Shown here: positions 1-64,000 of the stretch, piece after piece
How positions within the stretch are numbered: position 1 is the first letter of the stretch
Layout of the letters: the number at the start of each line of letters is the position of its first letter
Assembly: GCA_903642235.1 (NCBI GenBank)
Contig: CAHJWL010000003.1
Span: 310,001-374,000 of the forward strand
DNA: 64,000 nucleotides
Origin: Acidobacteriaceae bacterium
Lineage (GTDB): Bacteria; Acidobacteriota; Terriglobia; Terriglobales; Acidobacteriaceae
Direction of reading: 5' to 3'
Notes under the pieces: model-generated
The model's database searches: none
Seen by the model: the letters and a program-made list of their open reading frames with translations, nothing else
Told to the model about the DNA's origin: nothing
Made by a program: the position numbers and the translations under genes

Positions 1-499
1 TCAGTGCCGTTGCCTGCGCGCGATAGGCTTCAATGACCCAGCTGATCGACTGATTGTCGATCCATGTCTCCCCATCGGCGATCTTGCGCACACATTTGAC
101 CAGCAGATCCGGCGAGATCGATCGGGGAACCACACCGCGAACGCCGCGGCGGTAGAGTTCCACCGTGTTCGCCTCATCGCTCTCAGTAATCTGCACGATC
201 AGCTTGGCATTCGGAGCTTGCCGAACCAGCTCCGGAACGGCATCCACCATCCCGGCAATCAGCTGCCCTTCCAGCAGGACGACATCCGTCGGGTAGCGGG
301 CCAGCGCGGCGTACAGGTTTTCAAGTGTCTCTACCTGCGCTACAACGCGGACGTCGTCTTCGACCGCGAAGATCTTCTTCATGCCAACCCGGTAGATCGC
401 CTGAGAGTCGGCCAGGATGATACGAATCCCGCCACCTGCCCCGTTGTCCTGATCCCGTTCGCTGCCCTGTGTAAACCCGTTGATAGGTGTTGGATTCAT
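1..499 (-). CDS. NarL-like response regulator with atypical receiver, partial at left edge
   Basis: An open frame starts at ATG 499 and runs off the window at base 1, so only about 166 residues are visible. After a 24-residue linker a receiver-like fold begins (IRIILADSQAIYRVGMKKIF), matching the N-terminus of NarL/FixJ regulators; the expected LuxR-type HTH would lie outside. Two signature positions deviate. The beta3 end reads DVVLLEGQL, with Glu77 where the phosphoacceptor Asp is expected, and the beta5 motif is VVPRS, with Arg126 in place of the conserved Lys. The switch Thr (QIT, Thr105) is kept. It starts 4 nt after the PilZ gene, so the two are probably co-transcribed. I infer a phosphorylation-independent or constitutively active regulator. 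The receiver assignment is good; the output domain is unseen. Confidence 0.75.
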   Translation of the reverse strand, partial: MNPTPINGFTQGSERDQDNGAGGGIRIILADSQAIYRVGMKKIFAVEDDVRVVAQVETLENLYAALARYPTDVVLLEGQLIAGMVDAVPELVRQAPNAKLIVQITESDEANTVELYRRGVRGVVPRSISPDLLVKCVRKIADGETWIDNQSISWVIEAYRAQATAL

Positions 500-503
500 C
501 CGT

Positions 504-866
504 CTAGGCCTTCAAATAGTACTCGTCGATAACTGCTGCTGCCTGTTCCCGATTGCCCTGCTTTTCGTGCCGTACAACCCGCCCACGGCAGTGAATCTCT
601 ACGTCATTCGCCGATCCCATAATGTCGGACGGCATTTCAATCGTAAACTCAATCACGCTATCAACATGGGGCAGACGGTCTCCCACAAACAGGAGTCCGT
701 TCGCGGAGATGTCTTCTGTAACGGCTTCAAACTCATCGTTGTTGGCCCGCACGTGAATCGCCAGCTTCACGGGAAAGCGCACTGCTGAGCGCAACGGGTT
801 CTCCCCCGTCGCCTTCTTCCACTGATTCAACTCTGATCGTCGCGATTCCGAGTGTGACACGTCCAT
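504..866 (-). CDS. PilZ domain protein (c-di-GMP receptor)
   Basis: This 120-residue single-domain protein has both PilZ signatures: an RxxxR (RSAVR, about residues 26-30) and a D-x-S-x-x-G (DISANG, about residues 68-73), the two elements that bind cyclic di-GMP. ATG 866 is preceded by GAAGGG at normal distance. No other domain fits in the length, so it would act as a soluble adaptor passing the c-di-GMP signal to a partner. It lies 71 nt downstream of the ATP-grasp-like gene and 4 nt upstream of an atypical response regulator. The nearest plausible process is exopolysaccharide or motility control, but no partner is identified by sequence. Confidence 0.85.
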   Translation of the reverse strand: MDVSHSESRRSELNQWKKATGENPLRSAVRFPVKLAIHVRANNDEFEAVTEDISANGLLFVGDRLPHVDSVIEFTIEMPSDIMGSANDVEIHCRGRVVRHEKQGNREQAAAVIDEYYLKA

Positions 867-937
867 AGATGCCCTTCCAGAGGCTCAGCCGAGTGTATCT
901 CACCTTGTGCTGAGCAACGATTGTTTTTTCACTGCAT

Positions 938-2170
938 CTAAGCACCAGCGGTCAGATAGAACGCCGCCGACCCGCCAACCCAGGCCTGATCCCGGTTCTG
1001 GTCCACACCCATCATCAGGCCTCGCCCCAAACGCGCCATGCTGATCACCGGCTGCATCTCACCGGCATCCGGCCAGACATACATGATGCGCACCTCCGCC
1101 CGCGTCGGTCCATGCGGCGTTGCAATAACAGGCGCAAAGCGGACGCGCTCCTGCAGGAGATAGCTCGACCGCTGCTCAGGCGCAATCGCCAGCAGGTCCT
1201 CAATTGTCGGCGCAAACTGGATTCCCTTCCCCGCAAAGGAAAAAAGCGGCTTCAGCAGCACTTCGCTGAGGTCCAACGGCAAGCAGCTCCGGTCCGCCAT
1301 CCAGGCGTCCAGGAAGACCGCCCGGGGCACCATCGGGTGCTCGAGAAATGGGAGTGAGAACTTACTCGCGCGAAAGTACCAGTTCGGATGTCCGGCCCAC
1401 GTGACATCAAGCTCTCCCTGCATGTTGAATCCCGCCTGGACACCCTCGCGTTCCATTTCATCTGCGATCGCCCGATTGAAGATCCGTCGTATCGGCATCC
1501 ATCGGCCGTCGCGGTGGTACTCCAGCCGCCGTCCGGTCTGCCGCACCTGTGTGATATCCACAGTGCGCACGCCTAGCTTGCCTTCATAGATCTGGAAGTC
1601 AGCTCTCGTCTTCTGCAACTCCGGCGTGACCTCGAGCAGCACGACCTCGGCAGGGTCGTGCCCAGCCACGATGACTTCGTTTAGTACCCGCCAGTAGCTT
1701 GTCTCGTCATGGCCGCCCAGATGCCAGCGCAGACTCGGATCGAGTGCGTATACCTCCATGTGAGAACGCGCCAGCACATCCTGAAAGCCGAAGATCGACG
1801 GAAAAGCCTGCATCTCGACCAGGCGAATACCCAGATCTCCATCCGGCTCGCGAACGAAGCCGAAGTCGGCTGTCATGAAGTGCGGCGGCATCACACCGTC
1901 AGGTTCCGGCAGGCGGTACCGCTCCGGGATCGCCTCTGTGCTGGCCCGTATATACTCCGGGCTCGCCAGCAGCTGAAGCGTAAGCTCCCTGCCGGTGTCC
2001 ACCATGCGACCCAGCAGAGCCTCCGGCAGAAAGACTGGTGTCTCCGCTATGCGAAAACTGACCGGCATCCGAACCGCGGACTCGACTGTTTGCCGAAGTC
2101 GACCGTACTCTTCCTCCGTGTACCGCGCATTGAAGTCACGCCGCAGACTCTCGATCATCCGACCCTTCAC
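938..2170 (-). CDS. ATP-grasp-like protein of unknown function
   Basis: I do not recognise the 410-residue family by name. The C-terminal part has an ATP-grasp look: LLKP (Lys307), a glycine-rich FAGKGI (Lys315), a hinge-like YLLQER (Gln340-Glu341) and AEVRIM (Glu359, Arg361), candidates for nucleotide and Mg contacts. An earlier acidic motif, RLVEMQAFPS (about 116-125), recalls the E-x-N/Q element of circularly permuted ATP-grasp enzymes. No signal peptide is visible. The gene follows the M29-like peptidase by 20 nt and closes a four-gene run that also codes a GCS2 ligase and another ATP-grasp, so a second amide-bond-forming step is the best guess. Start GTG 2170 or ATG 2158; both have SD-like GAAGGG upstream. 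Confidence 0.6.
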   Translation of the reverse strand: MKGRMIESLRRDFNARYTEEEYGRLRQTVESAVRMPVSFRIAETPVFLPEALLGRMVDTGRELTLQLLASPEYIRASTEAIPERYRLPEPDGVMPPHFMTADFGFVREPDGDLGIRLVEMQAFPSIFGFQDVLARSHMEVYALDPSLRWHLGGHDETSYWRVLNEVIVAGHDPAEVVLLEVTPELQKTRADFQIYEGKLGVRTVDITQVRQTGRRLEYHRDGRWMPIRRIFNRAIADEMEREGVQAGFNMQGELDVTWAGHPNWYFRASKFSLPFLEHPMVPRAVFLDAWMADRSCLPLDLSEVLLKPLFSFAGKGIQFAPTIEDLLAIAPEQRSSYLLQERVRFAPVIATPHGPTRAEVRIMYVWPDAGEMQPVISMARLGRGLMMGVDQNRDQAWVGGSAAFYLTAGA

Positions 2171-2190
2171 CCTTCCTCTCGATAGCGAAC

Positions 2191-3261
2191 TTACCCTTCG
2201 AGCAGAAAAATGCCGTCCTTCATGATCAGTTCCTCCCCGGTCGCATCGCCCAGCCAGATATTGAAACCAAGTCCCACGACATCGATGTGTGTGGAGGACT
2301 TCCAGGGCGCTCCGGTGTGCGCACCGTACGGGTCGCCGAAAGCAATGTGAACGCCGGGAAACTTCTCGTCTTGCAGGATATTGCCGATCACCTTCTTCAC
2401 CCCGATATTGGTTCCGATGGCGAACTCACCCACCCGGTCAGAGTTCGCGTCCATGTGTGTATAGGCCCAGAACTCGCGTTCAAGCGCTTTGTTGTCCGAT
2501 TTGACCCGCGTGATCCGGTTGCCTTCGATGTGAATCGTCAGCGGCGTCTCCTGAAGAAGTCCGAAGCGTTCACAGAGAAAATCTCCGACGACGCCATCGA
2601 CCACAAAGACGCCATTCACCTCTGCCGGTGCCGTGAAGCACTCGCCGCCCGGCAGGTTTCCCCACTTTTCGCGGCTGATGATGCCGGATGTCTTAAACCA
2701 GCGGTACTCGGACGTGAGCTCCACATGTAAATCCGTGCCCGCCGGCGTGGTGGCGCGAACATAGGTCGCCCGCCGCACGCGATCGAGCACCGCCTGGCTC
2801 AAGCGGTCGACCGCCGCAAAGTCCGCACACATGCCCTCCACCATGACCTCTGGAGTAATGTTCACCATATGGGCGTGCCGCATCTTGCGGCGATTCACGA
2901 CGTCGGTCATCTGCATGCGGCTGCGTAGTTCGTTCGGCTGCACTGTCACCGCGAAGATGCTTACATCCGAGCTCTCCATATCCGTGAGCACAGCCGAGGG
3001 CATCTCGAGACACGGCCGCGCTGCTAGTTCCTCCAGCAGAAAGCCACTCCACCGGCAGCCGGCCCGATCGAGCGCCTTCGCCAGTGAGGCCGCAATCTCC
3101 CTGCAGCTTTGGTCGGCGATCACCGTTACCTTCTCTTCGGGCTGCACGCGCAGGCAGGTCTCCACTGCGTTCCGCGCACCGGGATCAAACGCTGCAGGGT
3201 ACACAATCTCCCGCAGATCCGTTCTTTGTCGTACCGCCTCTTCGCTCATCGCCTCAAACAA
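2191..3261 (-). CDS. M29-like metallo-aminopeptidase
   Basis: This 356-residue protein matches the thermophilic aminopeptidase (AmpS/PepS, M29) fold in its C-terminal half. The likely two-metal ligands are in the correct order: GGE (Glu207), GEF (Glu279), HIAFGDP (His305) and HID (His325, Asp327). The enzyme would remove N-terminal residues from peptides in the cytoplasm. It is shorter than typical M29 enzymes (about 410). TTG 3261 has GAGGTG 5 nt upstream; ATG 3249 is an alternative. It sits between two ligase-type genes in one orientation, so it may trim or recycle the product those ligases build rather than serve general protein turnover; that is inference. Confidence 0.78.
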   Translation of the reverse strand: MFEAMSEEAVRQRTDLREIVYPAAFDPGARNAVETCLRVQPEEKVTVIADQSCREIAASLAKALDRAGCRWSGFLLEELAARPCLEMPSAVLTDMESSDVSIFAVTVQPNELRSRMQMTDVVNRRKMRHAHMVNITPEVMVEGMCADFAAVDRLSQAVLDRVRRATYVRATTPAGTDLHVELTSEYRWFKTSGIISREKWGNLPGGECFTAPAEVNGVFVVDGVVGDFLCERFGLLQETPLTIHIEGNRITRVKSDNKALEREFWAYTHMDANSDRVGEFAIGTNIGVKKVIGNILQDEKFPGVHIAFGDPYGAHTGAPWKSSTHIDVVGLGFNIWLGDATGEELIMKDGIFLLEG

Positions 3262-3399
3262 TCTCGCACCTCATCTGCACGTTCTCATCCGCCCTTGGCT
3301 GCGGGCCCTTGCGTCGCTTCTCTGCTCTGATGCAACGCTGCACTATTCCCTCGCCCAGGCCGCTATCGCACGCACATCCTGCGGTCAGAGGCGTGCCCC

Positions 3400-4506
3400 T
3401 CACGAGAGACCTATGCGCGTCTCGGCCGCCATAAAGTCCACCACATCCCGCAGATTGCCGGTCTCACGGAAGACCTTCAGCTGCCGATCGGCCCCCGAGC
3501 CCTGCTCAAGCATCTGCCGCACGTAGCCGATCTCTCGTTCACTTCCAAGCGCCCGCATCTCGTCTCCAACAAAGTTCAGGTACTCATCAATCAGCGAGCG
3601 CAGCGGAACCTCCTCCTGCTTGCCGAAGTCAATCAGCTTGCCCTCCAGCCCGTAGCGCACGGCACGAAACTTGTTCTCCATCAGCAGAGCGCGCGAGTAC
3701 TGCCGGTAATCGACGTTCAGCGAGTGCAGTCGCCACAGAGTGGCCGCCGTCGCCTGAATCAGTGCCGCGATCGCAATGGACTCCTCGGCCCGCAGTGGGA
3801 TATCGCAGATTCTGACCTCGATGGTGTTGAAGAACGGGTGCGGCCGGATGTCCCACCAGATCTTCTTTGCATTGTCGATGCAACCGGTCTTGATCAGCAG
3901 CGCCACGTAGCTTTCAAACTCCGAGTAGCTGGCAAATGCATCCGGCAGATTCGTCCTTGGGAAATGCTCGAAGACCTTGGCCCGGTAACTCTTGTAACCC
4001 GTCTCCATGCCCTGCCAGAACGGAGAGTTCGTCGAGAGCGCCAGAATATGCGGCAGGAAGTAGCGCAGAGAGTTCATCACCCGGATTGCCGCTTCCTTAT
4101 CCTCGATCCCGACATGCACATGCAACCCGAAGATCAGGTTCGATCGCGCAACAAGTTGTAGATCTTCAACCACCTGCGCGTAGCGCGGATCGGGGTAGAT
4201 CTCCTGCGAGCGCCAGTCGGCAAACGGATGCGTCGCTCCGGCCACCAGCATCAAGCCATGCTCCTCGGCCAGCCGCACCATGTTCCGCCGCAGGTCATAC
4301 AGATCCTCTGCCGCCTCCTGAATGTTCTTGCAGACGCGTGTGCCTACCTCGATCACAGACTGGTGCATCTCGGCCTTGACACGCTCCTCAAGCCGCCGCC
4401 TGCCCTGCGCCAGCATCTCCGTTGCGATATGCGACCGCAGATCGCGCGTCTCCGGGTCTACTGTCTGGTACTCCTCTTCAATTCCAAGCGTGAAGCTGGG
4501 CTGCAT
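3400..4506 (-). CDS. GCS2-family carboxylate-amine ligase (YbdK type)
   Basis: The N-terminus LGIEEEYQTVDPETRDL is the hallmark of the YbdK branch of the GCS2 glutamate-cysteine ligase superfamily, which joins a carboxylate to an amine using ATP. Length (about 368 residues) is normal. Further family features include a His-containing VHVGIED segment and the WWDIRPHP-x-x-NTIEVR block of the active site. The true substrate cannot be read from sequence; E. coli YbdK shows only weak glutamate-cysteine ligase activity. ATG 4506 has GAGAG upstream and is preferred over GTG 4518. It is second in the four-gene run, 52 nt after the tailed ATP-grasp gene. Confidence 0.88.
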   Translation of the reverse strand: MQPSFTLGIEEEYQTVDPETRDLRSHIATEMLAQGRRRLEERVKAEMHQSVIEVGTRVCKNIQEAAEDLYDLRRNMVRLAEEHGLMLVAGATHPFADWRSQEIYPDPRYAQVVEDLQLVARSNLIFGLHVHVGIEDKEAAIRVMNSLRYFLPHILALSTNSPFWQGMETGYKSYRAKVFEHFPRTNLPDAFASYSEFESYVALLIKTGCIDNAKKIWWDIRPHPFFNTIEVRICDIPLRAEESIAIAALIQATAATLWRLHSLNVDYRQYSRALLMENKFRAVRYGLEGKLIDFGKQEEVPLRSLIDEYLNFVGDEMRALGSEREIGYVRQMLEQGSGADRQLKVFRETGNLRDVVDFMAAETRIGLS

Positions 4507-4558
4507 CGCATCTCTCACTCGGCTGATCGCACCGTTCCTGCTGCTCCATTGCTCTTGC

Positions 4559-5674
4559 CTAGGACTTCTTCTGCGCCGGATCTTTCACTTTCCTGCCGGT
4601 ACCACGTCTCTTGGCTGCCCCCTCCCCTTTTGGGGAAGAGGCGTTGACCGGAGCTGCGATCTTCTTTGCCGAAGCCGCACCTCTGGAAGGAGAGCTCCTC
4701 TTCGGCGCAACAGCTTTCACCTTTCCCGCCACGCCCGGCTCTCCGTTCAGCAGATTCAGGCAGCGAATCTCGCTTCGCTGGCTTGGAACCGCATGCGCCT
4801 TCTCAACCGTCAGACGCGCTACGGCATTCACGATCCAGTTGAAGTTCTCCTGGCCAACCGAGTAGAAGTCGGCGTCCGGTGCCGGGTTCATGAAGTCAAT
4901 CGCATACGGCACACCATCCTCAACGGCAAACTCGACCGTATTCAGGTCGTATCCCAGCGCGCGGCAGAGCGTCAGAGCATCACGCTCCACGCGTGCGAGC
5001 AGAGCCGGATCGTAGGGCGACGGCTCCTGAATGTAACGTTGCTCATGCGGGCGGCGCGGATCATAGGGCATGATCCGCACCTCCTTCTGCCCGACCACAT
5101 AGCAGCGGAAGTATTCGTCGAAGTTCACTGCCGCCTGCAGCGTCATGCACAGATCACGCGTCAGATCGTAGGACCGGAAGAACTCCTCCCGATCATGTAC
5201 ATGGAACACGTCGCGCCATCCCCCGCCATCATGCGGCTTCAGAAACGCAGGAAACCCGATGTACTCGAAGATGGCCTCCCAGTTCAGCGGGTACTCCATG
5301 TTCCGCAGCGACGCCGTATTGATCTGTGGCGGATAGTTCTTGTGCGGCAGCAAAACTGTCCTTGGCACCGCCACACCTAGCGTCTGCGCCAGAGCATAGT
5401 TGAAGAACTTGTCATCCGCCGACCACCAGAAGGGATTGTTGATCACCTCCGTCCCTGTCAGCACGGCATTCTTCAGGTAGGCCCGATAGAACGGCATCTC
5501 GTGCGAAATCCGGTCGACGATTACGGCATACCCGCATGCTTCTGCCATGGTGACCGCTCCGAGCTTCACTGGCTCAGCGCAGATGCCATCAACTCCCATC
5601 GAGTTAATCCGATCCACCAAAGCACCCGGAAACGTGTTCTCCACCCCGAATAGCACACCGATCTTCTTCATCAT
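4559..5674 (-). CDS. RimK-like ATP-grasp ligase with Lys/Ala/Pro/Ser-rich C-terminal tail
   Basis: Residues 1-300 form an ATP-grasp enzyme: Lys89 in the SADDKF motif, Lys146 in FLKPHDGGGW, the Mg-binding end EFAVEDG...AIDFMNP (Glu248, Asp260, Asn263). Members ligate a carboxylate to an amine through an acyl phosphate. From about residue 312 to 371 (bases 4562-4740) the protein changes to a disordered, strongly basic tail of AAPKR/KKIAAP/KRRGTGRK type, reminiscent of histone H1-like tails and absent from usual family members. It is the first gene of the run, starting ATG ATG at 5674 after GAAAGAGAG. The tail may bind nucleic acid or polyphosphate, or be itself modified; both are guesses. Confidence 0.8.
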   Translation of the reverse strand: MMKKIGVLFGVENTFPGALVDRINSMGVDGICAEPVKLGAVTMAEACGYAVIVDRISHEMPFYRAYLKNAVLTGTEVINNPFWWSADDKFFNYALAQTLGVAVPRTVLLPHKNYPPQINTASLRNMEYPLNWEAIFEYIGFPAFLKPHDGGGWRDVFHVHDREEFFRSYDLTRDLCMTLQAAVNFDEYFRCYVVGQKEVRIMPYDPRRPHEQRYIQEPSPYDPALLARVERDALTLCRALGYDLNTVEFAVEDGVPYAIDFMNPAPDADFYSVGQENFNWIVNAVARLTVEKAHAVPSQRSEIRCLNLLNGEPGVAGKVKAVAPKRSSPSRGAASAKKIAAPVNASSPKGEGAAKRRGTGRKVKDPAQKKS

Positions 5675-5963
5675 CCGACTCTCTTTCTCTGCTCCGCTAC
5701 TCCCGCTCCATACAGGAAGCTCTACTCCCCGCGGCTGCCCCGACTGACAAGGCGTCCGCAGTCTCCGTACACGCTGAACTTTTCTTCACCTGCACGTCAC
5801 TGGCATACCCTCGCTCGAACGCCGGCAGAGATCACGTTGTCCCTCGAAAGTTGTCACCGGGACACGAAAGTTATCTCGGTTCGGCTGCCTGGCAAACCTT
5901 ATTGGGAGTGCTCTGCTTACCCTTGGTGGAGGAGAAACGTTTCACTCTGGGCTATCCTAGCGC

Positions 5964-6905
5964 ATGGAAACACGGCCATTGCAGCCGGCAGCCTCTATCA
6001 ATCCAGACGATCCAAGTTCTCAACGAGACCCGTCCCTGGAACCCGGTGCGGACGAGAGAGTACCCAGCGTGACACCCCATTTGGTTCCGGCTGCCGTTCT
6101 GAATCCGGCTCTCGCGGCGAATACTCGCTACCAGCTTCGCGCCCTGCAGGACGCCTCCCTCTCCGCTGATCGCGCCATATCGATCTATCTGCCGGTCGCG
6201 TACTTCGCTGAGCCTGATCGCCGCTTTCCCGTCTTCTACCTCCAGGATGGCCAGAACCTCTTCGACGGCATGACCTCTTATCTCCCCGGGCACACCTGGC
6301 GCGCCCACAGCACAGCCGATCGTCTGACCGAGATCGGCTGCATCGAGCCCATCATCCTGGTTGGCGTGGCGAACGCAGGAGACCAGCGCATGCCGGAGTA
6401 CACGCCCGTCGCCGATCCGCAGTTGGGCGGTGGCCGCGGCCCGCTCTACGGCCGGCTCTTGCTGGATACTCTCAAGCCGCTTATCGATGAGGAATTTCGC
6501 ACGCTCCCGGACGCTCCTCACACAGCGCTCGGTGGCTCCTCTCTGGGCGGCTTGATCTCTCTTTTTCTTGCGCTCGAGCATCGCGACCGTATCGGCAGAA
6601 TCGCCGTGCTCTCACCCTCTCTCTGGTGGAACGGCCGCAGCATTCTTCGGCTTGCACGGCGCGCCAACATCCATCCCCCGCTTTCGATCTGGCTCGACAT
6701 CGGCACTGCGGAAGGGTCTCACCATCTTCGCGACAGCGATCTGCTCTTCAGCATCCTCGTTGATCGCGGCTGGGAAGAGGGCCGTACTCTCGTCTACCAA
6801 CGGGTGCTTGGCGGTTTGCATAACGAAGACGCCTGGGCGGATCGCTTCGGCGATATTCTTGCTTTCCTCTTCCCGGCAGATCGTCCGGCTATCCTCGAAT
6901 CCTGA
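5964..6905 (+). CDS. Alpha/beta-hydrolase putative esterase (Fes/IroE-type, PF00756)
   Basis: This 313-residue protein has the esterase-D like fold: FYLQDGQNLFD, then the nucleophile elbow GGSSLGG, LSPSLWW after it, DIGTAEG, and the catalytic His in GGLHNEDAW. The first 34 residues are polar and low in conservation, so translation could instead begin at GTG 6066. From ATG 5964 there is no SD, but a TATCCT hexamer ends 6 nt before the ATG, so a leaderless message is possible. It is divergent from the ATP-grasp/GCS2 cluster across about 290 nt and could hydrolyse an ester or amide of that product. No signal peptide is evident, so cytoplasmic. Confidence 0.83.
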   Translation: METRPLQPAASINPDDPSSQRDPSLEPGADERVPSVTPHLVPAAVLNPALAANTRYQLRALQDASLSADRAISIYLPVAYFAEPDRRFPVFYLQDGQNLFDGMTSYLPGHTWRAHSTADRLTEIGCIEPIILVGVANAGDQRMPEYTPVADPQLGGGRGPLYGRLLLDTLKPLIDEEFRTLPDAPHTALGGSSLGGLISLFLALEHRDRIGRIAVLSPSLWWNGRSILRLARRANIHPPLSIWLDIGTAEGSHHLRDSDLLFSILVDRGWEEGRTLVYQRVLGGLHNEDAWADRFGDILAFLFPADRPAILES

Positions 6906-7094
6906 ACCGGATGCCGTCAACTCACTCTTGGCTCTCCCCTGATCAGACCGGGTTCTCTCGCTCCTGTTCCCAAAGCCAGATTGCATCTTCAGAGGCTTTC
7001 CGCGATACTTAGGTGTTGCGCCCGGGGCAGGCTTTAGCTCCCCAGCGCCTCTTCGGGGCTCTTCGCCCTCACCCTGTTTCGAAAGGCATTCCCT

Positions 7095-7349
7095 GTGTTG
7101 ATGATTCGTCTGGCGCGCGTTGGCGCCCGCAAGCAGCCCCACTACCGCGTTGTTGTCATCGAGAAAGATCGCGCCCGTAATGGCCGTTCCCTCGAAGTGG
7201 TCGGTACCTATAACCCACGCACCAACCCCGCCAGCGTTGACCTCAAGCGCGAGCGTATTGACTACTGGACCAGCAAGGGTGCACAGCTTTCTGAGCGTGT
7301 AGGCAAGCTGCTGTCTGCTGCACCGGTGGAAGTGCCAGCAGCGTCCTAG
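7095..7349 (+). CDS. rpsP: 30S ribosomal protein S16
   Basis: MIRLARVGARKQPHYRVVV and the following GTYNPRTNP are diagnostic for S16, an assembly-critical protein of the small subunit body. Length (84 residues) is standard. GTG 7095 has AAGG 8 nt upstream and gives MLMIRLAR; ATG 7101 is a possible alternative start. It is followed 276 nt later by khpA, a frequent partner in the rpsP-KH-rimM-trmD operon; rimM, trmD and rplS are not present here because the convergent sugar-nucleotide genes begin immediately after khpA. Confidence 0.97.
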   Translation: MLMIRLARVGARKQPHYRVVVIEKDRARNGRSLEVVGTYNPRTNPASVDLKRERIDYWTSKGAQLSERVGKLLSAAPVEVPAAS

Positions 7350-7625
7350 GTAACTCTGACTGGGTATTTCCGGGATGTTCAACGGTGCCCAAAGATCGGC
7401 ACGTTGTTAGAAGAAATCCCTTTATCTCTTAGGCTCCCAACGTACACTCAACCTCGTGCGGCACTCTTTCCAGGGTGACGCACCGGAGAGATCCTCAGCT
7501 TTTAATTGCCGGACTCTCTGACGCGCGGTTCTGCTCGCACCAGCTTCTATCGTCAGATCTCACAGTGAGACGGGACATTCGAAAGGAGCATGTGCAGCCC
7601 GCGTCATTCCCAGGAGGTTGAAAGA

Positions 7626-7913
7626 ATGACCGAAGCTGCGGCTTCCCAGAGTGTCCCCGTCGAGCAGTCCGTCGATATGCGGAATCTTGTCCAGGCGATC
7701 GCTCGATCGCTGGTTGACGCACCCGATCTCGTCACGGTAGATGTTGTTCCCGATGGCGAAACTACCATCCTCCGGCTTCACGTCGGGCCGGGTGATATCG
7801 GCAAGGTCATCGGCAGACAGGGGCGAACAGCGCGCTCCTTTCGGACCATCCTCGGCGCGGCCAGCATGAAACTGAAAAGACGGTACTCTCTCGATATCGT
7901 AGAAGCCGAGTAA
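7626..7913 (+). CDS. khpA: KH-domain RNA-binding protein KhpA
   Basis: A 95-residue single KH domain protein with the RNA-gripping loop GKVIGRQGRTARSFR (GxxG = GRQG) near residues 59-73. ATG 7626 is chosen because AGGAGG lies 8 nt upstream; the frame stays open to 7590 but has no RBS there. KhpA-type proteins bind mRNA and sRNA and affect cell division and translation in Gram-positives. Its place after rpsP is the usual one. The 276 nt gap between rpsP and khpA holds no gene I can see, so khpA may have its own promoter. Confidence 0.93.
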   Translation: MTEAAASQSVPVEQSVDMRNLVQAIARSLVDAPDLVTVDVVPDGETTILRLHVGPGDIGKVIGRQGRTARSFRTILGAASMKLKRRYSLDIVEAE

Positions 7914-7938
7914 GAGGCGACGCTCCCGTCGCACTCAC

Positions 7939-8904
7939 TCAGAGCGGCGTGGACTCGGCCGTGTCCGCAGTCACAAGACAGGAACGGAAGTAGTCCAGGG
8001 AGCGCTCCAGTCCCTCACGCAGCCGGATCTTGGGCTGCCATCCCAACAAGGTCTTTGCCCTGGTGATGTCCGGCCGGCGGCGAAGCGGATCATCCTGCGG
8101 AAGCGGCTTGAACGTAATCGGGTCTTTGCTCCCCGTCACCGCCCGCACCTCCTCCGCGCACTCCAGAATCGTCCACTCCTCAGGGTTGCCGATATTGACC
8201 GGCATCACCTCATCAGACTTCGAGAGGCGCACGATGCCGTCGATCAAGTCAGAGACATAGCAGAAGCTGCGCGTCTGTGAACCATCCCCGTAGATCGACA
8301 GCGGTTGTCCACGAAGTGCCTGCATCATCAGGTTTGAGATCACGCGTCCGTCGTTCGCTTGCAGGCGCGGCCCGTAGGTGTTGAAGATACGGACCAGATG
8401 AGTCCGCACGCCATGGTAGCGGTGGTATGCCATTGTCGCCGCTTCGCTGAAACGCTTGGCTTCGTCATACACCGAGCGCGGTCCAATCGGGTTCACGTTG
8501 CCCCAGTAGGTCTCAACCTGCGGATGCATCTCCGGATCGCCGTAGCACTCGGAGGTGGAGGCATGCAGATAGCCTGCGCCGTACCGCTTTGCAATCTCGA
8601 GCGTATTAATCGTGCCGGCGGATCCGACCAGCAGCGTCTCAATGCCAAGCCGTGCATAATCCACCGGGCTTGCCGGTGAGGCCATGTTGAAGACGTAGTC
8701 CACGGGCCCGGGATCAAACGGCTGGCAGATATCTTTTTCGATCAGACTGAAGCGCGCTTCTCCCTTCAGATGATCCACGTTGGCTGTACTGCCTGTAGAA
8801 AGATTGTCCACGCCGAGGACCGTGTTCCCCTCTGCAAGCAGCACATCGCAGAGGTGAGAACCGAGAAATCCGGCTGCCCCGGTGACCAGAATCGTATGTG
8901 CCAT
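7939..8904 (-). CDS. uxs: UDP-glucuronate decarboxylase (UDP-xylose synthase), extended SDR
   Basis: The Rossmann start [14 protein letters not shown] binds NAD; DNLSTGS and the catalytic [10 protein letters not shown] (Tyr-x3-Lys) with [11 protein letters not shown] match UDP-glucuronate decarboxylases, which make UDP-xylose from UDP-glucuronate. Length (about 321 residues) is right. ATG 8904 has GGAGAGAG upstream. It lies downstream of ugd in the same direction, so the pair gives UDP-glucose to UDP-glucuronate to UDP-xylose, feeding the divergent exopolysaccharide genes. dTDP-glucose dehydratase is a related alternative, but the SECYGDP motif and ugd neighbour favour UXS. Confidence 0.87.
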
Positions 8905-9057
8905 TCTTACTCTCTCCTGCAGGTGCCGCGGCCCTGGCGGGCACACAGCAGGCTGCTGTATCTTCGTCTGCGACTTCGAACCTGCTCGGTTTCAGGCCGG
9001 GTGAACTACTTGGAAGGTGGAGCAGGCGGCTCTCAGCCGGGCCGCCTGCCACGCGCA

Positions 9058-10482
9058 TTACGCCCGGCGCCCCGGAGTTGTTAGGCTCCCGGATTCGCGT
9101 GCCGGGTGGGCCGTCGGCCGTCCGACACTGATGTACGTAAAGCCAAGCGCCGCCATCGCGCCCGGATCATAGAGATTACGTCCATCGATCACGATCGGGT
9201 AGCGCAGGGTCTTGTGCAGGCGCGGCAGATCGAGCTCTACAAACTCGGTCCAGTCCGTAAGCACCAGCAGTGCGTCAACATCCTTTGCCGCATCGTAGGC
9301 CGTGTCCGCATAGCTGAGCTGCTTGCCTTCAGGCAGAACCTCCATCGCGCGTTCCTTGGCTGCGGGATCATAGGCGACGATCGAGCATCCCTCCGCCAGC
9401 AGCATGCGAATCATTTCGATTGATGGGCTGTCTCGGATGTCATCCGTCTCACCCTTAAAAGCCAGTCCCAGGACGCCCAGCTTCTTGCCGCGAAGCGTCC
9501 ACAGCGCGGACCGAACCTTTGCCAGAAAACGCCGCTTCTGCGACGCATTGATGTTCTCAACCTCGCTGAGCAGATTGAAGTTGATTCCGAACTGGTCGGC
9601 CACTGAACGGAAAGCAGCTACGTCCTTCGGAAAGCAGGAGCCTCCGTAGCCGATGCCCGGCCGAAGAAACTTCGGACCGATCCGGCTGTCGAGACCAATC
9701 CCCTTCGCAACCTGCTCCACATTCGCCTCGGTCGCTTCGCATAGGTTGGAGACCGCATTGATAAACGAGATCTTCAGCGCGAGAAAAGCGTTCGAGGCAT
9801 GCTTAATGATCTCCGCGCTCTTGATCGATGTGTTCAGCAGCACCGGCGGCGTGCTTGCATTGCAGCAGCCGCCGATTGCTCCGGTCTGGTTGTAGTACTC
9901 GCCTCCGGTCAGAGGCTCGTAGATCGCTCCGAGCAGCTTGATAGCCTCTGGGGTATCCGCACCAACGACAATGCGATCCGGATGCAGGAAGTCCTCGACC
10001 GCCGTTCCCTCCCGCAGAAACTCAGGGTTAGAAACCACATCAAAGAGTCGCTGCTCCACTCCATTGCGCTCGATCGCCCGGCGGATCCACTCATTCGTGT
10101 AAACCGGAACTGTACTCTTTTCGACAATGACCTTATAGCTGTCAATGGATCGTGCGATTTCGCAGGCAACGGCCTCCACATACGAAAGATCAGCGTCTCC
10201 CGTCTCGCTCTGCGGCGTTCCCACCGCGATGAAGATCGCCTGGGCTTCGCGGGTCGCCTCCGCCAGATCCGTCGTGAACCGCACCCGGTTATTGCGGTAC
10301 CGATTGAGCAGCTCCGGAAGGTGGTTTTCGTGAATGAGCGTGTCGCCGCCTTGAAGTGCAGCGACCTTGCGTTCATCGTTATCAACGCAGATGACGGTAT
10401 GACCGATCTCTGCGAAACAAACTGCGGCGACAAGGCCAACGTAGCCCGAACCAACAACAGCAATCGAAATGGATTCACTCAT
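9058..10482 (-). CDS. ugd: UDP-glucose 6-dehydrogenase
   Basis: The N-terminus AVVGSGYVGLVAAVCFAEIG binds NAD; KSTVPVYTN and NPEFLREGTAV follow, and the catalytic cysteine is in GGSCFPKDV. The enzyme oxidises UDP-glucose twice to UDP-glucuronate. Compared with typical family members (about 440) the 474 residues include an insertion near GGCCNASTPP (about 208-217) and a slightly long C-terminus. It heads the ugd-uxs transcription unit, divergent from the BY-kinase gene across 139 nt that must hold both promoters. Confidence 0.95.
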   Translation of the reverse strand: MSESISIAVVGSGYVGLVAAVCFAEIGHTVICVDNDERKVAALQGGDTLIHENHLPELLNRYRNNRVRFTTDLAEATREAQAIFIAVGTPQSETGDADLSYVEAVACEIARSIDSYKVIVEKSTVPVYTNEWIRRAIERNGVEQRLFDVVSNPEFLREGTAVEDFLHPDRIVVGADTPEAIKLLGAIYEPLTGGEYYNQTGAIGGCCNASTPPVLLNTSIKSAEIIKHASNAFLALKISFINAVSNLCEATEANVEQVAKGIGLDSRIGPKFLRPGIGYGGSCFPKDVAAFRSVADQFGINFNLLSEVENINASQKRRFLAKVRSALWTLRGKKLGVLGLAFKGETDDIRDSPSIEMIRMLLAEGCSIVAYDPAAKERAMEVLPEGKQLSYADTAYDAAKDVDALLVLTDWTEFVELDLPRLHKTLRYPIVIDGRNLYDPGAMAALGFTYISVGRPTAHPARESGSLTTPGRRA

Positions 10483-10621
10483 GGGTGTGTGCGGAAGTCC
10501 CCTTTTTGGTTAGGATACCCGACGTTGGTCGAAGATCCCCGCACAAAGGTGACATCACCAAGGGGTATTACTCGCGCCGCTTTCCGGTAGCCAAGCCCTG
10601 TGCTCAGGTAAGCTATGAGGA

Positions 10622-12877
10622 ATGGACCCGCAGAGAGTGCCGACACCGCCCGTGATGGGTGCTCCTGAGAACGTGCCCAGCGCCGGCTCTTCAGGGGAAG
10701 CAACCCTCTCTGAAGCGCTTCTCACTCTTCGCAAAAGAAAATGGGTTCTGATCGTCGCGGGGATCCTCGGCCTCGCGTACGGCGTCTACAAGGTACTCTC
10801 CGAGCCGCGCGTCTACGAGGCCTACGGCCGCATCGAGGTCCGCGCAGGATCCTCAAACGAGTTCCGCGTCAATGGCGCAAGCGGCTTCGACACCGGCAGC
10901 AACAAGATGTTAACGGAAGTCGCCATTCTCCAAAGCGACCAGCTCATGCTGAATGTTGCGCGCCAGATGAAATTGCAGGACAGCCCCGATTTCCTCGAGG
11001 TCAAGGGACCCGTCCCGCACACCTCCCTTGAGGATCCCGCTGTCCGCGATGCCGTCGTCGGACAACTCCAGGGCACCCTTTCGTTCCAGCTCGTGCCCAA
11101 GACGGACATCATCCGTATCGGCTATACCTCGATCAACCCCAAGCTCGCGACCGACATCGTCAATACGGTGATCGCCACGTACATCCACAACAGCTATCAG
11201 ACCCGCTTTGACTCCACCCAGCGTGTCTCGCAGTTCCTTCAGGGACAGCTGGACGACCTGAAGCAGCAGGTCGAAATCTCGCAGGAACAGCTGATTCCTC
11301 TGCAGCGCAAGCTTGGCATTCTCGGTTTCGACCCGAACCACAACCAGATCTCCAGTGAAGTCGAAGACCTCTCTCGCGCAGCCGGTCAGGCGCGTCTTGC
11401 CCGCATCATCGCCGAGTCCCGCTACCGCATCATCTCGGGTATGGATCCGGACACCATCACCGGCACCATCGACAACACACCGGGAACCGTACCTGGCGAA
11501 TTGAATGCGCTGCGCGGGCAGATCGCCACCGCCCGCGGCAACTACGCGCAGCTTACCTCAACGCTCGGGACGAACCATCCGCAGGCCAGGGCGGCCCGCG
11601 CGCAGATCGACCAGCTCGAGCGCGAGATCGCCTCCGAGCAGAATCGCCTGCTCGTTCAGGCGAAGCAGAATTACATCGCCGCGAAAGCCAATGAAGAGCA
11701 GACCGATGCCACGCTTGAGCAGCAAAAGACAGAGGCTTACAAGCTCGGCGATGCTTTGATCGACTACCAGCTGCGGCAGCGGGAGTTCGAGACCAATCGC
11801 ACGCTCTATGAAAGCCTGAACCAACGACTGCGCACCGCCGGCATTCAGGCAGGTCTCGAATCGCTCGAAATCGATATCGTCGATCAGGCGCTTCTACCCT
11901 CAACCCCGGTCGTCCAAAACCAGACCAGCACCATCATCTCCACACTTGTTTTCAGCCTGCTTGGCGGCATCGTCGTCGCCTTCCTGCTTGAGAGCTTGGA
12001 CACTGGCCTGCGTGGCGTTGCCGAGATCGAGCAGATAACCGAACTTCCATCGCTGGCCGTCATCCCGCGCTCACGCCGCAGCTCTGCCGAAGAAGCAGCG
12101 CAGCTCACTACCGCGCAGCGCAACGTTGCCGTTCTCTCCAAGCCGAAGTCGCAATTTTCCGAGGCGTTCCGCTCGCTTCGCACCTCGCTCATGCTGTCAA
12201 CGGCAGGACAGCCGCCGAAGATCATGCTGTTCACCAGCGCCACGCCGTCAGAGGGCAAGACCACCGCCGCGACAAACCTTGCAGCCGTTCTAGCACAGGG
12301 CGATGCCCGCGTGCTGCTCGTCGACGCCGATCTGCGGCGGCCGAACGTGCATCATCGCTTCGGCCTTAATGGCCGTGTCGGTCTCACCACGCTGCTTACC
12401 GGAGCGACCACACTCGAACAAACAATTCAGCACGTCCCCGAGATTCCAAATCTTGACGTCATCTCAAGTGGCCCTGTTCCACCACTCCCCACGGAGATGC
12501 TCGCCTCCGAACCCATGCGGGCTCTCCTGGAACGTCTCGCAGGCCTCTACACCCATGTCATTATCGATTCGCCGCCGATCCTCTCTGTGACGGATGGCGT
12601 CATCCTCTCGCGCGAGGCAGACGCCGTGGTCCTGGTCGTGCGCCACGGCAAATCCAACAAGCATGTCGTTCGCCGCGCACGCGATCTTCTGCTGCGCTCC
12701 GGAGCCTCCATCACCGGCATCGTCCTCAACGCGATTGATGTCTCCTCACCGGAGTACTACGGGTATTACGGCTACTCGAAGTATAACTACGCTGCCGCAG
12801 ACTCGGGAACCTGGGAACCTCGCGAGAAGCCCAGAAGCCGTGAAGACACCTCGCCGGAGAAGGATGAATCGCGATGA
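10622..12877 (+). CDS. Wzc-like polysaccharide co-polymerase/BY-kinase
   Basis: This 751-residue protein is built as a Wzz domain with a first membrane segment (WVLIVAGILGLAYGVY, about residues 40-55), a long periplasmic coiled-coil region rich in Q/E/A, a GNVR-like stretch, a second membrane segment (about 437-455), and a cytoplasmic BY-kinase. The kinase has Walker A (SATPSEGKTTAA), A' (LLVDADLRRP) and B (VIIDSPP) motifs, then a C-terminal tyrosine cluster (EYYGYYGYSKYNY) that would be autophosphorylated. It controls chain length and export of an exopolysaccharide together with the downstream Wza-like protein, with which it overlaps by 4 nt. Confidence 0.93.
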   Translation: MDPQRVPTPPVMGAPENVPSAGSSGEATLSEALLTLRKRKWVLIVAGILGLAYGVYKVLSEPRVYEAYGRIEVRAGSSNEFRVNGASGFDTGSNKMLTEVAILQSDQLMLNVARQMKLQDSPDFLEVKGPVPHTSLEDPAVRDAVVGQLQGTLSFQLVPKTDIIRIGYTSINPKLATDIVNTVIATYIHNSYQTRFDSTQRVSQFLQGQLDDLKQQVEISQEQLIPLQRKLGILGFDPNHNQISSEVEDLSRAAGQARLARIIAESRYRIISGMDPDTITGTIDNTPGTVPGELNALRGQIATARGNYAQLTSTLGTNHPQARAARAQIDQLEREIASEQNRLLVQAKQNYIAAKANEEQTDATLEQQKTEAYKLGDALIDYQLRQREFETNRTLYESLNQRLRTAGIQAGLESLEIDIVDQALLPSTPVVQNQTSTIISTLVFSLLGGIVVAFLLESLDTGLRGVAEIEQITELPSLAVIPRSRRSSAEEAAQLTTAQRNVAVLSKPKSQFSEAFRSLRTSLMLSTAGQPPKIMLFTSATPSEGKTTAATNLAAVLAQGDARVLLVDADLRRPNVHHRFGLNGRVGLTTLLTGATTLEQTIQHVPEIPNLDVISSGPVPPLPTEMLASEPMRALLERLAGLYTHVIIDSPPILSVTDGVILSREADAVVLVVRHGKSNKHVVRRARDLLLRSGASITGIVLNAIDVSSPEYYGYYGYSKYNYAAADSGTWEPREKPRSREDTSPEKDESR

Positions 12878-13905
12878 TGACTCGCAGACTCGCTCAATCT
12901 TTCCGCCCTCTCCGGCCGCATCGCAACCCAGTTGTGGCGTGGCTCAGCTGCGCTTTGCTGGCTCTCGTAGTAGCCGCAGCTCCCGTCCGCGCTATCGCTC
13001 AGTTCAGCGGCCCCACTCCCAGTGCCTCGCCGGCCGCCAACGTTCCGGTAAAGGTCACCACCGATCCCGCTGTCCTCTACCCCGGGGAGCGTGAGATCGA
13101 ACTCGGCCCCGGTGATCAGATCGGTGTCCACCTCTACGAGGCGGCGGATTACAGCCCGTCGCCCCTGCGCCTCAGCCTTGATGGCTCCATCCAGCTTCCA
13201 TTGATCGGCGTCGTTCGCCTCTCTGGACTCACCCTTCATCAGGCAGAAGATCTGATCGCGCGTCGCCTGGTGGAAGCCGATATGTACCGCAGCCCGCAGA
13301 TCAGCATCCAGCTGCTCGAATCTCCTAATCAGATCATCACTGTAACGGGCGAGATCCACGCGGTTGTTCCGGTTCTCGGCAGCCATAAGAGGCTTTTTGA
13401 TGTTCTAGCTGCAGCCGGCGGCCTTCCTGTAAATGCCAGTCACATCATCACCATCAATCGCCCGGGAAGCGCCGATCCCGTTGTAATCGACCTTGGCCCC
13501 GATCCGCTCCACAGCGCGCAGGCTGATATACCTGTCTACGCACGGGATACCATCATCATCGCCCGTGTCGGCGTCGTCTACGTCCTCGGCGCCTTTCGCA
13601 CGCAGGGAGCAATCCCGCTCATCCAGAACTCCCCCCTCACCCTGATGCAGGTTGCCGCGCTCGGCAACGGCTATGGGTGGGAAGGGCAACTGGACGATGT
13701 TCAACTGGTCCGTACTGTTGGCCTCGAGCGGCGCATTGTGCATGTCAACTTCAAGAAGGTTCTCAAAGGCGAGGAGCCCGATCCCGTTCTGCAGACCGAC
13801 GATATCGTCTTCCTGCCCTCAAACTCCATCCGCGCTGCCATCAAGGTCGGCGGCATCAACACACTCTTCGGCATCCTCTCCACTATCATCTTCTCCATTC
13901 GCTAG
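12874..13905 (+). CDS. Wza-like polysaccharide export protein (Poly_export, SLBB)
   Basis: The start ATG overlaps the kinase stop (ATGA), so translation is coupled. After a Sec-type signal segment (about residues 24-43, ending RAIAQ) the Poly_export domain begins at ELGPGDQIGVHLYEAADY, followed by two SLBB-like regions (ITVTGEIHAV, VYVLGAFRTQGAI) and DDIVFLPSN. There is no lipobox Cys, unlike E. coli Wza, and the C-terminus ends in a hydrophobic segment (FGILSTIIFSI). The protein would form the outer-membrane exit pore for the exopolysaccharide. Confidence 0.9.
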   Translation: MMTRRLAQSFRPLRPHRNPVVAWLSCALLALVVAAAPVRAIAQFSGPTPSASPAANVPVKVTTDPAVLYPGEREIELGPGDQIGVHLYEAADYSPSPLRLSLDGSIQLPLIGVVRLSGLTLHQAEDLIARRLVEADMYRSPQISIQLLESPNQIITVTGEIHAVVPVLGSHKRLFDVLAAAGGLPVNASHIITINRPGSADPVVIDLGPDPLHSAQADIPVYARDTIIIARVGVVYVLGAFRTQGAIPLIQNSPLTLMQVAALGNGYGWEGQLDDVQLVRTVGLERRIVHVNFKKVLKGEEPDPVLQTDDIVFLPSNSIRAAIKVGGINTLFGILSTIIFSIR

Positions 13906-13982
13906 CCGCATGTCTCTAAACCTCCCCTGTAACCTGCCTGCCAATCCCGGACCCGCCCATGCGCGGCCTCTTGGAGTCTGAT

Positions 13983-15209
13983 GTGACACCCTCGAGAAAT
14001 CTCCGGCTGGGCTACCTCGTCAGTCACCCCATCCAGTATCAGGCGCCCCTGCTTCGGCGCATCGCGGCCGAGCCTGGGCTCGACCTTCACGTCTTCTTCG
14101 GCTCTGACCTGTCCGTCCGCAGCTACCGAGACGAAGGCTTCGGCGCTGATATCGAATGGGACGTTCCGCTGCTCGACGGGTACAGCTCCGAGTTCCTCCC
14201 CGCTATCCGTGACAAGCGCTCGATCTCGATTGCCTCTCCGATCAGCCGCGGCATCTACGACCGCCTTCGCGGCCGGCATGGATCCCCCACCATCGACGTG
14301 CTCTGGGTTCACGGTTACGCCACGGTCAACGCGCTCCATGGCATGCTCGCCGCTCGGGCTCTGGGCATTCCAGTTCTGTTGCGTGCCGAATCCTGGCTGA
14401 AAGATCGAGAGCGCTCCGGCGCAAAGCTCGCAGCCAAGCATGCCTTTTTTCTTGGTCTGCGGCAGATGGTTGATGCCGTGCTTCCCATCGGCACATTGAA
14501 CTCCGAGTATTGGAGTCAATACCTTGGTGACAACATCCCACAGTTCCTGATGCCGTACGCCGTCGACAACGAGTACTTCCAGGCGCGCAGCCTTGAGGCT
14601 GCGGCCGGCCGCGAGGCTCTAGCCCGCGAACTCGCTCTCGAACCCGGCCGGCCCATCGTTCTCTTCGCCTCCAAGCTGCAGACCCGCAAACGCTGCGAGG
14701 ACCTGGTTGAGGCCTGTCTGCGCCTTGCAACACATCTGTCTCCCGAGCGACAGCCATACCTCTTGATCGTCGGTGATGGTGAGGAGCGTGCGAATCTCGA
14801 GCGGAAAGTCCTCAGCGTCGGCGCACAGAATGTCCGCTTCTGCGGCTTCCGCAATCAATCAGAGTTGCCCCGTTTCTTTAATCTCTGCGACGTCTTCGTC
14901 CTTCCCTCGCGTCACGAGCCCTGGGGTCTGATCGTCAATGAAGTGATGAACGCCGGTCGGGCTGTCATCGTCTCAGAGGATGTTGGCAGCCAGCCTGACC
15001 TCATCACCGATGGTGTTGAAGGCTGCGTCTTTCCGGCCGGTGACGTCGACGCTCTCACCGCCGCCCTCTTGCGCGTTCTTGCCACACCTGGCACCGCCGC
15101 GGAGATGGGTGCGCGCGCCCGCGATCGCATCTCTACCTGGAGCTTTGACCAGGACATCCTTGGTCTTCGTGCCGCACTTGAGCATGTCGGCCGCCGCCTT
15201 CGCGCCTGA
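13983..15209 (+). CDS. Glycosyltransferase family 4-like protein
   Basis: A GT-B glycosyltransferase: N-terminal LGYLVSHPIQYQAPLLRRIA, C-terminal donor-binding half with VLFASKLQTRKRCEDLVEA, LIVGDGEE and the family-1 signature VLPSRHEPWGLIVNEVMNAG with the E-x7-E pair. GTG 13983 has GGAG 6 nt upstream; ATG 13959 is an in-frame alternative that adds 8 residues. It comes 78 nt after the Wza-like gene and should add a sugar to the lipid-linked repeat. Donor and acceptor cannot be told from sequence. Confidence 0.88.
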   Translation: MTPSRNLRLGYLVSHPIQYQAPLLRRIAAEPGLDLHVFFGSDLSVRSYRDEGFGADIEWDVPLLDGYSSEFLPAIRDKRSISIASPISRGIYDRLRGRHGSPTIDVLWVHGYATVNALHGMLAARALGIPVLLRAESWLKDRERSGAKLAAKHAFFLGLRQMVDAVLPIGTLNSEYWSQYLGDNIPQFLMPYAVDNEYFQARSLEAAAGREALARELALEPGRPIVLFASKLQTRKRCEDLVEACLRLATHLSPERQPYLLIVGDGEERANLERKVLSVGAQNVRFCGFRNQSELPRFFNLCDVFVLPSRHEPWGLIVNEVMNAGRAVIVSEDVGSQPDLITDGVEGCVFPAGDVDALTAALLRVLATPGTAAEMGARARDRISTWSFDQDILGLRAALEHVGRRLRA

Positions 15210-15278
15210 TCACCACGGGTCGCGATACGTTCTTTCCCTTCAGCCGCTGGTACCATTCACAGGAATCAGTCTTTCACC

Positions 15279-16454
15279 ATGCGCCTTCTCCACATCATCG
15301 GAACTATCAGCCCGGAGGCTGGCGGTCCTACCGAGTCGGTTCGTTCTCTGCTCAACTTCGGCCCTCCCGACTATCGCGGCGAAGTCGTCACACTTGACCC
15401 GCCAGACGCGCCTTTCCTCAAGGACCTCAACTTCACGGTCCATCCGCTTGGCCCCGGCAAGGGCGTCTACGCCTACGCCGCCCGGCTGCGCCCTTGGTTG
15501 AAGTCCAATGCGCACCGCTTCGACGGAGTGGTCGTAAACGGCCTCTGGCAGTATGTGGGGTTTGCTGCCTGGCGCACCTTTGCCGGCAAGAAGCCGTACG
15601 TCGTCTTCACTCATGGCATGCTGGACCCTTACTTCAAGCATCGCTTTCCACTCAAGCATCTAAAAAAGTGGGCCTATTGGCTCTCGGCTGAGTACTGGAT
15701 TCTTCGCGGTGCCTATCGCGTTCTCTTCACCACGGACGCCGAAGAGCGCCTCGCCCGGGAAAGCTTCTGGCTCCACAGCTGGAAGGGCTTCGTGGTCCCG
15801 TATGGCGCCTCGAGTTCTTTGGCTGACCCCGCCGAAGAGATCGAGGCTTTCTACACACATTGCCCGGAGCTTCGCGGCCGTCGCTTCCTTCTCTTCCTCG
15901 GCCGCATTCATCGCAAGAAGGGTTGCGATCTGCTCCTCGAGGCCTTCGCCCAAGTCGCCGCGCTCGATCCCTCGCTTGAACTTGTGATGGCCGGCCCGGA
16001 TCAGCAGCGCTGGTCAGCCGAACTCAAGACGCGTGCCGCCTCTTTCGGTATCGCCGACCGCGTTCACTGGCCGGGCATGCTCAAGGGCGCTGTCAAGTGG
16101 GGAGCCTTCCGCGCTTCGGAGGCCTTCGTTCTTCCCTCTCATCAGGAAAACTTCGGCATCGCTGTCGCTGAAGCCATGAGCTGTTGCCGGCCGGTCCTGC
16201 TTGCCGATAAAGTCAACATCGCCGAGGAGATTGCGGCGGACGGCGGCGGCTTCATGGAGACTGACACCCTTGAGGGCACGGTCCGCCTTCTCGATCGCTG
16301 GATTCATCTCTCCCCTGAGGAGAGATCCCGTATGGGTAAACGCGCGTTTGAAGTCTTTAACAGCCGCTACGACATGCGCAGCAATGCCGCCCGGATCATT
16401 CGGCTGTTTGACGATGCGCCCGGTATGCCGCACCGGGCGGAGTCGAAGTCATGA
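15279..16454 (+). CDS. Glycosyltransferase family 1/4
   Basis: The protein begins MRLLHIIGTISPEAGGPTES, the classic acceptor-side GT-B motif (GG-P), and has FLGRIHRKKGCDLLLEAFA and VLPSHQENFGIAVAEAMSC with the catalytic E-x7-E in the donor half. Length is 391 residues. It overlaps the following acetyltransferase gene by 4 nt (ATGA), showing tight operon structure. It resembles GTs that work on exopolysaccharide repeat units next to WcaF-type acetyltransferases; the sugar is unknown. Confidence 0.9.
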   Translation: MRLLHIIGTISPEAGGPTESVRSLLNFGPPDYRGEVVTLDPPDAPFLKDLNFTVHPLGPGKGVYAYAARLRPWLKSNAHRFDGVVVNGLWQYVGFAAWRTFAGKKPYVVFTHGMLDPYFKHRFPLKHLKKWAYWLSAEYWILRGAYRVLFTTDAEERLARESFWLHSWKGFVVPYGASSSLADPAEEIEAFYTHCPELRGRRFLLFLGRIHRKKGCDLLLEAFAQVAALDPSLELVMAGPDQQRWSAELKTRAASFGIADRVHWPGMLKGAVKWGAFRASEAFVLPSHQENFGIAVAEAMSCCRPVLLADKVNIAEEIAADGGGFMETDTLEGTVRLLDRWIHLSPEERSRMGKRAFEVFNSRYDMRSNAARIIRLFDDAPGMPHRAESKS

Positions 16455-17083
16455 ACCCGTCTGCCAGCCCCATCCCGGAGCCGCGACGACCTCACTACAG
16501 CGCTGCTGACACCATCGACCCGGCCTCGGCGGCAGACCCCTACAAGCGTCCCGCCTTCTCAAGCGCGGACCGTCTCCGTCGTCTGGGCTGGAATCTCTGC
16601 TGGCAAGTGCTCTTCCGTTTTTCGCCCCGGCCCCTGCATGCCTGGCGCAGTGCACTCCTCCGCCTCTTCGGTGCTCATCTGGGCCCGGAGTGCCACATCT
16701 ATCCCGGAGCGCGAATCTGGGCGCCTTGGAACATCCACGCCGAAGATTCAGTCGCGATCGCCGATGGAGCAGAAATCTACAATCCCGCTCCTATGCGCTT
16801 CGGCTCGCACGCCATCGTCTCGCAAGGCGCATACCTCTGCGGCGCTACGCATGACTACGATCACCCTGACTTCCCTCTGCTCGCCTACACCACCGACGTA
16901 GGTGCCTACGCCTGGGTCTGTGCACGTGCCGTCGTCTCACCCGGGGTGAACCTTGCGGAGGGCGCTGTGCTTGGCCTGGGCTCCATCGCGACCCGATCGC
17001 TCGAACCTTGGGGTGTCTACGCCGGTGTTCCGGCCCGTCGCATCAAGGAGCGCCAGCGGCAGCCCGTTAGCTCGCAAAGTTAG
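16451..17083 (+). CDS. WcaF-like exopolysaccharide O-acetyltransferase (left-handed beta helix)
   Basis: Residues from about 74 onwards show hexapeptide turns (GAHLGP, IYPGARI, IADGAEI, VSPGVNL, GAVLGLGS) and the terminal VYAGVPARRIKER of LbH acyltransferases. CGATHDYDHPDFPL carries the likely catalytic His and matches the colanic acid WcaF group. The first 60 residues are polar and poorly conserved. It is the last gene of the kinase-export-GT-GT-acetyltransferase run. No flippase, polymerase or initiating phosphoglycosyltransferase is found next to it, so these must be encoded elsewhere. Confidence 0.87.
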   Translation: MNPSASPIPEPRRPHYSAADTIDPASAADPYKRPAFSSADRLRRLGWNLCWQVLFRFSPRPLHAWRSALLRLFGAHLGPECHIYPGARIWAPWNIHAEDSVAIADGAEIYNPAPMRFGSHAIVSQGAYLCGATHDYDHPDFPLLAYTTDVGAYAWVCARAVVSPGVNLAEGAVLGLGSIATRSLEPWGVYAGVPARRIKERQRQPVSSQS

Positions 17084-17131
17084 AAATTGATCAGCACAGA
17101 TCGGCGTGGATCTTTCAAACTCCCTCTGCTC

Positions 17132-17512
17132 CTAAGCGCGCAGCTTCGCCAGCAGATCTGTCGGGTGTACGGGTTTTGCCAGAATCTCAAACTCATGACC
17201 TTGCATACGAGCCTTCTCCAGCAGATCGGCCGTCGCTGCCTGCCCGGAGAACAGCAGGATCTTGCACGCTGGAATCTTGCTGCGTGTGATAATCGCAGCT
17301 TCGATTCCCGTCATGCCGGTCATGATAACGTCGCTGATCAGCATATTCGGCTGAAAGGTATCAAGAGCCTCGATGGCCTTCTCCCCACTGAAGACGGCGC
17401 GTGCTTCAAACCCGGCTTGGTTCAGGATAATCGCCAGTGTGTTCGCGATCACCTGCTCGTCGTCTGCCACCAGCACGCGAGGCTTTGAGTGATTCGATGT
17501 TGACTCTGACAT
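17132..17512 (-). CDS. Stand-alone CheY-like response regulator
   Basis: A single receiver domain of about 126 residues: VADDEQV (acidic pair), LISDVIMTGM with the phosphoacceptor Asp, LFSG (switch Ser) and AKPVHP (conserved Lys). No output domain is present, so it would act by protein contact or as a phosphate shuttle. ATG 17512 (MSESTSN) is chosen over 17521. It is convergent with the exopolysaccharide operon and divergent from the ABC ATPase gene; neither a kinase nor a partner is adjacent. Confidence 0.92.
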   Translation of the reverse strand: MSESTSNHSKPRVLVADDEQVIANTLAIILNQAGFEARAVFSGEKAIEALDTFQPNMLISDVIMTGMTGIEAAIITRSKIPACKILLFSGQAATADLLEKARMQGHEFEILAKPVHPTDLLAKLRA

Positions 17513-17689
17513 ACGTTTCAATGTCCCCGGTGGTAGCTCTGGTGCACTAGACCGGCCGGCTTCCTGCCGGTCCGTTGAAGATCTGCAAACTAGCTAATGA
17601 TACGCTGAGCGCAGGCCTTCGAAGTCATGGCCTTCTGAAAAACTCCCTGGCCGATTCAGCCGCCCGGAAACCCGAAATCCGTCTCGCCT

Positions 17690-19036
17690 ATGCAGCCATC
17701 CATCATCCGTGCACAACGTGTGGAGAAGTACTACGCTCAGCCGAGCGAGAATCGCATCCAGGTCATCTCACCGACCGATCTGTCGATTCCCGCCGGTGAG
17801 ATCATTGCGCTGCTCGGTCCCTCCGGCTCCGGTAAATCGACCCTCATGCGGATGCTCACCGGCCTCTCCAAGCCCTCGGCCGGCGAGGTCTTCTGGCATG
17901 AAAAGCCGATCGCCTCCGCCAACGTGAACGTCTCGATCGTCTTTCAGAGCTTTGCCCTCTTTCCCTGGCTTACCGTGCTTGAAAACGTCGAGGCGCCCTT
18001 GCAGGCCCGTGGCATGAACGCCGCGGAGCGCCGCAAGCGCTCGCTCCACATCCTCGACACCGTCGGTCTCGACGGCTTCGAACTTGCCTACCCTAAAGAG
18101 CTCTCGGGCGGCATGCGCCAGCGCGTCGGCTTCGCGCGGGCCCTCGTCGTCGAGCCCGAAGTCCTCTTCATGGACGAGCCCTTCTCCGCCCTCGATGTGC
18201 TCACCGCCGAGAACCTTCGCTCCGAACTCCTCGAGCTCTGGCAGAAGAAGACCATTCCCACTCAGGCCATCTTTCTGGTAACCCACAACATCGAGGAAGC
18301 CGTCCTTCTCGCGGATCGCATCATCGTTCTTGGCCGCAACCCGGGCCACGTCCGCACAGACTTCAAGGTTTCCATCGCTCATCCGCGCGATCGCAAGGCC
18401 GCCGCCTTCACCCAGCTGGTCGACTACATCTACAAGGTGCTCACTCAGCCTGACGCCCAGCCGCCGGCTCTGCCCCAGAGTTCCACCGGGAAACGCGTTC
18501 GCGATCAGCGCCTGATGCACTACCAGATGCTTCCGCACGCGCGTCCAGGCGGTATCGCCGGTCTGCTTGAACTTCTGCTCGACCACAATGGCAAGGACGA
18601 TATCTACAAGCTCGCGGATGACCTTGCCTTCGAGGTCGATGACCTTTTACCGATCGTAGACGCCGCCCAGCTTCTTGGCTTTCTCACCGTCACCGAAGGC
18701 GATGCCAGCATCACGCCAACTGGTGCCGAGTTCGCAAACTCCGAGATTCTTCGTCAAAAGGAGCTCTTTCGCAACGCCGCTGTCGAACATGTTCTTCTGC
18801 TCCGCCAGATCGTCCGCGCCATTGAGGCTAAAAGCGACCGCACCGTCTCGGAGGAGTTCTTCCATGACATGCTCGATGAGCAGTTCTCCGAAGAGGAAAC
18901 TCTTCGCCAGCTCGAGACAGCCATCAACTGGGGTCGCTACGCCGAGCTCTTTGACTTCGACGCTTCGCGCCGCCGCTTCTTCCAGTCCGAAGAGATCCCG
19001 CCCGAGCTGGAGAACTCCGCCGAGATCGACGCATGA
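17690..19036 (+). CDS. ABC transporter ATP-binding protein with C-terminal AAA-associated domain
   Basis: Residues 1-260 are a NitT/TauT-type ABC ATPase: Walker A GPSGSGKST, Q-loop FQSFALFPW, signature LSGGMRQR, Walker B VLFMDEPFSALD, and the H-loop VTHN. Residues about 280-430 form an extra helical region (QRLMHYQMLPHARPGG, then FHDMLDEQFSEEETLRQLET) that matches the AAA-associated C-terminal domain seen on some such ATPases. It pairs with the double permease after a 205 nt gap that holds dispersed repeats. No substrate-binding protein is encoded nearby, so the substrate is unknown. Confidence 0.9.
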   Translation: MQPSIIRAQRVEKYYAQPSENRIQVISPTDLSIPAGEIIALLGPSGSGKSTLMRMLTGLSKPSAGEVFWHEKPIASANVNVSIVFQSFALFPWLTVLENVEAPLQARGMNAAERRKRSLHILDTVGLDGFELAYPKELSGGMRQRVGFARALVVEPEVLFMDEPFSALDVLTAENLRSELLELWQKKTIPTQAIFLVTHNIEEAVLLADRIIVLGRNPGHVRTDFKVSIAHPRDRKAAAFTQLVDYIYKVLTQPDAQPPALPQSSTGKRVRDQRLMHYQMLPHARPGGIAGLLELLLDHNGKDDIYKLADDLAFEVDDLLPIVDAAQLLGFLTVTEGDASITPTGAEFANSEILRQKELFRNAAVEHVLLLRQIVRAIEAKSDRTVSEEFFHDMLDEQFSEEETLRQLETAINWGRYAELFDFDASRRRFFQSEEIPPELENSAEIDA

Positions 19037-19050
19037 CCGGAGTCTCCCCC

Positions 19051-19129
19051 GTCATCCCGACCGAAGCGCAACGTATGGACCGTCGCGGTCTGCGTCCTCT
19101 TTGTTGTCATCCCGTAGAGATCTGCTGTT
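19051..19129. repeat. Two short dispersed repeat units between ABC genes
   Basis: The gap between the ATPase and permease genes holds GTCATCCCGACCGAAGCG at 19051-19068 and TGTCATCCCGTAGAGATCTG at 19105-19124. The first recurs in variant form at 21057, 26003 and, weakly, inside uvrC; the second recurs almost exactly at 46393 and 46441. They are non-coding, lie outside genes, and look like small REP-type elements rather than an insertion sequence. The 205 nt gap has no other recognisable content. Confidence 0.6.
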
Positions 19130-19241
19130 CGACCCCGTGGACCAGCCGAGCACCCTTCGTTCAGAGGTCCGGCTCACCTTCTGCCTCTGTGCTCCGTGTC
19201 CCGGCTGAGAGCCACAGCTCATATGCGAGCCACTGCTTCCG

Positions 19242-21017
19242 ATGATTGACCTCCGTAACAGCTTCGCCACCATGCGCCCCGGCGAAACCCTCGCCCGCTC
19301 GCAGGCGCTTCGGCGCACGTGGCCGTTTGTGCTCGATCTCGTCGTTGCCGTGATCGGCTTGGCCTTCTTCTACGGCATCGTTCGTATCGGGCATTACTGG
19401 TTCGGCCATCCCGTCCCGGCGATTGAGATCTCGCTCAGCCCGCGCGCGCTCCCGCTCTACGCCTTCTACTCCGTCGTCCGCATCTCGCTCGCCTACTTCC
19501 TGTCTCTGGCGTTCGCCATCGGCTACGGCTACCTTGCCGCCTACAACAAGCGCCTGGAAGCGCTTATGCTGGCCGCACTCGACATCCTGCAATCCATTCC
19601 GGTGCTCAGCTTCCTCCCCGGCGTCATGCTGGCCATGGTGGCACTCTTCCCGACGCGCCAGATCGGTGTTGAACTCGGCGCCATCCTGCTCATCTTCACA
19701 GGCGCCGTCTGGAACATGGCGTTCTCCTTCTACTCCTCGCTTCGCAGCATCCCCAAAGAGCTCCGCGAAGCCACCGAGATCTACAGCTTCTCCCGCGTGC
19801 AGCGGCTGCTCCAGCTCGAGCTTCCCTACGCCGCCATCGGCTTGATCTGGAACTCCATCATGTCCGTCGCCGGCGCCTGGTTCTTCCTGATGGCCTGCGA
19901 GATGTTCGTCCTCGGTCCGCGTGACTTCCGTCTTCCTGGTCTCGGCTCTTACCTGCAGACCGCCGCCTCCGTCGGCAACGGCCATGCCATCCTCTGGGCC
20001 CTGACCACGATGGTCATGATCATCGTCCTCACCGATCAGCTCATCTGGCGTCCTGTCATCGCCTGGAGCGATCGTTTCAAGTTCGAACAGGTCGAGGGCA
20101 AAGCCCGCGTTCGCTCGCCGCTTCTCCACTTGGTGCAGAACTCCCGCATGATGAAGCATCTCGGCGGCGGTGTTGCCGCTCGGCTTGAAGAGCGTCATTA
20201 CCACGCTGTCGCGCTCCGCCGTGAAACCAGATTGAGCGGTGCCGGCATCGTTCGCACTAGCACCAGCCATCCGGCGTCCTTCATCCTGCGCATCTCGCTT
20301 GGTCTGCTTCTGCTCATCGGCGTTCTCACTCTCGCCGGCCACGCCCTCACCCTGCTGCGCCACGTTCGCCCTGACCAGCTACTCAACATCCTCAAGGGCG
20401 CCGCCGCTACCTTCCTCCGCGTCAACGTCGCTCTTCTTCTCGCCTCTGCCTGGACCATCCCCGTGGGCGTCGCGATCGGCTTCCAGCCCAGGCTCGCCCG
20501 TATCGCCCAGCCCCTCGCGCAGATCGCCGCCTCCGTCCCTGCTACAGCGCTCTTCCCCGTCCTCTTGCTGGCCCTCATTCGTTATGGCGGCGGCATGGGC
20601 ATTGGTTCCATCGCCCTCATGCTCCTCGGCACCCAGTGGTACATCCTCTTCAACGTCATCGCCGGCGCGATGGCCATCCCCAACGACCTGAAAGAAGTCG
20701 CCACCCTCTTCCACTTCACCCGCTGGCAGCGCTGGCGCACCGTCATCCTCCCGGGCATCTTTCCGTTTCTGATCACCGGCCTCGTCACCGCCTCCGGTGG
20801 CGCCTGGAACGCCTCCATCATCGCCGAGTACTTCCCGCTCAAGAACCAGATCCTCCAAACCACCGGCCTCGGCAACCAGATCTCCGTCGCCACCGCCGCC
20901 GGCGAGTTCCAGATCCTGCTCCTCGCCACCATCGTCATGGCCCTGATGGTCGTCACCATCAATCGCCTGGTCTGGCGCCCCCTCTTCCGCCTCGCCGAAA
21001 CCCGCTACCGTCTCTAG
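19242..21017 (+). CDS. Double-domain ABC transporter permease (NitT/TauT-like)
   Basis: The 591-residue protein holds two binding-protein-dependent permease domains in tandem. The first (about residues 25-265) has a coupling helix motif around IPKELREATEIYSFSR; the second (about 345-590) has IPNDLKEVATLFHFTR at the same place. Each half has about six hydrophobic segments. A single chain would thus replace a homodimer, driven by the upstream ATPase. Related fused permeases occur in Acidobacteria and Proteobacteria and are often annotated as nitrate/sulfonate transporters; no residue here fixes the substrate. Confidence 0.88.
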   Translation: MIDLRNSFATMRPGETLARSQALRRTWPFVLDLVVAVIGLAFFYGIVRIGHYWFGHPVPAIEISLSPRALPLYAFYSVVRISLAYFLSLAFAIGYGYLAAYNKRLEALMLAALDILQSIPVLSFLPGVMLAMVALFPTRQIGVELGAILLIFTGAVWNMAFSFYSSLRSIPKELREATEIYSFSRVQRLLQLELPYAAIGLIWNSIMSVAGAWFFLMACEMFVLGPRDFRLPGLGSYLQTAASVGNGHAILWALTTMVMIIVLTDQLIWRPVIAWSDRFKFEQVEGKARVRSPLLHLVQNSRMMKHLGGGVAARLEERHYHAVALRRETRLSGAGIVRTSTSHPASFILRISLGLLLLIGVLTLAGHALTLLRHVRPDQLLNILKGAAATFLRVNVALLLASAWTIPVGVAIGFQPRLARIAQPLAQIAASVPATALFPVLLLALIRYGGGMGIGSIALMLLGTQWYILFNVIAGAMAIPNDLKEVATLFHFTRWQRWRTVILPGIFPFLITGLVTASGGAWNASIIAEYFPLKNQILQTTGLGNQISVATAAGEFQILLLATIVMALMVVTINRLVWRPLFRLAETRYRL

Positions 21018-21056
21018 CGGAACACCCCTGCCTCCTCTAAGACCCGTTTTGGAGCC

Positions 21057-21101
21057 GTCATCCCGACCGGAGCTCATCGAACTGGAGAAACCCTCATCTG
21101 C
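21057..21101. repeat. Dispersed intergenic repeat, GTCATCCCGACCGGAG type
   Basis: GTCATCCCGACCGGAGCTCA followed by CGAACTGGAGAAACCC lies just after the permease stop. It shares its first 13 bases with the copy at 19051 and the CCGGAGT...TGGAGAGACCC layout with the copy inside uvrC at 63901. It has no coding capacity. Function is unknown; REP-like elements can cap transcripts. Confidence 0.5.
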
Positions 21102-21211
21102 CGAACTCAAGCGGCCGCAAGTCGATTACCCTAGGGTTCCTCATCCAAATCCCCTCCACATTCCGCTTGACACTCTTCCCCCACAGAATGAAATGGCACC
21201 AGACGCAAAAG

Positions 21212-21243
21212 CGCCTCGGAATAGCGTCAACTATTCCGAGGCG
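21212..21243 (-). terminator. Intrinsic terminator of the 37-residue peptide gene
   Basis: A perfect 13 bp stem (CGCCTCGGAATAG paired with CTATTCCGAGGCG) with a 6 nt loop begins 5 nt after the stop codon of the small gene. On the minus strand it is followed by CTTTTGCG, a short U tract. Strong stem, small loop and position right after a gene support a Rho-independent terminator. Confidence 0.8.
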
Positions 21244-21248
21244 GGTTG

Positions 21249-21362
21249 TTAGAGCTTCATCGGAAGAATCACGGCGATCAGCGCCATTGCAACTAGCACC
21301 AGAAGTACAGCTCCGGGTACCGTCACAGTGCTCTGAGCCTTAACCGATCCAAATCGCTTCAA
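21249..21362 (-). CDS. 37-residue single-pass membrane peptide, TTG start
   Basis: This short gene (MKRFGSVKAQ...VILPMKL) has a basic N-terminus and one hydrophobic span (about residues 16-34, VPGAVLLVLVAMALIAVIL). Support for it being real: a perfect AAAGGAGG Shine-Dalgarno 8 nt before the TTG, a strong terminator 5 nt after the stop, and a structured leader upstream. It could begin 3 codons earlier at GTG 21371, but that codon overlaps the SD. It follows the AI-2E family gene on the same strand. No family is recognised; a small regulator or stabiliser of a membrane protein is one possibility. Confidence 0.7.
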   Translation of the reverse strand: MKRFGSVKAQSTVTVPGAVLLVLVAMALIAVILPMKL

Positions 21363-21390
21363 AGCAACCACCTCCTTTCGTTGTGAAACA

Positions 21391-21443
21391 CGCCCCGCGG
21401 CCTCTAACCCCGGGGCGATATGTTTTCGCGCTAGGGCGAAAAC
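21391..21443 (-). promoter_or_regulatory. Two hairpins in the leader of the 37-residue peptide gene
   Basis: Upstream of the small gene are two hairpins: GTTTTCGC/GCGAAAAC (8 bp, loop 6, 21422-21443) and CGCCCCG/CGGGGCG (7 bp, 21391-21417). Neither is followed by a U tract on the minus strand, so they are not obvious terminators. They may form a structured 5' leader that controls access to the strong ribosome binding site, or stabilise the 3' end of the upstream AI-2E transcript. No riboswitch class is recognised. Confidence 0.4.
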
Positions 21444-21560
21444 GTCTTCATCACACCGCAGGTACCCGTGCGCTGACGCTCGAAAGGTGGCAGATCAAGT
21501 ACCCGCCCCGACGTCCCTTACTCCTCTCCCACAAAAGCAACATCTCAAGCAGCACTCCAC

Positions 21561-22088
21561 CTAGATCCGCTCACCACCCTTCCGCCCCGCAAATGCAAAC
21601 ACCGCCGCCAGCAGCGGCGGCGCAATCAGTACGCCCCATGGCGGAATCAGCACCCCCAGCACGATCGGTCCCAGCAGCGCTGCCCACCACGGCACCAGTG
21701 TCGACCGATGCAGTACATAGGGCCCGATCACCAGACCCTCCAGCACCACAATGATTGCGTACAGCCCCAGCACATACCCCAGCCGGTACCAGTCCTCACC
21801 CCCCGAGTTCGTCACCGCTACGCTCAGGACCGGCCCGATAAGCGCAATCATCCCCCCAAAACTCGGAATAAACTGGCATAACGCTCCCAGCAGCGCCCAT
21901 AGCGGCGCCAGCGGCACATGCAGCAACTCCAGGCCGACCAGCCATAGCACCCCCACCAGCAGCGCATCAAGCGTGGTCGCGCGCCACCACCCCAGCAGTG
22001 CCCCGCCCGTAGTTGAGAGCACCGACGGCCTGCCTTCCGGCTCTACGCCCGCCCGTTGGCGCTCGATCTTCCCGTCCCGCTCCGCCAT
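21561..22088 (-). CDS. Short AI-2E family (PerM-like) membrane protein
   Basis: The C-terminal half of the AI-2E/PerM family is clear: [23 protein letters not shown], then [19 protein letters not shown] and [14 protein letters not shown] with several membrane spans. ATG 22088 has GGAGGAG upstream and gives 175 residues, about half of the usual 350. The frame is open to 22298 but that extension is highly charged and overlaps purQ's promoter region, so it is probably not translated. It is either an N-terminally truncated remnant or a genuine half-size variant. It is divergent from purQ. Confidence 0.7.
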
Positions 22089-22196
22089 CGCTCTCCTCCG
22101 CAACTCCTCGCCAACTCTACATCGCTCCCAGACCCGCCACATTCCTCCCCTCGCCTCTTCCCTATCCTGAGCCTCACTCCCTGCTACCCTTCTCCT

Positions 22197-22892
22197 ATGA
22201 AGTTCGGCGTCCTCGTCTTTCCCGGCTCCAACTGCGACCATGACACCCACAACGTCCTCGCTCGCGAGCTCAGCGCTCCCGTCACCTATCTCTGGCACGC
22301 ATCCAACGACCTCGAAGGCTGCGATGCCATCCTTGTGCCCGGCGGCTTTGCCTATGGTGACTACCTTCGTACCGGCGCCATCGCGCGCTTCGCCCCCATC
22401 ATGCAGTCCGTTGCAAAGTTCGCCGCCTCAGGCGGACTCGTCCTGGGTATCTGCAACGGCTTCCAGATCCTCTGTGAGTCCGGCCTCCTTCCCGGTGCTC
22501 TCATGCGCAATCGTGGACAGCGCTATATCTGCAAGCAGGTCCACCTCCGCACCGAATGCGCCGATTCGCCCTTCACCCACACCACGCCGCGCGGAACCGT
22601 CCTCCAGATGCCCATCGGCCACATGGAAGGCAACTACTTCTGTGATGACGCCACCCTCATAGCACTGCACCATCAGGACCGCATCGCCTTTCGCTATTCA
22701 ACCGCCGCCGGCGACGTCACCCCCGCCGCCAACCCGAATGGCTCTCTCGAGAACATCGCCGGCATACTCTCTGAAGGCCGTAATGTCCTCGGCTTGATGC
22801 CTCACCCTGACCGCTCCAGTGAATCGCTGCTTGGCTCCAGCGACGGTCTACGCCTGTTCCAGTCCCTCGCCGAGTCCCTCGCGACTGCCTGA
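22197..22892 (+). CDS. purQ: Phosphoribosylformylglycinamidine synthase subunit PurQ
   Basis: [16 protein letters not shown] is the standard PurQ start, followed by the class I amidotransferase elbow [10 protein letters not shown] (catalytic Cys) and the His/Glu pair in [10 protein letters not shown]. It supplies ammonia from glutamine to PurL for FGAM formation in purine synthesis. 231 residues is normal for the small-PurQ (PurQLS) type. ATG 22197 follows a pyrimidine-rich leader without a good SD. purS and purL are not adjacent. Confidence 0.96.
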
Positions 22893-22938
22893 TCCGTAAA
22901 CGATGACCGCCCGCGCGCTGCGTCGTGGCAAACAGCAA

Positions 22939-23310
22939 CTACCCGGCACCGAGCGTCCACCCCAACCACACCAGCAACCCAAATAGTCCCAGAGCATCGA
23001 GCACCATGGCAGCGCCTGCGCCAAGAGTGAAGCAGACAGCAGATCGCAGCCGGTAGGCCGCACGCAGAGTGAATGCAAGGAGCAACGGTGCCGTCAGCTG
23101 AAGAGCGACAAACACCAGACCCCAAAGCACAGCATGGGTGTGGAGCTCTCGCACGCTGTCCTGTTCCCGTCCTAAACTGGGCCAGCGAAGCTGAACGAAG
23201 GCAGCCTCATTGGCTCGCATCGCCAGGGCCAGGACCGGAACCGAGACACTCCAGACAAGCAGGCTCACCACAATGCCTGCACGCCCAAGTCGCCTGGCCT
23301 GAGCATCCAT
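22939..23310 (-). CDS. Small membrane protein of unknown function
   Basis: A 123-residue protein with three hydrophobic segments (about residues 12-30, 60-82, 92-118), including VLWGLVFVALQLTAPLLLAF and a C-terminal leucine/glycine-rich span. No family is recognised. It is convergent with purQ and lies downstream of thiG in the same direction, only 24 nt after it, so it may be co-transcribed with thiG. The codon choice is somewhat less GC3-rich than in nearby genes. I consider it likely a real gene because of the clear membrane pattern. Confidence 0.55.
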   Translation of the reverse strand: MDAQARRLGRAGIVVSLLVWSVSVPVLALAMRANEAAFVQLRWPSLGREQDSVRELHTHAVLWGLVFVALQLTAPLLLAFTLRAAYRLRSAVCFTLGAGAAMVLDALGLFGLLVWLGWTLGAG

Positions 23311-23334
23311 AGTCAGACCGAGCCAGGGGCAACC

Positions 23335-24105
23335 CTAGCGCGACACACCTTCAAGCGGCGAACTTGCAGAAGCATAGAGCCGTCGCGGCATGCGGCCTGC
23401 CAGGAAAGCCTGTCGGCCCGCGAGCACACCATGCTGCATCGCCTCTGCCATCAGGATCGGATCGGTAGCTCCCGCAATTGCAGTGTTCAGCAGCACCGCG
23501 TCAAAGCCCATCTCCATCGCCAACGCCGCGTCCGACGCAGTTCCCAGACCGGCATCAACGATCAGCGGCACCTCCGTAATCAGTTCCCGGAGCATGCGGA
23601 GCGTATGCCCATTCGCTACGCCCACACCCGTTCCAATCGGCGCGCCGAGAGGCATCACAGCCGCCGCCCCCACGTCGATAAGTCGCCGCGCAAACACAAT
23701 ATCGTCAGAGGTATACGGCAGAACCGTAAACCCTTCCTTAACCAGAGTCTCTGTGGCTTCAAGCGTCGCTTGCACATCAGGGTAAAGCGTTGCCTGATCG
23801 CCAATGACCTCAACCTTTACCCAATCGGAGAGTCCTACCTCGCGGCCGAGACGCGCTGCCCGAATCGCCTCTTCAGCTGTGTAGCACCCGGCTGTATTTG
23901 GAAGCAGGAAGTAACGTCGGGGATCAATGAAGTCAAGGAGAGATTCACTCGATCGATCCAGATTCACCCGGCGGACCGCAACCGTCACAATCTCTGCACC
24001 AGAAGCTTCGATAGCGGCCTGAGTCTCTGCGCCATCCTTGTACTTTCCCGTGCCTACAATAAGTCTTGACTGGAAGGCGCGGCCTGCAATCACCAAAGGA
24101 GTCAT
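23335..24105 (-). CDS. thiG: Thiazole synthase
   Basis: [24 protein letters not shown] is the ThiG N-terminus; VKVEVIGD holds the Schiff-base Lys, and [12 protein letters not shown] and [12 protein letters not shown] are the TIM-barrel phosphate loops. ThiG builds the thiazole phosphate of thiamin from DXP, dehydroglycine and ThiS-thiocarboxylate. ATG 24105 is the family start; the open frame upstream to GTG 24255 is likely untranslated leader. thiS, thiH/O and thiE are not next to it. I saw no TPP riboswitch core in the leader. Confidence 0.94.
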
Positions 24106-24275
24106 ACGTGTCCCATCGGCATTCATGCCGGAACGCAAACGGCCCGCACTCATAAATGAGCTGCGAGCCGTCTGGCGGTGAACTGTTGAGATTGACCTGA
24201 GGGCACCCGTCTTCGGATGGGCCTCGGTGGAGAAACAACTGCTGATGAAAACCACCAGGTCTAGAGCGAAGTGCC

Positions 24276-24341
24276 CTAAGCCTCAGTCACCTCACGTACG
24301 TTGATGCAACTATTACAGTCTGATTTCATAGGCTGGATCAT
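24276..24341 (-). CDS. Candidate 21-residue peptide with CxxC and extended anti-SD match
   Basis: [21 protein letters not shown] (or from the second Met, 17 residues) reads from ATG 24341 or 24329 to TAG at 24276-24278. The RNA segment at 24350-24331 is complementary to nearly the whole 3' end of bacterial 16S rRNA (GGCTGGATCACCTCCTTTC) with one bulged base, far beyond a normal SD. A promoter-like pair lies just upstream. It is placed before thiG in the same direction with 150-170 nt between. Either a real small peptide, a leader peptide for thiG, or a ribosome-binding RNA element. Confidence 0.4.
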
Positions 24342-24362
24342 CCTCCTTTCCCGTGTAAGAAC

Positions 24363-24392
24363 AACATAAAGCCTGGGGTGGCCCGAGTGCAA
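24363..24392 (-). promoter_or_regulatory. Candidate sigma70-type promoter for the small ORF/thiG
   Basis: On the minus strand TTGCAC (24392-24387) and TATGTT (24368-24363) are separated by 18 nt. Transcription would start near 24356, about 6 nt before the extended SD. The 406 nt between thiG (24105) and the porin gene (24512) contains this promoter, the 21-residue ORF and thiG leader on the minus strand; on the plus strand it must also hold the porin promoter, which I could not place. Confidence 0.35.
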
Positions 24393-24511
24393 GTGGACTC
24401 CTGGTGCTCTTTTGATCTGACAAAATCAAGGGCCAACTCCTCTCCTAGGGACACCGCGCGCCGGGCTGAATTTAACCCTTTCCAAACAGCTTCGCCGCGT
24501 AAACTTTCCTG

Positions 24512-25927
24512 ATGCGCTTCGGCATCACTTTTCTGGTCACCGCACTGCTGTCTCCGTGCGCCCTGGCGCAGGCGGATAAGACGAACCTGTCGCCAGTCAA
24601 AGACGCTCCAGCTGTCACCTCCACTGCTCCCACCCTGTTTCCTCACTCGGACACCGCGCGGTATCTCGTCTCCGGCCAGGCCAACATCATCTTCCAGGCT
24701 CATGCCCCCTTCCACTCGCCATACGACGGCCTCAACTCTCTTCAGGGCCGCGGGGAGTACAAGACCTCTCTGCTCGGAACGCTGTATCTCGGCTACCAGC
24801 TTCGGCGATCGCCCGCCTCCGCAACCGACGTCATCCTGGACGTCGAATCATCGGGCGGCCGCGGCATCAGTCAGGCTCTTGGCCTCGCCGGCTTTACCAA
24901 CCTCGACGTGGTTCGCAACCCAAACCTCGGCTCCAAACCCTACATTGCCCGCATTCAGCTCCACCAGACACTCGGCCTCTCCAGCCGAACGGTGGAGGTC
25001 GACCGGACACAGTTCTCGCTTGCGACGCAGGCCCCGGAGCGCCGGCTGGAGTTCCACATCGGCCGTATGAGTCTGCCGGACTACCTGGACCAGAACTTCA
25101 GCGGCTCGGACAGCCATCTGCAATTCATGAACTGGACCGTCGACAACAACGGCGCATGGGACTACGCCGCTGACACCCGCGGCTACACCTATGCTGCGGT
25201 CGCCGAATACGATGATCGGCTCTTCTCCGCGCGCTATGCCCTTGCCCTCATGCCAAAGGTGGCCAATGGACCCGACCTGGACTGGGCGCTCCGCCGCGCA
25301 AACGGCCAGAATGCCGAGGTGGAACTGCACCACGGCCTTCTCGGCTCGCTGCTTCCAGCAGAACGCAGCGGAAAACTACGCCTTCTTGGCTACGCGAACC
25401 ATGCCCACATGGGCCTCTATCGCGATGCGGTCAATGCCGCACTGGCCAGTCCCGGAACAGTCCCGAACATCCTCGATCATGAGCGCTTCAGCTCCGTCAA
25501 ATACGGTCTGGCTGCCAACTTCGAGCAGGAGTACCTCGCCGACTCCCGCATCTTCGGTCGCTTCGGCTGGAACGAGGGCCAGCACGAGTCATGGGCATAC
25601 ACCGAGGTCGATCAAACCTACGAGCTTGGCGCCGACCTCGGTGGCACACACTGGTCACGGCCCTACGACAAGCTCGGCCTCGCCTTTGTCTCAAACGCGA
25701 TCAAGCGCGATCACCAGAACTATCTCCGTCTTGGCGGTCACGGCTTCCTGCTCGGCGATGGGCGCCTGAACTACACCCGCGAAGACATCCTCGAGGCCTA
25801 CTACACGCTCCACGCCTGGCACGGGATCTACTATGCCCTCGATGCTCAATTCGTCGAGCATCCCGGCTATAACCAGGATCGCGGCCCTGTGCTGGTCGAG
25901 GGCGTTCGCATGCACGTCGACTTCTAA
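24512..25927 (+). CDS. OprB-type carbohydrate-selective outer membrane porin
   Basis: A signal peptide (MRFGITFLVTALLSPCALAQ) is followed by a beta-barrel sequence with alternating aromatic strands. LLGTLYLGYQLRR, VILDVESSGGRGISQALGLAG, RLEFHIGRMSLPDYLD and WALRRANGQNAEVELHHGLL resemble the OprB family (PF04966). The C-terminus ends in Phe (MHVDF), as expected for outer membrane insertion. 471 residues is normal. The porin would let sugars or oligosaccharides diffuse across the outer membrane; no sugar operon is adjacent. Confidence 0.85.
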   Translation: MRFGITFLVTALLSPCALAQADKTNLSPVKDAPAVTSTAPTLFPHSDTARYLVSGQANIIFQAHAPFHSPYDGLNSLQGRGEYKTSLLGTLYLGYQLRRSPASATDVILDVESSGGRGISQALGLAGFTNLDVVRNPNLGSKPYIARIQLHQTLGLSSRTVEVDRTQFSLATQAPERRLEFHIGRMSLPDYLDQNFSGSDSHLQFMNWTVDNNGAWDYAADTRGYTYAAVAEYDDRLFSARYALALMPKVANGPDLDWALRRANGQNAEVELHHGLLGSLLPAERSGKLRLLGYANHAHMGLYRDAVNAALASPGTVPNILDHERFSSVKYGLAANFEQEYLADSRIFGRFGWNEGQHESWAYTEVDQTYELGADLGGTHWSRPYDKLGLAFVSNAIKRDHQNYLRLGGHGFLLGDGRLNYTREDILEAYYTLHAWHGIYYALDAQFVEHPGYNQDRGPVLVEGVRMHVDF

Positions 25928-25966
25928 GCTGTCTTCCGTCGTCGACCGCACTCGCGTAAAGAAAGC

Positions 25967-26033
25967 CGGCCTGTGCAGCCTTCAGAAGAGCGAATCGCCT
26001 GATGTCCCGACCGAAGCGAGAGGCTACAGGCCG
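25967..26033. repeat. Dispersed repeat flanked by inverted CGGCCTGT/ACAGGCCG
   Basis: CGGCCTGT (25967-25974) and ACAGGCCG (26026-26033) are exact inverted repeats around a core with TGTCCCGACCGAAGCGAGAG. The core matches the repeat at 19051. The inverted ends give the element a stem-loop form between the porin gene and the prepilin peptidase gene, consistent with a REP-like unit that may also end the porin transcript. Confidence 0.5.
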
Positions 26034-26084
26034 TAACGATCATCTTTCGCGCAGGACCCCCGCCCCTATACTCAAGGAAGACCG

Positions 26085-27011
26085 ATGCCGCTCTTCGATC
26101 TCGCCGCCTTCGTCCTGGGCCTCCTCTTCGGCAGTTTTCTGAACGTCTGCATCGCGCGCCTGCCGCAGCACGAGAGCGTCGTCACGCCTCGCTCGCGCTG
26201 CCCGGTCTGCCGGCATCCGCTCCGCTGGTACGACAACATTCCCGTCCTGAGCTGGCTGCTCCTGCGTGGGCGCTGCCGTGACTGCCGAACCCGCATCTCC
26301 CTGCAATACCCCCTCACTGAACTGGGGTTTGCACTCTGGTTCGTTCTCACCGCGCATCGCCTGGCTCCGCTTCTCCACGCATCGGGCTCCGTCCCCTTAC
26401 CGGTTGACACGATCCTCGCCGCTGCGGTGCGAAGCGTCGCCTTCGCCGTCTTGGGCTTTCTGCTCCTCGGCCTGCTCGTCATGGACTGGCAGACACAGCA
26501 GCTTCCGGATAGCTTCACCTTCGGCGGCATAGCGGCTGCCTTCTTCCTGATCTGCTGCCAGGCGATTCTGCTGGGTCCGACCGACGAGCAGATCCGCCTC
26601 AGCAACCATCACATTCATCTGTCGAGCCCGGGCAACGTCGTCGAACATGGCAATCTCTTTCTCACCGGGCCGGAAGCTCTGATCGGTGGCAGACTCGTCG
26701 CCGCAACGGCTGCCTTTCTGCTCCTTGTAGGAGTTCGATCTCTGTACAAGCTGGTTCGTGGCCGGCAGGGCATGGGTCTGGGCGATGCGAAGCTGCTCGC
26801 ACTCATCGCCGCTTTCCTTGGTTTTTCGCCGGCGCTGCTGGCCCTCTTTGTCGGGGTAGTCGCAGGTGCTGTCTACGCTGTGGTATTGCTGGCGAGCCAT
26901 CGCGCAGACGGCCACAGCCGCATCCCGCTCGGCAGTTTTCTTGCCGCCGGCGGTCTGCTGGCAGCCCTCTATGGCCAGGAGATCCTGGAGTGGTACCGAC
27001 GACTGCTGTAA
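26085..27011 (+). CDS. pilD: Type IV prepilin peptidase/N-methyltransferase (A24)
   Basis: The protein starts with the membrane segment FVLGLLFGSFLNVCIARLP, then a cytoplasmic zinc loop with two CxxC pairs (CPVC, CRDC), and two catalytic Asp: VMDWQTQQLPD (first) and GMGLGDAKLLALIAAFLGF (second, GxGxxD). It cleaves and methylates prepilins or type II pseudopilins in the inner membrane. 308 residues includes an extra periplasmic stretch between helices (about residues 165-200). It is 87 nt upstream of nuoA, in an unusual setting with no pil genes close by. Confidence 0.93.
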   Translation: MPLFDLAAFVLGLLFGSFLNVCIARLPQHESVVTPRSRCPVCRHPLRWYDNIPVLSWLLLRGRCRDCRTRISLQYPLTELGFALWFVLTAHRLAPLLHASGSVPLPVDTILAAAVRSVAFAVLGFLLLGLLVMDWQTQQLPDSFTFGGIAAAFFLICCQAILLGPTDEQIRLSNHHIHLSSPGNVVEHGNLFLTGPEALIGGRLVAATAAFLLLVGVRSLYKLVRGRQGMGLGDAKLLALIAAFLGFSPALLALFVGVVAGAVYAVVLLASHRADGHSRIPLGSFLAAGGLLAALYGQEILEWYRRLL

Positions 27012-27097
27012 TTCCGCACTCTGAATCCCGCCGAATGCAAGCCTGGTCCCTCCTTTTCTTGACACCCGCCAAAGCCAAACCTAATCTCAACATAGCG

Positions 27098-27505
27098 ATG
27101 CAAAGCTACCCCTACATCTGGAACTATCTCCCGCTGGTGCTGCAGATCTTGGTAGCCCTTGGCATGGCTGTCGGCATGGTCGGCGGCTCGTTCTTCATCG
27201 GCAAACATAAGAACTCGCGCACCAAGTCAGGCGTCTACGAGTGCGGCATGGACGCCATCGGTGACGCGCGCGGACGCTTCTCGGTCCGCTTCTACATGGT
27301 GGCCATGCTCTTCATCCTCTTCGACGTGGAAGCCGTTTTCATGCTTCCCTGGGCCGTCATCTTTCGCCAGCTTCCCGCAATCACCGGCTCGCGCATGTTT
27401 GGCTTCTGGGAGATGTTCGTCTACCTCGGTTTCGTCGCCGTTGGCCTCTTTTATGTTTGGAAGAAGGGCGTTCTCGATTGGGCCAACGACAAGGGAGACC
27501 TCTAG
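27098..27505 (+). CDS. nuoA: NADH-quinone oxidoreductase subunit A
   Basis: ATG 27098 gives 135 residues with three hydrophobic segments and the NuoA block KSGVYECGMDAIGDARGRFSVRFY between helices 1 and 2, whose ECG loop is conserved. It is a membrane subunit at the quinone-site end of complex I. It is followed 2 nt later by nuoC; the normal next gene nuoB is missing. Confidence 0.95.
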   Translation: MQSYPYIWNYLPLVLQILVALGMAVGMVGGSFFIGKHKNSRTKSGVYECGMDAIGDARGRFSVRFYMVAMLFILFDVEAVFMLPWAVIFRQLPAITGSRMFGFWEMFVYLGFVAVGLFYVWKKGVLDWANDKGDL

Positions 27506-27507
27506 CC

Positions 27508-27999
27508 ATGTACGATCCCACCTCAGCCGTTGCCGGAGTGCAGGCTGTTCTCGAAGCGCAGCCCGACCATCGCGCCCTGCAGGCGCTCGCCTCCCTGGCA
27601 GGGGACGCGAAGTTTGATCGGAACGAGCTCACACTCACCGTTCCGCGGGAACGTCTGCGCGAGGCTGGCGAGGCTGTCAAGCAGGCCGGCTACAACTTTC
27701 TCGAAGACGTCACCGCCGTCGACTGGTACCCCTCCGAGCCGCGTTTTCAGATCACCTACCACATCCTGTCGCACTCGCTCAAGCAGCGGGTTCGCCTCGC
27801 GGTCCGGCTTGATGGCGACCATGCCTCGGTCGACTCCATCACACCCGTCTGGCCGTCCGCCAACTTCTATGAACGCGAGGTCTTCGATCTCTTCGGCGTT
27901 CACTTCAACGGCCATCCCCGCCTCACCCGCATCATGATGCCCACCGACTGGGAGGGGCATCCGCTCCGCAAGGATTACCCCGTGGAGGGGTATCGCTAA
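27508..27999 (+). CDS. nuoC: NADH-quinone oxidoreductase subunit C
   Basis: NuoC (30 kDa subunit) is recognised by FYEREVFDLFGVHFNGHPRLTRIMM and DWEGHPLRKDYPVEGY at the C-terminus. Start ATG 27508 follows the nuoA stop by 2 nt; the annotation-length frame extends upstream but overlaps nuoA. 163 residues is normal. It is a soluble subunit on the peripheral arm beside NuoD and NuoB. Having C directly after A, without B, is the anomaly of this locus. Confidence 0.95.
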   Translation: MYDPTSAVAGVQAVLEAQPDHRALQALASLAGDAKFDRNELTLTVPRERLREAGEAVKQAGYNFLEDVTAVDWYPSEPRFQITYHILSHSLKQRVRLAVRLDGDHASVDSITPVWPSANFYEREVFDLFGVHFNGHPRLTRIMMPTDWEGHPLRKDYPVEGYR

Positions 28000-28110
28000 T
28001 GCATCTCTCCTGAAGGCGTACCCCGGGCCACATTCGTCGAAGTCATCGTCTTTCAAGGACAATGGTCTCCACTGCAATCGAACAACGCACAGCATCAGGA
28101 GAAACGCCTC

Positions 28111-29370
28111 ATGGCCCCTATCGCTGCAGAAGACATGATCACCCCCGGCGTTGAAGACGTCATCGAGAGCGCCGGCCGCGGCCACGAAGGTCAGGACGCC
28201 GTCTCCGACCAGACCATGATCATCAACATGGGCCCGCAGCATCCCTCCACACACGGCGTTCTACGCGTCGTGCTCGAGGTCGATGGTGAGGTTGTCGTCT
28301 CGCTTGCGCCCGACATCGGCTACCTGCATACCGGTATCGAGAAGACCTGCGAGGCCAAGTTCTACCAGCAGGTCGTTCCGCTGACCGATCGCATCGACTA
28401 TCTCTCGCCGATGTCGAACAACCTCTGCTACTGCCTGGCCGTCGAGAAGCTCCTCGGCCTCGAGATCCCTGAGCGCGCCCAGTACCTCCGCGTTCTGCTC
28501 AACGAACTCACCCGCATCTCGTCCCACCTGGTCTGGCTCGGCACGCACGCGATGGATATCGGCGCGCTGACCATCTTTCTCTACTGCTGGCGCGAGCGCG
28601 AAGGCGTCTCCCGTATCTACGAGAACGTCTCCGGCCAGCGCATGATGAGCTCCTACTTCCGCATCGGCGGCCTCTCGGTCGAGCCCCCGCTCGACTTCTA
28701 CAAGCAGGTCCAGGACTTCCTCGACATCATGCCCGGGCGCATCGATCAGTACGAAAACCTGCTCACCGGCAACCCCATCTGGATGGGCCGCCTCAAGGGC
28801 GTCGGCCACCTCTCCGCCGCCGACGCCATCGCCCTCGGTGTCACCGGCCCCCCGCTTCGCGCCTCCGGCGTCGACTGGGATCTGCGCCGGGACATGCCCT
28901 ACTCCGGCTACGAAAAGTTCGACTTCAAGGTCCCCGTCTCGGACGTCGGCGACGTCTGGGCTCGCTATGTCGTCCGCATGCAGGAGCTGCGCGAGTCCGT
29001 TAAGATCTGCCAGCAGGCGCTCGACGGCATGCCCGCCGGTCGCGTCGTCGCCGACGCCCCCAAGATCGTCCTCCCTGACCGCGAACAGATGAAGACCCAG
29101 ATGGAGTCGATGATCCATCACTTCAAGATCGTCACCGAAGGTTTCGCCGTTCCCGCCGGTGAAGTCTTCCAGGCGATTGAAAGCCCGCGCGGCGAGATGG
29201 GCTACTACGTCGTCTCGGACGGCACCGCCAAGCCCTACCGCGTCCACATGCGTAACCCCTCCTTCGCCACCCTCCAGGCCCTCGAGACCATGTGCAAAGG
29301 CCGCCAGCTCGCCGATGTCGTCGCCGTCATCGGCTCGATCGACATCGTTCTCGGAGAGATCGATCGCTAG
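28111..29370 (+). CDS. nuoD: NADH-quinone oxidoreductase subunit D
   Basis: INMGPQHPSTHGVLRVVLEVDGE, PDIGYLHTGIEK and the C-terminal VVAVIGSIDIVLGEIDR are diagnostic for NuoD (49 kDa, related to [NiFe] hydrogenase large subunit). It lines the quinone cavity with NuoB. An N-terminal extension of about 34 residues (with acidic and Gly/Asp runs) precedes the conserved part. ATG 28111 has GGAG upstream; a 111 nt gap separates it from nuoC. Confidence 0.97.
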   Translation: MAPIAAEDMITPGVEDVIESAGRGHEGQDAVSDQTMIINMGPQHPSTHGVLRVVLEVDGEVVVSLAPDIGYLHTGIEKTCEAKFYQQVVPLTDRIDYLSPMSNNLCYCLAVEKLLGLEIPERAQYLRVLLNELTRISSHLVWLGTHAMDIGALTIFLYCWREREGVSRIYENVSGQRMMSSYFRIGGLSVEPPLDFYKQVQDFLDIMPGRIDQYENLLTGNPIWMGRLKGVGHLSAADAIALGVTGPPLRASGVDWDLRRDMPYSGYEKFDFKVPVSDVGDVWARYVVRMQELRESVKICQQALDGMPAGRVVADAPKIVLPDREQMKTQMESMIHHFKIVTEGFAVPAGEVFQAIESPRGEMGYYVVSDGTAKPYRVHMRNPSFATLQALETMCKGRQLADVVAVIGSIDIVLGEIDR

Positions 29371-29401
29371 CATGACCGTAGGGGACCCTTCAAGGAAGCC
29401 C

Positions 29402-29698
29402 ATGGATTCCAAGCTCCACATCGAGCTCTGGACCTCCTGGGCCTCCCTACTCCGCGCCTACACGGGTGCCCACGGACTCTCCAGCCCGCATCACGCCGTC
29501 GTTGAAGTCGGCCCCGACGAGATCCTCCTCCGCGTCGACACCCGCTGGTTGCGCTTCACGCACAATGCCGTCACGGATTCTGATGGGCACATGAAAACCT
29601 TTTCACTGGAAGAGGATGGAACAGCTAAACTGGACGGCATACGAGACGAGATGGACATGGCCGCCGAACAAATCGCGCGGGAGATGATGGCGTCCTAG
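29402..29698 (+). CDS. Small acidic hypothetical protein in the nuo locus
   Basis: A 98-residue soluble protein (MDSKLHIELWTSWASLL...) with SPHHAVVEVGPDEILLRVDTRWLRF and an acidic helical C-terminus (EQIAREMMAS). ATG 29402 has AAGGAA upstream; an in-frame ATG at 29372 lies immediately after the nuoD stop. No family is recognised. It is the first of two small genes between nuoD and nuoE and is read in the same direction, so it is probably transcribed with the complex I genes. Possible roles include assembly factor; that is a guess. Confidence 0.6.
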   Translation: MDSKLHIELWTSWASLLRAYTGAHGLSSPHHAVVEVGPDEILLRVDTRWLRFTHNAVTDSDGHMKTFSLEEDGTAKLDGIRDEMDMAAEQIAREMMAS

Positions 29699-29725
29699 GA
29701 GTCCTAGGAAAGGGGGGCAAGAAGA

Positions 29726-29962
29726 ATGAACAATACGCAGCTCTATCTCAGCATCGGTGTACCCACTCTCACGGTAATCCTGGCGTGGCTCTCAAATCGA
29801 TCCGACATCAACAGATTGAATGACAAGGTGGATCGTTTGTCCGAAAGCCTGCGATCCGAAATGACTGCGATCCGCAACGATCATCACAAGGACAACATGG
29901 TCTTGATGGGCTACATGGTTCCCTTGCACGAGCGTATGGCGAAGCTCGAGCCGCATAGCTGA
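29726..29962 (+). CDS. Small membrane-anchored coiled-coil protein in the nuo locus
   Basis: 78 residues: an N-terminal hydrophobic segment (LYLSIGVPTLTVILAWL) followed by a short coiled-coil (INRLNDKVDRLSESLRSEM) and a charged C-terminus. A good AAGGGGGG/AAGAAG leader precedes ATG 29726. Such proteins recur in Acidobacteria as short hypothetical genes, but I assign no function. It is 47 nt upstream of nuoE. Its lower GC3 compared with nuo genes suggests it was acquired after the operon formed. Confidence 0.55.
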   Translation: MNNTQLYLSIGVPTLTVILAWLSNRSDINRLNDKVDRLSESLRSEMTAIRNDHHKDNMVLMGYMVPLHERMAKLEPHS

Positions 29963-30008
29963 TGTAGGCAAGTCGCACCAAAGCCGGAAGCCACAAGGAA
30001 ACGCACGA

Positions 30009-30518
30009 ATGAGCACTGTCGCAACAACAATTTTTTCTCCCGAGCTGGCCGCCCGCTTCGACCACCTCGTCACCATCTATCCACTGAAGCGCTCCGCTCT
30101 CATCCCCATGCTGCTCTACGCGCAGGATGAGATCGGCTACGTCTCGGACGCTGTCGTCCACGAACTCGCCGCGCGCCTCGACCTCTTCGACCTCGACGTT
30201 CGCAACGTGCTCAGCTATTACTCCATGCTGCGCACCGCCCCGGCCGGTAAATACAATGTGCAGGTTTGCACCAACATCTCCTGCATGCTGCGCGGCGGCT
30301 ACGAGATCCTCGACCACTGCAAGGCCACCCTCGGCATCAGCCACAAGGGTGTCACACGCGATGGCCTTTTCTCGCTCGAAGAGGTCGAATGCATCGGTGC
30401 CTGCTGTTGGGCGCCCGCCATGCAGGTCAACTACGACTTCCACGACGATCTCACCCCCGTCAAAGTCGACCAGATCCTCGACGAGTACCGCCGCGGACAG
30501 GGAAAGGACGTGAAGTAA
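30009..30518 (+). CDS. nuoE: NADH-quinone oxidoreductase subunit E
   Basis: Thioredoxin-like [2Fe-2S] subunit: the four cluster Cys are in CTNISC and CIGACC (C-x4-C ... C-x3-C pattern). YPLKRSALIPMLLYAQDEIGY and LDLDVRNVLSYYSML are typical. 169 residues is normal. It forms the NADH-dehydrogenase module with NuoF and NuoG. The stop codon abuts the nuoF ATG. Confidence 0.96.
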   Translation: MSTVATTIFSPELAARFDHLVTIYPLKRSALIPMLLYAQDEIGYVSDAVVHELAARLDLFDLDVRNVLSYYSMLRTAPAGKYNVQVCTNISCMLRGGYEILDHCKATLGISHKGVTRDGLFSLEEVECIGACCWAPAMQVNYDFHDDLTPVKVDQILDEYRRGQGKDVK

Positions 30519-31838
30519 ATGCCAACACTTGTCTCGCATCCCGAAGAGGTTAAGGTCATCTCCCGCCGCTTCGGCCAGGGCGCAGCCGAGATCGACCGCT
30601 ACGTCGAACTCGACGGCTACAAGGCCGTCCAGCAGGCCATCGCACAGGGTCCCGAATGGATCATCAACACCATGAAAGCCTCCGGCCTGCGCGGTCGCGG
30701 TGGCGCCGGCTTCCCTACCGGCATGAAGTGGTCCTTCGTCCCCAAGCAATCTGAAAAACCGAAGTACGTCCTCGTCAACGGTGATGAGTCCGAGCCCGGC
30801 ACTTGCAAGGATCACGTCATCTTCCTGCACGACCCGCATGCCGTCATCGAGGGCACCATGATCGCCGGCCTCGCGATCGGCTCAAAGGTCGGCTTCATCT
30901 ACCTGCGCGGCGAATACCGCTACCTGCTCAAGATCGTCGAAAAGGCAGTCGCCGACGCCTACGCCAAGGGCTATCTCGGCAAGAACATCTTCGGCCATGA
31001 AGGCGTCGACTTCGACATCGTCACCCAGACCGGTGCCGGTGCCTACGAGGTCGGCGAAGAGTCCGCCCTCATGGAGTCGCTCGAAGGCAAGCGCGGCATC
31101 CCGCGTATCAAACCGCCCTTTCCCGCCGTCGTCGGCCTGTACGGCGGCCCCACCGTCATCAACAACGCCGAAACCATCGCGGCCGCGCCGCACATCCTTC
31201 TCATGGGCGGCGAGGCCTATGCCAAGCTCGGCTCGGAACGCAACGGCGGCACCCGCCTCTTCGGCATCTCCGGCCATGTCGAGCGCCCAGGCATCTACGA
31301 ACTCCCGATGGGCTACTCGCTCCGCAAGGCAATCTACGAGGTCGCCGGTGGCATCAAGGGCGGCAAAACCCTTAAGGCCGTCGTCCCCGGAGGCTCCTCC
31401 TGCCCTGTCCTTACCGCGGACGAGATCGACGTCGGTCTCGACTTCGATCAGATGGGCAAGGCCGGCACCATGCTCGGCTCAGGCGGCATCGTCGTGCTTG
31501 ACGAGACTGTCTCCATCGTCGAGTTCGCCCTCCGCACCATCAAGTTCTACCAGCACGAGAGCTGCGGTTGGTGTGTCCCCTGCCGCGAAGGCACGGACTG
31601 GATCAAGAAGACCCTGCAGCGCGTCTACGACGGCGGAGGCTCGCGCAAGGATGTCGACAACGTCCAGTACCTCGCCGAAAACATGATGGGCCGGACGTTC
31701 TGTCCACTGGGCGACGCCGCCGCCATGCCCACCATCGCCTTCGTCAAGAAGTTCCGCAAAGAGTTCGAAGACTACATCGAGGGCCGCCGCGCCGGCACCC
31801 CCCTCATCACCGAGCAGGAGCTCATCGGAGCGCATTGA
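30519..31838 (+). CDS. nuoF: NADH-quinone oxidoreductase subunit F
   Basis: NADH- and FMN-binding subunit: GRGGAGFPTGMKWSF (FMN), VLVNGDESEPGTCKD (NADH), and the N3 [4Fe-4S] site ESCGWCVPCREG plus the distal Cys in TFCPLGD. 439 residues is normal. The stop TGA overlaps the TTG start of hicA (TTGA), so the toxin gene is translationally coupled to an essential-type respiratory gene. Confidence 0.97.
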   Translation: MPTLVSHPEEVKVISRRFGQGAAEIDRYVELDGYKAVQQAIAQGPEWIINTMKASGLRGRGGAGFPTGMKWSFVPKQSEKPKYVLVNGDESEPGTCKDHVIFLHDPHAVIEGTMIAGLAIGSKVGFIYLRGEYRYLLKIVEKAVADAYAKGYLGKNIFGHEGVDFDIVTQTGAGAYEVGEESALMESLEGKRGIPRIKPPFPAVVGLYGGPTVINNAETIAAAPHILLMGGEAYAKLGSERNGGTRLFGISGHVERPGIYELPMGYSLRKAIYEVAGGIKGGKTLKAVVPGGSSCPVLTADEIDVGLDFDQMGKAGTMLGSGGIVVLDETVSIVEFALRTIKFYQHESCGWCVPCREGTDWIKKTLQRVYDGGGSRKDVDNVQYLAENMMGRTFCPLGDAAAMPTIAFVKKFRKEFEDYIEGRRAGTPLITEQELIGAH

Positions 31839-32017
31839 GGCCGCAGGAGATCATTCGCATGCTGGTCGACGATGGCTGGTTTGAAACAAAGCGTGCCGGA
31901 AGTCATATCCACTTCAGGCACGCCACAAAGATGGGTCTGGTGCTGGTTCCCTTCCACTCCGGTAAAGATCTCGGAAAGCTCGCTTACACTATCCTCAAAC
32001 AGGCTGGTCTGCGATGA
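31835..32017 (+). CDS. hicA: HicA-type toxin (mRNA interferase), TTG start
   Basis: A 60-residue HicA: RPQEIIRMLVDDGWFETKRAGSHIHF and VLVPFHSGKDLGKLAYTILKQAGL match the double-stranded RNA-binding-like fold with the catalytic His in GSHIHF. The family N-terminus includes the RPQEIIRML helix, which requires the TTG at 31835 rather than ATG 31859; the TTG overlaps the nuoF stop by 4 nt. HicA cleaves mRNA and blocks translation until bound by HicB. It overlaps hicB by 4 nt (ATGA). Confidence 0.85.
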   Translation: MRPQEIIRMLVDDGWFETKRAGSHIHFRHATKMGLVLVPFHSGKDLGKLAYTILKQAGLR

Positions 32018-32331
32018 ACCGTCGCTACATGGTTGTGTATGAACGAGTAGCCCCGGACAATTGGGGCGGGTGGGCACCCGATATCGGCGGCGCTGTGGGT
32101 GCCGGGGACAGTCTCGACCTGGCTCGCAGCAGCCTGCGCGAAGGCATCACAATCCAGCTCAACGATCTGGCGGAGCGCGGCATTGAAGCTCCGCCAGCAA
32201 CAGCAACAAGTGTCGACTTCTCCGAATTTGATCCGAACCCGTCAGAGAGTCATTACGAGATAGAGTGGCTTCTGGTTGAAGTCCCACAACCCGCTTCTGA
32301 CACCCGTCACTCTGCCCAGCACGCCGCGTAA
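32014..32331 (+). CDS. hicB: HicB-type antitoxin
   Basis: 105 residues: YMVVYERVAPDNWGGWAPDIGGAVGAGDSLDLARSSLREGI is the HicB degenerate RNase-H-like domain; the following LNDLAERGIEAPPATATS matches the usual linker. The C-terminus (HSAQHAA) lacks an obvious HTH or RHH DNA-binding domain, so autoregulation may be weak or missing, in line with its dependence on the nuo promoter. It would neutralise the upstream HicA. It lies 8 nt before nuoG. Confidence 0.85.
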   Translation: MNRRYMVVYERVAPDNWGGWAPDIGGAVGAGDSLDLARSSLREGITIQLNDLAERGIEAPPATATSVDFSEFDPNPSESHYEIEWLLVEVPQPASDTRHSAQHAA

Positions 32332-32339
32332 GGAACCCC

Positions 32340-34751
32340 ATGCCAGACGTTAACTTCATCGTAGACGGCAAGCAGCTCACCGCCCCTGCCGGCACCCTCC
32401 TCATCGACGCCTGCAAAGCCTCCGGCATCGAGATCCCGGCCTTCTGCTACTATCCCGGCCTCTCGCTCCAGGCCGCCTGCCGCATGTGCGTCGTCCGCAT
32501 CGAGAAACTGCCCAAGCTCCAGACCGCCTGCACCACTCCGGTCGCTGAAGGCATGGTCATCCAGACCGAGACGCCCGAGATCGCGCAGGCGCGCAAAGCC
32601 ACCCTGCAGCTCCTGCTCGGCAACCATCCGCTCGACTGCCCCGTCTGCGACGCCGGAGGCCAGTGCGAGCTGCAGGACATGACCTTTAAGTACGGCGCCG
32701 CCGAGAGCTTCTACGCCGAGCCTAAGAACCATCGTGAAGAGCAGAAGTGGTCCCCGGTCGTCTACTTCGATCGTCCCCGCTGCATCCTTTGCTACCGCTG
32801 CATCCGCATGTGCGGCGAAGGCATGGACGTCTTCGCGCTCGGCATCCAGAACCGCGGCGCGTCCTCCATCATCGCACCCAACATTCCCGCATCCGAGTCG
32901 CCCGACGCGCTCGCCCATGTCGACTGCGAGCAGTGCGGCATGTGCATCGATGCCTGCCCCGTCGGCGCCCTCACCTCCGGCACCTACCGCTATAAGACCA
33001 GACCGTGGGAGATGAACCACGTGGCCACCGTCTGCACGCACTGCGGCGACGGCTGCAAGACCACCCTCGGCGTCCGCGCCACCACCGACGGGACCGAGAT
33101 CATGCGCGGCGACAACCGCGACAAGAGCGGCATCAACGGCGACTTCCTCTGTAACAAAGGCCGTTATGCTTTCGACTTCGCCAACAGCGAAGACCGCCTC
33201 ACCAAGCCGCTCGTCCGCCAGCCCGACGGCGTCCTCAAGCCCGTCAGCTGGGAGGTCGCACTCGACCACGTCGGCAAGAAACTCCGCGAGCTGCGCGACA
33301 CCCGCGGCGGCAGGTCCATCGGCGTCATCGGCGGCAATCGCCTCACCAACGAAGAGGCCTACCTGCTGCAGAAGTTCGCCCGCACCGTCCTCGGCACCAA
33401 CAACATCGATCACCACCGCACCGCCGATTACGTCACCTTCGCCCGCGCGCTTGCCGGCAAGGGCGCCCGTGCAGCCTCGCAGCGCGATAACCAGACAGCT
33501 CCTGCCATCCTTCTGATCGGCGGCGATCCCTCAAACCAGAACCCCCTTACCGCCTGGAATCTGCGCACGGACGTCCGCATCAACCGCGCCCGGCTCTACG
33601 TCGCCAACTCCGGCGAGATCAAGCTCCGTCGGCAGGCCAAGGCCTTCGTGCAGCTCGCGCCCTTCGGCTACGATGCCTTCGCCAGCTATCTCGCCGGTGA
33701 CGACGCTGCTGCAACCGGCGCTCTTGAAGGTGGCGACGCAACTAAGCTCACCAGCTTCCGCGACGCGCTCCGTGCCGAGCAGTCGCTCGTGATCCTGATC
33801 GGCTCCGAACTGCGCGGCCGCGCACTTGAGACCCTGATTGAGTTCGGCCTCACTCTGCCCAATACAAAATTTGCCCTGCTCTCGGACTACGTCAATAGCC
33901 GCGGCGCCGCCGACATGGGCCTGCTCCCTGACATGCTTCCCGGTTATGTCCCCGTCTCCGCACCCGGTACCTTCTCCGAATACAACGCACCCTCCGCCGG
34001 AGCTGATCTCAAAGCTCCCGGCTTCGATCTGCTCGAGACCTTCGACGCCGCCGCACGCGGTGAACTCTCTGCCCTCTTCGTCGTCGGCGCCAACCCCGTG
34101 GCACGCTACGGCGTCGATCCGGCATCGCTCAAGAACACCTTTGTCGTCGTGCAGGAGATGTTTCTTACCGAAACCGCCGCCCTCGCCGACGTTATCCTTC
34201 CCGCGTCCAATCTCTACGAGAAGTCCGGCTCCGTCACGAACAGCTACGGCGACCTGCAGCAGGTCAACAAGGCCGGAGACCGCGCCGGCGTCCGCTCGGA
34301 TTTCGAGATGATCGTCCGCATCGCCGATAAGATGGGTGCCCACATCCCGTCCCTCATCCCCTTCGGCAAGGGCCTCCGCGCCGATATGGGCCAGACCCGC
34401 GGTGCGCAGTCCGGCGAGGCCGATCGCCACGCCGTCTGGCTCACCGCCAACAACCTCGAGCCGCGCGTCAGCCCCTTCGATCCCTCCGCCATCCTCGACG
34501 AGATCCAGCGCCTCGTCCCCGGCTATGATCTGCTTCGGTTACAGTTGATCAGCGGCAACGACCAGCACCTCTCGCCACCGGCCGACCTCGTCCAGATCCA
34601 GACCGCCGCACCTCGTCGCGACCTCGTCCTTCCGGCCAACGACACCCTCTTCACTTCCGGAACCCTTGGCCGCTACTCGCCCATGCTCAACGATCTGCAA
34701 GCTTTCGAAAGCCGCCGCTCCGAGCAACTCAACCAGACCGCCGCCGACTAA
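32340..34751 (+). CDS. nuoG: NADH-quinone oxidoreductase subunit G
   Basis: The N-terminus has the [2Fe-2S] site (PAFCYYPGLSLQAACRMCVV), the His-Cys [4Fe-4S] site (NHPLDCPVCDAGGQCELQD), then ferredoxin-type sites (CILCYRCIRMC, CEQCGMCIDACPVGAL) and the molybdopterin oxidoreductase-like region starting with CTHCGDGCK (N7-like). 803 residues is normal. The longest peripheral electron path of complex I runs through this protein. It begins 8 nt after hicB. Confidence 0.97.
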   Translation: MPDVNFIVDGKQLTAPAGTLLIDACKASGIEIPAFCYYPGLSLQAACRMCVVRIEKLPKLQTACTTPVAEGMVIQTETPEIAQARKATLQLLLGNHPLDCPVCDAGGQCELQDMTFKYGAAESFYAEPKNHREEQKWSPVVYFDRPRCILCYRCIRMCGEGMDVFALGIQNRGASSIIAPNIPASESPDALAHVDCEQCGMCIDACPVGALTSGTYRYKTRPWEMNHVATVCTHCGDGCKTTLGVRATTDGTEIMRGDNRDKSGINGDFLCNKGRYAFDFANSEDRLTKPLVRQPDGVLKPVSWEVALDHVGKKLRELRDTRGGRSIGVIGGNRLTNEEAYLLQKFARTVLGTNNIDHHRTADYVTFARALAGKGARAASQRDNQTAPAILLIGGDPSNQNPLTAWNLRTDVRINRARLYVANSGEIKLRRQAKAFVQLAPFGYDAFASYLAGDDAAATGALEGGDATKLTSFRDALRAEQSLVILIGSELRGRALETLIEFGLTLPNTKFALLSDYVNSRGAADMGLLPDMLPGYVPVSAPGTFSEYNAPSAGADLKAPGFDLLETFDAAARGELSALFVVGANPVARYGVDPASLKNTFVVVQEMFLTETAALADVILPASNLYEKSGSVTNSYGDLQQVNKAGDRAGVRSDFEMIVRIADKMGAHIPSLIPFGKGLRADMGQTRGAQSGEADRHAVWLTANNLEPRVSPFDPSAILDEIQRLVPGYDLLRLQLISGNDQHLSPPADLVQIQTAAPRRDLVLPANDTLFTSGTLGRYSPMLNDLQAFESRRSEQLNQTAAD

Positions 34752-35015
34752 GCCACAGGTCAGAGAGGTTCATCAGCTCAACTTCAGCTATCGGAGGGAT
34801 CGTTCCGAAGGAAGCGGAAGAACCCGCGGAGTTCCTCCAGTCGCGGTCCATCGCATTCGGGCCATAACCCGCTTCGATCGTAGTACCTCGCTTTCTTCTC
34901 AGTCCCTGGCGCGTTCCGAGGCGCATCGTGCTCCTCTCATGGACCGACTCAGTTATCCTAGCCAGGCCGTCAGAACCCAAGCCGACACGCGACATAGAGG
35001 AGCTTAACACCCCGA

Positions 35016-36083
35016 ATGCCCCACCTCAGCCCCTTTCTCACCTTCCTCCTGCTTAGCATTCTGAAGATCCTCGTCGTCTTCGTGCTCACACTGACCGCCG
35101 TCGCCTACACCGTCCTCCTCGAGCGCAAGGTCCTCGGCCGCATGCAGAACCGTTGGGGTCCCTCGCGCGTCGGACCCTTCGGCCTGCTGCAGCCGCTCGC
35201 CGACGGCATAAAGCTCTTCCTCAAGGAAGATCTGCTGCCGATCGCTGCTGAAAGACCGCTCTTTATCGCCGCTCCCATGATTGCGCTGGTCTGCGCCCTC
35301 GTCTCGATCTCGGTCGTCCCCTTCGGCGCCCCCTATCGCATCGCCGGCGTCGACATGTTCGACATCTCCGACATCAACATCGGTCTGCTCGTCATTCTCG
35401 GCATCACGTCGATCGGCGTCTACGGCATCGCGCTCTCCGGCTGGAGCTCGAACAATAAATTCGCTCTGCTCGGCAGCCTGCGCGCCACCTCGCAGATGAT
35501 CTCCTACGAACTAGCCCTCGGTCTCTCGCTCGTCGGCGTCGTCCTTCGTGCCGGTTCACTGCGCCTGCGTGACATCGTCGGCTCGCAGTCCGCGCACGGC
35601 CTGCTCTCCTGGAACGTCTTCGGCGGCTTCCAGACCATCGCCTTCGTCATTTACCTGCTCGCCGCCTACGCCGAGACCAACCGCGCCCCGTTCGACCTCC
35701 CCGAAGCCGAGTCCGAACTCGTCGCCGGCTACCACACCGAGTACTCCTCCATGAAGTTCGCCATGTTCTTCATGGCCGAGTACGCCAACATGATCACCGT
35801 GTCCTGCGTGGCGACGCTGCTCTTCTTCGGTGGCGCAACCAGCGCCTTTGGCCATACCTTCGACGGCTTCCTGAACAACGCCTTCTTTAACGCCGTCCTG
35901 CCCATCGTCTGGTTCGTCGCGAAGATCCTGTTCTTCCTGCTCCTATTCATCTGGGTCCGCGCCACCGTCCCGCGCTTCCGCTACGACCAGCTCATGGGCT
36001 TTGGCTGGAAGTTCCTTCTGCCGGTCGCGATGGCCAACATCCTCGTCACAGCCCTTGCCTACTCTCTGACCAGCAAGGTCTGA
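35016..36083 (+). CDS. nuoH: NADH-quinone oxidoreductase subunit H
   Basis: Membrane subunit at the quinone entry: LERKVLGRMQNRWGPSRVGPFGLLQPLADGIKL, AETNRAPFDLPEAESELVAGYHTEYSSMKF. About eight membrane spans, 355 residues. The 264 nt between nuoG and nuoH contains no gene I can support; GAGGAG lies 14 nt before ATG 35016. nuoI is expected next but an antisense Uma2 gene follows. Confidence 0.97.
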   Translation: MPHLSPFLTFLLLSILKILVVFVLTLTAVAYTVLLERKVLGRMQNRWGPSRVGPFGLLQPLADGIKLFLKEDLLPIAAERPLFIAAPMIALVCALVSISVVPFGAPYRIAGVDMFDISDINIGLLVILGITSIGVYGIALSGWSSNNKFALLGSLRATSQMISYELALGLSLVGVVLRAGSLRLRDIVGSQSAHGLLSWNVFGGFQTIAFVIYLLAAYAETNRAPFDLPEAESELVAGYHTEYSSMKFAMFFMAEYANMITVSCVATLLFFGGATSAFGHTFDGFLNNAFFNAVLPIVWFVAKILFFLLLFIWVRATVPRFRYDQLMGFGWKFLLPVAMANILVTALAYSLTSKV

Positions 36084-36116
36084 CCTGATCTCCGAATCAG
36101 CTCCATCGGGAGAGCC

Positions 36117-36653
36117 CTATCGCGGCTCATCGAGCGTGGCAAAGGTCTCCGCAACATCCAGGTAGATCGGCGAGTCCGGCAACTGCAGCCGATTCCCGGC
36201 GGCTGGCTTCATGCCAAAACGTGTATAGGTCGAGGCCGATCGATCACTCGGATCAAGAATCCAAAGGTTCTCCGCGCCCATCGCCACAAAGTCGTCCAGC
36301 CGCTTCATCACTCGTCCCGGCCGGTCCTCCGGCGAGAGGATCTCTAAGCACAAGAGCGGCGCCGTCACCCGCACCCGCTCTACCGGCTCCCCTCGTCGCA
36401 CCAGACAGATATCCGGCAGCCGCACCCGGCTCACCGATGTTCGCGTCCGGTACTCCGCGAGCACATCAATCCCCCACTCCGCCCGATGCAACAGGAACCA
36501 GTGGCTAATCATCGCTTGCAAAAAGCTGTGTTCCCATTCCCCCATGTTCTTCTCCTCAAGCACCCCATCGACAAATTCAAGATCCGGCTCGTAACTGGAT
36601 GAGAGGTACTCCTCTATCGAGATCAGGGGAGATTGAACATTTGCGGTCGCCAT
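36117..36653 (-). CDS. Uma2-family (DUF820) restriction-endonuclease-like protein
   Basis: A 178-residue PD-(D/E)xK-fold protein of the DUF820/Uma2 family: the EFVDGVLEEKNMGEWEHSFLQ start, RLPDICLVR (Asp) and LCLEILSPEDRPGRVMKR (Glu, then Arg/Lys) carry the presumed active site. ATG 36653 has AGGAGA upstream. It is on the opposite strand between nuoH and nuoJ, exactly where nuoI is normally found. Uma2 proteins are common in Acidobacteria and Cyanobacteria; their role is unknown. Confidence 0.85.
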   Translation of the reverse strand: MATANVQSPLISIEEYLSSSYEPDLEFVDGVLEEKNMGEWEHSFLQAMISHWFLLHRAEWGIDVLAEYRTRTSVSRVRLPDICLVRRGEPVERVRVTAPLLCLEILSPEDRPGRVMKRLDDFVAMGAENLWILDPSDRSASTYTRFGMKPAAGNRLQLPDSPIYLDVAETFATLDEPR

Positions 36654-36768
36654 GGCTGTCTCCTGCGTAATAGTATGCACTCGCTCCTGCCGTGGCTCAT
36701 CCTGCTTTACAATCGCTTGAGCAAACGAACATACGCACTCTGCGTCCCTCTGGAGAGCCTGGCAGCTC

Positions 36769-37275
36769 ATGCAACTCGCACTCTTCCTCATCTTCGGCGT
36801 GCTCGCTGTCGCTGGAGCGATTAACCTCCTTTTGCAGCGCCATCCCATCAACAGCGCCCTCTCGCTGGTCGTTGTCATGATGTCGCTCGCCGTCCTCTAC
36901 TTTTCGCTCGGCGCGGAGTTCCTCGCCGCCGCCCAGGTTATCGTCTACTCGGGCGCCATCATGGTGCTCTTCGTCTTCGTCATCATGCTGCTCAATGCCG
37001 GTGAAGAAGAGCGCACCACCGGCAGCAAGGCCGCCTACATCGCCGGCTTCCCCGGTGCCGCCGCCATCTTCTGCCTGCTCAGCTTCGTCTTCCTGTCGGA
37101 GCGCGGCAATCTCGGCTTCGCCCATCTCGGCGGCCATCTTAATGCCGCCGTCAGCAACATCTCCGAGATCAGCACCGTTCTCTTCCGCGATCTGCTGCTT
37201 CCCTTTGAAGTCACCAGCATCCTGATCCTCGTCGCCATCCTCGGCGCTGTCGTTCTCGCCCGGAAGGAGCAGTAG
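36769..37275 (+). CDS. nuoJ: NADH-quinone oxidoreductase subunit J
   Basis: Membrane subunit with five spans: FGVLAVAGAINLLLQRHPINSALSLVVVM, then AAQVIVYSGAIMVLFVFVIMLLNAG with the pi-bulge region of helix 3. 168 residues. ATG 36769 has CTGGAGAG 10 nt upstream. Because the Uma2 gene interrupts the operon in antisense, nuoJKLMN probably has its own promoter in 36654-36768. Confidence 0.96.
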   Translation: MQLALFLIFGVLAVAGAINLLLQRHPINSALSLVVVMMSLAVLYFSLGAEFLAAAQVIVYSGAIMVLFVFVIMLLNAGEEERTTGSKAAYIAGFPGAAAIFCLLSFVFLSERGNLGFAHLGGHLNAAVSNISEISTVLFRDLLLPFEVTSILILVAILGAVVLARKEQ

Positions 37276-37278
37276 CCG

Positions 37279-37590
37279 ATGATCCCAGCTGTTCCTATCG
37301 CCGGCTATCTGGTCCTCGCTGCCCTTCTCTTCTCGATCGGCGTCGGCGCCTTCCTCATTAAGCGCAACATCATCTCGATCTTCATGTCGATCGAGCTCAT
37401 GCTCAACGCCGTGAACCTCACTTTCGTCGCCTTCGCGCATATGTGGAACCGCGTGCAGGGACAGATCTTCGTCTTCTTCGTCATGGTCGTCGCCGCCGCA
37501 GAAGCCGCCGTCGGTCTCGCCATCATCATCGCCATCTTCCGCGCCCGCAAGACCCTCAACGTCGACCAAATCAACCTGATGAAGCTCTAA
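37279..37590 (+). CDS. nuoK: NADH-quinone oxidoreductase subunit K
   Basis: Three-span membrane subunit of 103 residues: [38 protein letters not shown] holds the conserved Glu of helix 2 and [19 protein letters not shown] the one of helix 3, part of the proton path. It begins 3 nt after nuoJ. Confidence 0.97.
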
Positions 37591-37614
37591 CCAGGAGCTG
37601 CGAGACCCTAACTG

Positions 37615-39648
37615 ATGCCTGCCTCAACTCTCTGGTGGATTCCGCTTCTTCCCTTCACCGGCTTCCTCCTCAACGGAACGGTCGGCCGCCGGCTGCCCCG
37701 CAACGCCGTCACCGGCATCGCTCTGCTCTTCACCGCCATCCCGGCCGTTCTCGTCGCCTGGCTCTGGTCCACCATGCTCTCCGCCGACGCGCCCCTTGTT
37801 CTCACCGCTGTCAGCCGTCCCTGGATCGGCATCACCGGCTTTCAGGTCAACTTCGCCTTCGCCGTCGATCACCTCACCCTCATCCTGCTCGGCGTCATCA
37901 CCGGCGTCGGCTTCCTCATCCATCTCTACTCCGCCGGTTACATGGCGCATGAGGACGGCTACTGGCGCTTCTTCGCCTACCTCAACCTCTTCATGTTCTC
38001 CATGCTCGTCCTTGTCCTCTCGTCGAGCTTCCTTCTGCTCTTCGTCGGCTGGGAGGGTGTCGGTCTCGCCTCCTACCTGCTCATCGGCTTTTACTTCAAG
38101 AAGGACGCGGCCGCCAACTCCGGCAAGAAAGCCTTCGTCGTCAACCGTATCGGCGACTTCGGCTTTCTTCTCGCCATGTTCCTTCTGATCGCCCACTTCG
38201 GCTCACTCGATTTCGCCACCGTCTTCCCCGCCATCGCCCGAAGCTCCCAGCACGGCGGCTTCCTCACCGCCATCGCGCTTCTGCTCGTCGTCGGCGCCGC
38301 CGGCAAGTCCGCCCAGATCCCGCTCTACGTCTGGCTGCCGGACGCCATGGAAGGTCCCACCCCGGTCTCCGCCCTCATCCACGCGGCCACCATGGTCACC
38401 GCCGGCATCTACATGGTTGCCCGCGCGCACGTCCTCTTCGATCGCAGCCCCTTCGCCCTCGCCGTCGTCGCCATCATCGGCGCCGCCACCGCCCTCTTCG
38501 CCGCCTCCATCGGCCTCGTCCAGCACGACATCAAGCGCGTCCTCGCCTACTCCACCGTCTCGCAGCTCGGCTACATGTTCCTCGCCTGCGGTGTCGCCGC
38601 CTACTCCGCCGCCGTCTTCCATCTGCTCACCCACGCCTTCTTCAAGGCCCTGCTCTTTCTCGCCGCCGGCTCCGTCATCCATGCCCTCTCAGGCGAGCAG
38701 GACATGCGCCTCATGGGCGGGTTGCGCACGCGCATTCCCATCACCTTCTGGACCATGACCGCCGGTGTCGTCGCCATCGCCGGCATCCCGCCCTTCGCCG
38801 GCTTCTTCTCCAAAGACGAGATCCTCTACCAGACCTTCTCGAGCCCCAACCCGCTCGGCAAACTGCTCTGGCTGGTCGGCCTCGTCACCGCCGGCATGAC
38901 CTCCTTCTACATGTTCCGGCTCTGGTTCAAAACCTTCTTCGGCCCGGAAAGGTTTGAAGCTCGTTTCGACGAGCACACCCTCGGCCAGCCCCACGCCGAC
39001 GCTCACCCCGGCGCCGACGAGCACGACGAAGCTCAGGTTGCGTCACACCACGGCGTGCACGAGTCCCCCTGGGGCATGCTCGGCCCCCTGGTCCTCCTCG
39101 GCCTCCTCTCCGTCATTGGCGGCTGGGTCGGCATCCCCGCAGCCCTGGGCGGCCACAATGAGATCGAGCACTTTCTCGACCCCGTCTTCGCCTCCACCGC
39201 CGTCGCCGGCAGCGCTCTCAACGCCGACAACGCCTCCCACGCCACCGAGCTCGGCCTCGCCGCCATCTCCACCCTCGTTGCTCTCGCCGGATTCGGTACT
39301 GCCTACCTCTTCTACTACCGCAAGCCCGGCACCGCCGCCGCTCTCGCCCGCCGCGCCCCCGCCTTCTACCGTGTCATCGAAAACAAGTTCTATATCGACG
39401 AGCTCTACAGCTTCGCCATCGTCACCCCGCTGCTCGCCTTCTCCCGCCTCTTCCTCGGCCTCTTCTTCGACAAGGGCCTGGTCGGCGGCTTCGGCGCTGG
39501 CGCGGGAGCCGGCACTCGCGGCCTCAGCGATCTCACCCGTCGCATCCAGTCCGGAAACATTCGCTCCTACGCCGGCTGGCTCGCCCTCGGCGCCGCCGCC
39601 GTTATCGCCGTCATGCTCTTTGGCCGATCTCTTCTGCTGCTCCACTAG
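37615..39648 (+). CDS. nuoL: NADH-quinone oxidoreductase subunit L
   Basis: Antiporter-like distal subunit of 677 residues with the MRP/Nuo L core: SSSFLLLFVGWEGVGLASYLLIGFY, KSAQIPLYVWLPDAMEGPTPVSALIHAATMVTAG and HDIKRVLAYSTVSQLGYM. A His/Asp-rich loop (about residues 455-485) precedes the C-terminal lateral helix region. It carries one proton channel and the long amphipathic helix that braces NuoM and NuoN. Confidence 0.97.
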   Translation: MPASTLWWIPLLPFTGFLLNGTVGRRLPRNAVTGIALLFTAIPAVLVAWLWSTMLSADAPLVLTAVSRPWIGITGFQVNFAFAVDHLTLILLGVITGVGFLIHLYSAGYMAHEDGYWRFFAYLNLFMFSMLVLVLSSSFLLLFVGWEGVGLASYLLIGFYFKKDAAANSGKKAFVVNRIGDFGFLLAMFLLIAHFGSLDFATVFPAIARSSQHGGFLTAIALLLVVGAAGKSAQIPLYVWLPDAMEGPTPVSALIHAATMVTAGIYMVARAHVLFDRSPFALAVVAIIGAATALFAASIGLVQHDIKRVLAYSTVSQLGYMFLACGVAAYSAAVFHLLTHAFFKALLFLAAGSVIHALSGEQDMRLMGGLRTRIPITFWTMTAGVVAIAGIPPFAGFFSKDEILYQTFSSPNPLGKLLWLVGLVTAGMTSFYMFRLWFKTFFGPERFEARFDEHTLGQPHADAHPGADEHDEAQVASHHGVHESPWGMLGPLVLLGLLSVIGGWVGIPAALGGHNEIEHFLDPVFASTAVAGSALNADNASHATELGLAAISTLVALAGFGTAYLFYYRKPGTAAALARRAPAFYRVIENKFYIDELYSFAIVTPLLAFSRLFLGLFFDKGLVGGFGAGAGAGTRGLSDLTRRIQSGNIRSYAGWLALGAAAVIAVMLFGRSLLLLH

Positions 39649-39672
39649 CACCCTGGACGCCCTGAACCCAAA

Positions 39673-41259
39673 ATGAATCTAGACCACGCCATCCTGCCGC
39701 TCATCCTCTTCACCCCGCTCGTCGGCGCGCTCGTCCTCGCCGTCCTGCCAGACCGCGGCCGCACCCAGCAGTGGGGCGCCCTCGCCGTCACGCTCCTCAC
39801 CTTCCTCTTCACCCTGCACCTCCCCGCGCGCTTTGACTTCTCGACGACGCACCCCGCCTTCCAGTTTGAAACCAACATCGCCTGGATCGCCTCTCCCGCC
39901 ATCCGCTTCCACCTCGGCGCCGACGGCCTGTCCATGGGTCTCGTCGTCCTCTCCGGCCTGCTCGCCCCGCTCGGCGTCCTCGCCAGCTGGAACACGATCG
40001 TCGACCGCCGCAAGACCTTCTACGTCCTCTTCCTGCTCCAGCAGATCGCCATGCTCGGCGTCTTTACCGCCCTCGATCTCTTCCTCTACTACGGCTTCTG
40101 GGAGCTCTCCCTCGTTCCCATGACGCTCCTGATCGCCACCTTCGGCCGCACCCACAACCGTCGTCGCGCCGCCATCAAATACTTCCTCTACACCTTCATC
40201 CCCTCCGCCATCCTGCTCGTCGGCGTGCTCTGGCTCTACGTCCGCACCGGCACCTTCGATATGCCCATCCTCGCCCGCCTCGCCGAGCAGCACAGCATCT
40301 CCAACAACTCCTCCGCCCTTTGGCTCGCCTCGCTCGCCTTCCTTCTCGCCTTCGCCGTCAAGGTCCCCATCTTCCCGCTCCACGGCTGGCTCGCTGACGC
40401 CATCACCGAGGCCCCCACCGCTGCCGTCATGGTCCTCACCGGCAAGCTCGGCCTCTACTCCATCCTTCGCTTCTCCTTTGGCATCTTCCCGGAGCAGTCC
40501 CGCCACATCGCCCCGCTGATGATCGCCCTCGGCGCCATCGGCATCGTCTACGGCGCCCTCCTCGCCCTCGTCCAGAACGATCTCAAGCGCTTCGCCGCCT
40601 TTGCCACCCTCGGCGCGCTCTCCTTCATCACCCTCGGCGCCTTCTCCTTTACCATCTCCGGCCTCGATGGCGCCATCTTCCACATCGTCAGCGAAAGCCT
40701 CTCCGGCGCCGCCCTCTTCCTTCTGCTCGGCTTCCTCTACGAGCGTTACGGCAGCTATGACATGCGCGACTTCGGCGGTCTTGCCGCCCGCCTCCCCTGG
40801 ATGGTCACCTTCTTCGTCCTCATGGGCCTCTCCGTCGTCGGTCTGCCCATGCTCAACAACTTCGTCGGCGAGTTCCTCATCCTCTCCGGAGCCATGAAGT
40901 CCGTCTTCGCCCACCACCTCTTCTGGACGGTTGTCGCCACCACCGGCGTCATCCTGTCGGCCGGGTACATGCTCTCCATGATCCAGCGCGTCTTTTACGG
41001 CGATCTCGGCTTTCGTCCGGCAGAGGTCGATGCACCCGACCTCGTCGTCCGCGAGCACCTCGCCCTATGGCCCCTCGCCGCCACCTTCCTCCTCCTCGGC
41101 TTGGCCTCTCCCGGACTCATGCGCTCCATCGACCCCGTCGGCGTTCATCTCGCCCGCTCCCTGCCCCAGCCGCAGCCCGCCGTCTCCGGCGCAGAGAGCA
41201 CCGCCGCCCTCACCTCGCCGGCAACGGTCCCCAGCACCACAGACGGAGGCCAACGCTAG
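39673..41259 (+). CDS. nuoM: NADH-quinone oxidoreductase subunit M
   Basis: Antiporter-like subunit, 528 residues: [58 protein letters not shown], and [18 protein letters not shown]. One of three homologous proton-pumping subunits. It overlaps nuoN by 1 nt (TAGTG). Confidence 0.97.
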
Positions 41260-42833
41260 TGCTCTCGCCCAACATCCTCGTCCTCCTTCCAGAGATCGTC
41301 CTCACCGCCGTCGGCGTCCTCATCATGCTCGCCGAGCCCATCCTCCCCGCCGCCAGCTCACGCAAGCCGCTCGGCTGGCTCGCCATCGCCGGCACCATAC
41401 TTGCCGCCGCCGGCAGCTGGTACCAGCTCCAGTTCGGCATCCTGCACGGCTTCTACAACACCATTCAGGCCGACAGCTTCTCCGTATTCTTCCATCTGCT
41501 CATCGCCGCCGTCGTCCTCGTCACCCTGCTCGGCTCGCTGGACTACTTCGACGGCCACGGCACCTTCTCCGGCGAGTACTACGCCCTCACCCTCTTCGGC
41601 GCCGTCGGCATGATGCTCATGACCAGCTCGGTTGAGCTCCTCATGGTCTTTATCGGCCTCGAGATCTCGTCGATCAGCACCTACATCATGGCCGGCTTCC
41701 GCAAGGGCCAGGCCACCGCATCCGAGAGCTCCATCAAGTACTTCCTGCTCGGCAGCTTCGCCACCGCCTTCTTCCTCTACGGCATTGCCCTCGTCTTCGG
41801 TGCCACCGGCTCGACCAACCTCCTCGCCATCGCCCACGGCGTCGCCGTTACCCACACCCCCACTCTCGCTTTCCTCGCCGTTGCCATGATCCTCGTCGGC
41901 CTCGGCTTCAAGGTCTCCGCCGCCCCTTTTCATGTCTGGACGCCCGACGTCTACCAGGGCGCACCCTCGCCCGTCGTCGGCATGATGTCCACCGCCCCCA
42001 AGGCCGCCACCTTCGCCGTCCTCCTCCGCATCCTCTTCGGCGGCTTCCCCGTCATGGAGCACCGCTGGGCCGCCCTCATCTGGATCATCGCCGTTCTCTC
42101 CATGTGCATCGGGAACCTCGGCGCCCTTCTGCAGCGCGATGTCAAGCGCATGCTCGCCTACTCCTCCATCGCCCACGCCGGCTACCTGCTCGTCGCCTTC
42201 ACCGCTTTCCCTGCTGACGGCATCGCCGCTGCCTGCTTCTACACCGCTGCTTACGCCGCCATGAACGTCGGTGCTTTTGCCGTCATCACCCAGCTCACCG
42301 GCTACGACGAGACCGCACGCACCCTCGAAGACTTCACCGGCATGGCCGCAAAGCGCCCGGTCCTCACCGCCCTGCTGGCCTTCTTCCTGCTCTCACTGAT
42401 CGGCATCCCGTTCACCGGCGGCTTCTTCGGCAAGTTTTACGTCTTCACCGCCGCCCTTCACGCCGGCAACGTCTGGCTCGCCGTCATAGGTCTCCTGAAC
42501 TCCGGCATCGCCTGCTTCTACTACCTGCGCCTGCTCGCCGCCATGTACGCCCGCCCCGCCCAGCAACGCATTGCTGAAACCCCTACACCCAGTGTCACCG
42601 CTTCCTCCGGACGCCCGCTCGTGTCTGGTAGCTTCGTTGCCGTTCCCGGGGTACCAGTCCCGGCTGCCATCGGCCTTGGCCTCGCAGCCCTGGCCACCCT
42701 CGTCCTTGGAATCCTGCCCGGCGGAACTCTCAGCCTCGCCCAGTCCGCAAGCGCGCAGAACCAGTCAGACGTCTGCCAGCAGAACCCCACACCCTGTGCC
42801 GTCATGACAGCAAAAGAGCCAGACACGCACTAA
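41259..42833 (+). CDS. nuoN: NADH-quinone oxidoreductase subunit N
   Basis: GTG 41259, overlapping the nuoM stop, gives a normal 524-residue NuoN beginning [19 protein letters not shown]; the longer open frame upstream is the nuoM shadow. Signature blocks: [49 protein letters not shown] and [22 protein letters not shown] Ser/Thr-rich cytoplasmic loop (about residues 445-465) and a Cys-containing C-terminal tail are longer than usual. It closes the complex I locus. Confidence 0.96.
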
Positions 42834-43030
42834 TGCAACCTGAAGTGAAAGGTCGGCGGATCTGACCTGAGACATCCGTCACCTGGGAACACCGCTCCTT
42901 TAACACAATTCGCACAGCGAGCGTTGGGAGAGGCTGCTCCACACCTCTCATCCAGGCAGATACGCGCGCCGCCTCTCCGCTACACTGCAGATCACACCAT
43001 CTTTCACCCTCTCCGTCCTGGAGCGATCTC

Positions 43031-44281
43031 TTGGCTCGATTTACCGGCCTTCTCGGCCTCGCCGTCTTCCTCGCTCTCGCCTACGCCTTCTCAACCGATC
43101 GCCGCGCCATCCGCTGGCGAACCGTTGCCTGGGGCCTCTCGCTGCAGGTCCTCTTCGCCTTCCTGGTTATCAAGTGGTCCTTCGGTCAGCGCCTTGTGCA
43201 CTCCGCTGGAGCGGCCATCACCTCTCTGCTCGCCCACTCGGTTGACGGCTCCTCGCTCGTCTTCGGCCCGCTCGGCACACCCGGCTCGCCCGTTGCCGTC
43301 CTCGCCTTCGCCGTCCTCCCGACGATCATCTTCGTCAGCGCCTTCTTTGCCGTTCTCTACCATATCGGCTTCATGCAGGTCGTCATTCGCGTCGTCGCCT
43401 GGATCATGTTCCGCACCATGGGCACCTCCGGGGCCGAGTCCACCAACGTCGCCGCCAGCATCTTCATGGGCCAGACGGAAGCCCCGCTCACCATCCGGCC
43501 GTTCCTGGCAGGTGCGACGCGCAGCGAACTGATGACCATCATGACCTCCGGCATGGCCCATGTCTCGGGCGGCATCATGGCCGCCTACATCTCCTTCGGC
43601 ATCAATGCCCAGGACCTCCTCTCCGCCGTCATCATGACCGCGCCCGGCACCATCCTCGTGGCCAAGATGCTCGTCCCCGAAACCGGCTCCCCCGCGACCG
43701 CCGGCACCGTCAACATGCCTCCTGACGAGCAGCACAGCGACGAGAACCTCCTCGGCGCCATCGCCCGCGGCACCATCGACGGCGGCAGGCTCGCCTTCAA
43801 TGTCGCGATCATGCTCATCAGCTTCCTTGCCCTCGTCGGCCTCGCCAACGCCATCATGCTCGGCGTCCATAACGGCCTCGGCGTCCACCATCTCGGCTCG
43901 CACGAGGTCTCCTTCCCTTCAAGCCTCAACTCCATCCTCGGCGTCATCGGAGCCCCCGTCGCCTGGCTCATCGGCATCCCCTGGCACGACGCCCACACGA
44001 TCGGTAACCTGCTCGGCACCCGCGCCGTCCTCAACGAGTTCATCGCCTTTACGGAGCTCGGCGCGCAGAAGTCCATCCTCGCCCCGCGAACCTTTTCGAT
44101 CGCCACCTTCGCCCTCTGCGGCTTTGCCAATCTCAGCTCCATCGGCATCCAGATCGGCGGCATCAGCGCCCTCATTCCCGCACGCCGCAACGACCTCGCC
44201 CGCCTAGGCTTCCGCGCCATGCTCGCCGGCACCATGGCCAACCTCATGAGCGCCTCCATCGTCAGCCTCCTGCTTCACTAG
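43031..44281 (+). CDS. Concentrative nucleoside transporter (NupC/CNT)
   Basis: 416 residues with about ten membrane spans: FVSAFFAVLYHIGFMQVVIRVVAW, ESTNVAASIFMGQTEAPLTIRPF (nucleoside and cation site), HVSGGIMAAYISFGI, and C-terminal ALCGFANLSSIGIQIGGI. TTG 43031 has TGGAGCG 7 nt upstream and is the only suitable start. It imports nucleosides with H+ or Na+. It follows the nuo locus after 197 nt that hold a TACACT -10-like box. Confidence 0.94.
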   Translation: MARFTGLLGLAVFLALAYAFSTDRRAIRWRTVAWGLSLQVLFAFLVIKWSFGQRLVHSAGAAITSLLAHSVDGSSLVFGPLGTPGSPVAVLAFAVLPTIIFVSAFFAVLYHIGFMQVVIRVVAWIMFRTMGTSGAESTNVAASIFMGQTEAPLTIRPFLAGATRSELMTIMTSGMAHVSGGIMAAYISFGINAQDLLSAVIMTAPGTILVAKMLVPETGSPATAGTVNMPPDEQHSDENLLGAIARGTIDGGRLAFNVAIMLISFLALVGLANAIMLGVHNGLGVHHLGSHEVSFPSSLNSILGVIGAPVAWLIGIPWHDAHTIGNLLGTRAVLNEFIAFTELGAQKSILAPRTFSIATFALCGFANLSSIGIQIGGISALIPARRNDLARLGFRAMLAGTMANLMSASIVSLLLH

Positions 44282-44305
44282 CATCCAATTGGTACGGAGC
44301 CCGCC

Positions 44306-44494
44306 ATGACACCTCGCCCCTCTCTCGTAACCATGCTCGCCGCAACCCTCGCCCTTATCGCGACCCTGCCGCTCGCCGGCTGCCTGATGGTCGGTGGCTA
44401 CAGCTCTCGAGGTGGCTGGTTTATCTGGCCCGGCAGCTTCGGCTTCCTCCTCGTGCTTCTGCTCCTCTTCTTGTTTCTCCGCGGCCGCAGATAA
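44306..44494 (+). CDS. Small lipoprotein
   Basis: A 62-residue precursor with a signal peptide and lipobox LPLAGC (Cys at about residue 26). The mature part is short and hydrophobic (a membrane-spanning run FGFLLVLLLLFLFLRGRR follows YSSRGGWFIWPG). So it would be lipid-anchored and also have a C-terminal membrane span. It is 24 nt after the nucleoside carrier stop. Function unknown. Confidence 0.65.
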   Translation: MTPRPSLVTMLAATLALIATLPLAGCLMVGGYSSRGGWFIWPGSFGFLLVLLLLFLFLRGRR

Positions 44495-44578
44495 CGTACC
44501 TCTTGCAAATGTTCAGAAGCGCCCTTTGGACATCAATTTTTGACAATCTTTGTTACTCTTCCCCTGGAGGAACTCTCC

Positions 44579-44821
44579 GTGAACGTCTCTCTCACTCCAG
44601 AACTCGAAAAGTTCGTTAGCGATACAGTCTCCACTGGTCGCTACAGTTCAGCATCCGAGGTCGTCCGAGCCAGCCTCCGCCAGATGGAAGAGGAAGAGCG
44701 CTGGAAGATGTATGCGAAAGCCAAGATCGCTAAAGGTATGGATGATATCGCTGCCGACCGGACCATCTCTAGCGAGCAGTTCTTGGCAGAGATCAAGGAG
44801 CGTAGGCGTAAGCGCGCGTGA
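44579..44821 (+). CDS. ParD-type antitoxin
   Basis: 80 residues: NVSLTPELEKFVSDTVSTGRYSSASEVVRASLRQMEEEER is the ribbon-helix-helix DNA-binding half of ParD/CC2985 antitoxins; the C-terminal part (DRTISSEQFLAEIKERRRKR) wraps the toxin. GTG 44579 is used because GGAGG lies 8 nt upstream. It overlaps the toxin gene by 4 nt. Confidence 0.88.
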   Translation: MNVSLTPELEKFVSDTVSTGRYSSASEVVRASLRQMEEEERWKMYAKAKIAKGMDDIAADRTISSEQFLAEIKERRRKRA

Positions 44822-45153
44822 ACTCCTATAAGCTCTCTGCTGAAGCTCGGATCGATTACTTCGCCGCTTCCGACTTCCTCGCCGAGTACAGCCCCCTCGC
44901 CGCACTCGCATGGGAAGACCGAATGTTGGCCGCTTTCAGTCGTTTGGCAGACTGGTCCCACTCTGGTCGCATCCGTCCGGAGTACGCCCCTGACTTTCTT
45001 CGCTTCTGGGCTGAAGGGGACTACCTTGTCGTCTATGATCCGTCCTCTAAGCCGCTTACTATAGTCGCGATCCTGCACGGCGCTCTGAACCTGACCGCCA
45101 TTCTTGCAGAACGCCTCGGCGAGGGTAAGCTGGAGGGTAATGAGTCCCCATAG
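44818..45153 (+). CDS. ParE/RelE-type toxin
   Basis: 111 residues: KLSAEARIDYFAASDFLAEYS and GRIRPEYAPDFLRFWAEGDYLVVYDPSSKPLTIVAILHG match the ParE toxin fold with the C-terminal VAILHGAL strand. GTG 44818 overlaps the antitoxin stop (GTGA). ParE inhibits DNA gyrase. The gene's last 14 nt overlap the start of the GH76 gene. Confidence 0.87.
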   Translation: MNSYKLSAEARIDYFAASDFLAEYSPLAALAWEDRMLAAFSRLADWSHSGRIRPEYAPDFLRFWAEGDYLVVYDPSSKPLTIVAILHGALNLTAILAERLGEGKLEGNESP

Positions 45154-46264
45154 TCCTCATGAAAAGTCGCCGAAGTCCCCAACGAAGGGCCTTCACCGTC
45201 GCTTTCTTCTTCTGCATCTCGTCGCATTACTCGTCAGCAATTCATGCCTTGCTTTGGCGCAAGCCACCCAGCCCGCCACCGACGCTCTCACCCGCGCCCA
45301 CACCGCCGCCGCCGCCCTCCTAACCCTCTATAACCACGACACCGGCCTCTTCAACACCACCGGCTGGTGGAACTCCGCCAACGCCATCACCGCCCTCGCC
45401 GATGAGTCTCGCCTCACCCGCGACAAGTCTGTTCGTGCCACCCTCAGTAACACCTTCACGCAGGCCAATCAGAAGCATCCCAACTTCCTCAACGAGTTCT
45501 ACGACGACGAAGGCTGGTGGGCCCTCGCCTGGATCGACACCTTCGAACTCACGCATGACAAGCGCTATCTCCGTGCCTCCGAAACCATCTTTGCCGATAT
45601 GGCCGCCAGTTGGGACACCACCTGCGGCGGCGGCATCTGGTGGAAGCGCGATCGCCACTACAAGAACGCCATCGCCAACGAGCTCTTTCTCGACGTCGCC
45701 GCCAAACTCGCCCTGCACACCCATCGCAAGCAGCGCGCCACATACCTCGACTGGGCCAACCGCGAGTGGGCCTGGTTCTCCGCCTCCGGCATGATCAACT
45801 CTGACAACCTCGTCAACGACGGCCTCGACGCCTCCTGCCACAACAACGGCCGCACCACCTGGACCTATAACCAGGGCGTCGTTCTCGGCGGTCTCGCCTC
45901 CCTCAGCAAAGTCTCGAAGACCCCCGCGCTGCTCGAACCCGCCAGCCGCATCGCCTCCGCCGCCATCACCCACCTCACTGATCCGCAAGGCATCCTTCAT
46001 GACTCCTGCGAGCCGAACTGTGGCGAAGATGGTGTCCAGTTCAAGGGCATCTTCACTCGCAACCTCGCTCAGTTACAGACCGCGGCACCCGCTCCAGCGG
46101 TCGCGCGCTTCCTCCTCACCAATGCAGACTCCCTCTGGTCCACGGCCCGCACTCCAGAGAACCGCTTCAACACAGTCTGGTCCGGGCAGTCCGGCCCCAT
46201 CAACGCGGGCTCGCAAACCTCAGCGCTCGACGCCCTGAACGCCGCCGCAACGCTCCACCGCTGA
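45140..46264 (+). CDS. Glycoside hydrolase family 76 (alpha-1,6-mannanase-like)
   Basis: After a signal peptide (FLLLHLVALLVSNSCLALAQ) the (alpha/alpha)6 barrel begins. The catalytic Asp-Asp pair is in YDDEGWWALAW; CGGGIWWKRDRHYKNAIANELF and TYNQGVVLGGLASLS are the family blocks. It is periplasmic or secreted and would hydrolyse alpha-1,6-mannan, for example fungal wall mannan. ATG 45140 has GGAGGG upstream and lies inside the parE 3' end. 374 residues is normal. Confidence 0.9.
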   Translation: MSPHSPHEKSPKSPTKGLHRRFLLLHLVALLVSNSCLALAQATQPATDALTRAHTAAAALLTLYNHDTGLFNTTGWWNSANAITALADESRLTRDKSVRATLSNTFTQANQKHPNFLNEFYDDEGWWALAWIDTFELTHDKRYLRASETIFADMAASWDTTCGGGIWWKRDRHYKNAIANELFLDVAAKLALHTHRKQRATYLDWANREWAWFSASGMINSDNLVNDGLDASCHNNGRTTWTYNQGVVLGGLASLSKVSKTPALLEPASRIASAAITHLTDPQGILHDSCEPNCGEDGVQFKGIFTRNLAQLQTAAPAPAVARFLLTNADSLWSTARTPENRFNTVWSGQSGPINAGSQTSALDALNAAATLHR

Positions 46265-46310
46265 CAACCTGAAGACCCAAAATCGATTCCGCAAGGAGCC
46301 GTTCACCTCA

Positions 46311-46465
46311 GCCTTTACCCTTTGCCCTTGCTCTTGCCCCTGCCTCTGCCCTCTGCCCTCTGCCCTTGTCCTTTGCCCTTTGTCTCTTAGATTGTCATCC
46401 CGTAGGGATCTGCTTTTGCCTTTGCCCTTCGCCCTTAGATTGTCATCCCGTAGGGATCTGCTTTT
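46311..46465. repeat. Pyrimidine-rich region with two identical 32 bp direct repeats
   Basis: 46311-46385 is nearly purine-free, made of degenerate TGCCCTT/TGCCTTT units. It is followed by two exact 32 bp copies, 46386-46417 and 46434-46465, each starting CTTAGATTGTCATCCCGTAG and ending GGATCTGCTTTT, 48 bp apart, with the pyrimidine units between them. The 282 nt intergenic stretch between GH76 and SDR genes holds nothing else. The 20-base core recurs at 19105. Not a CRISPR: only two units. Confidence 0.75.
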
Positions 46466-46546
46466 CCCCGACTCACCACAAAGCCTGCCGCACAGACCCG
46501 TCAACACAAATAGACACGTCCAAAATCCTCCCGTCGAACACCCGAA

Positions 46547-47299
46547 TCACCTGCCACTCAGCAGGTCATTCTGCTTCGTAAAGAAGGCCCGCTCCTCCGG
46601 GCCCGCGTTGTTTCTCTGCGCCTTCACCCGATCCACCAGCACCTCATCCACATCCGTTCCAAGCAGCCGCATCGCCTCGTCGATGAACTCCTGGAGCGGC
46701 ATCGCGCGCGGGTCCGTCGCCTGGTGAGCCCCTGTCAGCTCCGTCTGCACATAGGGCGGTACCAATTCCACAACACCCACCGCCGTGTCCTTCAGCATGT
46801 ACCGCAGCGAGAGTGAATATGAGTGGATCGCCGCCTTGGTCGCCGAATAGGTCGCGTGCGTCGCACGGGGCGTGAATGCCAGCCCTGACGTCACTGTCAC
46901 AATCGTCGCCGCCGGCCGCGACTTGAAGTGCTCGAGCAAAGCAGACGTCAACCGGATCGGCCCCAGCAGATTCGTCGCAATCGTCGATGCAACAATCGCA
47001 TCGTCCGCCGGGCCGTCGATCTCATCCGCCTTCATAATGCCTGCGTTGTTGATCAGTACATCAAGCTCCGGGTACTCCTCGATCAGCCTCGTCGCCGCAG
47101 CCTCGATGCTGGCAGGGTCCTCGATATCAAGCTCCATGAACGCCATGCCCGGGTGCGCCATCGTCGTCTCCTCGAGCGCCTCTTTGCGCCGCCCGGAGAC
47201 AATCACCATGTTTCCCAGCCCGTACAGCGCCTCGGCGAGTCCGCGCCCGATACCCGAACCGCCGCCCGTAATGAAAATCGTTCGTCCACTCAGCTTCAT
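46547..47299 (-). CDS. Short-chain dehydrogenase/reductase
   Basis: A classical SDR of 250 residues: cofactor loop TGGGSGIGRGLAEAL, SGRRK (Arg-Arg suggests NADP preference), NNAG, catalytic Ser in TVTSGLAF, and YSATK (Tyr-x3-Lys). It resembles the DltE-like group of SDRs. Substrate unknown. It is divergent from the purine nucleoside phosphorylase gene. Confidence 0.92.
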   Translation of the reverse strand: MKLSGRTIFITGGGSGIGRGLAEALYGLGNMVIVSGRRKEALEETTMAHPGMAFMELDIEDPASIEAAATRLIEEYPELDVLINNAGIMKADEIDGPADDAIVASTIATNLLGPIRLTSALLEHFKSRPAATIVTVTSGLAFTPRATHATYSATKAAIHSYSLSLRYMLKDTAVGVVELVPPYVQTELTGAHQATDPRAMPLQEFIDEAMRLLGTDVDEVLVDRVKAQRNNAGPEERAFFTKQNDLLSGR

Positions 47300-47548
47300 C
47301 GTCGCTCCTCACCGTCTCCGTCCTAAGACGCGCCTCGCTCGATACCCGTCACCTACTCAGGGAGAGCACGGTTCGCTCAAAGCGAAATCCACGAGCGCTG
47401 GCGCAAGCTCTTCGCTCTCCTCGGTACACTGGATCCACGACGTACTCCGTGGCTGCCGACAGCCGCGATCGTGGGTCGATGCGAGGGGCGTGCCGCAGTC
47501 TGGTCCAGACCAAACCGGCCTCTTTCGAAGACTTTACGCCAGAAAGTA

Positions 47549-47561
47549 GGGGGGGGGGGGG
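47549..47561. repeat. G13 homopolymer at the 5' end of the nucleoside phosphorylase gene
   Basis: Thirteen consecutive G residues lie 4 nt before the probable GTG start (47566). The tract occupies the Shine-Dalgarno position, so length changes would alter ribosome spacing; if translation starts further upstream, it would instead shift the reading frame. Long homopolymers are also typical sequencing-error sites. Confidence 0.85.
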
Positions 47562-47565
47562 CGCA

Positions 47566-48450
47566 GTGCAGGCACGCACCGATGCGTTGGATATCTTCAG
47601 CAGGGCGCAGGCCGCCGCGATCCACATTTGCGGTCGTTCCCCCATCGAACCTCTCGTCGGCATCATCCTCGGCTCGGGCCTCGGTACCTTCGCCACGGAG
47701 GTGCACGACGCCGTCGCCATACCCTATGCCGACATCCCGCACTTCCCTCAATCCACAGTCGTCGGCCACGCCGGACAGCTCATCCTCGGAACCATCGCCG
47801 GCGTTCCTGTCGCCGTCCTGCAAGGCCGTGTCCACGCCTACGAGGGCTACCCCCTCTCAGACGTCGTCTTCCCCACCCGCGTTCTCGCTCTGCTCGGCTG
47901 CCGGTCGCTCCTCGTCACCAACGCCGCCGGCGGCATCGATCCCGGCTACGCCCCAGGCTCCCTCGTCCTCATCGCCGATCACATCAACCTCACCGGCGCG
48001 AACGCCGCCGTGGGTCCCAACGAGCGCCGCTTCGCCACCCGCCCCGGCACCGCAGAACGCTTCTTTGACATGTCCTCCGCCTACTCGCCCGCGCTTCGCG
48101 CCCTTGCCATCGCGGAAGCCCGCAGGCAGGGCCTCGATCTCCCCGAAGGCATCTACCTCGCCGTCCTCGGTCCCTCGTTTGAGACCCCCGCGGAGATCCG
48201 TGCCTTCCGCTCCCTCGGTGCCACCCTCGTCGGCATGTCCACCGTGCATGAGGTGATCGTGGCCCGTCATATGGGCCTCGATGTCCTCGGCCTCTCCCTC
48301 GTCACCAACCCCGCCGCCGGTGTCACCGCCGCCGTCATCGATCACCATGACGTCCTCGAGATCGGTCGCCGCGCTGAAGCCCGCTTTACCGCCCTGCTTA
48401 CCGCACTCATCCCTCAGATCGCCAACCATTTCTCCGCTGTTTCCTCCTAG
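47566..48450 (+). CDS. Purine nucleoside phosphorylase
   Basis: Trimeric PNP signatures: VGIILGSGLGTF, STVVGHAGQL, VAVLQGRVHAYEGYP, TNAAGGIDPGY, GMSTVHEVIVARHMG and LVTNPAAG. The enzyme splits purine nucleosides with phosphate, salvaging bases and fits the CNT nucleoside carrier 3 kb upstream. GTG 47566 (MQARTDALD) gives 294 residues, typical of PunA; the frame is open further to ATG 47449 through the G13 tract. Confidence 0.92.
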   Translation: MQARTDALDIFSRAQAAAIHICGRSPIEPLVGIILGSGLGTFATEVHDAVAIPYADIPHFPQSTVVGHAGQLILGTIAGVPVAVLQGRVHAYEGYPLSDVVFPTRVLALLGCRSLLVTNAAGGIDPGYAPGSLVLIADHINLTGANAAVGPNERRFATRPGTAERFFDMSSAYSPALRALAIAEARRQGLDLPEGIYLAVLGPSFETPAEIRAFRSLGATLVGMSTVHEVIVARHMGLDVLGLSLVTNPAAGVTAAVIDHHDVLEIGRRAEARFTALLTALIPQIANHFSAVSS

Positions 48451-48492
48451 CGCCGTCGGCACCCGCGTTGCGCCCCTCCACCCAGGCCGGGT

Positions 48493-49266
48493 CTACTCCC
48501 GCAGCCAACCGCCACCCAACCGTAGCATGGCCTCGCGCGCCTCCGCGGCCGCTGCCTTCCGCTCTCCACTCTGGAACGGCAGCGGACTCTCTGCAAAGCG
48601 CACAGCCACCTGCAGTCCCTCTAACGTCAGAAATCGCGCAACATGCTCCATCAGCCCGCGGTCTCCCCAGTACGCGACATCGTCAGTCACGCTTGCTCCA
48701 GCAGGCCCGGCCACCGTGTAGTGCAGCACCCCGATCGTCACCGGCAGGCCGGCGATCCGCGCCTCTGCCAGCAGTCCCCCGCGAAAGGGCAGCAGGCTGC
48801 TGCCATCAGAGGTCGTTCCCTCTGGAAAGAAGATCACCGGCACACCCGCCCCGGTCGCCGCCATCATCCCCACGCTGGCAGCCGCCGCACTTCCTCCCCG
48901 GCCGCGCTCCACAAAGACCGTTCCCGCCATCTTTGTCATCCAGCCGACGATCGGCCACTGCGCAATCTCTGCCTTTGACACAAACACGCACGGCAGCAGC
49001 GACGCGAGAACCGTGATGTCCATGTACGTCTGGTGATTCGTAATGAGAACGCCGCTCTCCGGGAATGCACCTTCGACAGTCACCAGGATTCCCAACGCTC
49101 GAACGATCCGGCGGCAGAAGCGCTGGTTCCACCGCGCCCGGTCCTTGCGCGATGTAGGCTGCGTCACCACCAGCTCGGCGACACCATAGCCGATCAGCGC
49201 AACAACTATACTTCCCCGCCAGACCAGCCGACTGAAGCTCCGCAGCCCCCATTGCTTTCGAAGCAC
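48493..49266 (-). CDS. 1-acyl-glycerol-3-phosphate acyltransferase (PlsC-like)
   Basis: 257 residues with the acyltransferase motifs NHQTYMDI (H-x4-D) and FPEGTTSDGSSLLPFRGG. A membrane segment lies near the N-terminus (SIVVALIGYGVAELVV). It acylates lysophosphatidic acid at the inner membrane. GTG 49266 overlaps the stop of the nuclease gene upstream (TAGTG), so the two are translationally coupled. Confidence 0.9.
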   Translation of the reverse strand: MLRKQWGLRSFSRLVWRGSIVVALIGYGVAELVVTQPTSRKDRARWNQRFCRRIVRALGILVTVEGAFPESGVLITNHQTYMDITVLASLLPCVFVSKAEIAQWPIVGWMTKMAGTVFVERGRGGSAAAASVGMMAATGAGVPVIFFPEGTTSDGSSLLPFRGGLLAEARIAGLPVTIGVLHYTVAGPAGASVTDDVAYWGDRGLMEHVARFLTLEGLQVAVRFAESPLPFQSGERKAAAAEAREAMLRLGGGWLRE

Positions 49267-50204
49267 TAGCCTTTGGACTCCTGGACCGGATCAGCACTCT
49301 TCACCCATGCCGTGTAGATCAGGTCCCGCAGCTCAATTGCTCCCGCCGCAAGCCGCTCGTCCACCATGGCCTTGCCCTCCGGCGTCCCGGCGCCCGTGAA
49401 TGCGCCCGTCTTGTCGAGTGCATAGAGTGGCTCGACCAGCGCGTGCGTGTGCCGCAGATAGTCCATGTACCCCGTCCACACGTCGTCGATCACCTTCGGC
49501 TTCGTCGCCGCTACCAGAGGCTCGATATCGCCCGGCTTCACGTTCGCCGTCACGTACACGCTCTCAAAAGCCGCATGAACGGTATGCAGCGTCGTGTACC
49601 CTTTCGGATTCGGCCCCGTCGTCCATCCGTTATAGTTCACCGACGTATGCAGCGGCATGGATCCATCGGCCACGTAGTGCCCGAGCCATCCTGCGTAGAA
49701 CACGATCGCCAGTTCCACCGGCTTCGTATCGCCCTTGGCTGCCGAAATCGCCCGGTACGCTCGCAGACCCGCCTTCAGCCGCTCCCAGACCTCCGTGGTC
49801 ACATAGGGTTGCAGCCCCACCTTGTCCACACTCAGCGGAAGCTCCGGATGATCCTTCTGCAGCACCGCTAGAGCCCGCACATAGTCATAGCGCCGCCGCG
49901 GCAGCACCGGCAGCAAATCAACATACTCCATATCGAGGTAGTGCTCCGGCGACCCCGCCGCACTCAGCTCCGGCTCTGCCGGATTCTTCCAGCGGTCTGG
50001 CTCCGGCCCGAGATAGTCCATCGCATCCTGCGCCGCCGCGTCCCGTAAAAACTCCGGCACCTCCTGCGGCAACGTCTGCGAAGCCAGACGATTAATCAGC
50101 CGGTGTCCCGTCTCGCCCCAAGCCCATCCCTGCTCCACCGTCAGCACCGGCAGCAACACCACAGCCACCATCACCCGAGCCAGCCCACCCATCGGTTCCA
50201 ACAT
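49266..50204 (-). CDS. S1/P1-type nuclease (zinc phospholipase C-like)
   Basis: A signal peptide (LARVMVAVVLLPVLTVEQGWA) is followed by WAWGETGHRLIN, whose mature N-terminal Trp coordinates a zinc ion in this family, and by GHYVADGSMPLHTS with further His/Asp ligands. HTVHAAFE adds another. The protein is 312 residues and would be a secreted single-strand-specific nuclease or 3'-nucleotidase. It precedes and overlaps the plsC-like gene. Confidence 0.88.
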   Translation of the reverse strand: MLEPMGGLARVMVAVVLLPVLTVEQGWAWGETGHRLINRLASQTLPQEVPEFLRDAAAQDAMDYLGPEPDRWKNPAEPELSAAGSPEHYLDMEYVDLLPVLPRRRYDYVRALAVLQKDHPELPLSVDKVGLQPYVTTEVWERLKAGLRAYRAISAAKGDTKPVELAIVFYAGWLGHYVADGSMPLHTSVNYNGWTTGPNPKGYTTLHTVHAAFESVYVTANVKPGDIEPLVAATKPKVIDDVWTGYMDYLRHTHALVEPLYALDKTGAFTGAGTPEGKAMVDERLAAGAIELRDLIYTAWVKSADPVQESKG

Positions 50205-50255
50205 CTTCGAAGTATAGCCGTCCGTGCATGTCTGCTTTATGACAGCTGAGCCCGA

Positions 50256-51384
50256 TCAGATCTCCTCCTCCACTCCTGCCACGGGTACTCCCCCTTCGCG
50301 CCGCATGCGCAGATAGCCACGGATAAACAGCTCCAGATCCCCGTCCAGCACGCGATCCACATCGCCCACCTCCACACGGGTTCGCAGGTCCTTTGCCATC
50401 CTGTACGGCTGCAAAACGTAGGAACGAATCTGCGAGCCGAAGCCGATATCCAGCTTGGAATCCTCAAGCTTCTTGGTGATCGCTTTCTTTTTGTCCAACT
50501 CATACTCGTACAGCCGGGAGCGCAACATCTTCATCGCGCGCTCCTTGTTCTTGTGCTGCGAGCGCTCATTCTGGCACCCGGCGACCAAGCCGGTTGGAAG
50601 ATGCGTGATCCGCACCGCGGAGTCAGTTGTGTTCACATGCTGCCCGCCCTTGCCACCTGAGCGGTACGTATCGATCCTCAGATCCTCCGGCTTGATGTCG
50701 ATCACAATCGTGTCATCAATCTCCGGACTGACGAACACACTTGCAAAACTCGTATGTCGTCGCTTTGCTGAATCAAAGGGAGAGATACGCACCAGACGGT
50801 GCACCCCCGTTTCACCCGTCAGCAGGCCGAACGCGAACTCGCCCGAGATAGTAAACGTCGCCGATTTGATGCCTGCCTCGTCGCCATCCTGAATCTCGTT
50901 CAGCTCCGTCTTGAAGCCTTCACGCTCCGCCCACCGCAGGTACATGCGCATCAGCATCTCGGCCCAGTCCTGGCTCTCCGTTCCCCCGGCCCCTGGATGA
51001 ACGACGACGATGGCATTGAGCGTATCCGTCTCGCCGGACAGCATCGTCTTCGTCTCAAGCTTTTCAGTGGTCGCGACGAGCCCCGGGATCTCGCGTTCGA
51101 GATCCGCATCGACCGGCTCGCCCTCTCGTGCCAGTTCGAAGTAAGCCTCAATATCGTCTGAGCGGCGCTGCAGCTCCAGATCGTCTGCAAGCAGCGTCTC
51201 TAATCGTTTGCGCTCACGCATCAGCGGCTGCGATCGCGCTGCATCCGCCCATACGCTCGGATCCGCAATCTTCTCTTCGATCACGCCCAGTTCGCGTTTC
51301 AGCCGGGCCGAGTCAAAGATACTCCCGCAGTTCGCGCACTCGCTCGCGAACCGGGGAGTAGGTGTACTCCAGATCAGTCAACAT
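50256..51384 (-). CDS. prfB: Peptide chain release factor 2 with programmed +1 frameshift
   Basis: The long frame (from about 51311) holds RF2 motifs: HPGAGGTESQDWAEML, the SPFD tripeptide that reads UGA/UAA, and GGQ in SGGKGGQHVNTTDSAVR. A short zero-frame ORF starts at ATG 51384 and meets TGA at codon 24 (51315-51313). The shift site CTT TGA C with upstream GGGAG matches the universal prfB autoregulatory +1 frameshift. So the complete protein is about 366 residues, not the truncated form that starts MIEEK. Confidence 0.96.
51312..51325 (-). promoter_or_regulatory. prfB programmed +1 frameshift site
   Basis: Minus-strand sequence GGGAGTATCTTTGAC: SD-like GGGAG, 3 nt spacer, slippery CTT, in-frame TGA, and C in the next position. 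When RF2 is scarce the ribosome slips forward at CTT-T and continues, giving full-length RF2. The codon order (TAT CTT TGA C) equals the E. coli site. Confidence 0.95.
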
Positions 51385-51424
51385 AGGCTGATTCTAGTGC
51401 ATTCGGCATACTCTGCCGGTCGGC

Positions 51425-51978
51425 TTACAAGCTTCTCTGCTGAGGCGTTGCAGTCTCGATGTATCGAAAGATCTCATCCAGCTCAACGAAGATCGGCGTC
51501 CCGCTGACCTCCAGCCTCTTCGTCAGCGTCCATGACTGCCCCGTGCACTTCCGCCCCGTTCGGGTATGCGGATCGATCATCCACACTGCGTGCACACCCA
51601 TTGAGAAATAGTCGGCCGCCCTCTGCTCAGTATCGCTGTAGCTGTCCTCTGGCGAGAGTATCTCTATAACCAGGATGGGTGGTTCTGTAAGCACCTCACC
51701 CTGCGGCGTGAGCGATGTGAGCGCCACATCCGGGAATACGGACGCGGTTAGGGGCGACCCACATCCACGCCTCAGTCAGCTGATCACAGACCAAAGCGTC
51801 TTATGAGCGATAAACCAGCCGCCGGCAAAGCTTGAACTCTCGCGGGTTCCCCGCTTCCCACCTTCCGCTCCCTGATTGCGCCATCGACATACTCGCAGTC
51901 TGGTCGGCAGCTGGTCTGTCGATAGCTGGTCTGTAGATACTCTGAAACGGTGGTCTGAATCGCGCTCGCCGTAAGCAA
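51425..51978 (-). pseudogene. Broken Uma2-family gene
   Basis: Fragments of a DUF820/Uma2 protein lie in three frames. The first has SEYLQTSYR...CEYVDGAIRERKVG; a middle piece reads GWFIAHKTLWSVIS then LTEAWMWVAPNRVRIP; the last, from about 51727, has PPILVIEILSPEDSYSDTEQRAADYF. At least two frameshifts and a stop separate them; one is an extra G in CGTATTCCCGGATG. A 15 nt duplication (CTGGTCTGTCGATAG-like) lies near the 5' end. An intact family member is in the nuo locus. Confidence 0.8.
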
Positions 51979-52042
51979 AGATTAACCCCCTGGCCTTACA
52001 TCCCAACTGGAAGTGTGAGCAAGCCGCACAGAAACGTGTGGC

Positions 52043-53767
52043 TCATCGCACCCGCGCAGCCGGGCCTCGCCGGGACCACTCCGCAAACGCCACCGCGCAG
52101 ACCGTCACTGCCGCACAGCTCCATGGCAGCCAGTCTCCGTGCCGTGCGTAGAACGTCACGTCATGCTCATAGCCGAACGGCACCCGGATCGCAGTGCGAG
52201 TGTGCCGCGGGGCCGCCGCGATCACCTTGCCGTCTGGATCGATAGCGGATGTGACGCCGGTGTTTGTTGCGCGCACGATCCAGCGATGGCTCTCAATCGC
52301 TCGCATCCGAACCATGTTCAGATGCTGCCATGGCGCGCTTGTGTCGCCGTACCACCCGTCGTTCGAGATGTTGACCAACACCTCCGCTCCCATCTTCGCG
52401 AAGTCCCGGATCTCGTCGCCAAAGATCGACTCGTAGCAGATAAAAGTTCCGTAGGTGTGGCCACCGCTCGAAAACACATCGCGCTTGACTCCCGGCTCGA
52501 AGGTCCCTACCTCTGCCAGCAGACTTCCCGCAAAGAAAAACAATTCCTTGTACGGGACGTACTCGCCAAATGGAACCAGATGCATCTTGTCGTATCGGCC
52601 TGCAAAACTTCCGTCCGGGCGAATAAACGATGCGGAGTTATAGGCAGTAGCCCCACGCAGCTTCGCCCTCCCCTGCGCCTGATCGATGCCGATGTTGCCC
52701 ACGATAATTGGTGCGTTCATCTGCCGTGCCAACCTCGCCATCGCCTCCCGAAACGCCGGATCTGCTTCCCGAAAGGGTGCCGGCGACTCCGGCCACACCA
52801 CCACATCACTTCGCTCGTAAACGCTGCCGGACGGCGGTCCCAGGCCTGCCTCCTGTCCATGCAGGGGTGGTGACACGGCCTGCAGCAGTCTGCGTGGTCG
52901 ATCAATCCGTCGCGTCCCTGGAGCTTCGGGCATACCTCGCAACAAGGTCGTAGCCGGCAGTCGGCTCAGTGCGGCAAACTGCTCCAGCATCTGCCCTTCA
53001 CTCTCCGTCGGCTGAACCTCCACAGCACCCACGTCCAGATTTTCCTGCAGCAGTGTCGCGGTGCCGACCTCCGCCTCCGGCACGTGGGCTCTCGGGTGCA
53101 GGAGCGCAACGCTGTAGCCCGCGATCAGAAGGACTCCCGCGGCGGCCAGCGCCGGCCGCGTCCATCGCCGCTCCCGTACCTGGATCCGCAGCAACCACAG
53201 CGCGTTGACCGCCGCCACCGCAAACGACATGCCGCACACACCTGTCCACGGTGCCAGCTGCCGTAGCAGCGGGTTATCAACCTGCGTTACTCCCAGCAGA
53301 TCCCACGGAAAGCCGGTTATGCGGGACCGTGCCAGCTCCACCGCCACCCAGACAACAGGCACCAGCAGCAGCGCACCCTGCCGACCCAGCCGAGACGTCC
53401 TCAGCGTCGCTACCAGAGCGCCAAACAAGGCATGGTAGAGGCCTACGTAAAGGCTGAAGAGCGCCACGATCACAGCCGCGATCGGCTTTGCCAGACCTCC
53501 ATAAACATGCATCGTCTGGTAGATCCAGTAGCAGCTCCCCATGTACCAGATAAATCCCGAAGCATACCCCAGGGCTGCTCCCTGCACACGGGTTGCCGGC
53601 CGACCCTCCGCCGTCTCGCCAACGAGTGCCCATAGCAGGGGCACCAGAGCTACCCAGCACACATGCGTCCGCCACAGCGGCACCGGCCCGGCTATCGGGA
53701 ACGGCAGCACCTGCAGAACACCCGAAAGTACCGCCAAACTCCACAGCCCTAAGGGCAGCCGTCGCAT
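52043..53767 (-). CDS. lnt: Apolipoprotein N-acyltransferase
   Basis: An N-terminal membrane region with about seven spans is followed by a nitrilase-fold domain whose catalytic triad is visible: Glu in VVWPESPAPF, Lys in RYDKMHLVPFGEYVPYKE, Cys in TFICYESIFGDEIRD. It adds the third acyl chain to lipoproteins in the inner membrane. 574 residues is about 60 more than E. coli Lnt; the extra sequence (ATTLLRGMPEAPGTRRIDRP) lies before the nitrilase domain. A C-terminal membrane span is present. Confidence 0.95.
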   Translation of the reverse strand: MRRLPLGLWSLAVLSGVLQVLPFPIAGPVPLWRTHVCWVALVPLLWALVGETAEGRPATRVQGAALGYASGFIWYMGSCYWIYQTMHVYGGLAKPIAAVIVALFSLYVGLYHALFGALVATLRTSRLGRQGALLLVPVVWVAVELARSRITGFPWDLLGVTQVDNPLLRQLAPWTGVCGMSFAVAAVNALWLLRIQVRERRWTRPALAAAGVLLIAGYSVALLHPRAHVPEAEVGTATLLQENLDVGAVEVQPTESEGQMLEQFAALSRLPATTLLRGMPEAPGTRRIDRPRRLLQAVSPPLHGQEAGLGPPSGSVYERSDVVVWPESPAPFREADPAFREAMARLARQMNAPIIVGNIGIDQAQGRAKLRGATAYNSASFIRPDGSFAGRYDKMHLVPFGEYVPYKELFFFAGSLLAEVGTFEPGVKRDVFSSGGHTYGTFICYESIFGDEIRDFAKMGAEVLVNISNDGWYGDTSAPWQHLNMVRMRAIESHRWIVRATNTGVTSAIDPDGKVIAAAPRHTRTAIRVPFGYEHDVTFYARHGDWLPWSCAAVTVCAVAFAEWSRRGPAARVR

Positions 53768-53844
53768 CGCACTCGGAGTCTACCATCGGCCCACCGGCAG
53801 CCCGGTCCGGAAAACCTTCCGTTTAGCGTTACAATCAAAGCACG

Positions 53845-53976
53845 ATGGATCTTGTCATTCGTCTCGTGGCACATGTTGTCGTGCCTCTCTTCTTCTTCGG
53901 AATGGCTGGGTCGGTGGTTGTCATCGCCGTCAGCTTTGTTGAAGATCTCAAAGAGCTGTTTGAGGATGAAGAGTGA
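53845..53976 (+). CDS. 43-residue membrane peptide
   Basis: MDLVIRLVAHVVVPLFFFGM-type peptide with one hydrophobic span (about residues 3-32) and an acidic C-terminus (EDLKELFEDEE). TACAAT (53830-53835) ends 9 nt before ATG, so the transcript could be almost leaderless; no SD is seen. Codon use and the regular hydrophobic/acidic layout argue for a real gene. No family is known to me. It lies between lnt (divergent) and the APC-type transporter. Confidence 0.6.
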   Translation: MDLVIRLVAHVVVPLFFFGMAGSVVVIAVSFVEDLKELFEDEE

Positions 53977-54106
53977 GGCATGAGCCGCGACGACGCCGAT
54001 TTGAGCTGCCGTCTCGGCTGCCAAATCTCTCTCTGCCGGACCTCTCCTCTCAGCGCTCCCGCGCCGTCTCCCGCCTGTTTCGCTCTTCCGGAATCTGATC
54101 GCTAAC

Positions 54107-56509
54107 ATGTCCTTTGCTAAACCACGCCGTCCCGAAGCTCAGACGCAGCGCGTTCGTCTCGTTATTGCATCCTCGGTGATGCTGACCTTTATCTCCTTCT
54201 GGCGCGCGGCAGCCATCGTTCTCAATGATCTCGGCTCCTCCGCTTTCTACGCGGGCGGCATCGCGGAAGAGGCTGTCGGCAAGTCCGCACCGTGGTTCAT
54301 CCTCGGCGTCATGCTGTTCTCCTTTGCTGTCCGCGCCGTCTACGTCGAGAGCTGCAGCATGTTCACCCGCGGCGGCGTCTATCGCATCGTCAAAGAGGCC
54401 CTTGGCGGAACCTTCGCCAAGCTCTCTGTCTCCGCGCTGATGTTTGATTACATCCTGACCGGTCCCATCTCCGGTGTCTCCGCCGGGCAGTACGTCGTCG
54501 GGCTCCTAAATGAACTTCTGCAGCTCCTGCAGCGCCACAATCTCTTTCTCGGTCTCGTGCAGCATGTAGACGGCACCGTACGACATCTCCCTGCAAACGG
54601 CACCTCCGCCTTCATCGCCGCCATCGTCACCGTCTATTTCTGGTGGCAGAACATCAAGGGGATCGAAGAATCCAGCGACAAGGCACTCAAGGTCATGCAG
54701 ATCACCACCGTTATGGTCGTGCTGCTGCTCGGCTGGGGCATCTTCTCCGCAGTGCATAACGGTGCTCATCTCCCACCATGGCCAACCCCGGCGAACCTTC
54801 ATTTCAGCAAAGACTCCGTAGGCTTTCTTAAGAACACCAGCTTCCTCCGAAACCTCGGCTTCTTCGGCGTGCTGATGGCCTTCGGCCACTCCGTCCTTGC
54901 CATGAGCGGCGAAGAATCTCTGGCCCAGGTCAATCGCGAGATCGAGCATCCCAAGCTCAAAAATCTAAAGCGTGCCGCCATCGTCATCGCTATCTACAGC
55001 TTCATCTTCACCGGCATCGGTTCGTTACTCGCCGTGATGCTCATTCCGGACTCCGTTCGCGTTCCTGTCTACCGTGACAACCTCATTGCCGGCATGGCTA
55101 TGTACATGACCGGCCCCCTGGCTATCCGTGTTGCCTTCCGCGTCTTCGTTGTTATTGTCGGCTTTCTTATTCTCGGTGGGGCGGTTAACACCGCCATTGT
55201 CGGCTCTACCGGTGTCCTCATGCGCGTCGCCGAAGATGGTGTCTTGGCAGACTGGTTCCGCAAGCCCCAGCGCAAGTTCGGCACCAGCTATCGCATCGTC
55301 AATCTGGTCGCGGGCCTTCAGATGTTCACCATCCTCGTCACGCGCGGCGACGTCATTATGCTCGGCGAGGCCTATGCCTTTGGCGTGATCTGGAGTTTCA
55401 CCTTCAACTCGCTGGCGATGCTCGTCCTTCGCTGGAAGTACCACGGAGAACGGGGCTGGAAGGTTCCGCTCAATATCAAGATTGGTCAGACCGAGATTCC
55501 CTTCGGCCTGCTGTCAGTCTTTCTGGTCCTGCTTACAACAGCAATCGTCAATCTCTTCACCAAGTCCGTCGCCACCGTAAGTGGCGTCATCTTTGCCGCT
55601 GCGTTCTTCGTAATCTTCTCAATCTCTGAGCGGGACAATAAACGCCGCCATAAATTGACCAAGCGGCAGATGCGCGAGCACTTCCAACTCGAGCACCAGG
55701 ACACCGTCGGCCGCGAGGCACTCGAAATTCGGCCAGGCGCCGTCGTCGTCACCATGCGTGATGCCGCCGTTCCCTTTTCCCTTAAATGGGCGCTCACCCA
55801 CACCAACACAGACGAACAGGACCTCGTCGTTCTCGCCGCCCGTATGATGGGCGCCGGCGGCTCGGAATATGTTGATGCCTCTGAGCAGCTCTTCAGCGAA
55901 CACGAGCAAATGCTCTTTACGAAAGCTGTCTCTGTTGCTGAGAGCTTCGGAAAACATATCTCGCTCCTGGTAGTTCCGGCGGGCGATATCTTCGCCGCAC
56001 TCGTGCAGACAGCTAACTCTCTCGATGCGGCAGCGGTCGTCTCCGGTCTATCGACAAAGCTCACCGCCGAGGAGCAGGCATACCACATGGGTCAAGCCTG
56101 GGAGGTTCTTCCGGAGCCAAAACGGCAGTTCACCTTCTACGTTATTAAGCCCGATGGAGAAGCACTTAGCTTCCACATCGGCCCGCATGCACCAACTATC
56201 CATGCCGACGAGGTTCAGTTAGTCCATCGCCTATGGCTTCGCCTCCGTCGCTCTCCCGGCATGCAGGACCTGCACCACAGCGACGTTCTCAGCTATGCCA
56301 TAGGGCGCATCGCCTCTGACTACATGCTGGATAAACATGCATTGATAGATGACCTGAAACATCGCGCACAGGAAGCAAATCGACGAGGGCTTGGGACCAC
56401 ACAGCACCTTTTACCGGAGGACGATTTCGATAAAGTAACAATTCCCGTCTCCAACGCTGCGCGTGAAGATACTCCAGAGTCCTACAACGGATCGCTTCCA
56501 CGTGCCTAA
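54107..56509 (+). CDS. APC-superfamily transporter with long cytoplasmic tail
   Basis: Residues 1-530 are an amino acid/cation permease core with about 12 spans: FISFWRAAAIVLNDLGSSAFYAGG, YILTGPISGVSAGQYVVGLL, ESLAQVNREIEHPKLKNLKRA. Residues 540-800 are soluble, with EIRPGAVVVTMRD and VVLAARMMG strands and an ADEVQLVHRLWLRL region like universal stress protein domains. Such fusions occur in Acidobacteria. Substrate unknown. ATG 54107 has no strong SD. A 130 nt gap precedes it. Confidence 0.87.
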   Translation: MSFAKPRRPEAQTQRVRLVIASSVMLTFISFWRAAAIVLNDLGSSAFYAGGIAEEAVGKSAPWFILGVMLFSFAVRAVYVESCSMFTRGGVYRIVKEALGGTFAKLSVSALMFDYILTGPISGVSAGQYVVGLLNELLQLLQRHNLFLGLVQHVDGTVRHLPANGTSAFIAAIVTVYFWWQNIKGIEESSDKALKVMQITTVMVVLLLGWGIFSAVHNGAHLPPWPTPANLHFSKDSVGFLKNTSFLRNLGFFGVLMAFGHSVLAMSGEESLAQVNREIEHPKLKNLKRAAIVIAIYSFIFTGIGSLLAVMLIPDSVRVPVYRDNLIAGMAMYMTGPLAIRVAFRVFVVIVGFLILGGAVNTAIVGSTGVLMRVAEDGVLADWFRKPQRKFGTSYRIVNLVAGLQMFTILVTRGDVIMLGEAYAFGVIWSFTFNSLAMLVLRWKYHGERGWKVPLNIKIGQTEIPFGLLSVFLVLLTTAIVNLFTKSVATVSGVIFAAAFFVIFSISERDNKRRHKLTKRQMREHFQLEHQDTVGREALEIRPGAVVVTMRDAAVPFSLKWALTHTNTDEQDLVVLAARMMGAGGSEYVDASEQLFSEHEQMLFTKAVSVAESFGKHISLLVVPAGDIFAALVQTANSLDAAAVVSGLSTKLTAEEQAYHMGQAWEVLPEPKRQFTFYVIKPDGEALSFHIGPHAPTIHADEVQLVHRLWLRLRRSPGMQDLHHSDVLSYAIGRIASDYMLDKHALIDDLKHRAQEANRRGLGTTQHLLPEDDFDKVTIPVSNAAREDTPESYNGSLPRA

Positions 56510-56625
56510 TTCAGACAAGAAATTGACCTGGTTTCTTGCTTCAGCCTCTATCTTTGAGTACTCTTTACCTGCAGCAGAGAGCGTTTCGATTGTCAAGGGC
56601 GTGTAACTCTGCATGGAGGTGACAC

Positions 56626-56904
56626 TTGGAAGTACGTACTATCATCGCAGAGATCGACGCTCAAATAGCGAAGCTGCAGCAGGCCCGCACCTTACTCTCC
56701 GGAGTAGAGACTGAGTCAAGCGCACGTCGTCCAGGCCGTCCGAAGGGAAGCAAGAACGCGGCCGCGGTTGTGCCCGCCGTTATGAAGAAGATTGCAGGGC
56801 GCAAGCTCTCGCCAGAGGGTCGCAAGCGGATCGCCGATGCCATGAAGCGACGCTGGGCTGAGAAAAAGAAAACTCCGGCAAAAGCGGCAGCCGCGACCAA
56901 ATAA
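56626..56904 (+). CDS. Small basic protein with AT-hook
   Basis: 92 residues: an N-terminal coiled-coil (IIAEIDAQIAKLQQARTLL), then an AT-hook RRPGRPKGSKN that binds the minor groove of AT-rich DNA, and a basic SPEGRKRIADAMKRRWAEKK region that recurs in acidobacterial chromatin-like proteins, ending in an Ala/Lys tail. TTG 56626 has GGAGG 6 nt upstream. A strong terminator follows directly, so it is a single-gene unit. It would act as a nucleoid-associated protein. Confidence 0.8.
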   Translation: MEVRTIIAEIDAQIAKLQQARTLLSGVETESSARRPGRPKGSKNAAAVVPAVMKKIAGRKLSPEGRKRIADAMKRRWAEKKKTPAKAAAATK

Positions 56905-56916
56905 GAAGAGACGCAT

Positions 56917-56955
56917 AAGGGCGCATCCGGGGTGCACCGGTTGCGCCCTTTCTCT
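56917..56955 (+). terminator. Intrinsic terminator after the AT-hook gene
   Basis: AAGGGCGCA pairs with TGCGCCCTT (9 bp) around an inner CCGG/CCGG; a T-rich run TTTCTCTT follows. It starts 13 nt after the stop codon. The plus-strand T tract supports action on the AT-hook transcript; the stem could also serve the minus-strand methyltransferase gene. Confidence 0.78.
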
Positions 56956-57042
56956 TACAAGTCACTCACGTGTGATTTGAGGTAGCTCTCTTCACCCTAA
57001 GGAGTTCGGCGTACACATCCGCCGCTCGCGCGGGGAACGCCC

Positions 57043-57699
57043 TCATCGCGTCGCAATAACCTCGCGTAGATTATCCTTTGCGAGAAAGAAGCGAAAATTG
57101 CTGAAGTCCTTCAGCAGCGTTTCTATTTGCCGGTTGGTATACATGGATAAAATTGGGAACTGCCCGACTCTTTGCAGATCCACCGTGTCATCTTCCTTGA
57201 GACTGTAGCGAAAGAAACCATTGTCAATACGCGGCGCGCTTGATCCGGCCGTCGGTTTTGCATGGTAGAACGCCAGCATCTGCCCTTCAGGAGCCATAAC
57301 TTCGTGCATCCGGTGCATAAGCTGCGGCAGCAGTCTTTCTGGCAGGTAGTCTGACGCATCCCAGAGCAGAACAACATCAAACATCCGCCCCGAAAACTTT
57401 AGATTAGCTTCGAGGAAAGCCGAAACATCAAATGCCGGCTCGCCCTCTTCATCCCGCTTCATCCACTCCGGACGGGCCGCTTCTTCTACCAGATTCGACA
57501 TGTAAATACTGTGGCCCATACCCGTAATAAAGTTGATGTTCGTCGAAGAGGTAGGACCGATATCCAAAACTCGCAGTGATTCACGGCGCTGCAGGTTCTT
57601 CAGCATCTCCTTCCACCCACTGGAGTGCCGCACCGAATGATCGCTGCCCTTATCGCGGGCGTGACCCGACTTCGATCCGCCACCGAAAAAGTTACGCAT
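57043..57699 (-). CDS. SAM-dependent methyltransferase-like protein
   Basis: A class I methyltransferase fold is suggested by LRVLDIGPTSSTN (motif I, glycine-poor), VVLLWDASDYLPERLLPQLMHRM (motif IV-like, Asp) and APEGQMLAFYHAKP. The N-terminal 25 residues are Gly/Ser/Lys-rich. The missing GxG in motif I is unusual, so SAM binding is not certain. 218 residues. It is convergent with the AT-hook gene and divergent from the next. Confidence 0.7.
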   Translation of the reverse strand: MRNFFGGGSKSGHARDKGSDHSVRHSSGWKEMLKNLQRRESLRVLDIGPTSSTNINFITGMGHSIYMSNLVEEAARPEWMKRDEEGEPAFDVSAFLEANLKFSGRMFDVVLLWDASDYLPERLLPQLMHRMHEVMAPEGQMLAFYHAKPTAGSSAPRIDNGFFRYSLKEDDTVDLQRVGQFPILSMYTNRQIETLLKDFSNFRFFLAKDNLREVIATR

Positions 57700-57938
57700 A
57701 GATTCTCTCGTCTCCCTTGCTCAACTCTATGTTCCCTGCCGCTAAGTTGTTTCTGGCTCTTCCAGACGCTTCTCTAGTGCCTGAGCGCGCGCAAACTCCA
57801 CACCTTCACCCTGAGAGGGGTGCGCTTTGCCGAACTATACGGGACACCGTTCCCGCAGGCAAACACACCAGCTTTCGTGAGAAGACCTCTGGCAATCTAA
57901 AATCGAAAAAGCTCGCAGACTCGCGCGATTGGAGATCC

Positions 57939-58850
57939 GTGTTCTTTCCCCGCTTAAAGATCGCGCTTCCGGCATATACCGCTGTCTTGTTGGCACATCT
58001 CCTCTTTCTCACGACGGATCCGGCCGGAGCAGCAGCACTGTACGGCAACACTCAATCCTCCCCGTCAAGCTCGTCCTCTCCGCAGCGCTCAGCGCAGCAG
58101 TGGGCTGCACTCGCAACAAAAAATCAGCTCCTGATCCTGACGCACCAGGGTTCATACCTCCGCTACCGCACCCATGCGGTCAGTCAGAAGGGCGACCGTG
58201 TTCGCGATGTGATCGAGTCGAAGGACGGGAGCGTTGCTCGCACCCTTATGGACGGTGGAAAGCCGCTCACACCAGAGGCCAACGATGCCGAGCGCGCACG
58301 CCTTCAGGACCTCGCATCCTCTCCCGACGCCCTCGCCAAACACATCAAGGAAGATCTTTCCGGCCGAAAGCTCGCCGCCGACCTCATTAGCCTGATGCCC
58401 GAGGCCATGACGTACACCCTCGCTCCCGGCCAGGCTGACGCCCACTCGCCCTCGGGTACTCCCCTTGTGGTTCTCGATTTTCAGCCGAACCCAAAATGGA
58501 ACCCGCCTACAACTCCCTCCGAGGCCCTCACCGGCTTTCGCGGTCGTGTCTGGATCGATGCCTCCAGCGGCTTTGTCACACGGGTAGACGGAGAGATCTT
58601 CCGCAGCGTCAACATCGGCTGGGGCATGCTCGCTCACGTCTACCCCGGTGGCAGACTCTCCTTCGAACAGATCAACGTCGGCAACAATCGATGGATCTAC
58701 TCGCACTTTGTCGATCAGGCTCGTGTTCGCGCTCTGATGCTGAAAACCCTTGATGTCTCGACCGAGATCACAGCGTCAGACTTCCAGACATTGCCTGGGC
58801 CGCTCACCGTTCAGCAGGCGATCGCTCTTCTGCTGAAAGAGACGAAGTAG
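57939..58850 (+). CDS. Exported protein of unknown function
   Basis: GTG 57939 has GGAG 5 nt upstream and begins a signal peptide (FFPRLKIALPAYTAVLLAHL ... AGAAAL); the open frame upstream to 57717 is rich in Pro/Arg and probably not translated. The mature protein has a Ser-rich linker (SSPSSSSSPQ), then a soluble domain with RGRVWIDASSGFVTRVDGEIF, GRLSFEQINVGNNRWIYSHF, resembling lipoprotein-like outer membrane carrier folds (LolA/LolB-like pattern), with a DFQTLPGPLTVQQA end. The resemblance is weak; function is open. Confidence 0.6.
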   Translation: MFFPRLKIALPAYTAVLLAHLLFLTTDPAGAAALYGNTQSSPSSSSSPQRSAQQWAALATKNQLLILTHQGSYLRYRTHAVSQKGDRVRDVIESKDGSVARTLMDGGKPLTPEANDAERARLQDLASSPDALAKHIKEDLSGRKLAADLISLMPEAMTYTLAPGQADAHSPSGTPLVVLDFQPNPKWNPPTTPSEALTGFRGRVWIDASSGFVTRVDGEIFRSVNIGWGMLAHVYPGGRLSFEQINVGNNRWIYSHFVDQARVRALMLKTLDVSTEITASDFQTLPGPLTVQQAIALLLKETK

Positions 58851-58851
58851 C

Positions 58852-59982
58852 TTAGGCCTTCTCCTGCGCCTTCCGTTTCAGGCTGCTTCGCCGCACCGTG
58901 AGCGCGTCAATCCGCTCTCTATCCACGGAAAACCCGCTGCCGATCCCGTCGGGCACCACAATCTCTCCGGCCGCGCTTACCGTCACCTCGGGCTCGATGA
59001 TGTCCTGCGACCAATACCGCGCCGACGCTGACACATCGCCCGGCAGCGTAAAGTTGGGCAGGGAGGAAAGAGCAATATTGTGCGCGCGCCCGATCCCCGT
59101 CTCGAGCATGCCACCGCACCAGACCGGAACACCGCGCTCCGCAGCCGCATTGTGTACAGCAATCGCCTCGGAAAATCCGCCAACGCGACCCACCTTGACG
59201 TTGATGATCCGGCAGGACTCCATGTCGATTGCCGCCAGCGCATCTCTCCGGTTACGGATCGACTCGTCAAGGCAGAGAGAGGTTTCGATTCGCTTCTGCA
59301 GCATCGAGTGAAAGTAGAAATCATCAAACCACAACGGCTGTTCAATCATCAGCAGCTTGTAGCGATCCCACCCTGCGATCTGGTCGAAGTCTCGCATCCG
59401 GTACGCTGAATTGGCATCGCAGCTGAGCAGGATCTCCGGCCAGCGAGCGCGCACGGCATCGAAAACCTGATCATCCCATCCCGGCTTGCACTTCAGCTTA
59501 ATCCGCTGGTAGCCGCAGTCAAGCTCTCTTGCAATCACATCCAGCAGGTGCTCGACGGACTTCTGGATCCCGATCGAGACTCCGCACGGAACGACACTCT
59601 GTGTTCCGCCCAGCAGCTTCGCGAGGGAGGTCTGTTTGCGCTGTGCTGTCATCTCCCACACTGCATTTTCGAGCGCCGCCTTTGCCATCCGGTGGCCGCG
59701 CACCTGCTTGAAAAGATCCGGCACGGATCCGCCGCCCTCAAGCGTCGCCTCCAACAGGCGGGGAGCCAACTCGCCTTCGGTCACAATCCAGGCCGTATCA
59801 ATCATCTCGTCTGAAAAATAGGGGTGCTCGCCTGCAACACATTCGCCCCAGGTCGTCAGCCCGTCGCCCTCCAGTTCGACCAAGAGGATTCGGCGGCCCG
59901 TCGTCACGCCAAAACTGGTCTCAAAGGGGTGCGCAAGCGGCAGATTGATCTCGCGCAGATGGATCGCATCGATGGTGAACAT
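58852..59982 (-). CDS. Enolase-superfamily OSBS / N-succinylamino acid racemase
   Basis: 376 residues with the muconate-lactonizing subgroup layout: the Lys pair in KLKCK (KxK), Asp in CDANSAYR, Glu in IEQPLWFDDF, Asp in LDESIR, and Lys in NVKVGRVGGF. This fits o-succinylbenzoate synthase (MenC) and its promiscuous N-succinylamino acid racemase relatives. No other men gene is nearby, but a GNAT-type protein is immediately upstream, an association known for NSAR pathways in bacilli. AGGGAG precedes ATG 59982. Confidence 0.87.
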   Translation of the reverse strand: MFTIDAIHLREINLPLAHPFETSFGVTTGRRILLVELEGDGLTTWGECVAGEHPYFSDEMIDTAWIVTEGELAPRLLEATLEGGGSVPDLFKQVRGHRMAKAALENAVWEMTAQRKQTSLAKLLGGTQSVVPCGVSIGIQKSVEHLLDVIARELDCGYQRIKLKCKPGWDDQVFDAVRARWPEILLSCDANSAYRMRDFDQIAGWDRYKLLMIEQPLWFDDFYFHSMLQKRIETSLCLDESIRNRRDALAAIDMESCRIINVKVGRVGGFSEAIAVHNAAAERGVPVWCGGMLETGIGRAHNIALSSLPNFTLPGDVSASARYWSQDIIEPEVTVSAAGEIVVPDGIGSGFSVDRERIDALTVRRSSLKRKAQEKA

Positions 59983-60036
59983 AAACTCCCTACTTCCTTA
60001 GGCGGTATGGCAAGTCTAGCAAGGCTCCCTCAGGAG

Positions 60037-60810
60037 CTAACTTGTTATTGACCACGGTGCCAGCAAGTAACGTCCGCCCCCTTGCGCATCTCGCTCGAAC
60101 CCGACCGCTGCTAATCTCCGTGAGAACCCTGTCAGCAGCTGCTCCCGAACGCGTGTCTGTGTCTCCCGCGCCCGCTCTCGGTCCGCAATCTCCCTCTTCC
60201 ATGTATAGATCTCCGCGGGCACCCGCACGTGCTCAGCCGCTGTGACTGTCTCCGGCTCTCCGCGTAACGCCTGCTCGACATGCGGCGATCGCAGCCACCA
60301 CTCCGCATACAGCCGGTCCGTCGGCAGACCACCCTGCAGCGGAGAGCTGGATGGCCCGTAGAAATCCTCCTGATATCGTCGACAGATTGCTCCAAGATGA
60401 TGCAAATTGAGGTACGCATTCTTGATCTCTAAGGGGTCAAACGTCCACTCCATTAGCTCAAACCCACGCGCGAGCGCATCCTCCCGTTGTGCCAGCTTCA
60501 GTCTGCGTCCAAGCCCCGCATTCCGAGACTCCGGCAGCACGGCCAGCATGTGCGAGTGCAGGTACGCTACCCCATCGCGGTACCCGGGCAGTCCCATCGC
60601 AAACCCGACCATGACTCCCTTGGCATAGGCTCCAAGCACCTGCCCTCCAATCCGTTCCGCTACGACAAACACTCGCCGCGGAATGACGTCACCATCGCTG
60701 TACCCCCACACCGCGATCTGGAGCGCAACACATCGTTCAAAGTCCTCCATTCGGGTCACCGGCCGGATCTCAGCTTCCGTTGTTTCCAGACCGCCCGCAT
60801 CGGCGATCAT
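60037..60810 (-). CDS. GNAT-family acyltransferase (COG3375-like)
   Basis: ATG 60810 overlaps the mazG stop (ATGA). The predicted GNAT fold shows ALQIAVWGYSDGDVIPRRVF, GFAMGLPGYRDG, and the acyl-CoA loop ESRNAGLGRRLKLAQRE (R/Q-x-x-G-x-G/A variant), then EWTFDPLEIKNAYLNLHHLGA. It matches uncharacterised COG3375 acetyl/succinyltransferases. Placed between mazG and the racemase, it could N-succinylate amino acids for the racemase to act on. 257 residues. Confidence 0.8.
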   Translation of the reverse strand: MIADAGGLETTEAEIRPVTRMEDFERCVALQIAVWGYSDGDVIPRRVFVVAERIGGQVLGAYAKGVMVGFAMGLPGYRDGVAYLHSHMLAVLPESRNAGLGRRLKLAQREDALARGFELMEWTFDPLEIKNAYLNLHHLGAICRRYQEDFYGPSSSPLQGGLPTDRLYAEWWLRSPHVEQALRGEPETVTAAEHVRVPAEIYTWKREIADRERARETQTRVREQLLTGFSRRLAAVGFERDAQGGGRYLLAPWSITS

Positions 60811-61721
60811 CGAGCCTCTCCTTCGCCCGCCTTTGCGGAGCGCCACAGCGTATCCCACGCCTCTGCGGTGAGCCCCTCTATCTGGTCCCGGCCACCCGCC
60901 TTCGACTCCATGGCTGCAAATCGTCTGCGGAACTTCGCATTCGCGCCACGCAGAGCACCCTCGGCGTCCACCTTCAGGTGCCTGGCCAGATTCACCGCCG
61001 TAAACAGCACATCTCCTAGCTCCTCTTCCAATCGCGCACGATTAACAGGAATCGTCGCCAGTTCTTGACTGACCTCATCCATCTCCTCAGAGATCTTTTC
61101 TCTCAATCCGCTCGCATCGGGCCAGTCAAATCCGACCTTTGCCGCGCGGCTGCCCAGCTTCTCCGCCTCCATCACTGCTGGCATCGATCGCGGAATGTCA
61201 TCGAGCAAACCATTCGAAGCACCAGTGCCCGTCGCCCGCTTCTCCTCCCGCTTGATCAGCTCCCAGTTCCGCAGCACCTCGTCCACACCCGTCACCGCGC
61301 CGTCACCGAAAACATGCGGGTGTCGCCGGATCAGCTTTCGATTGAGTGCTGCAGCCACATCCTCAATCGTGAAAGAGCCAGCCTCTTCCGCCATCTGTGC
61401 GTAGAACAGAACCTGCAGCAGCAGATCGCCCAGTTCATCCCGGAGTTCACCCCAGGACCGACGCTCAATCGCGTCGAAGACCTCATACACCTCCTCGAGC
61501 GTGTGCCGCTTGATCGAATCGAAGCTTTGCTCCCGATCCCACGGGCAGCCTTCAGCCGATCGAAGAAGCCGCATGATCAGAATGGCCCGATCCATCTCCG
61601 GCATCTGCGCATCTCCAGCCAGGATCCGCTCTCTTAATTGACCGGTCTTCGCCGGAGACACTGCCGCTATCTCCTCCGCTGCGGCTGGCAGCACTTCCTT
61701 TGTATCCACGGCTCTTTCCAT
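60807..61721 (-). CDS. mazG: Nucleoside triphosphate pyrophosphohydrolase MazG
   Basis: Two MazG units: CPWDREQSFDSIKRHTLEEVYEVFDAIERRSWGELRDELGDLLLQVLF (E-x-x-E ... E-x-x-D metal site) and a second, GFDWPDASGLREKISEEMDE...LEEELGDVLFTAVNLARHL. It hydrolyses non-canonical or surplus NTPs to NMP. 304 residues, with an N-terminal extension of about 35 residues. First gene of a three-gene operon with the GNAT and racemase genes. Confidence 0.95.
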   Translation of the reverse strand: MERAVDTKEVLPAAAEEIAAVSPAKTGQLRERILAGDAQMPEMDRAILIMRLLRSAEGCPWDREQSFDSIKRHTLEEVYEVFDAIERRSWGELRDELGDLLLQVLFYAQMAEEAGSFTIEDVAAALNRKLIRRHPHVFGDGAVTGVDEVLRNWELIKREEKRATGTGASNGLLDDIPRSMPAVMEAEKLGSRAAKVGFDWPDASGLREKISEEMDEVSQELATIPVNRARLEEELGDVLFTAVNLARHLKVDAEGALRGANAKFRRRFAAMESKAGGRDQIEGLTAEAWDTLWRSAKAGEGEAR

Positions 61722-61836
61722 GGCCCCACTCTAAACGCGTTCCAGATCAAGGCAAACTAGTCGAAGATCCGTGCCTCTACAAAGGAGCTCTCACTCTCAC
61801 GCCGTCGTTATCCTGCAGGAGCCGCACACGTAGAAG

Positions 61837-61862
61837 ACGGCGATCGCTTTGGCGACCGCCGT
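61837..61862 (-). terminator. Intrinsic terminator of the OmpA-family gene
   Basis: An 11 bp stem (ACGGCGGTCGC / GCGATCGCCGT with one G-U pair) with loop CAAA on the minus strand, followed by CTTCT. It begins 18 nt after the OmpA-family stop. The weak U tract makes it moderate. Confidence 0.65.
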
Positions 61863-61880
61863 TTAACGTCCAATCCGAGC

Positions 61881-62654
61881 CTAGTTTCCCGTCGGGCTCG
61901 TAGCCGCCGGGGTCGTCTGGTCACCGCTCATGTTCGAAAGCAGCCGAATCTGGACTCGACGGTTCTTTTGTCGGCCCTCTGCTGTCTTGTCCGTGGCTAT
62001 CTGCTGGTCCTTGCCGATACCAACCAGATAGAACCGATGCGGCGGAATATTGAACTTTTCCTGCAGGTAATTGGCAACGGCATCCGCTCGCTTCTGGCTG
62101 AGCTGATAGTTGTAATCAGCCGGTCCGCTCGTATCCGTTCCTCCCGTTACCTCGAGAATGTACCCTCTGGCTGACGTCGTTCCCGCCGCAAACTGATCAA
62201 GCTGCGCCTTGTCGTCCTTGGTCAGCGCGTATTTGTTCAGGGCAAAGGTCAAGCTGACATCGGAGAGCGGCTTGTAGTTGTCCAGATTGGCGACCACGCC
62301 GCTAAGTGTGTCAACGCGGTTATAGGCCTCTTTCGCATTCTTCGCGGCGGAGTTCGCTGACTGCCCGGCTGCGTCCGCATGCTGTCCCGCTGCATCGGCC
62401 GCACTTTGCGCTCCGGCGATACCCTTGGTCGCTCGCTCGTCGGTGTCGGCAATCGTCCGGTGATCCTGAGCCGTGTTCGCGTCCAGCGTATTCGTCTGCT
62501 GCACAATCGGCGCTGTCTGCGCCCGAACATACTTCTTACTGGAGCATCCCGTTGCTGCCGTTAAGAGGGCACAGAGAGCCACGCTCCCCACCACCACAGA
62601 TCGGTTCACACAGGCAAAAGAAGAGGAGTTCCGCAATAGAAGAGCCGTTCGCAT
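61881..62654 (-). CDS. OmpA-family lipoprotein (Pal-like)
   Basis: ATG 62654 (AAAGGAG upstream) begins a signal peptide with lipobox TAATGC. The next part is an alanine-rich coiled-coil (ATKGIAGAQSAADAAGQHAD, about residues 75-120), followed by the OmpA peptidoglycan-binding domain: LEVTGGTDTSGPADYNYQLSQKRADAVANYLQ and GRQKNRRVQIRL with the Asp and Arg that hold diaminopimelate. It would link the outer membrane to peptidoglycan. No tol/pal genes adjoin it. Confidence 0.9.
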   Translation of the reverse strand: MRTALLLRNSSSFACVNRSVVVGSVALCALLTAATGCSSKKYVRAQTAPIVQQTNTLDANTAQDHRTIADTDERATKGIAGAQSAADAAGQHADAAGQSANSAAKNAKEAYNRVDTLSGVVANLDNYKPLSDVSLTFALNKYALTKDDKAQLDQFAAGTTSARGYILEVTGGTDTSGPADYNYQLSQKRADAVANYLQEKFNIPPHRFYLVGIGKDQQIATDKTAEGRQKNRRVQIRLLSNMSGDQTTPAATSPTGN

Positions 62655-62935
62655 GTGTGTAGTCTCCTTTGGACCTACATCTAGTGTCCAAGAAGAGAGA
62701 TGCAATCGGGGGGCCAGCCGTCTCTACAGCTGCAACCATTCTGATCTCAGTCAGTTGCCCCTGCTTCCCGAACCCGCAAAGCGTCCGCTTCATCTCTCTT
62801 CCAGCGATGTTTTTTCACAATACCTAAGTCATATCTTCGCGTCCCGCCTCATCAATACAGGCCATCTGCAGGGCGCAGCCGCAGAGCTCGTACCGTCTAA
62901 ACTGAAAGCTCAGGCCTCGCACCGGTCCCGCATGT

Positions 62936-64000
62936 ATGGATCTCCACGCTAAAATTCGCACAATCCCGCCAAAGCCCGGCTGCTACCTCTACAAGAACGC
63001 TGAGGGCACGGTTATTTACGTCGGCAAGGCGAAGAACCTCCGCTCCCGCGTCCGCTCCTATTTCCTCGAGGCCTCACAGGCCAATCGCAAGACCGGCTCC
63101 CTCATGCGCGAAGCCGTCGACGTCGACTACATCGTCGTCGACAACGAACGCGAAGCCCTCGCGCTCGAAAACAACCTCATCAAGCAGCGCAAACCCCGCT
63201 TCAACATCCTGCTGCGCGATGACAAGACCTACCCCTACATCAAGCTCACCATGGGTGACCGCTTCCCCAAGGTCTTCGTCACCCGCAAGCTCCGCAAAGA
63301 TGGCGGCCAGTACTTCGGCCCCTACTTCCCCGGCAACCTCGCCCATCGCCTCGTCGATCTCATCCATCGCTCCTTCCTCATCCCCTCCTGCAAGGTTGAT
63401 CTCTCCCGCTATCACCCGCGCGCCTGCCTGCAGTTCTACATCAAGCGCTGCCTTGGCCCCTGCGTGGAGGAGCACACCACGCCCGAGATCTACAAGCAGA
63501 CCATTCGTGACGTCCAGCTCTTCCTCGACGGCCGCCCCAACGAGCTTGAAAAGCTCCTCACCGCCCGCATGGAAGCAGCCGCCGAGAACATGCAGTTCGA
63601 GCTCGCAGCCCGCCTCCGCGATCAGATCGTCACCGTCCACCAGGCTCAGGACAAGCAGCGTATCGTTACCGCCGACGACAGCGAGGCCGACGTCTTCGGT
63701 TTCCACTTCGAAAATGAAATGCTCGCCGTCAACCTCTTCCACATGCGCGGCGGCAAGATCGTCGATCGTCGCGACTTCTTCTGGGAAGACCTCCCCGACC
63801 TCCAGTCCTCCTTCGGTGAAAACCTCAACGAACTCGCGACTGACGACGACATCAACGACTCCAGCGCCACCGTCTCCCCTGCCCCCTCCCTGCCGTCCTC
63901 TCGACCGGAGTCGCAGCGTAGCGAAGACGCAGTGGAGAGACCCCCGCATTCTGCTTCCGCCGAAACCACCCCCGGCCTCCTCGGCTCCTCCGACATCACC
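62936..64000 (+). CDS. uvrC: Excinuclease ABC subunit C, N-terminal 355 residues
   Basis: Partial at right edge. The GIY-YIG nuclease domain is clear (PKPGCYLYKNAEGTVIYVGKAKNLRSRV), followed by LRDDKTYPYIKLT, the Cys cluster region and a UVR motif (NMQFELAARLRDQI, about residues 220-235) that contacts UvrB. DVFGFHFENEMLAV begins the middle region. Near residues 305-350 a Ser/Pro/Glu-rich stretch includes a translated copy of the dispersed repeat. ATG 62936 is the family start; no strong SD precedes it. Confidence 0.95.
   Translation, partial: MDLHAKIRTIPPKPGCYLYKNAEGTVIYVGKAKNLRSRVRSYFLEASQANRKTGSLMREAVDVDYIVVDNEREALALENNLIKQRKPRFNILLRDDKTYPYIKLTMGDRFPKVFVTRKLRKDGGQYFGPYFPGNLAHRLVDLIHRSFLIPSCKVDLSRYHPRACLQFYIKRCLGPCVEEHTTPEIYKQTIRDVQLFLDGRPNELEKLLTARMEAAAENMQFELAARLRDQIVTVHQAQDKQRIVTADDSEADVFGFHFENEMLAVNLFHMRGGKIVDRRDFFWEDLPDLQSSFGENLNELATDDDINDSSATVSPAPSLPSSRPESQRSEDAVERPPHSASAETTPGLLGSSDIT
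63901..63955. repeat. Dispersed repeat translated inside uvrC
   Basis: TCGACCGGAGTCGCAGCGTA, then GCGAAGACGCAGTGGAGAGA and CCCCCGCATTCTGCTT resembles the intergenic repeat at 21057 (GACCGGAG... TGGAGAAACCC) but lies in frame inside the uvrC linker (about residues 322-340). It encodes a Ser/Arg/Glu-rich peptide between the UVR region and the C-terminal endonuclease part. Confidence 0.55.

Follow-up and report, generated by a model that had tools for sequence, protein, structure and literature searches.

The window, a stretch of 64,000 nucleotides from an Acidobacteriaceae bacterium (contig CAHJWL010000003.1), carries four adjacent genes on the minus strand at positions 938-5674 and an esterase gene divergent from them at 5964-6905; all five open reading frames were found where the original prediction had placed them. 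The first encodes a 410-residue protein, G410 (938..2170, minus strand), which was characterized with an AF2 model, Foldseek and VIA-align. It is followed on the same strand by an M29-type metallo-aminopeptidase-like hydrolase (2191..3261), assigned by PF02073, alignment and PDB matches, by a GCS2/YbdK-type carboxylate-amine ligase (3400..4518) of the PRK13515 type, expected to be a gamma-glutamyl ligase, and by AG371 (4559..5674), a 371-residue RimK/Ddl-like ATP-grasp protein. The divergent gene (5964..6905, plus strand) encodes an alpha/beta-hydrolase esterase (PF00756, 4.8e-27), and a PilZ-domain protein recognized by Pfam lies downstream of G410 (504..866, minus strand). Start sites of the window genes are uncertain; for example, the G410 reading frame opens with GTG at 2170, and most aligned relatives start at the residue corresponding to Met5, so that the ATG at 2158 is likely the true start.

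GCS2 matches PF04107 (3.3e-70) and scores 534.7 bits with the NCBIfam model NF010039/PRK13515, above the equivalog cut-off of 371, and its PDB matches are 1tt4 (1.7e-67) and YbdK itself (1r8g, 2.8e-67). The GhExE motif that defines GCS2 proteins (PMC2588565) is present, with G12, E14, E15 and E16 invariant in 27 of 27 sequences. The protein is thus a full-length, above-cut-off member of the YbdK/GCS2 (PRK13515) family, from which it differs in its setting beside two ATP-grasps and an amide hydrolase. For AG371, no Pfam match was found at E 0.1, its score with rimK_fam (TIGR00768, 8.1e-6) lies far under the cut-off, and its PDB match is a D-Ala-D-Ala ligase (3r23, 5.8e-6). Its C-terminal tail is basic and of low complexity. 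The RimK-family score, weak as it is, raises the possibility that a protein or a small precursor peptide is tagged or cross-linked by the ligases, in a graspetide-like or RimK-like manner, and that the peptidase matures it; the relatives of GCS2 also include the Pup ligase PafA (PMC2588565). However, no conserved small gene was noticed among those of at least 60 codons, and in one locus (L036) the gene calls for GCS2, M29 and G410 are separated by 0 and 2 bases, leaving no room for a precursor. Modification of a protein or ribosomal peptide is therefore considered improbable.

The original prediction held that the 410-residue protein belongs to no nameable family, and this was borne out, as G410 matched no family in Pfam or NCBIfam at E values up to 0.1; the Pfam profiles GSP_synth, CP_ATPgrasp_1 and CP_ATPgrasp_2 likewise gave no match at that threshold, and the best E value against PDB sequences was no lower than 0.032. 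Its predicted structure has a mean pLDDT of 89.9. The model matches circularly permuted ATP-grasps over 345-365 residues, with VIA Z scores of 25.8 for YjfC, 24.9 for YgiC, 23.8 for GspS, 23.3 for human glutathione synthetase and 22.7 for Cp1B, at sequence identities of only 12-15% to these five structures. Foldseek gives E values down to 2.5e-13 against circularly permuted ATP-grasps. Below the top five, the Z score falls to 11.6 for a putative gamma-glutamylcysteine synthetase (3k1t) and to 7.4 or less for ordinary ATP-grasps. G410 therefore models as a new family with the same full-length, circularly permuted ATP-grasp fold as glutathione synthetase, GspS, the peptide-spermidine ligases YgiC/YjfC and Cp1B of the E-64 pathway. 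The anticipated ATP-grasp nature of the protein held by predicted fold, in its circularly permuted form.

The putative active site is well conserved. All 80 family rows keep D102, E119 and Q121; K270 and K307 are present in 78, the other two rows having gaps, and Q340 in 76. We take these to be metal and ATP residues. The corresponding D...E-x-[N/Q], NK/SK and KP motifs align with those of Escherichia coli YgiC, YjfC and Gss, an equivalence drawn from a distant MAFFT alignment. Unlike these three enzymes, which have Asn in the E-x-N metal motif, G410 has Gln121 in all 80 rows, and the Asn of the GspS, YgiC and glutathione synthetase families proper is absent. A C-terminal motif, RxGRGxMMGVDxN, is also specific to G410. 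G410 gave no match in viral contigs or plasmids.

Ordinary glutathione biosynthesis needs at a minimum two enzymes of this kind, a GCS2 protein and one with the glutathione-synthetase fold, and would here be carried out by diverged counterparts of GshA and GshB. Yet GCS2 scores as PRK13515 and falls below the cut-offs of the glutamate--cysteine ligase models (e.g., NF010043, 371.9 against 409; gshA_cyano, 81.5 against 249), and no window protein reaches a GshA or GshB equivalog cut-off in NCBIfam. G410 is not recognized as a glutathione synthetase and carries the Gln-for-Asn exchange throughout, and such a pathway would not account for the third ligase and the hydrolase. The bacillithiol enzyme BshC is moreover found in 120 of the 121 genomes of the class set, so that a role of the operon as the sole thiol route is rejected. 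Taken together, a plain glutathione pathway is very doubtful.

The M29 protein matches PF02073 above the cut-off (9.6e-14), the best stretch covering only residues 165-315. Its first PDB sequence match is the dioxygenase NicX (7cn3, 8.6e-5), followed by the aminopeptidase AmpS (1zjc, 1.8e-4). E207, E279, H305, Y312, H325 and D327 are invariant in 25 of 25 sequences of the family, and the protein was aligned with AmpS and NicX. The two-metal ligand set of M29 aminopeptidases comprises Glu, Glu, His, His and Asp, together with a catalytic Tyr, and the window protein has all of them. A NicX-like dioxygenase was rejected and a hydrolase preferred, because E207 and E279, the Glu ligands of the aminopeptidase type, are invariant and NicX lacks Glu at the aligned places. 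Compared with AmpT and AmpS, the protein shares the C-terminal catalytic domain with its putative metal ligands and Tyr, but has a diverged N-terminal half. Plasmid matches to M29 were five in number and distant (25-29% identity).

The proposal that these genes belong together had been tied to their co-occurrence in other genomes, and they do co-occur and mostly stay together: the four genes are a conserved set in Acidobacteriota. In the best 80 of at least 576 AG371 relatives, nearly all with acidobacterial titles, GCS2 and M29 lie within 10 kb of AG371 in 53 loci, many loci being cut by contig ends. The gene order is the same in 52 of these 53, and in 51 the three genes share one strand. Since 53 of these 80 loci keep both partners, mostly in the same order, the association is more than chance. 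All four genes occur in one place in Granulicella aggregans (L086), Granulicella paludicola (L087) and Bryocella elongata (L084). The pairwise distances of GCS2, M29 and AG371 are correlated with one another (r 0.95-0.96), and those of G410 with these three at 0.62-0.87. Among the 121 genomes of the class set, 31 have a close GCS2, and every one of these also encodes a circularly permuted ATP-grasp, which is G410 in 24 and another family in 7. Genomes with and without the cluster can belong to one and the same genus. The G410 gene lies away from GCS2 in 7 of the 24, and AG371 occurs without GCS2 in three genomes (G033, G072 and G091). In the phylum set, 37 genomes have a close G410 match. Of these, 34 also have a strong GCS2 and one (G257) a truncated one, it was not found in two (G210 and G279), and four of the 37 have neither M29 nor the substitute described below. 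The coupling of G410 to GCS2 is thus not strict across the phylum, which counts against the pathway proposed below. Counts were made with tblastn and profile searches, and gene order was also taken from a gene caller that misses some genes (e.g., GCS2 in L175). Genomes with weak matches were left out of the class counts (5 for M29, 9 for GCS2, 2 for AG371 and 1 for G410) and of the phylum counts (4 weak for G410, 68 for M29, 3 for the substitute and 14 weak or partial for GCS2).

Two positions in the set can be filled by other proteins. In 7 of the 31 class genomes with a close GCS2, as read from seven loci, a different circularly permuted ATP-grasp family (the single member searched matches PF14403 at 2.3e-9) stands between AG371 and M29 in place of G410. 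The two families match weakly by hhalign (probability 29%, E 5.9e-4), so the case for a common role rests on position and fold class. Across the phylum, 56 genomes have a strong GCS2 but no close G410 match, and in 25 of them the replacing family gave no strong match either. The 24 controls for this search were hand-picked among the 193 phylum genomes in which GCS2 had no match, and 15 of them belong to the same genus or family as the window, so that they are not kinship-matched to the 56.

The M29 position is likewise taken, in genomes other than that of the window, by a protein with a class-I amidotransferase fold, whose best Foldseek match is plant gamma-glutamyl peptidase 1 (9.6e-11; VIA Z 17.5). 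A Cys-His-Glu triad (Cys137, His254 and Glu256) is invariant in 6 of 6 sequences. The gene lies between GCS2 and the G410 gene in four loci (L046, L177, L186 and L188) and, by coordinates, in a further genome (G159). With cut-offs of E < 1e-100 for M29 and E < 1e-40 for the substitute, a close M29 is found in 23 and the substitute in 16 of 297 phylum genomes, with an overlap of 0; among the substitute genomes, G279 contains a distant relative of M29 (9.9e-9). GCS2 was found in 12 of the 16. Homology between the two hydrolases was tried and rejected (hhalign probability 0.3%). Because the fold of the substitute is also near many amidotransferases and homoserine transsuccinylase (VIA Z 15-17.8), it might instead supply ammonia or do another job.

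Such an exchange between M29 and a gamma-glutamyl-peptidase-like fold would also suit transient gamma-glutamylation, in which GCS2 caps an amine, another enzyme alters it and the hydrolase uncaps it, the ATP-grasps serving neighboring steps. The model for such a cycle is the Puu route of putrescine use. The substitute also matches PuuD (VIA Z 15.8) and SpuA (15.4), and an aldo/keto reductase gene is present in 16 of the best 80 of at least 576 AG371 loci. On the other hand, no oxidase or aldehyde dehydrogenase appears among the nine annotated recurring neighbor families, and the cycle needs no two extra ATP-grasp ligases. Transient capping is accordingly judged unlikely, if less so than the other alternatives.

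The remaining neighbors are less constant. The divergent esterase is present in 38 of the best 80 of at least 576 AG371 loci, and the PilZ protein, which may be a passenger, is a neighbor of G410 in 15 of the 35 G410-holding loci from the same best 80. Genes for AcrB-type RND efflux occur in four class loci (L036, L037, L044 and L045), and were left out as a cluster part because they recur in only 1 of those 80 database loci. A search of seven proteins with PADLOC (E 0.01) gave no match to a defence system.

We give an even chance to the reading that the operon makes a small, glutathione-type, amide-linked metabolite by means of three ligases and one hydrolase, with substrates and product inferred. 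GCS2 would phosphorylate a carboxylate on a side chain, the gamma-carboxylate of glutamate being the likeliest, and join it to an amine. G410, judging by its predicted fold, may then activate the free carboxylate of this product and attach another amine to it, just as glycine is added by glutathione synthetase and spermidine by GspS and YgiC. AG371 could form a further peptide-type bond, the order of steps being left free. Finally, M29, or elsewhere the gamma-glutamyl-peptidase-like thiol hydrolase, would cut an amide bond in either the product or an intermediate, for trimming, maturation or recycling; esterases would be accessory. Of the original prediction that the genes build, trim and possibly release an amide-linked compound, building and trimming fit the gene set and the folds, the weakest point being release by the esterase. 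Amidoligase neighborhoods with ATP-grasp and GCS2-type ligases beside peptidases were reportedly described by Iyer and colleagues in 2009 by comparative genomics.

As each is filled by alternative protein families, the G410 and M29 positions look to be set by chemistry. More specifically, and only tentatively, the product may be an undescribed glutathione-like metabolite in which a second amine, for instance a polyamine, caps a gamma-glutamyl compound. The capping ligase would be G410, as a new family of circularly permuted ATP-grasps with Gln in the metal site, and trimming would fall to one or the other of the two unrelated amide hydrolases. Acidobacteriota are highly abundant in soil, yet they rank with the least understood of its bacteria. 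This conserved operon of ligases and a hydrolase, which includes a ligase family unrecognized by the searched libraries, points to a metabolite that could be found by metabolomics of cultivated strains such as the Granulicella and Bryocella species named above, and the two replacements offer specific, testable predictions about the reactions that the pathway needs.

The four genes of the set lie on the minus strand, in a genome of 3.79 Mb and 29 contigs. In transcription order they encode AG371, a 371-residue RimK/Ddl-like ATP-grasp (5674-4559); GCS2, a YbdK-type carboxylate-amine ligase (4518-3400); M29, a metallo-aminopeptidase-like hydrolase (3261-2191); and the 410-residue protein G410 (2170-938). 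Because the successive gaps are 40, 138 and 20 bases, the spacing would suit a single transcript. A PilZ gene (866-504) and then a LuxR-type regulator, which continues beyond the window start, follow G410 on the same strand, and a PF00756 esterase gene (5964-6905) is divergent from the series. The C-terminal tail of AG371 (4559-4790) is basic and Lys/Ala/Ser-rich; tails of this type, differing in length, are seen in several relatives, and others have none.

The original prediction treated these four genes as a set, and comparison across genomes shows that AG371-GCS2-M29-G410 is a real, conserved operon. Searching GTDB genomes with an AG371 profile retrieved at least 576 relatives, of which the best 80 were used; these loci are often cut by contig ends, and two represent a duplicate within one genome. 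Within these best 80 of at least 576, all but one (Rhodanobacteraceae) bear acidobacterial names, and the neighbors are GCS2 (65 loci), the second esterase family F4 (56), M29 (53), the window's esterase (38), G410 (35), and an aldo/keto reductase, PilZ and LuxR (16 each). In the same set, the order AG371-GCS2-M29(-G410) is found in 52 of the 53 loci having both GCS2 and M29, with AG371, GCS2 and M29 on the same strand in 51 of the 53, and the complete four-gene set is present in 34/80.

Several individual loci are also of note. The locus labeled Rhodanobacteraceae (L133) holds the full cluster between acidobacterial-looking flanks and is probably mislabeled or from a mixed bin. The aldo/keto reductase (e.g., L028:7627-8586) usually adjoins M29; none was seen in the window. 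For F4 (about 236 aa), the window gap 5675-5963 contains no clear remnant, and a search of the window's own genome gave no match at E 0.001, an empty result that is uninformative by itself. In Terriglobus roseus DSM 18391 (NC_018014.1), two 21-kb AG371 regions (L080 and L081), which share 99.97% identity and are separated by about 460 kb, constitute a recent large duplication carrying AG371, GCS2 and M29; G410 is in neither stretch. An S16-F4-AG371-PilZ-LuxR frame is retained in L065 (G033) and in a database MAG (L110), as if GCS2, M29 and G410 had been lost as one block. RND efflux genes (AcrB-type plus an outer-membrane or fusion protein; L036:2309-6663, L045:9271-13713) lie between AG371 and GCS2 or directly after G410, and a related AcrB-type gene occurs in L037 and L044.

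Among the 121 genomes of the class, G410, M29, GCS2 and AG371 have matches at E 0.001 or better in 25, 35, 40 and 36 genomes and close matches in 24, 30, 31 and 34, respectively, the last figure including one fragment at a contig end. The close matches are nested: the 30 M29 genomes all fall within the 31 GCS2 genomes, and these within the 34 AG371 genomes, leaving three with AG371 and no GCS2 (G033, G072 and G091). GCS2 accompanies G410 in 24/24 genomes. When up to 1.6 kb or one gene was allowed between them, GCS2, M29 and G410 were together in 15 of these 24; in the other nine, G410 lies elsewhere (seven), M29 is substituted (one) or the genes are split over contigs (one). Pairwise distances correlate at r 0.95-0.96 among GCS2, M29 and AG371 and at 0.62-0.87 between G410 and these three (16-25 genomes per pair), as is partly expected from shared genome descent.

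The 410-residue ATP-grasp-like protein, previously without a family name, can now be placed by its predicted fold. Its AlphaFold model, built from a 20-row alignment, has a mean pLDDT of 89.9 and a pTM of 0.90. At E 0.001 or better it has 24 Foldseek matches, including glutathione synthetase (human and yeast), a putative glutathionylspermidine synthase, YgiC, YjfC, GspS and Cp1B. VIA Z scores are 25.8 for YjfC (covering residues 1-407 of the model), 24.9 for YgiC, 23.8 for GspS, 23.3 for human glutathione synthetase and 22.7 for Cp1B, followed by the putative gamma-glutamylcysteine synthetase 3k1t at 11.6, whereas ordinary ATP-grasps score 7.4 and lower, mainly over the C-terminal 60%. Since the former group scores far higher than ordinary ATP-grasps, G410 is predicted to adopt a circularly permuted ATP-grasp fold. 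When motifs are aligned to those of Gss, YgiC and YjfC (cut) from E. coli, G410 residues D102, E119, Q121, K270, K307 and Q340 match the D...E-x-N, NK, KP and Q positions, and D102, E119 and Q121 are each invariant across 80 family rows, some sharing a genome. YgiC, YjfC and Gss carry Asn in E-x-N, whereas the G410 family carries Gln (Q121), a replacement that is a signature of the family. RefSeq names YgiC and YjfC peptide-spermidine ligases, the subject of Pederick 2023 as cited in PMC12568646, which describes Cp1B as an enzyme of fungal E-64 synthesis, structurally nearest to homoglutathione synthetase and YgiC/YjfC.

The G410 position can be filled otherwise. Seven class genomes with GCS2 and no close G410 encode a different protein between AG371 and M29, about 440 residues where complete; the one member tested matched CP_ATPgrasp_2 (PF14403, 2.3e-9) and CP_ATPgrasp_1 (7.7e-6). 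Profile comparison with G410 was weak (probability 29%, E 5.9e-4), with NR/RR, LKP and QER stretches in register. Across the phylum, 37 genomes have a close G410, and GCS2 is strong in 34 of them; of the other three, G257 has a truncated copy, and none was found in G210 or G279. At the G257 locus (L194, G257:C33), the G410 frame is also broken beside an intact-looking M29, and the cluster seems to be decaying. A search for the CP_ATPgrasp_2-like family covered all 56 phylum genomes in which GCS2 is strong and a close G410 is lacking, along with 24 selected from the 193 that have no GCS2 match: it was strong in 31/56 versus 1/24 and weaker in 2/56 and 1/24. In 14 of the 31, coordinates put the gene no more than 1.2 kb from GCS2, with both on one strand. 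Thus GCS2 recurs across the phylum paired with a circularly permuted ATP-grasp, but 23/56 have neither kind at E 0.001; among these 23 is G252, whose contig stops shortly past M29.

The M29 position is likewise exchangeable. A substitute of 310-358 residues lies between GCS2 and G410, the usual M29 place, in L046, L177, L186 and L188 and, by coordinates, in G159. It has no Pfam match; its model (pLDDT 83.4) shows a class-I glutamine amidotransferase fold, with Arabidopsis gamma-glutamyl peptidase 1 as the best Foldseek match (9.6e-11). Homology to M29 was ruled out, the two proteins being unrelated. By VIA, a Methylobacillus amidotransferase scored Z 17.8, the plant gamma-glutamyl peptidase 17.5, a GMP synthase subunit and homoserine O-succinyltransferase 16.7 each, and PuuD 15.8; with such different enzymes scoring 15.8-17.8, the fold alone does not fix its function. 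Cys137, His254 and Glu256 are invariant in 6/6 substitutes, as are the six putative active-site residues of M29 in 25/25. In the class, G002 has the substitute and lacks M29, and G013 gives a single weak match to it. Among the 297 phylum genomes, 23 have a close M29 and 16 the substitute, and the two never coincide; G279, which carries the substitute, does have a distant relative of M29 (9.9e-9). The 37 genomes with a close G410 comprise 21 with M29, 12 with the substitute and four with neither (G188, G333, G373 and G388). GCS2 is strong in 21/23 M29 genomes and 12/16 substitute genomes; the substitute lies less than 300 bases from GCS2 on the same strand in six of the 12 genomes having both strongly, two of which (G181 and G319) lack any G410 match.

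Because this slot holds either an M29 enzyme or a gamma-glutamyl-peptidase-like fold, the bond cut is suggested to be a gamma-glutamyl or N-terminal aminoacyl amide. Three features point indirectly to gamma-glutamyl chemistry: the hydrolase slot, the glutathione-synthetase fold and the GCS2 ligase. Glutathione is unlikely as the main thiol, since the bacillithiol enzyme BshC is found in 120/121 class genomes. The most relevant work for the gene set is reportedly that of Iyer and colleagues in 2009. In a literature survey by titles and abstract openings, with little subscription-journal coverage, no paper on the gene set was among the matches listed. PMC2588565 gives a GhExE motif and describes a GCS2-sized ligase family adjoining an amidotransferase-like thiol peptidase, a pair that parallels GCS2 and the substitute here. 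The operon belongs to the known amidoligase-plus-peptidase kind, and its new part is the ligase family of G410.
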